DNA of 64,000 bases from Aldrovandia affinis. Lineage: Eukaryota > Chordata > Actinopteri > Notacanthiformes > Halosauridae. The stretch is from the NCBI GenBank assembly GCA_029706075.1, contig JAINUG010000048.1, positions 3,528,501 through 3,592,500 of the forward strand, in the 5' to 3' direction. Every line of letters starts with the position of its first letter. The stretch's first letter is position 1. The position numbers and the translations under genes are program-made. Positions 1 through 64,000 of the stretch are shown here, one piece after another. The notes beneath the pieces were generated by a model. That model did no database searches. It was given only the letters and a program-made list of their open reading frames with translations, and was not told where the DNA came from.

Positions 1-87
1 TGTCATACAGTGTTTTTTCAATCAAATAAACACTTAATGGCTTTAATTAGAATTTTTCAGTGGCCTAAGATGTTTGCACAGTGCTAC
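1..87. mobile_element. Truncated end of a Tc1-like element
   Basis: The first ~87 bases match, with differences, the right terminal inverted repeat of the Tc1-like element at 24206-24745: both read 'caaataaacactta', then 'tggcctaaga', then 'ttgcacagt'. The element continues off the left edge of the window. Only the terminal part is visible and nothing is coding. Confidence 0.6.
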
Positions 88-103
88 TGTATATATATAT
101 ATA

Positions 104-648
104 CACTACCGGTCAAAGGTTTTAGAACACCCCCATTTTCCAGTTTTTACTGCAGTTTTAAGCAGTTCAAGTCCAGTGAATAGCCTGAAATGGTACAAAT
201 GTAAGCGGTAAACTGCCAGAGGTTAAAAAAAAAGTTTAGGTTACCAAAAAATGAAAAATAATGTAAAGTTTTTGTCAGTGAGTAGTTTCCTACTGGCAGA
301 CCCAAAGCTAGAACAAAACCAGAAGACAAGTTTCTGAGAGTAAACAGCTTGCGTGATAGGTGGCTCACAAGACAGCTTAACACTGGTCGAAGTAAGGAAG
401 TCTCAGTTTCAACTGTCGGCGACTTGCACAGACTGTTAACCCATGTTAACCCATTACTTGTTCCCTGAAAAGGGCCTTTTTATAACTCTGAAATGTAAAT
501 TATTTTTCAGTTTTTGGTAACCTAAACCCTTTTTTTTTACCTCTGGCAGTTTACCACTTACCTTTCAGGTTATTCACTGGACTTGAACTGCTTAAATTTC
601 TGTAAAAACTGGAAAATGGGGGTGTTCTAAAACTTTTGACTGGTAGTG
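104..648. mobile_element. Non-autonomous Tc1-like (MITE-like) element
   Basis: The two ends are long inverted repeats of about 140 bp. The left begins 'cactaccggtcaaaggtttt' and the right ends 'aaaacttttgactggtagtg'. The element is flanked by TA on both sides, as expected of Tc1/mariner insertion. The middle keeps a decayed transposase trace (codons for a KPEDKFLRVNSLRDRWL-like stretch) with no usable frame. The same family forms the tandem array at 20.5-22.0 kb. Confidence 0.8.
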
Positions 649-717
649 TATATACTGTTTATATACGTATATAGCAGCTAATAGTGTTGAGCTTGTTTTT
701 GGGCTAGTATATATATA

Positions 718-1990
718 CAGTGCCCTCCAGAATTATTGGCACCCTTGGTGAAGATAAGTAAAAAGGCTATGAAAAAATGTCTTTGATGTTCATCAGCTTG
801 ATCTTGCACTCAAAATATGAGAGAAATCTATCATGTATCACAATTATTGGCACCCCTATATTTAGTACTTTGTGTACCCTCCCCATGCCAAGGTAACAGC
901 ACTGAGTCACTGAGTATAATACTTGATGAGGTGGGAGAACACATAGCAAGGGATCTTAGACCATTCCTCCATACAGAATCTCTCCAGAACCTTCAGAGTC
1001 CTTGGTCCTCACTTGTGGGCTCTCCTCTTCAGCTCACCCAACAGGTTTTCAATGGGGTTTAGGTCAGGGGACTGGAATAGCCATTGCAAAAGCTTGATTC
1101 TGTGGTCAGTGAACCATTTTTGTGTGGATTTGGAGGTATACTTTAGATCATTGTCCTGCTGGAAGATCCAACCCATGACCCAGTTTTAGCCTCCTGACAG
1201 AGACAGCCAGATTTTGATCTAAAATGTCCTGGTACTTGACAGAGTCCATGATGCCATGCATCCTAACAAGGTTCCCAGGGCCTTTGGAAGTAAGACAGCC
1301 CCAAAACATCACAGATCCACCACCATACTTCACAGTGGGGATTAAGTTATTTTCTGCATGACCATCCCGTCATTACGCCAAACCCACCTCTGGTGTTTGT
1401 TGCCAAAAAGCTCTATTTCTGTCTCATCTGACCAGAACCCGGTTCCACTCAAAGTTCCAGTGACATTTAACAAACTCCAGGTGCTTATGTTTATGGTTTA
1501 ATGACAGCACAGGCAGATTTTTTGGCAAGCATTCCAAATAGATAGTTGGCATGGAGGTGACATCTAATTGTAGTTTTGGAGACTTGGTGACCCCAAGATG
1601 CAAGCAACTTCTGCAATTCCCCAACTGTGTTCCTTGGAGAATTGTTTTTCTTTGGAACCATCCTCCTCACTGTGTGTGGCGGCAAAATACACTTGCGTCC
1701 TCTTGTAGGCAGGTTCATCACAGCTCCAGTTGTTTTAAATGTCTTAATTATTGCCCTAATAGTTTCAGGTGTGTAGCTGTTTTTTTATAGCCATTGCCTG
1801 ATGGTAAACAACTTTTTGTCTAATTTCATTTGTGTATTCTCTGATCTTTCCCATGTTGATGGATGACTAAGGGAGTTTGGACTGTGTGTCACCTCATATT
1901 TATACCCCAATGAAACAGGAAGTCATAGATGACCACTTAAAAGTTCCTAAAAACTCAGGTGAACTTTGGCAGCGATGTGACATCATCCAT
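718..1990 (-). mobile_element. Decayed Tc1-like transposon with transposase pseudogene
   Basis: The element starts just after a TA with 'cagtgccctccagaattatt', a common fish Tc1 terminal repeat, and 'aattattggcaccc' recurs at about 840-855. A minus-strand transposase can be followed in pieces. It starts near 1857 (MGKIREYTNEIRQK, the usual N-terminal helix-turn-helix region) and runs to MKYGGGSVMFWGC near 1333, then stops at about 1148. Frameshifts and stops break it everywhere. I do not find the matching right terminal repeat, so that end is truncated or eroded. Confidence 0.75.
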
Positions 1991-4900
1991 ACCTGCTGCA
2001 TTTTCTGTTAATCGTTTTACGTGACAATTTAACATTGACATTAAAACACCTTCTTGCTGACAGACTGCTTTTAAATAACCATATAGAATCATAATTTATT
2101 AGTTTGTACTATTGTCTGCCCAGTTTTCGAAGGACAAAGCCTGCAGTCAAACCATACAATTTATGCTGCGGATTCTCAAACTCTTCAGAACTGCTGATAC
2201 TGAAACAATACTGCTAATCTCTGGAACGTATTACTTTAATTCAGTGAAAGCTATACGTGATATCCTGAATAGCTCAAATAGCCTAAATATAAAAAATAAT
2301 ATAATGACCCAATTGTCTTTACACTTATAAATGCATACACATGATATTAATATCCTCACCTCTAATTTTCAACATTAAAAAGCCAAGTTACTCACAAAGC
2401 ATATACTCTCTATACATTTATAAAATACAATTTTGTTCACTAAATTCACTGCATACCAAATTATTGATATTGAAATGATGATATCAATAGAGTATATGCT
2501 TTATGAGTAAGGTAGTTTTTTAACTTTTAAAACATTTTTTGAAAGATAAAAAACATTGTAAAGATACCAGATACAGATGTGCATCTGTAGAAATGTAAAG
2601 CTATAGAAATGGAGTACTGCCAATGACAGTGAGTTTGTGTTTGTAAGGACCAGGGTGATGGATGTGGTCTATACTCTTGACAAATAGGCTTGAGTTTTAT
2701 CCATGCTTAACTTGATTTTGTGTCCCCATGGTACGATGTACCCACCCTGGGTTCTAATTGGTTAGCTACATGCTCAACAAATCTCTAACCTTTGACCTCT
2801 GGTGGATGATGACTTTACATTACCTCATCCAGGTGGTTTGTATTAGCAAGCCTCCTGTTTCCTGGAAAGCCATCAGTGTCAATAATCCTTTCATGTTTGT
2901 GTGTGTACGTGTGTTATCATAGGGGGTTAGGAGGCAGTGGCTTGACAGTGTCTCCTTTCTCTCGCCTCTGGGTGGCATGCTCTTTCCCATCTGCTGGGTC
3001 CGATTAAGAGGAGTTAGTTACGCCCTGATCCCTTTAAGAGAAGCAGAAGGTGAATTTTATTCCTGTGAAAAGTCAAGATATGGCTGAGGGAGTGTGCCAC
3101 ACTGCCTGTCCCTTGCCCACAAAGGAAGGGAAGGGAGAAGGGATTTTCTCTCCAATAAAGCCACAGCTACAACATGATGCCCACGAGGTCAATTTTCCTA
3201 ATAAAATAAGCCCCTGTGCAACTAAACAAGCAGCCAAGTAAATTAATGAAGCATGCAGTGATATAGGGTTTCATCTGATTTACATTTTTTGCAATGAAAG
3301 ATGAAAATACATTTAAAATAAGCAAAATGAAAATGTGAAAAAGAAAATTCACATGAACAAATGGAAACTATTACAGAGACTGACTCAATTTGACTACAGA
3401 CATGACTAAATTTGATGCTCAAGAGTAATGCTCTGTTACTACTTTCCTGTGAGTCCCAAACTTTGCTTGTCACTGGGGTGACCGCCCGTCTAAGCTGGGG
3501 TTGTACTGAATCGCAGTAGAATGCTTCAGAAATGCCTGCGTCACATCATCTAGACGTCAACACAATCGCAATCATTTGCTAGGAATGTCTCCACACACAC
3601 AGCTGGCTCGCCCATAACTTGATAAGCTTATGCGTTTGTTATTTTAACTGAACCAAGGAATATGACTCATTGATGGAAATGTTAACATTTATACACCCAC
3701 CCTGTGAAACAGTTTGAATCATTGGGACTGCTTATTCCTCTGAGTGGAATCACACTTTCAGACTATAAGGAGTCACCCTCTAATGAGGAAGGCTGGTTCA
3801 TTTAACAGATCATTTCCAAGTAAATTGGGATTCAGTGCCAAAGCTAAATGGATCGAAGGAACAGTCTCCAGCAGAACGTGTTATCCGTCTCATGAATGTC
3901 ATATGTCCAGAGAATAAGGTGCTTTGGACCAGTCCATAACCTCCGTCCTCTGCGTCCATGGTCTGGAAAAAAGCCTCTAAAATCAAAATGAGGCTTATAA
4001 GAAAAACAGGACCCGAAAATGTGTTTCAGGAATCAGTCTTTATGCATCTTTGAAGCAGCACTGAAAAGCTGTTAAACTCAGCTGAACTCTCAGTTCAGTC
4101 TGAGGAGGTAAGGAGTCTTTCAGTGTGTTCTAAGGTCACTGCTCAGTAGCCTGTGAGTGATCAGATCAGCCTGTGTCTGCCTGTGACGAACAGTCTAACT
4201 GAGAAAGACTTCTTACTAACAAAGGAGAAAGAGTGTGGCATCTCATTTGCAGTGAATCCAAAATGTATCAGTGAGATTTGTTAGGGTGTCACTTTGATGA
4301 ACCAAGCATCATGTGAAACAGTCCCCCAACGTTACAAAGGACTTAAACATATGCACTCGCTCCCTTCATTTATGCTCCATCACAAACATATAGGCACACA
4401 CACATACATGAAAAGAGTGTTAGCTTCTGGTTGTAGTGCGGCTCTGCCTTACATCTGAAAATGACTTTTAATTTTTTAACAACATATTGATTCTTGAGAA
4501 AAATGAAACGTCACTAAAGGTTCTAATTAAAAACCTGCAAATTAAACAGTCTCCAGCTGAGATACTGAGTGATTCATACAATCTGTCACTTCTTTGCCAC
4601 TTTACAGCTCTGTTTGTCTGATGCAAATGTCTTCAAAAATGGCTTGGAGTGTAAACTCATGGATGGAAAATCACTGTCTACTGTAGTAACTGCATTTCTC
4701 AACACTGGTCCAGGGGGTACAGTGTATGGTAGTGCTCACTCCAACTGATGTCTTAATTAGTAATGTTTGAGTGGGCTGTTAACGGAATACTGATCTGGGT
4801 TTGACCCCCCTAGCTTCTACCCTTCCTCCAGTAACACCAAATAATTCTGGGAGACATTTTTACTGGTGCCTTAGGATACTCACTCACCCACCGAGATACT

Positions 4901-5688
4901 TCAAAGTATGCTGCAAAAATAATCATCCTCTATAACAAATAGATTCTGGCTCAAAAGGAATGAAGTTTCTTTATATATGCATGTAAAAAAATTATATATA
5001 TACATATATATTTGCTTTACATACTATACAGGTTCTTTCACATTTTCAGGAGAAATACATACAGTATGTATGATAAGAATATTGCAAAGACTATGCTTTG
5101 ATCTCCAAGCTATTCATTATGGAACATTGCTCTATCCATACCCTGGAGAATGATAGGCTAACTTTCACAGCCAGAAAACAGAGCATCAGACAGATTCACT
5201 CTGCTTCACCTGTGTGGAGATAGAAAATACAAGAAAATACCAGAAAAACTGAAAACAAAAACAAATGTATTTACATGGGAAAGACACTGTCAAGGATAAA
5301 AGTTTCACATAATAACCAGAGGTGTAAATATACCTGAATACAGAAGTCAGTAGGGAACTATTAAAGAGTAAAACAAGTGAATAATAAAAACAAACAAACG
5401 AGAGAAAAAAAAAGGAATATATGTAGGGTCTTCAAACTTTTGTTTTGACATACATCCACTCCAACCGTATTGAAAATAAGCAGACAACCCCAGATAAAAT
5501 AGAAGCCAGACATCCAAAAAGCCAAGAGCCAAGAGGAACTATGAGCCAAATAGAACATGGACTGCTAAAAAAGGCAAATGTTAAATATTTGTTTTAAATA
5601 ATACTGAATATAAAGTGATTGTTTTTTCCAAACAGAATAAAGGCCTGTGTCCATCACAGTAGAGAAGAGCCTGCCTGTGGGGACAGGC
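1991..5688. other. Intergenic / 3' flank of ugdh, no gene recognised
   Basis: No coding exon recognised on either strand. The part nearest 5688 is probably ugdh 3' UTR, but I cannot place its poly(A) site. A short imperfect inverted repeat lies at about 2391-2424 and 2484-2520 ('agcatatactctctat' against 'atagagtatatgct'). AT-rich simple sequence occurs at 4990-5015. Confidence 0.5.
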
Positions 5689-14838
<9,150 letters not shown>

Positions 14839-14845
14839 CTTCACT

Positions 14846-17800
14846 CTGGAGTGTGTGTGTGTGTGTGTGTGTGTAGGGGGGATGGGGTGGAGATGGAGGC
14901 AGGTGATGAAACAGATGCAAGAGGATGATGTAGGTGAAAAAGACATAGTGATTATAAAAGAAGGAAAGAGGAGGGGAAAGGGGAAGAGGAGAGGTCAGTC
15001 ACAAAGAACTAAAAGCAAACAGTATAACTAAGCCACATCTTGTCTTCTGACATGCTTTTCTTAATGAAAACAATAATCATGTGAAGAGAGCGACAGGCAG
15101 ATATTAATGTCATATTTTTATCATCACAATAAAGTACAATGAAAATAAATATTTATAGTAAAATGTAAATTAATATTGCACTTTTCCCTTTTTATCTCAT
15201 TATTTCAGACAGTGGTATCTTGCATCAGTTCCTTTCCAATTAAACTTTGCTTCCAGTCTAATACATATTGAAACTGCCCCGCAGCTGCAATCTTCTTCAT
15301 ATGTAAACAATGTAATTAGGTTATTTTACTGGGGTTTTCAGATTTTCCAGAACAACACACAAAGTGTTTTAAGCAAGGTACCTAAATAACACTTTATGGC
15401 AGACCTGTTTGGTACAGCCAACGGAAAGAGGAAAGGTTGGGGAAAGAAAACCCTTCCTCAATTTTAAACCCTACAGCACTTCTCTGTGGAGTGCTTTGAA
15501 CGGAGTGCAAAATCCCCAAAGGTCTACTTTTCATGACTCATCAACAGATTTTCTCCATGTGATGGCGTTTTAAATTGGTAGCAGAATGCAAAACCATCTG
15601 TTCAGAAAAGTTTCAGGGGTGTCCATCCCTCTTGCTGAATCTGTGCGTGTCCTCAAGATGAGACTGGGAATACCCACGGTTTCATGCTGAATCAAGATAC
15701 AATACCCCTCTCCTCTCTTCCATAGATATCTGGCCCTTACAGAAATCTTGCTGCAGGAATAAAGCTTCCTGTCCATCCGTGGCTTTCCTCTCCATGCTAC
15801 ATCTTTAAGATTCCGTCTACCGTCTGTCCCCTCACATTCACAATCTCACTGTCACGGCAAGTAAAATTCAGCTTTGTGGGCATGAAGCAGGATACACAAC
15901 AGCATAACGGCCAGTATTAAAAATGGAAAATGGTAACACAGCTGACACTTAAGTTTATCGGTAGCGGGGCGAGGAACTGTAGAATGATCTGTTGAAGAAT
16001 GACTGAGTGCTCGAATTGGAATAAGTCCTACACATAGCCCAATTATTAAAACGAGCAAAATCAAAGGGAATTACTGTCAACCTCAGCCCTGAATGTGTGA
16101 TCCACTCTCTCTCGGACTCCCGCTCCCAATCAATCCCCCCCGTGCCACGCAGCCAGTCTCTTGGGCACACAGGGCAGTACGAACGTGTGTGGCTATTCCG
16201 TGGCAGCCGAGCGCTGCTCAGCACAAACACAGCCTCCCCCTAGCAGACCCCAAGACCCACTCCCTCCCCATGCATCCAGAAGCACACACAAGAGACTCAT
16301 TATTCTAACCTCTCACATTAATATGAAAACTATTCGTGAAAGAGGCACTTCAGCAGTGAGAAGAGCCACTATATTCGCCATTGCCATGGCCGAGCTGCCA
16401 ATGTCTCCAATAGCCAATGCTACATATGTCTCTTCAAGCGGTAGTGGATTCTTCTGACAAACTTAAGTGTCTTGTTTAACGACAGTGGTAAACTAAACAG
16501 CTCTCATTCATTGCGGATTAGCACTAATCAAAACGTTGGAAACGTGACTGTTTTGGGATATGGGAAATAGCACTTAATTGATGTGCAATTCAGTTGTGCT
16601 GTGGATGTTAGCTTTAGCTGGAGAGCTGCAATCCTAGTGATGCTGACAACCACTGGCACATTCTGCCATCCAGGTGTTCTCACACACCGCAGATATCAGA
16701 TTCTGAAAGTTATTTTTCAGCAAACTTGTCTGTGCATGTTTCCAGCTGTTGCCTAAAGCCTGCCACACGAAGCCATTCTGGAAGACTTCAAACAGCAAAG
16801 GAAATTTGACTACAGTGTAATGGTTTTACAAAAAATGAGAAATTTAACCAGACGACTGTACACTTAATCCTTATTTTAACATATATATTTTTTTAAAGAT
16901 CCATCTTCTCAAGAATATTTCAACATGCATTTTCCTACACCATAACACTTTTATTCCTGCTATCTTTAAGACAGTGACTACTCATGGCACTACAACAGCA
17001 ATTGCCCTATGTAGGCTATAGCAAGCCACAAGCAACCAGTTTTATAACATAGCTGTATGTCTAACTCATAAAATCTACAAGAGGAACTTTTAAAACCAAA
17101 AATACATCTGGCTATTTATGTCTGGCTGCAACTGGAGGACGTAGATGTAGTGTACTTAAACTCACATAGTGACTGACTCACTAACCACCGAATTTCTTAG
17201 AGTAGCTCTTGCACTAACTATATTTCACCACTAGAGTGAAAAGGACTGCACAGCAGTCACAGTTTAGAACACATTGGCTGTTGTATCGTTTTGCTGAGGG
17301 GTAGTTAACTTGGCAGCACCCATCATTAATATTTAATTTACAAATAATGATATTTCTATTTTAAATAATGTAAGGTATGCCATAAATTATGCAGATCTAG
17401 TCTACTAGATCTCAGAAACCGCGATCTACTGTAGCTAGTTTTTCGGAACCACTGTGAAATATTCAAACAGGAGGAATGCAAAGAAATTACCAATATTTAA
17501 ATATAAGATAGACTGTTGAAAAAGACTATCCGCAAATGTTTACCGTGTGGAAATCTTAATGTGATCATCATAAGCCACGTTATTTCCTGCCGATAAAAAA
17601 TGGCAAGCTTGCTAATGTTGGTCATCAGTCTAGACAAGGTTGAAATTCTGAAGTTTTTGTCCCAGTCAATTCACAAAAACGCCTACAAAACTGCATGCGA
17701 GTGACACTATAAAAATAGCAGTAGGCCTACTCGTTAACATTGTTTTAATTGTATTGTACTGGTTAATACGATGGAAATGTATCACATATTTGGCTCCACT

Positions 17801-18257
17801 ACTAGATTGGCGACGGAAGTGAGCGACAAATATTACATTGTCATACCGTTAACTATTATAACAATAGTTAGCAAGTTAGAGCACGTTTGATCATTTTAAA
17901 TGAAATTCGTCCACGATTTAAGGTAGTTTTACGTTAAAACTTTCAGAACCTGAATATTAAAATGTATGATTTGCCGACAGGAATCCTACAGTGTAAACGG
18001 ATAAAGACGGGGACATTTATCCCCTCTAAAAATGACGACACGACTTGGTTTAGCAAACAGCAAAACTAGTATTGCGTGCCAAAGTACCGTTAGGTGGCTA
18101 GCCATCAAAACATTTGTTCTAGTTTTCAAAAGTGGCGAAAATTGCATTGGAACTAGTGACCGACGTTCACCACCGCTAGTTTACAGATTAACACTGCCAG
18201 TACCAAACTAGCTTGCGAAATTGAACACGATTTAGTTAAAACCGAAGCGAGTCTTAC
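14846..18257 (-). other. ugdh: ugdh intron 1, mostly featureless
   Basis: The intron runs from the proposed donor at 18257 to the acceptor at 14846. It holds no exon I recognise on either strand. Short open frames at 16.0-16.5 kb show no family resemblance. The high-coordinate end (17.3-18.2 kb) is free of recognisable transposons, unlike the rest of the window, as is usual near a promoter. Confidence 0.55.
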
Positions 18258-18411
18258 CAATTGCCTATGTCTGCCGATTAGCACCAAATAAAACAGTTCT
18301 CGAAGTCCTCGTAGATTGTGGGTGAGCTGTAGAGCATTTAGCTAGACAAACTGTAATTAAATCAGATTAAGTTAGCCCTTTGAATGTACGTTTGTGCAGT
18401 ACACAAAGGTT
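18258..18411 (-). other. ugdh: Proposed non-coding exon 1 of ugdh
   Basis: A good donor, 'ttg|gtaagac', lies at 18258 on the minus strand. Upstream is a TATA-like element and a GC box, giving a start near 18.41 kb. The coding exon at 14845 needs such an upstream exon. The exact start is inferred from promoter spacing and is uncertain by tens of bases. Confidence 0.45.
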
Positions 18412-18439
18412 TACTCAGATGCTGCTGTAAGACACCCGT

Positions 18440-18503
18440 CTTTATAACATTTGGAGGCTCTCTCTGCAGTTAAGTCTTTACTCCGGCACCGGCAGGGGGC
18501 GGG
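18440..18503 (-). promoter_or_regulatory. ugdh: Putative ugdh core promoter (TATA-like plus GC box)
   Basis: On the minus strand 'gttataaag' (18440-18448) is a TATA-like sequence. A GC box, seen on the plus strand as 'gggggcggg' at 18495-18503, lies about 50 bases upstream. Local GC content rises here against AT-rich flanks. Promoter function is inferred from position and motifs only. Confidence 0.45.
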
Positions 18504-20530
18504 ACACATTCCTTTGACATCATTTCTCCACTCCCATCGGCATCGCAGACCAAGAGGGTGTAGTTTAAATCATAGATATATACGGTTTAGGTACAACACT
18601 TTTTTTGGCGTTTAGTGCGCACGCCTCTCTACTGAAATTAAGCCATGTACAGCACAGTACCATTTTGAAGAACTGTGTGTTGCAAGGCATTCTCATGCTT
18701 TAGGTCAAGTAAGACCGTCCTGGGAACTTATTTTCACGCTTTTCCGGCTTTATCAGCTCTTACGGCTTAAGTTTTTTTCTCTCAAAAATACATTACGGCG
18801 GTGCTATTCATCTATAACATTTACTACACTATGTTATTTCAATCTAGGTTCACTGGGGGAATGGTGTCAGTGAGTTTGCTTTCTCAGAATGTAAATTACC
18901 TTTAATTCCCTCGTCACACCCACTGGCCTAGAACTTATTTTAGATCAGTGGTCACTCTAGGAACCCGAACAAATAGTAGAAGTATAGTAAGTAGGTACAA
19001 ATACCACGATTCAACTGAGTTGAATTGAGTTAGTTTAACTATTTCTATGCGGCAGATATTCGAATCATATCTACAAACAACACATACAAATATGCCCCTG
19101 AGCCCTCTTGACAATTGCCAAGCACATTTGTAAAATCTAGGAAGTTATGTCAGATGTTTCATAACAAACCCTGAAAACTATGTAATACTGCTATTGCCAA
19201 AAGCTTAAACAAAAAAATGTGAAGCCAACCTTGATTATCTCATGTTGCAGTCACGTTTTGAATGTTGAATGTTTACGATTCCTTCACGTCATTGAGGTGC
19301 ACCCTGATATCTTGCCATTGACGTAGGACAGTATGAAGATGAAGGAGAGGAGTGAGAATAACAAAATCACATTTCTCTTTGAGATAATCTACCTGAGGGA
19401 ATGTATATGGGTTTTTCATGTGACCTTCAGACACAAAGTGCAGTGGTGCAAGGAATTTTGATTTAGCATTTTGATCTATCACTCAGCTCTGGTGTTCCTT
19501 TAACCCTCTCATCTCCTGGTTGGTGTTGCATCTTCCAGCTGTCCACCCCACCATCGGATACCTTTTCTACCTTAACTGATCAGTGGTGAGTGTTTGAGAT
19601 CTGATCAAAAAAAGCCACAAGAACATTTAAACATCCAGTGTAAGAAAAAATGAGACATACACAACTTATTTACAACACAATCACAATGACTTTATTTTGA
19701 CAACACTTGTACATACATGAAGGCACACATCAAGGGAAAAGCCAAATGTTACATACAACTCAGGGATCCAAACACTGCATGAACAGAATGTGTTAGTGTT
19801 TATCTTCCCTCTTCCTGCCCCCTCTCAGGAGACCAGTTTCCTGCCATCCTGTGGTGTTCACACATGCACCTAAAATTCCACAGGAGCAGGGATCATTGTT
19901 TCTACTCATGTCTTAAATGTATATGGTGTGCGTGAACCCTAGAACACGACTTGTGGTGGAACAAAATCATAAAAAGCAACTTCAAGGGGGGGTTTGAAAT
20001 GTCAATGCTGGGATCAGCATTCTGGGCGGGAGGTTCTCCCCTTGTCCAATTGGTAATCACAACTGTGAGAATGAGAACGCGTTACACCTCATAATGAGGT
20101 GTTGTATTTGCACTCCTGACCAATACAAGGCCAAATTCACACTTTGGTGTTACAAACCACACCAAGTGTCTATCTATAATGTCATCCCCTCAGGACGATC
20201 CTGGTATGAGGTAGACATTTGCAGGTAATTCGACTCATTGTTCATCTTGTGTTCTTGTCCCCTTAAATAATTCATGTAAAATAAATCTAAAACAGACCAA
20301 TTTATAGAAATTGACCTTACACAGACCTCCTCCTTAATAACTGTTAAACAACCTGTTCTTTCTAGTGTCTGTCTATCCCCACTATAAAAAGCCTGAGACG
20401 ATTTTACACTCACAGTATTACCATTCAATCTTTAGAGGTGGTTGTGTTGGTGACATACCAGCAGGGGGCCTGAGATGAGAGAAACTAAGATCCCTTTGCA
20501 TGCCCTGGTCATTGAGACCCCCCTTACAGA
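18504..20530. other. Intergenic, no gene recognised
   Basis: I recognise no coding exon or transposon. A minus-strand AATAAA lies near 19691-19696 and an 84-residue minus-strand frame at 20428-20174 precedes it, so an unannotated transcript end is conceivable. The frame has no familiar motif and I do not call it a gene. Confidence 0.4.
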
Positions 20531-22015
20531 GATACTGAATCACCAAGTTGATTAAGTCTACAGAGAGGGCAGGGAAGGTGAGAATGGACAGTCTGGAGGG
20601 TCTGGGCTATGTCTGTTGTAACTTTCAAACATTAACTTTATATTGTACCTTATTCTAAGGTTGACCTCATCATTCTTCGTCTGTTGTGGTCAAACAGGTG
20701 GGACTGGTAGAATATACTTTTTTGTATTTATAAGAAACATGACATTTGGTCTGAACATACACTACCGGTCAACATTTTTTAGAACACCCACATTTTCCAG
20801 TTTTTACTGAAATTTAAGCAGTTCAAGTCCAGTGAATAACCTGAAATGCTACAGAAAGTGGTAAACTGCCAGAGGTAAAAAAACAACTTTAGGTTACCAA
20901 AAACGGAAAAATAATATAATTTTTTGGCAGTGAGTAGTTTCATACACCATCAAAAGGCACGTGGAAACTGGAGGAAACTCTGACAGGAAGAGGTCTGGCA
21001 GACCCAAAGCCAGAACAAAATCAGAAGACAAGTTTCTGAGAGTCAACAGCTTGCGTGATAGGCGGCTCACAGGACAACAGCTTCAAGATACTGAATCACC
21101 AAGTTGATTAAGTCTATAGAGAGGGCAGGGAAGGTGAGAATGGACAGTCTGGATGGTCTGGGCTATGTCTGTTGTAACTTTCAAACATTAACTTTATATT
21201 GTACCTTATTCTAAGGTTGACCTCATCATTCTTCGTCTGTTGTGGTCAAACAGGTGGGACTGGTAGAATATACTTTTTTGTATTTATAATAAACATGACA
21301 TTTGGTCTGAACATACACTACCGGTCAACATTTTTTAGAACACCCACATTTTCCAGTTTTTACTGAAATTTAAGCAGTTCAAGTCCAGTGAATAACCTGA
21401 AATGCTACAGAAAGTGGTAAACTGCCAGAGGTAAAAAAACAACTTTAGGTTACCAAAAACGGAAAAATAATATAATTTTTTTGGCAGTGAGTAGTTTCAT
21501 ACACCATCAAAAGGCACGTGGAAACTGGAGGAAACTCTGACAGGAAGAGGTCTGGCAGACCCAAAGCCAGAACAAAATCAGAAGACAAGTTTCTGAGAGT
21601 CAACAGCTTGCGTGATAGGCGGCTCACAGGACAACAGTAAAAAAGATACTGAATCACCAAGTTGATTAAGTCTATAGAGAGGGCAGGGAAGGTGAGAATG
21701 GACAGTCTGGAGGGTCTGGGCTATGTCTGTTGTAACTTTCAAACATTAACTTTATATTGTACCTTATTCTAAGGTTGACCTCATCATTCTTCGTCTGTTG
21801 TGGTCAAACAGGTGGGACTGGTAGAATATACTTTTTGTATTTATAAGAAACATGACATTTGGTCTGAACATACACTTTCGGTCAACATTTTTAGAACACC
21901 CACATTTTCCAGTTTTTACTGAAATTTAAGCAGTTCAAGTCCAGTGAATAACCTGAAATGCTACAAAGGTAAGCGATAAACTGCCAGAGGTTAAAAAAAC
22001 AGTTTAGGTTAGCAA
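20531..22015. repeat. Tandem triplication of a ~557-bp unit containing a Tc1-like end
   Basis: The phrase 'gatactgaatcaccaagttg' recurs at 20531, 21087 and 21645 (spacing 556 and 558). Each copy continues through about 250 bases of unique sequence into 'acactaccggtcaac', the end of the Tc1-like family seen at 104-648. The third copy is partial and diverges after about 22015. Copies are nearly identical, so the duplication is recent. Small differences include 'actttcggtc' for 'actaccggtc' in copy three. Confidence 0.92.
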
Positions 22016-23433
22016 AAACCTCAAATTCAAATCTCATAAAGTCTTCCTGGTTAATTAAACTTTAAATAAAGTGACTTCATCACTAATGTGGCACTGCGTT
22101 ATATCTGACATCAAACTGTATGTAAATGTATTTTAAAACAAAAAGGGCACACTCCCCACACCCAGATGATGGGATTCGTAAAAATGTGTCATCAGTGAGT
22201 ACATTATACAGTTATCAGTTTCCATGGTGTCGCACTGCCTGACCAACCGAGTGAGCAAGCGCACTCCTCCCAAGCTGTGGTCTGGCTGCTTTTGTAGCCG
22301 CACCCCCTGGTTGCTTTTGCAGCCACACCCCCAGAGTTCCCCAGTGAGACAGCAGCACAGTCTATAGGGTGGGTTCTGTCAGTGCACAAGGTGGACCCGG
22401 TCCAACTGATCAGAACCAGCAGGGACAGCATTACACACTGAGGTTACATCATACATGCTTCACCACTGTCCTCAGTGGGGAGTTTTTTTCTTTGCCGATT
22501 TACTGGTTATAATGCGTGACAGCAGCCTGGATGCCAGCAGTGAAATATGAGGCGGACGCTACATCAGAAATGACCTCACTACTGGAGGTCTGTGTCCCTA
22601 AGAAAATCTGTTTTCTATTATTCTCCAGTTTCAGAGCTGTCTTTTGAAAGTAACATTACTCTGTTTAGAGTTCTTGAGCAGTGAGTGTGCAGTGTCGGCA
22701 TGACAGAGTTGGGTAATTTTGGCCTCCTGTCAGTAACGGCAGTGCCCCTGCTGTAGGCCTCATCTTGAATGCTGTCTTTGTAAGCCGCATTACCATGGCA
22801 ACCCTACAGCTGGGGCCAGAAGTCTGCTCTAAACATGAAATCATTCATACCCACGTCTCTCACAAACACACCTTGAATTCAAGGTCATTCAAATGTAACT
22901 TGTGTCGGCCATTAATTAGAGTTGTTCTCCTTTGCCTACCCTCCAGTCATAATTGCCATTTTTATATAGTGCTTTAAAAGAGTGACAAGAGTTTTAGAAA
23001 GTGTTGACACACCTCATGCTGCTTTAAAACAGCTGTACTTCCGTCAGCAGTGTGGTCACATACCTCAAGGCAGGGCTCTGGGACATGGTAAAAAGTAAGA
23101 TTTATGAAGTCCTCTCATTCTCAGCTGTGAGCCCTTTAATTAAGGACAAATAAGCCTTTCAAGATATGACATGGCCCTCCTTCAGAGTCTATGGTTGAAA
23201 AGAACATGGAATGTTTTGGAAGCTCAGTTTGTATTCTTCAGATTACAGATTGCATTCCTCTTGGCAGATAGATTGCATGATGTTAGATCAGATAGATCAT
23301 CATAGTTCTGTGCGTAGGTCCCACCCAGTGCTCTTTTGTTCTTTAGAAGATGGAAATAGGGTGGGTGTATATTCTAAAGTTTGTTTTAAAACCCCAGAAC
23401 ATACGAGAGACAATTTTACATTACTCACATATA
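22016..23433. other. Intergenic, no gene recognised
   Basis: No exon or mobile element is clear. A minus-strand frame at 22431-22204 starts with an apolar stretch resembling a signal peptide (MLSLLVLISW), but it has no homology I know and no splice context. Confidence 0.4.
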
Positions 23434-24036
23434 CAGTGGGTATAAAAAGTATTCACCCCCTTTGGCATTTTTCACATCAAAATGGATTTAACTGGGATTT
23501 ATTGCCACTGATAAATACAAAATATTTTACCCCAACTCTAAAGCTTTTTGTTAATTAAAATGAAAAACAGACAATAATTGATTGCATAAGTATTCAACCC
23601 TTTTTCTAAGACACACCAAAATAAACTCTGTAGCAATCAATTTTCTTCAGTCAATAATTATTTGATTGGAATCCACCTGTGTACAATTAAGGTGTTTGAA
23701 ATTATTTCAAATTAAATACATCTCTCTGTGAGAGGTCCCACAGTTGGTTAGTGCATTTCCAAACAAGAACTTTGTCATGAAGACCAAAGAACATTCAATG
23801 CAAATCCGAGAAAAGGTTTCTCAAAAGCATCAGTCAGGGGAAAGATATAAGAGGATTTCAAATACTGTGAATATCCCCTGGAGCACCAATGAATCTATCA
23901 TAAAGACATGGAGAGAATATGGCACAACTGTGAATTTGCTTAGAACTGGCCATCTTCTGAAACTGAGCATCCAAGTGAGAAGGTCACTTGTAAGGGAGGC
24001 CACCAAGAGGCCTATGGCAACTCTGACAGACTGATG

Positions 24037-25196
24037 CCATTTTTCCACTGCACAGTACGGTATGGCACGGTAACAATCCGTACCCATAACTATCCCCCTC
24101 ACGGGTTAAGTCCCTGTGTTGTTTTTTGTTTTTCCATCGCACAACAGAACCTTGAAGATAGGAGGAGTTATCTGAAGTGACAAAAAAGAATGCGACCGCA
24201 ATATACAGTACTGTGCAAAAGTCTTAGGCCACCCAAGAAAATGTTTGAAGCTATGTTTAAAGCTATTTATCTGGGCAGTGTTTATATGCTTGGAAAAACA
24301 CTATATAACATTAGAATAAATACAAATAAACATTTAATACAATAAAAAATATTATTTTATTGCATTTTCCAAAAGGTTATTGAGATCTTGTGATATCCTC
24401 CTTGAGGAACACACAGTATTAAATTGGCCACCTCAGAGCCCCGACCTCAACATAATTGAAGCTGTATGGGATTACTTGGACAGGGACAAAAAGCAGCCAA
24501 AAGTCAAAAGAAGAGTTATGGCAAATACTGTAAGAAGCTTGGAAGAATTTACCACAGGACTATTTAACAAAAACTACACAACAGTCTACCAAAGCGAATT
24601 GCTTCAGTTATGCATTCTAAGGGAGGCCTTGTTTTAAAAACACAATTCGTTTTTTTTACTTTTCATCAATGTTATATTGTGTTTTTTCAACCAAATAAAC
24701 ACTTACACTGCTCAGATAAATGGCCTAAGACCTTTGCACAGTACTATATATATATATACTGACAAGTTTCCCCACGTATCGTATGGTATCGTATCATATA
24801 TTTACTATTCGGCATTAATTAAAAGCATGTTTTAGTTTAGAAAGCGTGTTTATTTCAGTTTTCGTAACACAAATCTAATCACGCAAAACTGAAAATCATG
24901 CCAAATTCTACATAATACTCTTTGAATAAAACCAATAACCAAAGTGAAGCTGAAAAAAAACATGGCGGTTGTGTCTGAGCCAGACTGAGATTTAGTGTGA
25001 CGATTGCGCTTGACCAATCAATGATCTGCACCCTTAGGTCCCTGTTCGGCTCGCTACTACCTAAACAGAGCAATAGCTAAATTCAGCACAGGTACTTAGG
25101 TTTGGTATGGTCTGCTTTGAGGTGGAAAAAGTGACAAAACGTGGGAGCATGGTTTGGTTACCATGCTGTACCGTACTGTGAGGTGGAAAAACACCA
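24037..25196. mobile_element. DNA transposon inserted inside the Tc1 element
   Basis: The ends are related in inverted orientation: 'tttttccactgcacagtacg' at the left and 'cgtactgtgaggtggaaaaa' at the right, extending about 30 bases ('ggtatggcacggtaac' against 'ggttaccatgctgtacc'). No coding capacity of its own is seen. The ends resemble non-autonomous hAT-like elements of fish, but I find no clean 8-bp duplication, so the superfamily is uncertain. Confidence 0.65.
24206..24745 (+). mobile_element. Internally deleted Tc1-like element, innermost layer of the nest
   Basis: The ends 'cagtactgtgcaaaagtctt' and its near-complement (near 24721-24745) are flanked by TA. A plus-strand frame from about 24400 to 24637 encodes the transposase C-terminus, with NWPPQSPDLNIIEAVWDYLD, the third-acidic-residue region of Tc1 enzymes. 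The N-terminal two thirds are deleted. Confidence 0.85.
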
Positions 25197-26059
25197 TTCC
25201 AGTTTTCCATGGCAGAGTTTGGAGAACAATAGCCTGACCGCTCCACAAATCTGCACATTGAAAGAAAGCCATTGTCGAAAAAGAAAGCCATTGTCGAAGA
25301 AAACTCACATTAAATCGCATATAGTTTGCCAGAAGGCATGAGGGAGACTCTCAAACCAAGTGGAGGAAGATTCTATGGTTTGTTGAGACCAAGACTGACA
25401 TCAAAGTTAGCCACTTTGTTTGACGCAAGCCTAACACTGCGCATCTTCCCAAGAACACTATCCCAGTAAACATGGTGGCGGGAGCCTAATGCTATGGGGA
25501 TGCTTCTCTGCTTCAGAGACTGGAACAAGCCACACTGGAGTAGATTGAAAACAAAAATCTATGTCCTGTAGTGGCCCAGTCAAAGCCCCATTGAAAATCT
25601 GTGAAAATTGCTGTTCACCACCGGTCCCCACCCAACCTGATGGAGGTCAAGCAATTTTGAAGAAATTACAATGTCTAGATATGTGCAAAGCTGGTAGAGA
25701 CTTACTCAAATAGACTACCAAGGATTAAGTCAAGGGGGGTGAATACTTATGTAATCAATTATTGTCTTGAGGGAGATCTGATTTTTAAATACTGGTGTTT
25801 GATACAGTAGATTTCTCAGGCTACTTGCAAGTTGCATCCAGTAGTGGTTGTTTGGATCACTATAAATGTTATTTAGAATAATTTGCAATTGCCTGCTGGC
25901 AGTGGTTAGCAGTCTGCACGTGTGATGTGTGATGTTTGTGTTGGTTAGCTGCACTATGCACGATAGCTCAACGTTTCTATACTCAGTCCAGAAATTATTT
26001 CATTTTTAGTGTTTCTTTCTCTGTGCTTTGCTTTCTCTCCCCCTTTCTCTGTCATCATG

Positions 26060-27006
26060 CACTGATTTCTGGTTGTTAAATCTTGCAACCTCAATCTACT
26101 GTTTTGGGCCAGTCAACAGAGGTAGGCTCCATGGTGTCTCACGCAACTGCTCCTCGACTCAATACCTCCCAAGTGGCTGCCTCGCAGCCCAGTTGCACAA
26201 GCACTGCACCCCACGATCCCATTACCCCATGCACTATGCCCCCAGACAGTGTTCGAGGTGCCACAGTGGCAGTGGCTTGAACAGCCTTGCACTGTCACAG
26301 CCCACTCTCATTTTCCCTAAGCTTAACTTTTACCAGACTAAACGTGCATTCAACCCGAGCTGGTATGGTGGGAGACCATGGCTAGACTACTCTGCATAGC
26401 TAGATGCATGCTTCTGTTTCCCCTGTCCCAAATTTGGCCCATCTAATGACAGAGACATCGTTTTTACCAAGCATGGATTTAATAATAAAATAAAATTTAA
26501 TCATTGGAAAACTGCATTGGAGAAAGAAAAGGGATTCAGCAAGCATGCATCTAGTTAATGTCATCTGAAGAGTGCTTTAGCCTGGTCTCAAATGCAACAA
26601 AGAGAGACAACTGGGGAAACTATTGCAAATCTCCTGGGGCCCACCCAATAAAAAAAAATAAAGATATTATTTTAAAAGCATTGGAGAAGTAGTTAAGCTT
26701 CCTCTTCATGGCAGCCTGGAAAGGGCACATAGCGATGTTGATGATGAACAAGATTTCTTTGTTGTCCTCTTCCTAAAATGTTTTGAATACACTCTAGTGA
26801 AGGACCCCAAACTTAATGAAATTACAAAAGGTATTCCTCAAAATGCAAAATACACATCCAAAAACATGCTAAATGAAATAATTGACACAGTTATTAAGAA
26901 GAAAGAGAAGAGACTTCTGGCTCATGCGAAGGCCATAACAACTGAGCTAGATATGGATGAATTTGTTAGGATTTTTGCACACAGAAACATAAGACTGATG
27001 CTGTAA
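26060..27006 (+). pseudogene. hAT transposase relic with TTF-type zinc finger (ZMYM-like)
   Basis: At about 26335-26560 the plus strand encodes, with stops, RAFNPSWYGGRPWLDYS, then FCFPCPKFG, then a HWKTALEKEKGFSKH-like block. This is the TTF-type zinc finger found at the N-terminus of ZMYM/hAT-derived proteins in fish. Further on (about 26690-27003) comes LPLHGSLERAHSDVDDEQDF, followed by GIPQNAKYTSKNMLNEIIDT, the central part of the same family. Several stops and frame changes interrupt it. No terminal repeats were identified. Confidence 0.72.
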
Positions 27007-30000
27007 TAGGCTACTGATGCCTTAGATAGACTAAGCCATGAAATGTGTATAATATGAAAAGATTTTGAGTCACAGAATAATTTTTTTTTTAAAAGAACAA
27101 AAATCACAAAACATAACACACAAAAAAAGACAACATCTTGCCTTGTAAAAAAAAAACAGTTTATTATTATTGTCAATAAATACTGTAATATGTCCAAAAG
27201 AGGGGGTGGTGACATGTAAAGGTATCAGAAGGAAAATAAACTTGAAAACACTATGTAAGATTCCATATAAGACGAGATAATAATTAAATATTATTGGGCA
27301 TTGATACAGTTGTCCTCCTATAAAAGGGGGTATAGCTTCACATGTAAATAGAAAATATCACTGTTAGTAGACTTGAAAACTATACTGGATGAAGGCAGGT
27401 AGCTAATCTTTAATATACCAGTCCATGCAACAATAGGTAATAATGAGATATAATTGGGCATAAATAAAGTTGTCCTCCTATAAGAGGGTGAGTGGAGGTG
27501 GGTTTAGAATTTAAGAAATTATAGGCTCATGTATTCATTACTATGGCTTTAGATAAAAACATAAAACAGTACATGTTATAGCTTACAGTCTTAAAGAACA
27601 CTCATATTAACACTAGTAGTTGGTGACCAACCAACATCTCCTACTGCCACCCCCAATCAAACCAGTCTAGAACCGGGTCTCCTGGGTAGGGAAGCTAATC
27701 CAACGATTGAATTAGAAAGACTGCTAGCTTGCTCATCAGCTAATGAAACAAGAAACATACAATATCAACATTGACCGTAAACAGTTTATTACGGGGCTTC
27801 AGACAGTAACTCCTTCCAACTCAAGTTATGGAAACATTTAAAAAATGGTTCAAGTTCCATACAGTTCCAATTGTTTGTGGAATGAGTAGTTCCCATACCA
27901 TTTTGTGCTATGGAAAAGGGGCTAATATAAACATTTACAAACATACGAAACAACACAAATTGTATGTTTCATATACCTAATGATATGTTTCATACTGCAC
28001 GATATTATGAATACTCAAATATTCTCTCACACATATTCTGTTAAACACACACAATAACTCACACACGCTGGTGAAACCAGCAGTTTTACCCCAGTTGGCT
28101 GTGATTGTCTGCTCCTCATGAGAGGGCTGAGTCCCATCCTGACTCCGACCCCCCATCTGAGTCAGGGGACTAACCTCTGACCTCTCCATCAACCCCAGAT
28201 ACTTCATCAATCCTCAGATCCAGAGTTGCTTCACACTGCTTCTCTGGTTTCACACAGCATTTCAACTTTGAGAACATTTTTGTAATTGCATTTACACGAT
28301 TTATGATCATAATTACATAACTCCTAACTTTAAATCAAATTGGGAATTTTAAGTAGCAAACCTCACAAGTGATTTTAAATGGTATACACAAGGGGTCTGA
28401 CAATTGTTGTTTATTCACCATCTTGTTCAAGCTCCAACAACATGTTAGTTGTGCAGACATTACAGCAGTGTATCATTGCCTTACTTTGCACATTCTTTGT
28501 AAATTAGATTATTGTATTACAACAGCATGGGAGTACAGCTATTTTATGAGCTAATTTATGAGAGCTATTTTACAGGTGGTAAAATAGGTGGTAGGGAATT
28601 CATTCAAATTCTTTGGGAAATATACAGCCTCTCAAATTACTTGTTCAACAGCACCTAACTGCAAATTATATTTTGACTGTGAAACGTCAGTCAGAAAAGA
28701 AAAGGCCTGTACAGGTATTTCTATGCAATGTGAGTCACATAAAATAAAATGACATAATTACACACTCAACGCTTTTCAGTTAAAGAAAGAAAAGCTAAAG
28801 AAACTTTCGGCATACTGCCTTCATCAGTGAAATAATATTATAGTATATGCTGATGGCAACTTTATACACCGCAACTCCAAAACGTCACCACGGGTGTACG
28901 TGTTAATTACGTGAACGTTAATTAAAGAGGGTTTAGGAATATTTATGTAATACGGGCAGTGAGGGTAACACCAAAAAAAGCCCCGGTAGCCAATGCTCAT
29001 TAATTTACGTTGTTATCCCCCATCTGGGCAACGCTAACTTTTTAGAGAAACCTTATATTTTATGGAAGAGGCAAGCTTGATTATAACCAAGTGACTATAA
29101 AATAACACAGCAACAACCCGAACAAACACATCGGAAGATTTCTTCAAACTTGCGTTTGTAATCTATGGGTGTTTAAAAAAGAAAACTCCATCTAGTGGCC
29201 ATACTAGACACTACCGCTCAGTCTTAGTGTTGAGCCACTTTTACACAGAAATAAAGCCTTTCCATGCGGGTTTCATCCTCTGTCTCGTTCAGTTTTTATT
29301 TATTCATGCATATCAGACTGTAACCTCAGGAATTTCCTGGGCCACTCCCGTTTACAGAAGACCATTCAAACCCCGAGTTGCAACTAATATGTCATGGATC
29401 TGTACTAATATGAAGTTTATTTGGATTTGTAAAGCTATTTTATTATCTAATTGTCGCTAACAATAATCGTATCGCTCGCATTGTGTTGTTTTATGAGATA
29501 TGACAGCAAATACACGACGAAAAGACTGACGAATAAACATCCCGGGATGTACACCGATGTAGACCTGGAAATCAACCGGGTCGGACAAAATCCGGGTTCT
29601 TAGTCCTTTATAAAAGATAGGCTACTTTGCAATTAGCATGTACAGTGCTCCATATGATTACCTATTAGCGATTATGAGGCAATTCAAGTGCCCTTATCAT
29701 AGCAGCTGCCAACCCCAACGACATTCAGTTAAGGAACTGTAAAAGTTTATCTTCATTTATTATTATCATCTCTGCCCATGGCAGATATTCTGTATTTAAA
29801 AAATCACACTGCCTGGATACAACTGACGAATGTAAAGACTAAGAAAAGACACATAAATATATAGCTAGCTACCTATATAAAACATGATTTCTAATACAAT
29901 AGTTACTATTATCTACAGGATGTATAACGCTAACTATATTTTTGAATGAATTCATGAGACAAGCCAGTACGTAAGGACGTTTATTGGTTGCTTGATGCTA

Positions 30001-30069
30001 TTGCAATCATGCATGTTTTCATTCGCACAAAAGCAGAGTGGAGAATGTAGACTTTCATAGCAAAAGACA
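27007..30069. other. Intergenic; short internal duplication, no gene recognised
   Basis: Two related blocks occur at about 27277-27330 and 27436-27490, sharing 'agttgtcctcctata' in similar surroundings, so this is probably an old local duplication. The rest shows no exon I can support. The upstream side of the tRNA gene (above 30142) is also plain sequence. Confidence 0.4.
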
Positions 30070-30142
30070 TGCCCCGTGTGAGGATCGAACTCACGACCTT
30101 CAGATTATGAGACTGACGCGCTACCTACTGCGCTAACGAGGC
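30070..30142 (-). tRNA. Elongator tRNA-Met (CAT)
   Basis: Read on the minus strand this 73-base sequence folds as a full cloverleaf. The acceptor stem pairs gcctcgt with the 3' acggggc region. An A box (tagcgcagtaggtagcgcgtc), the anticodon loop ctcataa with anticodon CAT, and the B box ggttcgatcc-type T arm (gagttcgatcc) are present. Without CCA, it closely matches vertebrate elongator tRNA-Met genes. A run of four T (plus-strand AAAA at 30062-30065) follows within ten bases, as a Pol III terminator. There is no intron and no SINE body, so it looks like a genuine gene. Confidence 0.93.
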
Positions 30143-30691
30143 TTGGATACAACCAGTAGTTTCTTTCAAACATGCCATACAAACGGCTGGTTGGCAGGAA
30201 GAGTAAAACAATATATGAGTTACATTACACTAACCAGCAACAGTGTGCATCTTATATAATTATTTTAAATACTGCATACTTTATACTTCAGGACATTTAA
30301 AAGGAACGTATGTTACGTACCTAGCGAACTACCTTGCTTGCCGAATAAAACTGCAGCAGTGCCAGTGCGACATCTAGGGAGCAAATTAGCATAACGTGTA
30401 AACTACTGGTCGCACAGCAAATGTGAGCGTACAAGCGCCCTCTACTTTGCCACTAGAGGGACCTACGATACAGTCTTGAGTCCAGAAACTAGTATCCACG
30501 AGTATGTCACGATGAGGTTAGCTAGTTAACAATGCTAATCATGAACGAGCCATCTTTCATTGTCCATAAAAACATTACATTAGTTTTTTTGCCATTCTAC
30601 CCTTAGTTATAGCAGTTGAGATACTCAGCCAGCTTGTAAAATTACGAATACACTCGGAATAATTTTTCCAATCTTAGCTTCTAACCAGTAT

Positions 30692-30851
30692 TAGTGGTTT
30701 CCAAACTCGGTCCAAAATGAGCTAAACCCGTAAACATTAAATTATGGTAGAACTTATACACGTTTTCAACAAACCTAAATGAGCAAGGCATTGGCTGTAA
30801 CAAAAACCTGCATACACAGTGGTCCCCCAGGATCAACTTTGGGAACCACTG
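30692..30851. mobile_element. Short hAT-type deletion derivative
   Basis: The left end 'tagtggtttccaaactcggt' and the right end 'actttgggaaccactg' are the terminal sequences of the hAT-type elements at 46154-46965 and 48331-49362. The block 'aacaaaaacctgcatacaca' is shared too. Only about 160 bases remain, so most of the interior is deleted. Confidence 0.7.
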
Positions 30852-31107
30852 CGTTACCTAGCGACTTTTTGCTAACGTTAGCTAGCTTTGTCAGCTCAAA
30901 GCAATTGTTGCTCCGCTTGTTGGAGGCCTGAAGCATTCTTCTAATTAAGCAAGGTAATTCATGTAATCTAACGTTAGCTAAGCGAATCAACAACAAACGT
31001 GCAAAACGAAGGTACACTATTTTCATAAAACCATACATCAATATTACAAAGGTGCCATGATCATGCCATGCCATGCCATGATTAGTAACATTGTTGTATA
31101 TAAATGT

Positions 31108-32556
31108 CAGTGGCGGGCCGTGCATTTCACACCTAGGCCTTCAGTAGTGCTCCGTCTGAATCAATCCACCCCTCAATAACTATTTTATGGCTATAAAAGC
31201 CATCTTATTGTTATGTTTTGAGTGTCTGTTCGGTTTGTTTTTGCACTTTGTTTATTTATCTTTCTTCAGTCATGTTTCATTCTCGTTCTGTCATGCACTT
31301 CGGGAAATTCTATGTTTCGGTTTTTCCGTCTTCGTTTCTAATCTCGTTTTACTTCCTTCTTACTTTCTAATTACACTTTGTATATATTAGTTAGATGTAG
31401 GCCTATATAGTACTAACCAACTAATCTACTAACATTAGGGATTTAGATTAAGTTACTAACACTACTAATCACTAATTATCTCACGCTTCTAACTATCGCT
31501 GTCATTCTCTCTCGTCTCTATCGCTGTCATTCTCTCTCATGAAACATGACTGAAGAAAGATAAATAAACAAAGTGCAAAAACAAACCGAACAAACACCCG
31601 TTGCCGTTGCATCGCAGATAGATAACTCGTGTATCCAGAATAAATGCCTTTACTGAAGAAACAAACCCGGGGTGCTACAGCTGCAACACACATACAAAAG
31701 CATCAATAATAATAACCTCATAAAATTGCAATATTATTTAGGAAAATAGCAACATTTTACTCACCAAAAATCCTTATTATTTGTAGGCTACACAAAATTC
31801 ATCCTCCTTTCTTTCCTCAAAAAGAGTTCAATTACTCTGTCGTACAGATTATCTGTGTGTTTCAGTTCCATCAAGAAGTCCTTTTCTATCGCCATCGAAG
31901 CTAATGCTGAAAGTCAAGCCTGCCCTGTCGTATTTCTGGCATAAGTTTTAATTCGCTTTAGGGCTGAAAATGTCCGCTCAAATGTCTGAATCACAGACTG
32001 ATGTTAATTATGTTTTGTCCATGAATACTTATTAAATAATTCCAAATGGTCTGTTCGCTTCCTTTCATAGCTGTTCCCCTGGTTGCGCTGCATCCAGACG
32101 TGTATTTTCATATTAAAGCATTTAACCAATCACATTACATCATTGTCAGACACTCTCTGACTATCCAATCAAAGGGTGCGAATACGCTGACGTTACCTAG
32201 GCCTTCTAGAAGGCCTTCGGGTCCCCAACTCAAAATCTGATTGGTTGAAGCAACAGTTTGATCAACACTTATTTTATGCTACAGGGCCTGCAGAACTGAT
32301 TGTGAAGGCCTCCAGGCAGATTTATTTGACCCTGGCAACAAATGATGGCTGAAATGTGATTGGTTAAATGCTTTAATATGAAAATACACGTCTGGATGCA
32401 GCGCAACCAGGGGAACAGCTATGAAAGGAAGTGAACAGACCATTTGGAATTATTTAATAAGTATTCATGGACAAAATATAATTAACATCAGTCTGTGATT
32501 CAGATATTTTTTAGGCCAGCAGAGAAGGCCTTGCAGGCCCTGACGGCCCACCACTG
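31108..32556 (-). mobile_element. Complete-ended hAT element with 8-bp target duplication and two internal palindromes
   Basis: The ends 'cagtggcgggccgt' and 'acggcccaccactg' are inverted, and the flanking 8-mers are identical ('ataaatgt' at 31100-31107 and 32557-32564), the hallmark of hAT insertion. On the minus strand about 31985-31800 encodes the hAT dimerisation domain (TFERTFSALKRIKTYARN, then ASMAIEKDFLMELK) with one TGA at 31916-31914. Two long inverted repeats lie inside: 31227-31280 against 31538-31597, and about 31985-32135 against 32352-32505. Most of the transposase is missing, so it is non-autonomous. Confidence 0.85.
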
Positions 32557-32579
32557 ATAAATGTATATAGGCGCCGCTG

Positions 32580-32712
32580 TGTTAACATATGTTGCCTTAT
32601 TGGTGATTATGTCTGTATTGTCTATGTGTATACTGGAGCTTTGTGTGTGACACAGAATTTCCCCAATGGGGATAAATAAAGTTGATCTTATCTTATCTTA
32701 TCTTATCTTGAT
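32580..32712 (+). mobile_element. LINE 3' tail with (TCTTA)n
   Basis: The block around 'atttccccaatggggataaa' followed by repeated 'tcttatcttatc' (about 32687-32709) is a common 3' end of fish non-LTR retroelements. Only the tail is present, and its family is uncertain. Confidence 0.55.
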
Positions 32713-33431
32713 CAGGTCTTGGCCATCGGTTTTTCACCCCCCCGGTGTTCAAAATGCCTCATCTAGCCATCCGGCCAATAGATTTAAGTCCACACGTTGC
32801 ACAAATTCCTCGATAACGATAATACGTAGTGCTACATAGATACATTGACAATAACCAAGATGGTTAATAAATGCAATACAATACAGCTGTGGGTTAATGT
32901 TAGCTACACCTGCTATGTTCCTGGCTAAAACTAGTTAAGTGCGCATACTTTTAATGTTAGCTGACAAATTATGGTTAACGCACTGTTCATTGTTTAGCTT
33001 CTGATATTAACTTTGTGCCTAAAATGCAACATCTTTCCAATTAACGGTAACTGTATACACACAAACCTGACTATAACGTTAATTGTCATATTTTGACGAT
33101 ACAATTAGGCCTGATGTTCCAAGTTTCGTACTGTAACGGGGGTCAGCTAGCCTAGCTACGGAAATGCTAACTGGCCTCCATTGCACAAAGGGATTAGCAT
33201 GCTAGGTGCCTAATAGTAACCGAGGAAACTGTAACATGTTACAGAGGCCCTTGCGGCCAGCTGAGCGTAAGATTAGTAGCTAGCTATGTTAATAAATGTT
33301 TACACGTTCTGATGTAAAGTATCACACATAAAGTATCCCCTTCTTTTTTTCTATTCTTTACTCTTTCTCTCCCTAAATCTCCCTTCTGACTGCACTTGAG
33401 GGCCTGGTGGTGATACTGGAGTAGCAGTGGC
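32713..33431. other. No gene recognised; likely 5' part of the adjoining LINE near its end
   Basis: No coding exon is seen. The last 100-200 bases before 33432 may be 5' untranslated sequence of the LINE whose ORF1 follows. Confidence 0.35.
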
Positions 33432-34716
33432 TTGTTCACGGCTTCAGTTGAACCCCAGGTTGGGATGCGCCGCCATTATGGTGTCCGGACGGCGTGGAAC
33501 CCAGATGAGGGAGAAGGAAGCGGCACCACCACCAGCACCATGACGGGATCGGGGCCCGGAGGCACAGCTGAGCAGGGCGCCACTGGACCAGCAACCGCCA
33601 GACAGGCCGGTGGAGAGAACAACCCCCGTGCTGCACCCAACCCAACTACCCCCGGGACGAGAGTGACCAGCATGACCCGTCTGGAATTCAGCAGGGCGGT
33701 TCTACAGAAAAGTATGGGCTTTGCGCCGAATGACCTGAACTGCCTGGTCAAGGTCCCTAATGCTGTGGATATTTTTGAGATTCGTTTTAAGAATGCTAAT
33801 GTCCTGGAGAGGTTCTGGAACCACTTTAGAGAGGGGAAGGATAGGAGCCCCTGAAAAACTTTGACGTTGAATCTCTGTCTGACACTGAAAACAAAGTGGT
33901 GACTGTGCAGTTTTACAACGAAGCTGTACAGGACCATGATGTTTCAATGTGGTTGAGCAGGTATGGCTCCATCAAGTCCGAGGCAAGAAGGGTCCTCGAT
34001 GAGGATGGGAATGGGGCCAGAAAGTGGCTGGTCCAATTACAACCAGACCTAATGTCGGTTGGAGGGGTGAGACACATCCCCAGCACCATCACGCTGGGGA
34101 ACAACCGAGGCGCAGTATTCTATTACGGCATGCTCAAACTATTGGCGACCTGTCCAGGGTGTATTCCTGCCTCTCGCCCGGAACGCATGCTGGGATAGGC
34201 TCCAGCCCCCCCGCGACCCTGACCAGGAATAAGCGGCTTAGATAATGGATGGATGGATGGATGGCATGCTCAAACTGTGCAGGCGATGCGGTGAGTTAGG
34301 CCACTTAGTTGCAGCCTGCACAGTGGTCAAGTGCAAAAGTTGTGGAGGAGAGCACGAGACCAGGGCGTGCCGGGACCCTAGACCCTGTAACTTGTGTGGG
34401 GTAAGGGGACACCTCTTCTGAGACTGCCCGCTCTCATATGCTAACAGGGCTAGGGGAACTGCGCCCCAGTCTCACCCTCAGCCCCCCCCTCCATCCAATA
34501 CGACCACTACAACCCAGCCTGACTCACCTCAGCTCCCCTCACAATATACACTACAGATCCTCAACACAAAAGACCCTGACCCTACCCAAACCACACCACA
34601 ATCAGATGGACAAGAAAGACGTGCCACTCTCCCAGACACCCCCCACTACAGTCGAGGAGGGGGCAGACTCGGAAATCCTCAACACGGTGGAAGAGCCCCC
34701 CCCGACTGGTCCAAAG
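33432..34716 (+). pseudogene. LINE ORF1 (ZCCHC3-like, three CCHC knuckles), broken
   Basis: A gag-like ORF1 of a fish non-LTR retrotransposon. The frame begins near 33432. It has a low-complexity N-terminus, then the conserved core (TRLEFSRAVLQKSMGFAPND at about 33676-33735), and breaks by frameshift near 33850. The next part continues through VVTVQFYNEAVQDHD to FYYGMLK near 34137. It is interrupted by the insert at 34141-34262 and resumes with three CCHC knuckles (CRRCGELGHLVAAC, CKSCGGEHETRAC, CNLCGVRGHLF..DC). An in-frame TGA at 34419-34421 falls in the third knuckle where Arg is usual. A Tc1 element then cuts the sequence at 34719. No ORF2 follows. Confidence 0.8.
34141..34262 (+). mobile_element. 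5'-truncated retroposon with (ATGG)n tail and 14-bp duplication
   Basis: The 14-mer 'ggcatgctcaaact' is repeated exactly at 34127-34140 and 34263-34276. The insert carries 'ggcgacctgtccagggtgta' and 'gggataggctccagcc' and ends in ATGG repeats. It is the 3' part of the element seen in full, reversed, at 44756-45134. It split the LINE ORF1, and removing it restores the reading frame across the junction. Confidence 0.9.
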
Positions 34717-34718
34717 TA

Positions 34719-35290
34719 CAGTCCCAGCCAAAAGTTTTGTCGCATGAGTGGACAAAAGTGACAATTGCTAATAATTGCCCAACTCTTAATTAGCTAATAA
34801 AGTTAGGAAACAACACAAATTAATCATAAGTGTCTAAAGTTTATTTACATACCATCAAAACAAACATTTCATAGATGCTTATAAGGTTTATTGCTTGATA
34901 ATGATGAACAAGCCAGTTTCTACCTGGACAAAAGTCTTGTCGCAAATCAAATTATAATCAAGAAATTTTATCTTTCTCAAAAAGTAAATAAAATAACAAA
35001 TGAAAAATCAGTCTAGTATTTCATCATGGACTATAAGTTAAGAAATTAATATCTTGTATGGGTTCCTTTGGCCTGCAGAACAGTTGCCATCCAGTTTGGC
35101 AAAGAGTCGTAGAGCTTGTTGATGAAGTCGTCGGGGATGGCATGGAAGGCCACCTTGCAGGCATCCCAAAGCTCCTCCAAGTTCTTCGGCTTGGTCCTCC
35201 AAGTTTCCTCCTTCATTCTTCCCCAGATATGCTCAATATTATTCATAAATATTATAAGGCAAGTTGGCATTCCAACTTGCCTTATAACAG
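34719..35290 (-). mobile_element. Tc1-like transposon fragment
   Basis: The left end 'cagtcccagccaaaagtttt' follows a TA. The minus-strand frame 35246-35046 encodes the transposase C-terminus (NIEHIWGRMKEETWRTKPKN, then LYDSLPNWM). The right part, including the other terminal repeat, is missing. It stops at a perfect hairpin (35252-35287), beyond which sequence related to the 907-bp repeat begins. Confidence 0.78.
35252..35287. repeat. Perfect 16-bp hairpin with 4-base loop
   Basis: The arms 'ttataaggcaagttgg' and 'ccaacttgccttataa' are exact complements around 'catt'. The hairpin sits at the junction between the Tc1 fragment and the diverged 907-bp-repeat copy. A Pol II or Pol III signal role is not evident. 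Confidence 0.85.
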
Positions 35291-35705
35291 AAAAATAAAA
35301 ACGCATTTTCTCATGTAAGAATATAACACTTATTACCTACAGTTTTTTATGTTTAATTTTTATTTATTTAAATAAAACAAAAATGTTTAGAATTGGAAAT
35401 TGTTCGCAGAATTTTCCATAATTTACAGTCATAACTGAAGATCTTTTTAGAATGAGTAACCCTTGTCCCATATAAAGTCAGACTAAGAATAAGAAGTTAG
35501 TACATTTGGACTATTCCTGATTCAAAATTAAATTACAAATCTACACAGCCTGTAAAATGATGCAGTTAATAAATAAAACCTCCTCACACACCAATAACTG
35601 ATCTTTAAACCCCCATAAGCCTTTCTTGTTGATTGTACAGATTGTTTGGTCTAAAGTAACTTTCAGATTCAAAAAGCAAACTATGTCTTTGTTTACCATA
35701 AACAT
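35291..35705. repeat. Dispersed, diverged copy of the 907-bp repeat unit
   Basis: Blocks such as 'cataactgaagatcttttta', 'agaataagaagttagtacat' and 'agtaactttcagattcaaaa' occur here in the same order and spacing as in each unit of the array at 52.4-57.3 kb. Only about 415 bases are present and the match is imperfect. The short frames within it are shared with the array and are not evidence of coding. Confidence 0.8.
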
Positions 35706-36531
35706 TAATGGAACACAGAACACTGCCACCCCTGCTGCTTTCTCCACTGCCTACACCTTCTCCCACTGCCAGGAGCCTTGGAGTGACCCTGGACAACCAG
35801 CTGTGCTTCTTGAACAAGACAAAACGAGACTTATCTTGAATGGAGGTAACATTGCCAAGACCTCCGGAAATAACTATATTCAATGCATGGTATTTCTTAT
35901 GTGTTGCCACGTTTACATGCTGAGTAAAATCAAGAGATTGTTGCATTGTTATAATAAATGTCATAGCTGTGGCCTAGAGTGTTGGTTGGGTCTTTCTTTC
36001 TGTCTGGATTCCTGGCAATTTCCACTACAGGGCCCACTCAGTGACAGAAAATGTTGGTCAAACATACAATCTTTATTCTTTGCCATTCAACCAGATACCC
36101 ATACATGGAGAAATGTATTGATGATTATCTCAGAGAGTGTCTAACTTCCTTCATAGCCATTTCATAGTTTGTTTTGGACAAGTACTCAAAGAAGAAAATA
36201 AACACAATCACAGACCCTGGCACTCTTCAGATATTTTAAAACAGCATAATTGACCTAGGCCTTGGTGATAGTTGCTGATTAAAAATCCCCAATAGAGAAT
36301 ACCCATATTACTCTGCTTGTCTCAGGTCCTTCTCTCACATTGACTTCTTGACAAGTAATTCTGTTATATACAAAATATCTGATCCTGAAATGCATCCTAT
36401 AGTCATCTTGGACCACGGGCCAATCAGCTTCAACCTAATGAATGAGATCATACCCAAAGTTAGTCATTTATTCACATTCATCAGTAGTGTAATAAACAAT
36501 TTATAAAATGTTTTCCCATTGCTAGGCTTAC
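35706..36531. other. No gene recognised; trace of L2 reverse transcriptase
   Basis: A stretch near 35775-35805 reads as SLGVTLDNQL, a scrap of L2-type reverse transcriptase. The remainder up to the exon at 36532 has no exon I can support. Confidence 0.4.
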
Positions 36532-37104
36532 CGAGCAGCGTGACCTCCTGTGTGATGCCATAGATGTCGATAATGGCCCACAGGGGGCGCCCCGTGCTGA
36601 GGTCACAGTGGAACAGCACAGGCTCGCCCTCATTCACACTGTAGAAGACGCGGCCGTGCCAGTCTGCCCAGAAGGCCAGCACGCTGTCACGCAGGGCGAG
36701 CCGCTCCGGCAGCGCTGTGGCCCAATACCCCGGTCGCATCACCAGGTCGGGGCAGGCATACTTGGGGATGTCGGCGGAGGCCAGCTCACCAGGGTCCAGG
36801 CTGGTGAAGCCGAAGCGTAGCGCACCGCTCCAGCCACTGTGCACCGTGGTCAGCTGCAGCCGGACCTTCTGGTACAGCTGGACGGGCCGCTGGCTGAAGG
36901 TCACGCCGTCGCAGAAGCTGTTCTGGCGTGTGGCCCGGCGCAGCTGCGAGTCCAGGCGGATGTTTTTGCCCTTGGCGTGGGGGTGGAACCGCGGAGACTC
37001 CAAGTTGAGGCTCAGGGGTGGGGCCGAGGTGCGCCGCTCCATACCGCTGCCGAACAGCGTGTAGTACTGCCTGCTGCCCACCGGGCGGTGCTGGAGGGTA
37101 GCAT
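36532..37104 (-). CDS. neurl1b: Neuralized-type NHR-domain exon (neurl1b-like), single exon
   Basis: Neuralized proteins are E3 ubiquitin ligases acting on Notch ligands, with two NHR domains and a C-terminal RING. This 573-bp exon (acceptor 'cttacag' at 37105, donor 'gtaagc' at 36531) starts in phase 1. It encodes about 190 residues with one complete first NHR domain: FHPHAKGKNIRLD, RQNSFCDGVTFSQRPV, GWSGALRFGFTSLDP, PKYACPDLV, VLAFWADWHGRVFYSVNEGEP and PLWAIIDIYGITQEVTLL. It resembles vertebrate NEURL1B more than NEURL1. The coding frame is intact. The second NHR and RING exons should follow at lower coordinates, and I find neither between here and ugdh. The N-terminal MGN exon is not seen either. 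It may be an orphan exon, a gene with giant introns, or the 3' exon of gene A at 37746. Confidence 0.85.
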
Positions 37105-37745
37105 CTGTAAGGGCATCAGAATTGCAGATTAATACAAGCATCGATCCACCATCATATCCTGCTTAAGAGCCGAGCCACAGTGAACCTCATATAACAGCAC
37201 AAGATAAACCACTCAGACACACACACACACACTCACACACACACACACGCATACACATGTACACACAAACACATACATACAATTTAACTTTCAACTTTCA
37301 TGAAATAGTTTGGTATGACATGAAACAACATGAGTTCCTTTGCGTAAGTAACACTTAAAACTAACATCATGTAGTCACACATGCCTGACAGGAATTGTTA
37401 TTCCACATGGTCTCTCCTCCATGTGTCAAATATTAAGCATTAAATCGCTCTCACATATTCATGCCATTATGCCTCAAAATGCCTTCAAATGCCTGCAATT
37501 AGGGACTCCTTTGCATCTATACAATTTCTAATATGCTATGAAATAACGTTTTTATAAGCGGAGATATGTTATAATATCTATATAATATAATAGGTGTTAA
37601 AAGTGTTTCCTTTATTTTGGCAGGTACCTGTGCATCACGTGCTGTAAAATGATTTGTTTTTAATTGAATAAAAACAAATTGAATAAAAAACTGATGGTAA
37701 ATGGAGAGAAAAAATAAAGGGACAGAGGAACACAGAAGAGCATAC
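37105..37745. other. Intron or spacer with (AC)n tract and an ISRm11-type end
   Basis: An interrupted (AC)n stretch lies at about 37210-37265. 'tgtttcctttattttggcag' at about 37603-37622 is one end of an ISRm11-type element. No exon is recognised. It separates gene A's last visible exon from the NHR exon. Confidence 0.55.
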
Positions 37746-38893
37746 CTGTGGCTGCCAACATGTTTAGTACTGGGAAGCGTCCAGAATTCATTACTAAATG
37801 GTCAATAATATCTCTAATTGAGCAACATATTTGTTCCAAGTTTACTATTCCAGAAGAGGTGATTTCCATTACATCTGCCTTTCCGTTGAGCTGACTCAGA
37901 AAGGTAGTCCACTGCTTCATCTTACTCTGTATTAAAGTCTCCTTTTCAATGAGTGACTTTTTCTTTCTTTGTTTTTCATCCAGACGAGTCAGATCCTGTT
38001 TCATCTTACTAATGTCTTTGAAAACGTTTTCACATTGTCTCTTCAAAGTGCTCAGCTTTTCTTTACGGTCAGAAATGTTTGCTTCATGAATTGCAGCCAG
38101 GTTTTTCCATTCATTTCGTTTCTTTTCCGCTTCTTCACGTTCACATCGACACACAGCATATGAAATGCCACCTGCAATTGTACCTGTACATGATATGACA
38201 ACAGCAGTAATCAGTACTGTTTCATTTTGATGAATGATTGCTATGTCACGAATACACAGGAGATTTTATAGCACAAAGGCAGTGGATGGAAGTGTGTGCA
38301 CGTGTGTGTACAAGCATGCTGAAATTCTCAGTTGTCAGTGATTCTCATTTCAGTGTCATTTTGAAATGACTACATCTGCAAAATAAATAAGCATACATAC
38401 CTACAATGGGAATGAACATGATAGCAATGCTCACTGAAGCTGCTTCATCAGCACGGTCATAGTCTGACTGAGCTTCCGCTTGTTTCGCGACGGTTGTTTC
38501 CAACTGTGATTTGGCTTCCTTCAGGTCATGAGTAAGTAATTTATTTTCTGTCTCAAGCCTAACAATTTGACTTTCCTGTTGCTGCAACACTTTTTCATTA
38601 GATTTAATCTGATCCTCTAGAGTTTTCTTACTCACTATCAGCTGCAGAACATCATCATTAAGCTCTTCAAGTTTTTTGTGAGCAGCTTCTGTGGCCTGTT
38701 CTGTTTTGCAGTGTGCTGTTGCTATGAGATCTAATATTTTCTCACAGTCTGAGGCTTGTATAGAACTTGAACTTGAGTTAATCTTATTGATAGTGTCAGT
38801 GACTGTTAGAATGGCACATAAGCCATCTGTTAATGGAACTACAATTCCATCTGCAAATTCTTCAGTGATCTGCCGGTAGTTCTCCACAGCCAT
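37746..38893 (-). CDS. Gene A: unrecognised coiled-coil protein with central apolar segment, 3' end open
   Basis: I do not recognise the family. Two exons are supported: 38902-38401 (start codon at 38893, acceptor at 38903, donor gtatgt at 38400) and 38183-37746 (acceptor tgtacag, donor gtatgc). Phases agree and together they give about 310 residues. Residues ~45-150 are a long heptad-rich helix region. About 153-175, spanning the splice junction, is apolar and Gly-containing (VSIAIMFIPIV on the first side). About 178-250 is a second, Lys/Glu-rich coiled coil (KKRNEWKNLAAIHEANISDR, LTRLDEKQRKKKSLIEKE). There is no signal peptide. This layout resembles alpha-helical pore-forming proteins of the ClyA/Hbl type, or ApoL-like proteins, and function is inference only. 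The last exon ends in phase 1, so another exon must follow, and the NHR exon at 37104 is compatible. Gene B, 3.4 kb upstream on the same strand, shares the layout. Confidence 0.7.
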
Positions 38894-39084
38894 GATGCCA
38901 ATCTGGAAAAAAGGGTTTGAAACAATGCTTTGAAAGATGATCCAAAAATCCAATGTTCATATTTATTTCATCAACCCAGAAATGTCATCATTACAGTTCA
39001 TGCCAGCACAGAGATACAGATTTAAATGAGTGTTCTACTTTTACCATCTCTGCAGCAAGTTTGGGAGAGCCCTAACGAAATACC

Positions 39085-40290
39085 AGTGTAGCCGAGTAAA
39101 GAGTGACACATAAATCATACTTATCAGACAGGTTTCAATTTGTGCAATTAGATCAAGAGTTCTCTGACTACTCTCAGGTTAAATATGGTAAACCACAAGG
39201 CTCAGTGCTGGGACCATTACTGTTCTCATTATACTTGCTACCACTCGGTAATGTTATTCGTAAACATGGTGTGAATTTCCATTGCTATGCAGATGATACA
39301 CAGCTGTACATATCAATGAAACCAGGTGAAATACTTCAACTCACTCAATTAGAGGCTTGTATCTCTGATATAAAGAATTGGATGACAGTACATTTCCTGC
39401 TTTTGAATTCAGATAAAACAGAGATGATGGTTTTGGGCCCCAAAAAATTAAGGAACAAGTTGGATCTGCAGTTAAATGCAGGTGATTGCATAGTTGCATC
39501 TAGTTTAATGGTCAAGAACCTTGGTTTTATTATTGATCAGGGCCCGTATTCACAAAGCATTTTAAGGGTAAACGTTGGTCCTAACTGCGCGATTTAGGAG
39601 CAAGTCCGAAAAATAATGGGTGTGTCACTCATAAATTTAGGAGTCCTAAATTTTTGGGATAAAAGTATTTCACAAAGGGGTTGAGAGCTAAAAACAGCTC
39701 CTAAGTCCAGGAGAAGTTAAAAGCAGCCAAGAGGACTTCTAAGTCGCTAAAGACCTACTCACGGCGATCCGAAAATCTGCTGCGGCCGGCAATCGTTGTC
39801 GCAATCGCGTCAACACTGGAGATATTGAATGATACGGAGCTCATAAAAAGGTACCGCCTCAATCGCGAGGGTATTATATATATTATATTATATATATTAT
39901 ATATAGATACCTGCTGATGTTTACGAGATGCAGACATGTAACCAATTGACTAGTCAGTATTCTTGGTTTCATGTTAAATCAGTGACACGTAGCCTACATT
40001 TGTATTTTAGAATCTTTATTAGAATAATTATATTAGAATATAATAGATCCAAGAAGTATGAGCACATTACTCCTGTGTTAGCATCACTACATTGTTAAAT
40101 ATCGGGCTGATTATAAAGTACTGTTGCTAACTTTTAAAGCAGTGAACGGACTTGCACCTATATATCTGACCGAAATGATTGTCCCTTATATGCCGACACG
40201 ACTGCTTCGTTCACAAGAAGCTGGCCATCTATTACTCCCTAGAATTTTGAAAAGCACAGCTGGTGGTAGAGCCTTCTCTTTTTAATAAAG
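39085..40290 (+). pseudogene. L2-type LINE reverse transcriptase fragment, split
   Basis: At 39103-39540 the plus strand encodes the polymerase core: [20 protein letters not shown], then the catalytic [11 protein letters not shown], then [14 protein letters not shown] and LGFIID. After an insertion it resumes near 40075-40280 with LLTFKAVNGLAPIYLTEMIV and the LKSTAGGRAF end typical of L2. The N-terminal endonuclease part is absent and stops occur in the second half. It lies between genes A and B. Confidence 0.87.
39541..39890 (+). mobile_element. Harbinger/PIF-type 5' fragment inserted in the L2 element
   Basis: The L2 frame is cut exactly where 'gggcccgtattcacaaagca' begins, a terminal sequence known from fish Harbinger elements. 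Further in, about 39815-39870 reads EILNDTELIKRYRLNREGI, the start of a PIF/Harbinger transposase. The rest of the transposase and the other end are missing. An AT repeat follows at 39870-39905. Confidence 0.65.
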
Positions 40291-41419
40291 GTAATTATTA
40301 AAATGTAACTCTCAAATTCATTCCTCAATTCCCTTCAGACCTCTCTGCAGCTGGGGCCAGGTAATATAATTGCCCACCTAATAAGCAGAGCTACTCCATT
40401 AGTCTTTCCCCTGGCGGGGAACTAAATCCAGCACCCCCAGGTGTCCAGAGTATATATTGCATCACAATGTGCATTAAAACAGGGATTTTTGACCATGAAG
40501 GAGTTTTATGAGGAAAATTAAATTTTCCATATATCATGGCTTTGATATATGAAAGTTCTGATATTGAAACATGCCCCCATGCAATATTTATATTTGTGTG
40601 TATATATGTGTCACAGGGGTGACCAGCGCTCCCACTTAATAATTTGTACTCTCCTCTTATTTATTTTCTTGACTTAGTCACTTTTTGTTATAAGTGTGTA
40701 AACATTTATGAATCATTTGGTGGGAGATCCGATTTGTATAATTTTATTTGAGGTGAGTTGTATTTTTGCTGTGATTTATTATTACTATGGAATTTTAGTG
40801 ATGGGATTGGCTAGATTTTGGAGGGTTTTCTTGCGGTGGGGTGTCTTTTTCCCTTTTAAAAAGGAAGCTGAGGCCAGTGAACAAGAGAGCGCGATATGAG
40901 TGACTGCAGTGAACGAACTGTGGCAAGCAAGCTGGGCAGACTATGAGATTGAGCAAGCCAAAGTGGACCGGTGTGACCGAGGTGAGCGTGTGAGCTGAGG
41001 ACGGATTCTCCTAAGCAAGTGGTTCATGCAGCCTAGTGCACCCGGCTGATGAGCGTGGGGAAAATGCAAGGGTGCCTTAACACTAAGTTTTACAGGGCTT
41101 TGGGTCCTAGTGCCCCGTTTTAACTAGGTGGCGTATTCGAGCAGATTCACGTTTGTCACCACGTGACATGTGCACAGTTTTTGTTAAATGTGTTTTGCCT
41201 TCACTACAATAAGTACATAATTAGAGGTATCATGCTGCAATACGCTGAGTTTATATAACGAACAGAACAACACTGAACTGGCTGGAGGAGGTTGGGGAGG
41301 TACAGGGTACAAGGGAGAAGATGGACCTGTTGACTAGTAGCTTCTTCTACCAAGTTTTACTTGTTTAATGACTGGCAAAATAAGAGTCAATACCATTTTT
41401 CTTTGAAGGTGAATAATGC
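40291..41419. other. Spacer, no gene recognised
   Basis: No exon or well-defined element is seen. The GC-richer block at 40880-41120 is possibly an old retroelement, but I cannot name it. Confidence 0.35.
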
Positions 41420-41425
41420 TTTATT
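41420..41425 (-). terminator. Candidate poly(A) signal of gene B
   Basis: The minus strand reads AATAAA here, about 900 bases downstream of gene B's stop codon. No other gene on this strand would use it. Weak, motif-only evidence. Confidence 0.35.
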
Positions 41426-42324
41426 TTTAGATATACATACATATTTTTTTAAAGTTTAGATTTGTCAGAGGTGTCATTTCCATTTTAATCACAATATTAA
41501 GTTTGTAGGATCAGTATACAGGGTGTGCTATAAATTCCTTTACTCTTAGATTTTAACATCAACTGACTAAATGCATACAAAATGAGACATTTTACAGGTC
41601 AAAGGTGTGGCACCAGGTTATAATTGCTTATAAGGCACTCTAATTCAACATCTTCTACACATATATTCTGGAAGCTGTGCCACACCCCTTTAAGGTAACA
41701 TTTAAAAAAAGAAGAAATTGCAAGAAATTGTCTCATGATTTCAAAGCAAGCTGATATGTTTGACAGTCTGCGCATATACATTTTGAAGAACGCATACCCC
41801 ATCACAAACCATCACTTTAATTAATAGGTATCTCTGTATTTGACTTGTAAGTGTTCATTTTTAGAGATCAATATTGATATTGAAGTATTCGTTACTGAAG
41901 GCTAAAACATTTGCATTGAAACAACATTTCATGCATTTTCCATCCGCTTGCACCTCTTTCTTAGTAGCCACTCATTATGCAATACATCCAGGTACTATAA
42001 AAACACTGAAATCGAAATACTCCCATTAAGTGGTGATGGTTAAGATAGACAGGTTATGTTTAACAAACCTAGTAGAACTATTAATGACAGAACACACTTA
42101 AAAGCATACATGTATTAGATAAAGAATAAAGAAACTCTTAAGAGTATTACAATTTGTTTGAGTCTTACAATTGGAAAGAATATGCTTAGGAACAGTCATG
42201 ACAAATGAATGCACCAGTTTGTGTGTATGTACGTGGTTGTTTCTGAGTACGTGTGTGAATGTGAGTGTGTGTGTGGACTGATCTTTGATATTTGTTTCTA
42301 ATCCATCTGTCTCCTGTGCAATCT

Positions 42325-44409
42325 TTAGCCAAATTGATCTGCATCTTCCGCTGATATCTCCTTCAGTATCTCCTGGGGCGCCTTATGGACAGTATCCTCA
42401 ATAGCTTTCTGTTCTTCTCTGGAAGGAGTTGGCAGCACAGCTTTCAGGTTACGATTGATGGAATCAATTCTCTTCTCAATCATTTCGTCAAATTCCTCTC
42501 TGTTTCTCTGCACAAGCTCTAGAATCCCTTTCTGGGCTTCTTTGCAACCTTCCATCAGCTCAAGTCGGGCTTTTTCAAATTTCTTACTGCCTACCTCAAG
42601 AGACATCAGAGTCGTCAAGTTACTTATGCGATCCATCAGGTACTTGTTGGAAACCTGGACATATGTCTCAGAGATCATGTGAACAAGGTGAGCAATATTG
42701 CTTGCCTGGAATGCCGGGCCATACAGCATGTCTTTAATGAAGTCTAAATGTCGATAGTTTGGAATGGCAGGAATGGACTCGCATTTGTTGACAAAATCGG
42801 AGACATTTACATTCAGACATGTTTCAATTAAATTAGTGATCATTTGGAAGAACTTGACCATCTTGGTCCACTGTTCTCTCACACTTCCCAATGCTTCTAA
42901 TCCTCTTGCCAGCATTTTTAATGTAGTGTCAAAGTCAATTTTCTCTACATCAAGGTTTCGCATTTCAGTGAGGATGCTATCGAATTCTTGGGTGCATTTT
43001 TTCATGTTCTCAAAGGATTTGTGGTATTCAGCTCTGCTGTCTCTCAGCTGCTCCTTGCTTTGCTCAATTCTCATTTGACTCATTTGTATTGTGGAGCTCA
43101 AGATGCCTTCGGAACTGCTTGAACCTTGCCTTGCTTTTGATGCATTTGGGACACTTGGTTGAAAGGCAGCAGTATTTGTTAGACTATTGCAGGAAATACT
43201 AAACTTGTTTGCCTTGTCTACCAGGTCATGTATAGCTGCAGGAATAGCGTCCTGGTGGCATGACTCCACATTACGCCTGGTGGCCAACTCCTTTTGCAAA
43301 AGGTCACATATGGTCTTCCCGGCCTTGCATAGACTCAGAGCAGGCGTTTTGACTTCACATGCCTTCTCATTCTTCAATAAATCTGCTATGTTCTTGAACT
43401 GTTTACCAATGCTGGTTGATTGTGCTATATTTGTCTTCTGGTCACGTAGCTTAGTCATATCAATCTGGTCTTCAGAAACAAACTCCAAAAGACTTTGTGA
43501 CAGAGCCATAATAATGCCAGCCTTTGATGCAATGTTCATTGTGGCGCCAGGGTCTGATTCTTGAGACTGAGATACTCCTTGTGTTTGGTATTCTTGGAAC
43601 TTTGTGGATTCTCCATTTATCAAGTTTGGTAGAGCGGTTGCGACTTTAACTACCGCATCTGCCAAAGCATAAGCCATAATATTAGCCCCACTGGGCATGG
43701 AGTTGATGGCTTCCTTGTAAGTTTCTTGTGATTCTTCCATTTGTTTAGTTACTGTTTTATGATATTCTTCTGCCATTTCTTTGGCCATTTCTGCAGATTT
43801 CTTTTTGAGCTCGGTGTATTTGATGGCCTCAGTCACTTTTTTCAGGCTTTCTTGGTGAGCTGATTTGGCAGATGTACAGTTTTCCAGAAGCTCAGAGATT
43901 AGTGCAATTATGGTTTGGAAATCTTCTTCAACTTTTTCAGCCAAACTGAAGCACTTGCTGGAAATTACTTTCATTTTTTTCAGCTGGAGGGGAAGCAGTG
44001 ACTCCACAATTGCTTTATCTTCTTGCATAAGGGTCTGGACAACAAGCTTCACATCGTTTGGTATGCTTAGGCTCAGGAGACGTATCTTGTCCATGTTTGT
44101 ATGAGCTGTATTGAAAGCTTTCCATCCATCATTGCAGACCTGCATCAGACAGGCCCGGAAGGACTCTGGGTGTTTTATGTGTGTAAAGGTTTTGTTAGGT
44201 GTGTGCCTGTTGATGGCAAAATCATTGTTTGCTGAAATAAACACCAGTTCACCCAATATAGCAATTGACATTGGCCCTGGAACCAGGAATTCTCCCCAAT
44301 TGGCATAGGCTCTCATTTTCAGCTCAGTTTCCTCTCGAACGTCTTGAGCCCTGTAGATTTTCTTCATTCCATTATTCAGTTCAGCAATACAGTCACTATT
44401 GGAGGCCAT
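42325..44409 (-). CDS. Gene B: 694-residue unrecognised helical protein, single open exon
   Basis: I do not recognise the family. One uninterrupted frame runs from the ATG at 44409 to the TAA at 42327-42325. I prefer this start over the upstream in-frame ATG at 44475: the upstream 22 codons look like translated 5' UTR, and gene A likewise starts just inside an exon. Residues 1-100 look globular (AYANWGEFLVPGP, INRHTPNKTFTHIKHPESF). Residues 105-240 are helical. About 241-266 is apolar and Ala/Gly-rich (MAYALADAVVKVATALPNLI) and a second weaker apolar stretch lies at 288-311. Residues ~440-560 and 600-694 are again coiled-coil-like. No signal peptide and no catalytic motif are seen. The coiled coil - apolar segment - coiled coil plan repeats that of gene A and recalls alpha-helical pore-forming or ApoL-like proteins. 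An open frame this long in a repeat-rich region argues for selection. Confidence 0.8.
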   Translation of the reverse strand: MASNSDCIAELNNGMKKIYRAQDVREETELKMRAYANWGEFLVPGPMSIAILGELVFISANNDFAINRHTPNKTFTHIKHPESFRACLMQVCNDGWKAFNTAHTNMDKIRLLSLSIPNDVKLVVQTLMQEDKAIVESLLPLQLKKMKVISSKCFSLAEKVEEDFQTIIALISELLENCTSAKSAHQESLKKVTEAIKYTELKKKSAEMAKEMAEEYHKTVTKQMEESQETYKEAINSMPSGANIMAYALADAVVKVATALPNLINGESTKFQEYQTQGVSQSQESDPGATMNIASKAGIIMALSQSLLEFVSEDQIDMTKLRDQKTNIAQSTSIGKQFKNIADLLKNEKACEVKTPALSLCKAGKTICDLLQKELATRRNVESCHQDAIPAAIHDLVDKANKFSISCNSLTNTAAFQPSVPNASKARQGSSSSEGILSSTIQMSQMRIEQSKEQLRDSRAEYHKSFENMKKCTQEFDSILTEMRNLDVEKIDFDTTLKMLARGLEALGSVREQWTKMVKFFQMITNLIETCLNVNVSDFVNKCESIPAIPNYRHLDFIKDMLYGPAFQASNIAHLVHMISETYVQVSNKYLMDRISNLTTLMSLEVGSKKFEKARLELMEGCKEAQKGILELVQRNREEFDEMIEKRIDSINRNLKAVLPTPSREEQKAIEDTVHKAPQEILKEISAEDADQFG

Positions 44410-44743
44410 GATCTTTGTTCTCTTATGGAAAAAATGTAATCTGTAAAAGACAAGTACATTGGTGTATCCTATCAAGTGAGTACATGTTTACATAAAATAA
44501 TCTATCCTATATCATATGGCAAGTGTTGCTAAACTCAAGGCCCACAATATATTCCCGGTTGTTTAAAGTTTAAACCACCTCAGAATGCAATGCTTCTCTT
44601 AGGCTAGATATTTATACCAAACGATCTGTCATAAATCTGACACAATTCCACAGAATGGGGTGGAGTATGTTGCAGAAAATTCTCTGGAGAGTCACGTAAT
44701 GCTTAGAAATCGTTCATTGTCAACATTTATATTTCAGAAATTC
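44410..44743 (-). other. 5' flank of gene B
   Basis: No further exon recognised. A possible acceptor ('ccataag') lies about 15-20 bases upstream of the gene B start codon, which would allow a non-coding first exon further upstream. No promoter motif stands out. Confidence 0.35.
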
Positions 44744-44755
44744 CCTTGAAATCAT

Positions 44756-45134
44756 CCATCCATCCATCCATTATCCATCCATCCATCCATTATCTAAGCT
44801 GCTTATTCCTGATCAGGGTCGCGGGGGCTGGAGCCTATCCCAGCATGCGTTCCGGGCGAGAGGCAGGAATACACCCTGGACAGGTCGCCAATCCATCGCA
44901 GGGCACACACACCATTCACTCACACACTCATACCTACGGGCAATTTAGACTCTCCAATTAGCCTAACGTGCATGTCTTTGGACTGTGGGAAGAAACCGGA
45001 GTACCCGGAGGAAACCCACACGGACACAGGGAGAACATGCAAACTCCACACAGAAAGGCCCCCGGCCGGGATTCGAACCCGAGACCTTCTTGCTGTGAGG
45101 CGACAGCGCTATCCACTGCACCACCGTGCCGCCT
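44756..45134 (-). mobile_element. Full-length tRNA-headed retroposon with (ATGG)n tail and 12-bp duplication
   Basis: The 12-mer 'ccttgaaatcat' is exact at 44744-44755 and 45135-45146. On the minus strand the element starts 'ggcggcacggtggtgcagtg' with a B box 'gggttcgaatccc'. It passes the very common fish block 'gcatgttctccctgtgtccg' and ends in ATGG repeats (44756-44795). The perfect duplication shows a recent insertion just upstream of gene B. Confidence 0.93.
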
Positions 45135-45146
45135 CCTTGAAATCAT

Positions 45147-45463
45147 GTAACCTTAAATCTATAAAGATCTATAATATCTAAAAATATAAATAAATATGAA
45201 AATATAAAAACACGTGGGTAGTCAGTCTGAGGCATAAAGAGTTTACATTTTTTCCCTACCATCAGCTACCATGTTCCTGGGCTCTTGTGTAACACATATT
45301 CCCATACTTGGTATCAGTATGTAGGGAAGGGTGCTCTATTCAGCTCTATTTTTCTGTCTACACCCCTTACTCAGCATACCACTCAATGACTCGGTTTACT
45401 ACTACCATCTCCTCTGATGCAGTGGCCTCAGCTAAACAAATTTCTTCATGCATTGAATGGAAT
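45147..45463. other. Spacer, no gene recognised
   Basis: Nothing I can support. Confidence 0.4.
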
Positions 45464-45698
45464 ACAGGTAACTGTCAAAATAAAGTTAATATTTTGGTAA
45501 CACTGAGCGACACTCAAACAGCCCTGGCCCGGACGAGGAGAGTCCCAGCTGGGTGGAGGGGGCTGTTGGAAAGGGGAGGGCCGGGCCTATCTGCTAGTAC
45601 TGGACTTGGCACTCCCTGAAAAGACACTCATGGTACTGCACCTGTTTAAAGGATCCCTTATTTACTCATGTGTTGCCTTTATTTTGGCAGTTACCTGT
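45464..45698. mobile_element. Short ISRm11-type MITE
   Basis: The ends 'acaggtaactgtcaaaataa' and 'ttattttggcagttacctgt' are inverted repeats of the ISRm11-like group. The total length is 235 bp with a GC-rich, non-coding interior. The same ends occur at 11156-11687, and single ends near 37603 and 61055. Confidence 0.85.
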
Positions 45699-46002
45699 AC
45701 ATTTTATTGTCAAACTGATGGTGACTTGTTTGTGAAATTGCTAACTTTACTAGCAAGCTTGCTTCCTACATTGATTAGCTAACTAACAATATATGTATTA
45801 TCGTAAGCACACCGATATAGTGGCTTCCTCGCTAGATTACTAAAGTAAATTGTTTGTAAAATATCATTAGCTTGCAGTTAGGTAGACAGTGAGATTTTTT
45901 AAATATGGAACGTGGCAAGGTATTGTAGACTATTTTGTCTATAGCCTAGATTAGACAATCAAATATTTTTTTCCACAGCTGATCAGTATTTTAATTAGAA
46001 CT

Positions 46003-48180
46003 TTTTACACATTTTTCTCCCAATATGGAATATCCAATTGTATTTGCAATCCACACTTTTTGCATCCCCTGCTATTAATCCGGGAGAGCACAGACAAGCA
46101 TGTGTTCTCCGAAAAGCGTGATGTCAGCCACTGCTTCTTTTCACATCTTTGTCCAGTGGTTCCAAACTCGGTCCTGGGGCACCGCTGTGTATGCTGGTTT
46201 TCGTTCCAACCATAATTGCAAAATTTGAATTGTAACAAGCTGTTAATTGTTCATAATTTGACTATTTTAATGTCTATTGAGGGATGACTTACCCTCTTAA
46301 GGTAGGGTTGCCAACTTTCTATCATGCAAATAAGGGAGAGAATGCGGGGCCACTGGGGGCGAAGTGGGTATGGTGTTGTATGGATGTAAATCAACACATA
46401 CTGTATATTGTATATTGTAACATGAACAAGGAACTTTGGCCCATAAACGGGACGTCCCAGCTAATACGGGACAGTTGGCAACCTTATTTTAAGGCCATAT
46501 TATGTCAGAAATAGCTATGCATGCTCTTCAGAGCTCTTCATGCATGTCATGAAGAATGTCTCATTTTCACCTCCCAGGACATTTAATCAGTCAAACTAAT
46601 ACTTTCTCTGTAAAGTGTTATATTTCAATGATTCCGTTAGAAAGAGGTTATATATTTTTTTAATTGATCCAATTATACTATGGCAGGTGAAATCAGTGGG
46701 GTCCTAATTGCTGAAGGGTTGACACCTGAAACTAAAGGGTTTGTGGAAAAGGAAGAGTTGCACATCTTGTAAGTCGCTCTGGATAAGAGCGTCTGCTAAA
46801 TGCTTAAAATGTCAAATGTAGGCAATGACCTAAACCTGCCTTGTGTTGAAATTAGTTTAAGTTCTACCATAAACACCTTAAACACAAGATTTCAACAACC
46901 TTAATTGGCTGTAACAAAAACCTGCATACACAGTTGGTGCCCAGGACCAAGTTTGGCAACCACTGCCATAGTCTACAAGTTAAACAAGCACAGACCTGAG
47001 TCAGAGGAAGACACTTTGTGTGCAGCTTTTTACTGGCAGACTGTGGGATTCCCCATTGACCAGAAGGGGTTGCTGGTGAGTGACGAGATGCAGAAAACCC
47101 AGCCAACTAAACCCTCCCTCTGCACTGGTATACACAACAGGATGCAGACCATGGGGCTCATCCACACACTAGAACAGTGTCTTCTGTTCAGGATGAGCAG
47201 GATGAAGGTGGTGAGAGGTCAGCAGTATCTCTTGATTGTGTTGGACTGTTACTACTACTCCTTCTCATACAGACTGAGTGCACACTGAATGAGATGAGTC
47301 AAGCCAGCTGCACCTTATCTATTGCCCTTCTCCCTCCCACTGATTGAAACTACCAATTATCACCCCAAATTGGGCATAAAAAGGTGAAAGAGACTTACCT
47401 GGGGGTGCTTCTACCTGGATCCCCACACCGACAGGCTCGCGTAAATCTTCAATGCTGCTGCAGTCTCCTTCGCTCCTTGCTGTTGCCGACCTGTCAAATT
47501 ATCAATTTACAGAAGAAGGTACATTCATGACATCAATGGGTATTTACCTGCTCAGAAAAGCCAATGGGAGACTGAGTGAGTGGCGGCGACTATTGCCTGT
47601 TGACCTGGCCAGGGATTCAGAGGGAGACCCATTGTGCAAAATTAATTTAAGTTGTTTCCCTCCACTCCCACCCTTCACTCCTGGGAGGCAGAGTTGGAAG
47701 AACACTCCTTTGGAGTGCAAATGAATGGAGGAGCGATACCATTTTAATATGGAAAGGCCTCACAAGGACCACTCTGTGGAAACGATACGCCCGCCACTGC
47801 CACGGAAACCGTGGTCATCTTTGCAGCTGGACAGTTTACAATCCCAGTTTAGAAGTATTTATCTTGCACCTGAATGAAGCATAATTGGCTACATGCAGCT
47901 AGATTACCTTCTGAATCTTAAATAACAGAAGTTAATGGGTGGGACAATGACCTTAACAACCCAGAGTATATTATATTGGAAAATAACTGACAAGTGATCA
48001 GTTACGGGTTCATCATCCAAAAAGGCTGTACAAAATAAACAATACAGTTAATGACTTCAAATTGGGAAATTATATTTTCTTTTTAACAAGTAATATTTTT
48101 TCCCCAGAAATGTATGTCTCGTAATTAGGGACACCAGTTTATTTATAAGCTATTTTTTTATATCTGCAAATTATTGAGGG
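46003..48180. repeat. Segmental duplication, copy 1
   Basis: This ~2.2 kb block matches the 48181-51280 block in order and orientation. Shared landmarks include the hAT-type element, 'gtctacaagttaa', 'gagtcagaggaagacacttt', 'cttcaatgctgctgcagtct', 'acttggccagggattcagag'-like sequence and 'agggacaccagttta'. It begins with a truncated SINE-like stretch (about 46010-46145) shared by both copies. No intact gene is carried: the longest frame, 46905-47288, is not conserved in the second copy. Confidence 0.85.
46154..46965. mobile_element. Non-autonomous hAT-type element (first copy)
   Basis: The ends 'cagtggttccaaactcggtc' and the complement near 46945-46965 ('gtttggcaaccactg') match those at 48331-49362. 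The right flank 'ccatagtc' is preserved, and the left 8-mer has diverged. A ~60-base L2/V-SINE 3' tail with 'gtaagtcgctctggataaga' is inserted at about 46755-46820 and is absent from the second copy. No transposase frame. Confidence 0.8.
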
Positions 48181-48330
48181 GAGACTCATTTTTGTCCCAG
48201 TATGGAATGTCCAATCGTATTTGCAAGCCACACTTGTTGCATCACCGGCTATCAATCCAGGAGAGCACAGACAAGCACGTGTTCATAAAAAAATTTGATG
48301 TCAGCCGCTGCTTCTTTTCACATCATAGTC

Positions 48331-49362
48331 CAGTGGTTCCCAAACTCAGTCCTGGGGCATCGCTGTGTATGCTGGTTTTCGTTCCAACCATAATTGCAAA
48401 ATTTGAATTGTAACCAGCTGATAATTGTTCATAAGTTGACTATTTTAATGTCTGATGACTTGCCCTCTTAAGGTAGGGTTGCCAACTTTCTATCATCCAA
48501 ATATGGGACAGAAGGCGGGGGCACTGGGGGCGAAGTGGGTATGGTGTTGTATGGATGAGATCAACACATACTGTCAATTTATATTGTAACATGGACAAGG
48601 AACGTGCGGAACGAGCCAATTTTGGCCCAAAAAACAGGATGTTCCAATTAATACGGGACAGTTGGCAACCCTATCTTATTGTCAGAAATGGCTATGCATG
48701 CCATGAAGAATAAATGTCTAATGTTCACCCCCCAGGACATTTAATTAGTCAGATGAACTAATACATTCTTCTGTAAAGTGTTATGTTTAAATGATTCCAT
48801 TAGAAAGATATTGCATTTTTTAATTGATCCAATTTTGCAATGGCAGGTGAAATCAGTGGAGTCCAGTGCTTAATTTGTAAAATAAGAGATGCCGGGGCTC
48901 AACTCGCCTCCCCCAACCACTTTTCCTACCTGCATTTCTGCATTCTATTTACATTTGTAATGTTCACTGGATGTAATGTTGTTTAATACCGGTTTAAAAT
49001 ATGCGTTCTTGTCGCACTTTAGATATTTATGAGCCCAGGTCTCTGATTCTGAGTAAGACATTTGCCAGGGTGCAAAATCGGATTCTTGGCATTGGCTAGC
49101 CCCGACACAAATTAAGCACTGGTGGGGTCCTAATGACTGAAAGTGTTGACACCTGAAACTAAAGCTTTTGTGGAAAAGGAAGAGTTAAATGGCAGAGCAA
49201 ATGGCAATGAGCTAAACCTGCCTTGTGTTGAAATGAGTTTAAGGAAAAAATGATGGTAGAACTTAAACGCAAGATTTCAACCATCTTAATTAATCAAGAG
49301 ATTGGGTGTAACAAAAACCTGCATACACAGTGGGTCCCCAGGACCGAGTTTGGGAACCACTG
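48331..49362. mobile_element. Non-autonomous hAT-type element (second copy) with 8-bp duplication
   Basis: The ends 'cagtggttcccaaactcagt' and 'gtttgggaaccactg' are inverted. The flanking 8-mers 'tcatagtc' and 'ccatagtc' match at seven of eight bases, as for hAT insertion. It is interrupted by the element at 48864-49121. Confidence 0.85.
48864..49121. mobile_element. 258-bp hAT-type MITE nested in the hAT element
   Basis: The 15-base terminal repeats 'cagtgcttaatttgt' and 'acaaattaagcactg' are perfect. The flanking 8-mers 'gtggagtc' and 'gtggggtc' differ at one base. The first copy of the duplication has the empty site ('cagtggggtcctaatt'), which confirms the insertion boundaries. No coding capacity. 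Confidence 0.92.
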
Positions 49363-50897
49363 CCATAGTCTACAAGTTAAGCAAACACAGACCTGAGTCA
49401 GAGGAAGACACTTTGTGTGCAGCTTTTTACCAACAGACTGTGGGATTCCCCATTGACCAGAAAGGGTTGCTGGTGAATGATGCGATGCAGAAAACCCAGC
49501 CAACTAAATCCCTCCCTTGGCACTGGTACACACTAGAATAGTGCCTTAACAGGATGCAGACCATGGGGCTCATCCACACACTAGAACAGCACATTGAAAA
49601 AGTACCAACGTTTTGGCCAGTAGACCTTCATCGGAGTGATCCATTGAATTGCTTAATAGCAATAATGATCCATGGGTGTGTGAGATCGCTGTGTCAGTGA
49701 ATGGTTGTTTTTCTCTGTATATTCTGGCTATAGCAGTAAATTGCTTTGTGTATACATCATTCATACTTTTTATATTTAGTTAATTCTCTGTTTCAACAGT
49801 GCCTTAACAGGATGCAGACCTTGGGGCTCATCCACACACTAGAACAATGCCTTCTGTTCAGGATGAGCAGGACCCAACAGCCTTATTAGAACTTTTTGCT
49901 CCCTATTATTGATGTCCCATTTGAGCTGTGAGAGGTCAGCAGTGTGGTGGAAATCACCCAGGAGTCTGATCGGAAGGAAGGATGTGAACACTCTAGGCCA
50001 GCACAGGTTCAGAATCTTTTATTCTTGAGCTGTATCAGCATTACAGCGCCCCGCAGACCTCTGCCTGCAGACGTCTGCCTAGTTATCTGTGGGTTCCCTT
50101 CTTATAGTACATGAGTGTATGCAGAATTTAATCAATGGTTAGGACAAAGTGTGAGTGAGAATGTGTTGATCATCAGTCGTGTGTTTGAACTCTATTCCTT
50201 GTGGTGGTTTCTTCTCCTGTGGATAATCTTGATTAATTATTGGGGTTTCTAGATTGGTGGTCTCTTTATGCCTCTTGTTCATTTTGCTCTGTCATGCCAA
50301 ATCAACAGTATCTCTTGATTGTGTTGGACTGTTACTACTACTCCTTCTCCTACAGATTGAGCGCACACTGAATGAGACCTGGGGGTGTTTCTACCTGGAT
50401 CTCCACGTCGACGGGTTCTCATAAATCTTCAATGCTGCTGCAGTCTCCTTCACTCCTTGCTGTTGCTGACCTGACAAATTATCAATTTACAGAAGAAGGT
50501 ACGTTAATGACATCAATGGGTGTTGTTTACATTCTGAAACACCAATGAAAGACTGAGTGAGTGGCGGGGACAATTGCCTATTGACTTGGCCAGGGATTCA
50601 GAGGGAGACTCGTGCAAAATTAATTTTAAGTTGTGTTTCCCTCCACTCCCACCCTTCGCTCCTGGTAGGCAGACTCCATATGATATATTTCTTCTATGTC
50701 ATGGAGTTGAAGAACACTCCTTTGGAGTGCAACTGAATGGAGGAGTGATACCATTTTCATATGGAACGGCGTCACAAGGACCACTATGTGGAAACGACAT
50801 ACCCGCAACTGCCACGGAAACCATGGTCGTCATTGCAGCTAGACAGTTTACAGTCCCAGTTTAGAAGTATTTATTTTGCACCTGAATAAAGCATCAT

Positions 50898-51236
50898 TGG
50901 CTACATGCAGCTAGATTAACTTCTGAATCTTAAATAAGAGAAGTTAATGGGTGGGACAATGACCTGAACAACCCAGAGTATACCATATTGGAAAATGACT
51001 GACAAGTAATCAGTAAGGGTTAATCATCAAAAAAGGATGTATAAAATAAACAATACAGCTAATGACATCCAAAAAACGTGGGACATTTTATTATTTTCTT
51101 TATAACTGGGGGGAAAATATTGTTATAAAGAAAATAATATGATTTCCCACATTTTTTGGACCTGGGTTAAGGTCATTGTCCCACCCATTAACTTCTCAAG
51201 ATTCACAAGTTAATCTAGCTGCATGTAGTCAATGAC
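50898..51236. repeat. Large palindrome (~80-bp arms plus inner hairpin)
   Basis: The outer arm with 'catgcagctagattaacttc' and 'gttaatgggtgggacaatga' (from 50898) is answered by 'tcattgtcccacccattaac' and 'ttaatctagctgcatgtag' (to about 51232). Inside, 'tattttctttataac' (about 51091) pairs with 'gttataaagaaaata' (about 51122). It marks the right limit of the duplication copy 2. Confidence 0.85.
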
Positions 51237-51289
51237 ACGTCTCGTTATTAGGGACACCAGTTTATCTAGGGATGATTTATTTTGGAGTG

Positions 51290-51589
51290 TGTTACAGTTC
51301 CTGGTATATTTGTGCTTGGCCCCTGTTGTCTGCTTTTGTCTTTCTGTGCAGGACAGTGTTTGACTAGCAGGTGGCGGTGCTTAATTGATAGATTGGAGAA
51401 CCAGTTATATATAAGGCCGGACGGTGTAGGCGGTCTACCCTCTCCTGGTCCAGCCGAATGGACGTTTCCACTTTAATAACAAAATAATAAAATTGATTAA
51501 TGAATAGTCTACTTGTATAATAAATACCCTTGCATCATAACTCGCCTGGTTTCCACTTTGTTCGGTCCACCCGACCTTGGATCGTAACA
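51290..51589 (+). mobile_element. LTR (gypsy-like) with adjoining tRNA-iMet-type primer site
   Basis: The 300-bp block starts 'tgttac' and ends 'gtaaca', the short inverted termini of LTRs. It has a TATA box (atatataagg near 51408) and AATAAA-like signals (about 51485-51525). Right after it, 'tggcagcagagggatgg' (from about 51596) resembles the primer-binding site for initiator tRNA-Met, with a small insertion. No gag or pol follows, so this is a remnant 5' LTR. The superfamily is inferred from these signals. Confidence 0.75.
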
Positions 51590-51609
51590 AAATGGTGGCA
51601 GCAGAGGGA

Positions 51610-52399
51610 TGGTGCGAGTTTTGATACCTTCCAAATATTATATTCGTAGCTAGCCAGCTAACTTAACTGTACAGCTGAACAGACAATGCATATTATTATC
51701 TTCATAGCTAGCTGGCTATATAATTCATATATTATGTTCGTAGCTAGCCGGAAACAGATTTATTTTAAAAAGATGTATTTTTTTTAAAGGTACAAATGCC
51801 AGTTTGCCTGTAATTCTGGCTGTCTATTATTCTATTAAATCTATTATTATTCTGTTTAGAAAACCTATTACAAAATCAATTTTTAATTAAACGGAAGTTA
51901 TATTTGTCTTCAATAAGGTGAGAATTCAAGAATTGTCTGCTAATGAAGACATATGTAGCGTATAAATCGCACATTATTTAACACCAAAAACACTTAAAAT
52001 TAAATTGAACTCACCAAAAGTTCACCCAGTCGCTGGATTCAAAGTTGTGTGAAAACCTTGGATTCAGAGCTTGTATTTATCCTCTGCCAGCAGTGTAACC
52101 CAGCCCACTTTTGCTCGTATTTTCACTTTCATTATGATATGTATGGTTGCTAATGAGTTAGTGATTAGTGAACCTTGGAAGTTCATAAAATAAGTTCCAT
52201 GCCTTGCACCTTTCAAAAGAAGCACAACAAAAAATGTCACAATCTTATTTGGATAAAATGTAAAAAAAATCTCAATTTTGGATTCTTAGACAAGGATCCT
52301 GTTTTGACAGTCACATTTTGCAGGACTTCCAATTGGTTGGACCCAGCTAATAGAAGTAGTTGTAGCCTGTGAGTGACTACAATAATCATTGGAACTCAT
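51610..52399. other. No gene recognised
   Basis: AT-rich sequence with no exon or defined element. It may include decayed internal LTR-element sequence near its start. Confidence 0.4.
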
Positions 52400-52450
52400 T
52401 AATTCATACTGACATTACAGGCAAAACACATTTTCACATGTAAGAATGTT

Positions 52451-52500
<50 letters not shown>

Positions 52501-52712
52501 GAAAAACCAATTGAGTGCACAAAAAATTGAACAATGGACACCCCTTTCTTATGCCTGCCCTAATTCTTGTCTGAGTTTATATGGAACAAGCCTTATTCAT
52601 TCTATAAACATTTAAGTCCAGTTATAACTAAAACAATGTGGATATAATAGCTTTCAAATTCTAAACATATTGGTAGCTGTGGTTGTACTGTTCCAAACAC
52701 AAAAACTCTCCA

Positions 52713-53661
<949 letters not shown>

Positions 53662-54404
53662 TTAGTCCAGTTATAACAAATAAAATGTGGATATAATAGC
53701 TTTCAAATTCTAAACATATTGGTAGCTGTGGTTGTACTATTCTGTATTTCTGTCACTTTATTTCTCTCCATTTATCAGCAGTTTATAGGAAATTCGCTGG
53801 AATAACTGGAAGTGCCCTGTGTTTCCTCCATTTTCTATATTTATAAAAATACTGACATTACAGCCAAAACACATTTTCTCATGTAAGAATGTTACACATA
53901 TTACTTAGTTTTTAATACTACATGCTTTTTAAAAATTTTAATAAAACAAACATTTAGAAGTGCAAATTGTTCACAGAATTTTCCATCATTTACAGTCATA
54001 ACTGAAGATCTTTTTAGAATGAGTAATTTGTCCCATATAAAGGCAGAATAAGAATAAGAAGTTAGTACATTTTGACTGTTTGTGATTGAAAACGAAACTA
54101 CAAATCTGCACAGCCTGTGAAATGACGCAGTTAATAAATAACTCCTTCCACACCATTTATCTTTATAAGAACTTAAACCCCCATAACCCTTTGTTGATTG
54201 TACAGATTGTTCGGTCTAAAGTAACTTTCAGATTCAAAAAGCAAATTGTCTTTGTTAACCGTAAACATTCATGGTTTGAGCAAATTTTCATCAATAAATA
54301 GATTTTTAATATGAGCAACAGTAAGGTGTCTAAAATAGTGCCAAAGTTTTGAGAATGGAAAAGTTCTGAGAAACATACATTTTGCCTTTGCCATATTTTC
54401 TATG

Positions 54405-54461
<57 letters not shown>

Positions 54462-55318
54462 GAAAAACCAATTGAGTGCAAAAAATAGAACAATGGACAC
54501 CCCTTTCTTATGCCTGCCCTAATTCTTGTCTGAGTTTATATGGAACAAGCCTTATTAATTCTATAAACATTTAAGTCCAGTTACAACTAATTTTTTTTTG
54601 ATATAATAGCTTTCAAATTCTAAACATATTGGTAGCTGTGGTTGTACTGTTCTGTATTTCTGTCACTTCATTTCTCTCCATTTATCAGCAGTTTATAGGA
54701 AATTCGCTGGAACAACTGGAAGTGCCCTGTGTTTCCTCCATTTTCTATATTTATAAAAATACTGACATTACAGGCAAAACACATTTTCTCATGTAAGAAT
54801 GTTACACATATTACATCGTTTTTAATACTACATGCTTTTTAAAATTTAAAATAAAACAAACATTTAGAAGTGCAAATTGTTCACAGAATTTTCCATCATT
54901 TACAGTCATAACTGAAGATCTTTTTAGAATGAGTAATTTGTCCCATATAAAGGCAGAATAAGAATAAGAAGTTAGTACATTTTGACTGTTTGTGATTGAA
55001 AACGAAACTACAAATCTGCACAGCCTGTGAAATGGCGCAGTTAATAAATAACTCCTTCCACACCATTTATCTTTATAAGAACTTAAACCCCCATAACCCT
55101 TTGTTGATTGTACAGATTGTTCGGTCTAAAGTAACTTTCAGATTCAAAAAGCAAATTGTCTTTGTTAACCGTAAACATTTATGGTTTGAGCTAATTTTCA
55201 TCAATAAATAGATTTTTAATATGAGCAACAGTAAGGTGTCTAAAATAGTGCCAAAGTTTTGAGAATGGAAAAGTTCTGAGAAACATACATTTTGCCTTTG
55301 CCATATTTTCTATGTATG

Positions 55319-55369
<51 letters not shown>

Positions 55370-56220
55370 GAAAAACCAATTGAGTGCAAAAATAGAACAA
55401 TGGACACCCCTTTCTTATGCCTGCCCTAATTCTTGTCTGAGTTTATATGGAACAAGCCTTATTAATTCTATAAACATTTAAGTCCAGTTACAACTAATTT
55501 TTTTTTGATATAATAGCTTTCAAATTCTAAACATATTGGTAGCTGTGGTTGTACTGTTCTGTATTTCTGTCACTTCATTTCTCTCCATTTATCAGCAGTT
55601 TATAGGAAATTCGCTGGAACAACTGGAAGTGCCCTGTGTTTCCTCCATTTTCTATATTTATAAAAATACTGACATTACAGGCAAAACACATTTTCTCATG
55701 TAAGAATGTTACACATATTACATCGTTTTTAATACTACATGCTTTTTAAAATTTAAAATAAAACAAACATTTAGAAGTGCAAATTGTTCACAGAATTTTC
55801 CATCATTTACAGTCATAACTGAAGATCTTTTTAGAATGAGTAATTTGTCCCATATAAAGGCAGAATAAGAATAAGAAGTTAGTACATTTTGACTGTTTGT
55901 GATTGAAAACGAAACTACAAATCTGCACAGCCTGTGAAATGGCGCAGTTAATAAATAACTCCTTCCACACCATTTATCTTTATAAGAACTTAAACCCCAT
56001 AACCCTTTGTTGATTGTACAGATTGTTCGGTCTAAAGTAACTTTCAGATTCAAAAAGCAAATTGTCTTTGTTAACCGTAAACATTTATGGTTTGAGCTAA
56101 TTTTCATCAATAAATAGATTTTTAATATGAGCAACAGTAAGGTGTCTAAAATAGTGCCAAAGTTTTGAGAATGGAAAAGTTCTGAGAAACATACATTTTG
56201 CCTTTGCCATATTTTCTATG

Positions 56221-56275
<55 letters not shown>

Positions 56276-57302
56276 GAAAAACCAATTGAGTGCAAAAAAT
56301 AGAACAATGGACACCCCTTTCTTATGCCTGCCCTAATTCTTGTCTGAGTTTATATGGAACAAGCCTTATTAATTCTATAAACATTTAAGTCCAGTTACAA
56401 CTAAAAAAATGTGGATATAATAGCTTTCAAATTCTAAACATATTGGTAGCTGTGGTTGTAATGTTCTGCATTTCTGTCACTTCATTTCTCTCCATTTATC
56501 AGCAGTTTATAGGAAATTCGCTGGAACAACTGGAAGTGCCCTGTGTTTCTTCCATTTTCTATATTTATAAAAATACTGACATTACAGCCAAAACACATTT
56601 TCTCATGTAAGAATGTTACACATATTGCATAGTTTTTAATACTACATGCTTTTTTACATTTTAAATAAAACAAACATTTAGAAGTGCAAATTGTTCACAG
56701 AATTTTCCATCATTTACAGTCATAACTGAAGATCTTTTTAGAATGAGTAATTTGTCCCATATAAAGGCAGAATAAGAATAAGAAGTTAGTACATTTTGAC
56801 TGTTTGTGATTGAAAACGAAACTACAAATCTGCACAGCCTGTGAAATGACGCAGTTAATAAATAACTCCTTCCACACCATTTATCTTTATAAGAACTTAA
56901 ACCCCCATAACCCTTTGTTGATTGTACAGATTGTTCGGTCTAAAGTAACTTTCAGATTCAAAAAGCAAATTGTCTTTGTTAACCGTAAACATTCATGGTT
57001 TGAGCTAATTTTCATCAATAAATAGATTTTTAATATGAGCAACAGTAAGGTGTCTAAAATAGTGCCAAAGTTTTGAGAATGGAAAAGTTCTGAGAAACAT
57101 ACATTTTGCCTTTGCCATATTTTCTATGTATGTATATATATATATATATATATAAATAAATGAAAAACCAATTGAGTGCAAAAAATAGAACAATGGACAC
57201 CCCTTTCTTATGCCTGCCCTAATTCTTGTCTGAGTTTATATGGAACAAGCCTTATTAATTCTATAAACATTTAAGTCCAGTTACAACTAAAAAAATGCAA
57301 TG

Positions 57303-57480
57303 CACATGCAATAGCCAGAATATACACCCAGAGAAAAACAACTACTGTATTTACTGGCACAGCTATATCACACAAACACAGCTATATCGTACACCCATGG
57401 ATCATTACTGCTTGCTGTTAAGCAATTTAATTGACTAGTCCGATGAAGGTCTGCTGGCCAAAATGTTGGTACTTTTTCAA
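57303..57480 (-). repeat. Inverted copy of part of 49.59-49.75 kb
   Basis: Read on the minus strand this matches about 49590-49750: 'attgaaaaagtaccaac', 'ttttggcca', 'gaccttcatcgga', 'tgttgtttttctct' and 'atattctggctat' occur in the same order. It adjoins the minisatellite, so both were moved together. Confidence 0.8.
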
Positions 57481-57482
57481 TG

Positions 57483-57774
57483 TGCTGTTCTAGTGCGTGG
57501 CTAAGCCCCATGGTCTGCATCCTGTTAAGCCACTGTTCTAGTGCGTGGATGAGCCCCATGGTCTGCATCCTGCTAAGCCACTGTTCTAGTGCGTGGATGA
57601 GCCCCACGGTCTGCATCCTGTTAAGGCACTGTTCTAGTGCGTGGATGAGCCCCACGGTCTGCATCCTGTTAAGGCACTGTTCTAGTGCGTGAATGAGCCC
57701 CACGGTCTGCATCCTGTTAAGGCACTGTTCTAGTGTGTGGATGGTCAATTGGTCCAGCACAGTCTGGTATAATG
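57483..57774 (-). repeat. 48-bp minisatellite, six copies (16-residue frame)
   Basis: 'gttctagtgcgtgg' (last copy gtgtgg) recurs at 57487, 57535, 57583, 57631, 57679 and 57727, exactly 48 bases apart. Since 48 is divisible by three, the minus strand is open and would give repeats of RMQTVGLIHALEQCLN. Single monomers occur at 47139-47186 and twice at 49551-49850, so coding is unlikely. Confidence 0.93.
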
Positions 57775-57784
57775 CTTCACACAA

Positions 57785-58389
57785 AGTGTCTTCCTGTGAC
57801 TCATGTCTGCAGCTTAGCTTGTAAAGAAGCGGTGGCTAACATCACGTGTTTTAGAGGAGAGCACATGCGTTTATGCTCTCCCGAATAGGCAGTGGAGCTT
57901 GCAGCAAGCGTAGCTTAGATTCCAAAATTGGGAGAAAAAGGGGAAAAGGCGGCAAGACTGAATAGAGAATTAAAAGAATGAGACTTGAAAACGTATTCGA
58001 TACTCCAAAAAATACAATTCAATGTGTCACTCATGTATTGTTTATTGTGTATTAACCACTTTTTGTCATTGTTAACAATGAAATGTCTATATTTTGTCTT
58101 TGGGTCTATGCACCGCCCTCTAAAATGTAGATGGGAGTGGTGAGTCTCATGCATCTATGGGATCCTTAGGGTGCAGAATTTGAATCGACCCATGCTAACA
58201 ATGCTAAGTGTTCTGATGAAGACCCAAGGGTGAAAACGTTAACCAGCCTGCAAATAAACCATGTATGTTTTGGAGCATCTAATAAGTGTGCAAGTCTCAT
58301 TCTATGCTAAGACATTTTCAGAGTGGGTATGTTCATCGTGTTACTGTAAGGCTGAATTGAGAGACACAATGGAAAAGACAGATTCGTAC
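57785..58389. other. SINE-like remnant, otherwise nothing recognised
   Basis: About 57830-57945 resembles the truncated SINE-like stretch at 46010-46145 in reverse ('gagagcacatgcg', 'ccaaaattgggagaaaaa'). No exon is seen before 58390. Confidence 0.4.
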
Positions 58390-58562
58390 CTCCTGCACTT
58401 TTGCATATGATCCACGGTCTCTGGTAGCTTCCTGTTTAAGGTCTCGGGCAGAAAGAGGTTGAATGTGCAGGACCCCAGGATGAGCCTACCCATCACGATG
58501 TAGGGCAGAAACGGGCTGTACCTGGCTGAATGCACACAACCAAGGGTCACATTTTACTAATA

Positions 58563-59188
58563 CAGGTACTACTCACTTAACGACCTACCTGTTTAACGAC
58601 CGCGCAGACTTATGACCAGCTCTCCGACCAGTCGGTATTGTACGATACGAGAACTTTGGTCGTGGAAAAGGCAGCGCGGCGTCTCAACGACAAGCATCTC
58701 ATCTCGCATCACCCTTTCAGTCTCGTTCCCGCAGTCGGTCAGTATTCACTACACTAGCGTTCGCAATCTCCAAGACTACATATTTCATACATTTTCACTG
58801 ATTGTATTTTTATGTTCTGTAATATGTGAGAATTATGCAAATTAAAACAAAGTTATCAAGTTGGAGTTTCCTTTAGACCTTTTCTTTATTCAGAATAAAT
58901 AAAAACGATTACCTGTATTTACAGTATGCAAACCTAAGTAATGTATATTAGAGCTGATTTCCTCTATTCTGTTTATTACAGTATACAGTACACTACTGTA
59001 TAAACATTTTAAAATATACAAAAAATGTTATAAATGGTGCAACGGTGACATTAAAACAATATCTAAAGACGGTTGACACAAACCCACTAACAGTTCAGTA
59101 TGCTTGAAATATCGGTAAGGGGCAGCTCCTCGCTTATCGACCAATTCGTCGTAGGAACGGAACTCGGTCGTTAGGTGGGGAGTACCTG
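58563..59188. mobile_element. Tigger-like MITE in the SLC22 upstream intergenic/intron region
   Basis: The left end 'caggtactactcacttaacg' and the right end 'cgttaggtggggagtacctg' are inverted and flanked by TA, as for Tc/mariner Tigger-type elements. The interior is non-coding. Confidence 0.78.
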
Positions 59189-59380
59189 TATATATATTAT
59201 TTATTTATTCACACTGTAGCTGCCTGAATGGACACAACCAAGAGTCATTTTATTTTATATATTTATTTACACATAGATTTACACTAGTATTGTACTGTTT
59301 GCCCTTTTTAATAGGCCTACATTTTTATTATAAAAATGTTATTTTGTGCTATAGTGTAAAGCACTGTGACCTGCGATCCA

Positions 59381-60112
59381 TATATCGTTAGCCTCATACG
59401 ATAGTTGCCTAAGCCATTTTTCAAGATTGTTGGGAAATTAGAAAAAACACATTTTCCAGCAATTGTGTAAGAGTTTTTAATTTATATTTTGAAAATAAGT
59501 TCCACATGGTGTATCAACAAGTTTGCAACAATACATAAACACAACAACAACAACAACAACGACTGCGTAACAAAATAAGGTGACTTAGGCAATTTTACAC
59601 AAAATATGTCGTGACTTAGGCTTTTTCACTTCACTTCTACACTGGAAAGCAAGAATTAGCTCAAACAATACCAAAGGCTTGGTTCTGTGATGAAGTATGC
59701 ACCAACAGCATTGCAAAATGCTAGCTAACGTTAGCTAACAGTTAGCGATTTCTGTGCCGTTTTCTTTGAAGCAGAAACGTGTTTAAACACACAATTCATA
59801 ATTTCTCGGATCGACTAAATGTACATTAACTATAGTAAGTTGAAGAAATACGAATTAGCTTACCAGATGAATCAAAGAAAAGAGCTAAAATTGTTCACTT
59901 GTGATGAACCGTGTATGTAACGTTAAAATGCCCAAGTCACACGAGTGAGTTAGGCAGATGGTTTTTTTAAAATGTAACAAGCGTTCTGATTGGCTGAGGA
60001 CATAGGCACTAAGCCAGGGCGATGCAGCAGTGTGAGGAGAGTACAGTTAGGCAGAAATCTCAATTTGGCAAAAAAATGGCTTAGGCAATTATCGTATGAG
60101 GCTAACGATATA
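59381..60112. mobile_element. Unclassified element with ~41-bp inverted ends
   Basis: The left end 'tatatcgttagcctcatacg' continues with 'atagttgcctaagccatttt'. The right end carries the complement to 60112 ('aaaatggcttaggcaattat', 'cgtatgaggctaacgatata'). It is about 730 bp with no transposase frame. Inside, 'gtgacttagg' and 'gacttaggc' motifs recur. I cannot assign a superfamily. Confidence 0.75.
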
Positions 60113-60511
60113 CTTTATAAATAATTTTTTATTATAATTTTCAGTGATGACCTGGGGAATCAAAGTCAGGATAGGGAATGCAAGGGATTGTGTAGTCAAT
60201 CAGATGTGAAATGGGTCCCAGCGGGGAAATACAATATAGAACATAGCGGAGAATCATCTTTAGAAACAAATTACAACAGAAACACAAAACTAATGTATTC
60301 ACATTTACTCTGAGATAAAATGGATAGCTGGAAATATTAGTTTGTTAAAAGTTTCCAGTAGCATCCATAGCATTCATTTACTACTGTAACACTAAACATA
60401 GAATGGATTTAACACTTAAACAATCAACCATGTGCACAGAAATTATGAAATATAGTAGCTTGCTGCAATAACAAAATATCTTCTTCCTCTGCTTCCTGCT
60501 CGCTGGCTGGC
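60113..60511. other. Spacer, no gene recognised
   Basis: Nothing I can support. Confidence 0.4.
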
Positions 60512-60735
60512 AGTGTAGTGTAATGGTTAGGGAGCTGGGCTTGTAACTCAGAGGTTGCAGGTTCAATTCCCAGGTGGGGGCACTGCTGTTGTACCCTTGA
60601 GCAAGGTACTTAACCTGAATTGCTTCAGTAAAATATCCACCTGTATAAATGGATTGTATGTAAAGAAATGTAAACTGTGTAAGTCGCTCTGGATAAGAGC
60701 GTCTGCTAAATGCCTGAAATGTAAATGTAATGAAA
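60512..60735 (+). mobile_element. V-SINE, full length
   Basis: A tRNA-like head (A box 'tagtgtaatggttaggg', B box 'ggttcaattcc') is followed by the V-SINE core 'cccttgagcaaggtacttaa' and the UnaL2-type tail 'gtaagtcgctctggataaga', ending in 'aatgtaaatgtaatg' repeats. It is the best preserved of the copies in this window. Confidence 0.92.
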
Positions 60736-61392
60736 TGCTCTCAAATTTACTTCCCTGCCAATAGCATATACAACAAGGGGAGATCTGCTGTAGGTTTCAA
60801 ACCACATCCCTCACCAGCCACACTACACAAGAGAGGGGCATTGTCTATTCAAAACAATAAGAAATTGAACAAAATCATCAATTGGGCAAGCAAGGTCACC
60901 TCCTCTCAAACATCACAGCCCTGTGTGAGAGATTCACACTAAATCAGCTCCCCAAACATAACAGCACTATGTGAGAGATTCACTAAATCAACTCTCAAAC
61001 AACCCCACACACATATTCTCTGACTACCCTATTTTACCTTTTACCTCTTGTACCTCCTTTATTTTGGAAGTTACCTGTATCTGATTGTGATCTATATAAT
61101 TGTGATCTAGTATGTGATTGCTCATGTATATTGTGTTCTTTGTGTGAACTTGAACCTCTTCCATGCGAGACAAATTCCCGAAAAGGCAATAAAGAAATTC
61201 AATTCTCCAGGGGGTGACGTAACATTCTGTAGCGGACGTACAGGCACTGTGAGCCTTCAGCTACTTAACCAGAACTGCTTCAGTAAATATCCATCTGTGT
61301 AAATTGATTGTATATAAAAAAATGTCAACTGTGTAAGTCTCTCTGGATAAGGTAATGTAATAAATGAAATGCAATTTACTGGATCCTCTTAC
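60736..61392. other. Spacer with a degraded V-SINE and an ISRm11-type end
   Basis: 'cctttattttggaagttacc' near 61058-61077 is one ISRm11-type end. About 61230-61365 is a degraded V-SINE-like piece ('cttaaccagaactgcttcag', 'gtgtaagtctctctggata'). Otherwise plain. Confidence 0.6.
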
Positions 61393-61575
61393 CCAGGTAC
61401 AGCACAAATGGGGTTAAGATGTTAGTCACGCGTGAGGCCGCAGAGCACACCCCCAACCCTGTGTTTCACAGCAAGGTCGGATACAGCTCAGCTACGTAGA
61501 TGTACAACACACAATAGCCCACCGTGACACCAAACTTCCCTACCATCTCTAGGAATATAGCCAGGCCCAGGAGAT

Positions 61576-62700
61576 CTGCGAGAGAGTATAGCATTCATGT
61601 TAGCCTTGCTTCAAACACTGTAGCAGTGAAAGCAGTATTTTAAAAACATTTAAAGTATTAAAAGTTTATTAAAAGTTTTATGCAGCACTCATTCAACTAT
61701 TTTTGTAAACATTTAACTAATTCAGCTAATTATAGTTTGTTGTCTGTCCGTTCCCTTCACAATAGTAGTTTCCGGTTTTCCTAGCGACAACTCCTTTAGG
61801 CTGGCTTTGTTTTGTTTTTTTATTTAAAATATTGGATGTGGGTCCCAAAGTTTGCTAGCATTGTCAAAATGCTAACTTTTAGTCAGCTCCCCATTCAAAG
61901 GCAGTGAACATGTGCAACTGGTAAATTATGATTTTAACAAAAGTAAAATGCCTACAAAGTTGAATCACCCTAAGATTGATGTAGGACTTCCGTACCATCC
62001 GTATGCAGCATATTCTTTTGGAAGTTTTGCTGATATTTAGGTAGCCTTGACAAAAGAATTGTCTTAAAAGTTTAGCTAATTTTACCAGGGGTTTGGTTCA
62101 AGAAAACTGCTAAATGGATCAATTTGAGAGAACATATTGTATCCAAGCAGGGGCAGAATTTTGATTTCAAAGGTCGGGGGAACACAGTTAGTACAGGCAC
62201 AAATACTCAAAAGGGCCTTAGTTTTTCAGATACCCCTACCCGAGGTAGAACAAAACACGACACATGTTTTTTCATAATTTTGATATGTCCCCTTCATGAA
62301 ATGGATGGTCGTAACAAAAGTATTTTATACAGCAAAAAGTGATGAAATTGATCAATATATTGATCACCCCATAGGCGAAAAAGTGCAGAATAAAGCCACT
62401 CTGGAGATGGAGACCTACTTAATCTCATGACATTTTTCACCTATTGGTTGGATTTAGCTCAAATTTGCACTGGGTGCCCTGATATTTGCCCTACACCTCA
62501 AAGCAATAAGAATATCAAAATGTGTATGTTGGCACAGTTCAGGCCATCAGATTGATTAAGAAACTTTGCACAAAAACATTGGTGCAATAAAGCAAAATGT
62601 GTAAAGTGAGGAGTAAAATGCTTTTTTTCCATGTTAATATGTAACAGTATGCAAAAATAAACTGTTTTGATCTCTTCTATACTTTTGGAGATCTCAAAAA
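61576..62700. other. No gene recognised
   Basis: The expected preceding SLC22 exon is not found here. The sequence shows no clear mobile element either. Confidence 0.4.
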
Positions 62701-62733
62701 ATAAAATGTTAGCTCCATTAAACGCTATGGAGC

Positions 62734-63540
62734 TCAACATTTCAAAATGTATCTCCTCCTACAATTTTTAAGTAACTGATAAAGATTTCCACCCTCTGAC
62801 TCATTGCCTCTGAAAGCCAGACCTTGTCTGCCTATGAATTGCACAGAGCTCATGATCTTCATCAAGCACGACCTTGCCTTTTGCTGTGATGCTGCCAACG
62901 CACTAGAAAGCTGAGAATTAATAGGATGTGTTTCTTGGTAATGTGTCGTAATTGCTTCTCCACAGCCTTTTTCCAATTTTTTAATCCAGCAGAGACACAT
63001 GCTGCATCTGTGTTTTTTTGCAAGGGAAGACTTCTCGAGCTTAAATGCTTTTGTGCAGTAAAAACACAGGACTCCTTTCAAAGTATGGCTGTAGTGAAGC
63101 CAAGGGAAATCTTTAAACCATTTCTCTTGGAAATGTAGAGTTCTGTTAGAAAATGTTTGAGCTGCTATCTGTTTTGGATTGGGCTGATGTGGCTCAGTTA
63201 ACTGCTCCTGCTCTGCCTCAGATTCTCTTCCATCTTGTACTCTTTCCTTGCCTGAGCTACCAGTGACCTCTGCCTGCTGCTGATCCAGCTAAAATAAACA
63301 TAACAAAAAGTTATGTACATTTAAAACTTAAGTTTCTACAACATTTAACTTATACTGTCGTAATTTAGAGATTGAAATGGCATATGAGCCATTTATAATT
63401 CTAATTCATTTATCATTCGAAATATAAAACGGATAGGTGTGGTTCTCGTCACTTATTGGACAATAGCCATGGTATAATGGCGATACAGCATGGCCTCTCA
63501 TATCTTATTTCTTCATTCTATAATTTATAGTTCTCACCTC
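62734..63540 (-). pseudogene. hAT transposase N-terminal relic (TTF zinc finger, ZMYM-like)
   Basis: The minus strand from about 63100 down to 62734 encodes LKGVLCFYCTKAFKLEKSSL, then a frame-shifted finger continuation, then KIMSSVQFIGRQGLAFRGNE and GGNLYQLLK. These are the TTF-type finger and following region of ZMYM1-like/hAT proteins abundant in fish. Upstream, about 63290-63180 gives a Gln/Glu-rich leader, and a further leader piece may lie at 63600-63540 across a gap. The C-terminal part with the dimerisation domain is absent. It is possibly a domesticated exon, but more likely a transposon relic. Confidence 0.75.
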
Positions 63541-64000
63541 TCCACTTTCTACATGCAGTCTCTGCTCCCTGCCTACCACCTGTTGGGGCTGCTGTTCCTG
63601 CTGAGTTACAGACACAATAAATTATTTCCAAAAAATGTAAATACTTTCAGGGTTTATATTTCTCATAATCAATGAATGGTTACATTTTAAACTGTGTAGC
63701 AGTGCATGTCTACTGGTTAACAGGAAAGCCAATGAGAGAGGGAGAAAGAGAGGTCTAAGTACACAGTTTTCATATTAGTTTGTTTAGCAATAATCAATCA
63801 CCCAACTACAACGTTACAGGAATATCACCAATACTGTTTATATATGTAGCTAGCTAGCTAGCCAAATACGAGGAAGCAGCAAATTAAAGATGACGTTGTT
63901 CTTAGTTCCCTGCATAATTAACGTTAGTGAATTGGGAATGAATGTGTTGAGTGAAGCACAGTGGTGGGCTGACTGTGCTTGTTTGAAATAACATGTACAA
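63541..64000. other. Right edge, nothing recognised
   Basis: AT-rich sequence with a 'tagctagctagctagc' run near 63847. No exon is supported. Confidence 0.4.

Follow-up and report, generated by a model that had tools for sequence, protein, structure and literature searches.

Apolipoprotein L is helical and carries an apolar hairpin, features that invite comparison with two neighbouring genes of the halosaur Aldrovandia affinis, here called gene A and gene B, neither of which matches a Pfam model at cut-off. A preliminary description of the locus had pointed to such a likeness; profile searches lend it no support, since in Pfam-A, searched at E 5, neither A nor B hit the apolipoprotein L model. 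The ClyA-like α-pore-forming toxins (ClyA, Hbl/Nhe, YaxAB, and AhlB/SmhB) are described in PMC6162564 as having a common five-helix bundle core. No sequence match connects these toxins to gene A or gene B, which are moreover unrelated to each other, and a candidate for the apolar membrane-inserting element that lies between long helices in the toxins is indicated by hydropathy in gene A (residues 154–175) and not in gene B, whose weak structure model matches their fold no better than it matches generic helical bundles. A further point of reference is the finTRIM genes, an expanded fish gene family with many paralogues formed by duplication (PMC2657112). Gene B likewise has many paralogues, though without a known domain or function, and positive selection is not demonstrated for it.

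Set beside these systems, gene B is, on the evidence of its sequence and of its copies, a multi-copy orphan protein family. It was examined in the window, by which is meant the whole stretch of 64,000 nucleotides that was analysed (contig C2000, positions 3528501–3592500, of a genome of 1.22 Gb). The two genes and the elements closest to them are the following:

37603–37635, no strand assigned: short repeat past the last open exon of gene A, with a second copy at 45670–45702, present in sister loci too
37746–38183, minus strand: gene A exon 2, with the second half of the apolar stretch and a coiled coil; 3′ end uncertain
38401–38893, minus strand: gene A exon 1, with the start codon, a coiled coil, and the first half of the apolar stretch
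39100–39594, plus strand: reverse-transcriptase fragment between A and B (PF00078, E 4.2e-15)
42325–44409, minus strand: gene B coding sequence including the stop codon, one coding exon, orphan, predicted all-helical (open frame, genome copies, omega)
42328–43119, minus strand: gene B C-terminal helical part, residues 431–694, containing the most constrained segment (omega from column 456 on; model)
43060–43704, minus strand: gene B central unconstrained part, residues 236–450, that is, alignment columns 236–455 (eight-copy alignment, dN/dS profile, omega, hydropathy)
44440–44441, minus strand: boundary of a likely splice acceptor, 31 bases before the gene B ATG (cttttacag precedes 44440)

The open frames confirm the gene models first drawn, namely a single 694-residue exon for gene B and two exons for gene A, all on the minus strand, with 3.4 kb between the gene A ATG and the gene B stop in the window. 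Between its ATG at 44409 and its stop at 42325, gene B reads through 694 codons without interruption, and the boundary upstream of this ATG is likely that of a 5′-UTR intron. Gene A starts with the ATG at 38893; a GT donor follows 38401 and an AG acceptor precedes 38183, joining the two exons (38893–38401 and 38183–37746) in phase, and the joined frame has 310 residues and extends to the GT at 37745. Donor and acceptor are both conserved wherever a sister copy reaches them (eight copies each, the window included), and another likely acceptor, 9 bases 5′ of the ATG, is identical in the eight aligned copies covering the site. On the 3′ side, where a third exon may follow, reading through the GT at 37745 would add 28 residues before a stop is reached, and beyond exon 2 the sister copies have sequence that is missing from the window copy.

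Both proteins are heptad-rich, as had been proposed: the fraction of 28-residue windows over the periodicity threshold is 0.27 in gene A and 0.15 in gene B, and none of 200 shuffles equalled either value. No signal peptide is obvious by eye at either N-terminus, again in keeping with the preliminary description, whereas the apolar stretch that it assigned to both genes is well supported in gene A and weak in gene B. In gene A it occupies residues 154–175, with the intron splitting it after FIPIV, and its best 19 residues (154–172) have a Kyte-Doolittle value of 2.03, equalled by 40 of 1000 shuffles (hydropathy scales, like the codon counting below, were implemented in scripts). The corresponding stretch of gene B, residues 242–260, reaches 1.38, a value equalled by 754 of 1000 shuffles; it contains Asp and Lys and is amphipathic. 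A second central stretch at 293–311 is equalled by 817 of 1000 shuffles, and the linker separating the two helices varies in length in the eight-copy alignment, all the differences being in-frame. The top apolar stretch of gene B lies instead near the N-terminus, at residues 41–59, before the coiled coils (1.76; 255 of 1000 shuffles). The central apolar segment of gene B is not membrane-like by hydropathy, and the layout of a coiled coil, an apolar stretch, and a coiled coil is convincing in gene A and weak in gene B.

Neither gene is recognised by existing models, as had also been stated at the outset: A and B fell short of the cut-offs of all Pfam and NCBIfam models, and no PDB sequence fell below E 0.1. 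Family searches with gene B gave chance-level matches, the lowest E being 0.013 in one of seven copies, while PADLOC returned 0 matches and PHROGs a best E of 0.11. For gene A, the NCBIfam SMC model gave a coiled-coil match at E 2e-6 and 25.9 bits, far below the cut-off of 567, a Pfam match at E 0.0078 also fell below cut-off, and the best PDB match had an E of 0.12. No relative of gene B was found in phage records by tblastn, nor in viral contigs or in bacteria and archaea (each species represented by a single genome), which were scanned with two peptide patterns that find near relatives only. Literature searches yielded no publication recognised as naming gene A or B, which does not imply absence from print.

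Across the genome, where all copy counts are lower bounds, gene B gives at least 34 matches at E ≤ 0.001 over 12 contigs. At least eight of these, the window copy included, are near-full-length and uninterrupted; the other seven are 85–87% identical, and one of the seven spans residues 1–677 only. The remaining matches are partial or broken; some of them are old, stop-rich, and about 27–45% identical, which suggests a family older than its present open copies. Divergent broken copies in this range of protein identity lie at about 7966–9993 of L044 (contig C1899) and at C328:21759–23770; in addition, C604:2093–5029 is a rearranged copy in which residues 275–418 recur inside a long open frame.

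Gene A gives at least 23 matches over nine contigs, seven of which carry gene B as well (C2000, C1024, C1530, C20, C2469, C2035, and C113). On five of these seven (C2000, C2035, C20, C1024, and C113), gene B lies upstream of gene A on the same strand at a distance of 2.2–6.6 kb; C1530 and C2469 have both genes, but not in this arrangement. Since parts of the non-coding DNA of the A–B interval are similar among the copies too, the pairing is attributed to block duplication; the contigs shared by gene A and gene B show that the two were duplicated together. This co-duplication agrees with the preliminary description, but the window is the only locus in which A and B are open next to each other. 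Both gene A exons are open at two of nine loci, the window and C1024 (292–294 codons), and the gene B beside the open gene A of C1024 is a broken fragment. Frame breaks or stops disrupt gene A at six loci (C20, C2469, C1835, C2035, C113, and C1912), and C1530 has exon 1 alone at the contig start, the locus being cut by the contig end. As for the eight open gene B copies, four are on contigs without a gene A match, and for two others the closest gene A match is 19 and 32 kb away.

Selection on gene B was estimated from seven open copies by means of a codon model, L004 being dropped as near-identical to L003 and the columns from KAPQEI onwards being cut, since L008 diverges in them; for the omega = 1 fit, the free model supplied the tree and five kappa values were used. 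The overall omega was 0.695 (p 0.0014 against 1), and by segment it was 0.58 in columns 1–235 (p 0.012), 0.96 in columns 236–455 (p 0.79), and 0.36 from column 456 on (p 2e-5). Pairwise dN/dS by counting ranged from 0.15 to 0.78 over the 28 pairs of eight copies, with sliding means reaching 0.94–1.08 only at columns 241–300 and 331–450. Gene B is under mild purifying selection, clear at both ends and absent in the middle, with the proviso that omega is taken from paralogues, in which gene conversion may mislead.

The same treatment of gene A, for which exon 1 alone was used in four open copies, gave an omega of 1.62 (p 0.072 against 1), and pairwise exon 1 ratios spanned 0.76 to 2.49 over 28 pairs of eight copies, broken ones included. 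Broken copies were compared in the frame of the window, gapped and stop codons being skipped and exon 2 being followed only to the shared codons; C113 is covered in part only in this comparison, its stops having been read from the genome search. The exons diverge about as fast as the intron and flanks, and faster than the intron and the 5′ flank in several pairs. Neither constraint nor diversifying selection is demonstrated for gene A by the exon 1 codon model and the pairwise counts. Gene B is an expanded family with several uninterrupted paralogues under purifying selection; gene A does not qualify as one.

The predicted full-length model of gene B (pLDDT 37.4) is unusable and too poor for fold searching, and that of residues 431–694, with four long helices, is weak (pLDDT 54.9, pTM 0.47); both consist of helices with zero strands. 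The C-terminal model is a generic helical bundle, to which the four-helix bundles of α-catenin, the FAT domain, and the vinculin tail show 7–12% identity, a likeness of this weak model that may be merely the common bundle arrangement.

Taken overall, the explanation that we prefer, at about an even chance, is that gene B is a multi-copy helical family whose ends are constrained and whose middle is free, gene A being an apparently dispensable passenger. Gene B would accordingly be read as one of the multigene families of fish, its proteins being soluble, entirely helical, and probably cytosolic, and its genes having multiplied as part of duplicated blocks several kilobases long. The helical parts at the two termini, maintained by selection, probably pack into a bundle that would hold or oligomerise the protein, while the middle, comprising two amphipathic helices and their linker, varies freely and probably contacts either a partner that changes or the surface of a membrane; the unconstrained middle may also be a disordered or dispensable stretch. 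Gene A would be an unrelated coiled-coil protein whose short apolar hairpin could anchor it in a membrane, and which shares the duplicated block with gene B yet looks dispensable.

Compatible with the preferred explanation, and credible at a little short of an even chance, is the proposal that gene A is a decaying bystander, open in the window by chance, and that only gene B matters. The six broken loci, together with the one cut by a contig end, speak for decay, as do an exon 1 omega not different from 1 and exons that diverge approximately like the intron and flanks; on the other hand, two loci have kept both exons open over 292–294 codons, and the exons outpacing the intron and 5′ flank in several pairs, with ratios between 0.76 and 2.49, would also fit diversifying selection. 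The preliminary description had suggested that the pair may be a membrane-active, possibly immune, module; in the corresponding explanation, A and B together form a ClyA/Hbl-like α-helical pore-forming defence pair, the hairpin of A and the central helices of B inserting and the coiled coils building the pore. Such a pair is unproven and of low probability. That A and B are related subunits is not supported by direct comparison, which detected no sequence relationship (lowest BLASTP E 0.24; hhalign probability 0.1), the middle of gene B is not membrane-like by hydropathy, and, because gene A is broken at most loci and no purifying selection on it is seen, it is unlikely that A and B are maintained next to each other as a two-part machine. 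ClyA-type toxins do occur among the fold matches of the weak C-terminal gene B model, without significance, and neither gene hit the Bacillus_HBL profile (PF05791) in Pfam-A, searched at E 5. Over the genome, PF05791 gave a single match, away from A and B on C2133 (L045 950–2101, minus strand), at 21.7 bits and below the cut-off of 29.1; it was set aside as lying in an ordinary-looking long coiled-coil frame. Less probable still is a home-grown, multi-copy vertebrate pore system directed against infection, in which B would be a soluble bundle whose middle varies and can insert and A its hairpin-anchored partner, both dispersed within one block; we regard this as very improbable.

The dispersal of the copies and the many broken ones would also be explained if the A–B block were the cargo of a large mobile element or of an old viral integration. 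The copies lie on 12 contigs, some less than 20 kb from a contig end or on contigs shorter than 45 kb, as is seen with badly assembling repeats, gene B has a single coding exon, and transposon pieces occur within and around the block. A transposon end at 37606 was nevertheless set aside, this left edge being peculiar to the window and representing a loss there, with the other copies matching each other past that position. No common ends emerged in the stretches compared, although the right edge is less clear, and no relative was found in phage records or, as regards near relatives, in viral contigs. Gene A, moreover, has an intron, and similar non-coding DNA lies on both flanks of gene B, so that mobile cargo is considered quite unlikely.

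The surroundings of the two genes within the window are mixed. For interval 39114–40283, none of the 20 loci with which it was compared showed a match exceeding 150 bases. Gene A is bordered on its 3′ side by a Neuralized-type exon (PF07177, E 2e-42; 36467–37162, minus strand), and further off, at about 12163–14994 on the minus strand, are frames that by eye we take to resemble UDP-glucose dehydrogenase exons. A 48-bp minisatellite of 5.4 copies (57485–57743) lies within a 155-aa minus-strand open frame, and three UnaL2 LINE 3′ ends are found at 9595–9648, 46756–46809, and 60666–60719. Sites resembling interferon-response elements, sought with a consensus and at most one mismatch, numbered 15 against 11.8 expected, which 22 of 100 shuffles reach, and a scan of L001 for STAT sites was at chance level. 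All four exact interferon-response sites are GAAAACGAAACT, between 54088 and 56823, and their spacings of 910, 907, and 907 bases suggest tandem repetition of a unit about 0.9 kb long.

The significance of the locus is centred on gene B, a multi-copy family under selection that lies beyond all Pfam and NCBIfam models and has no PDB sequence relative. Its constrained ends, free middle, and many broken copies resemble, by analogy, genes in conflict with pathogens; a conflict-related role of gene B would fit the turnover of copies, and any immune role is putative. As it stands, gene B is one more expanded orphan family; were the family found to be infection-induced or membrane-binding, it would represent a new kind of fish effector.
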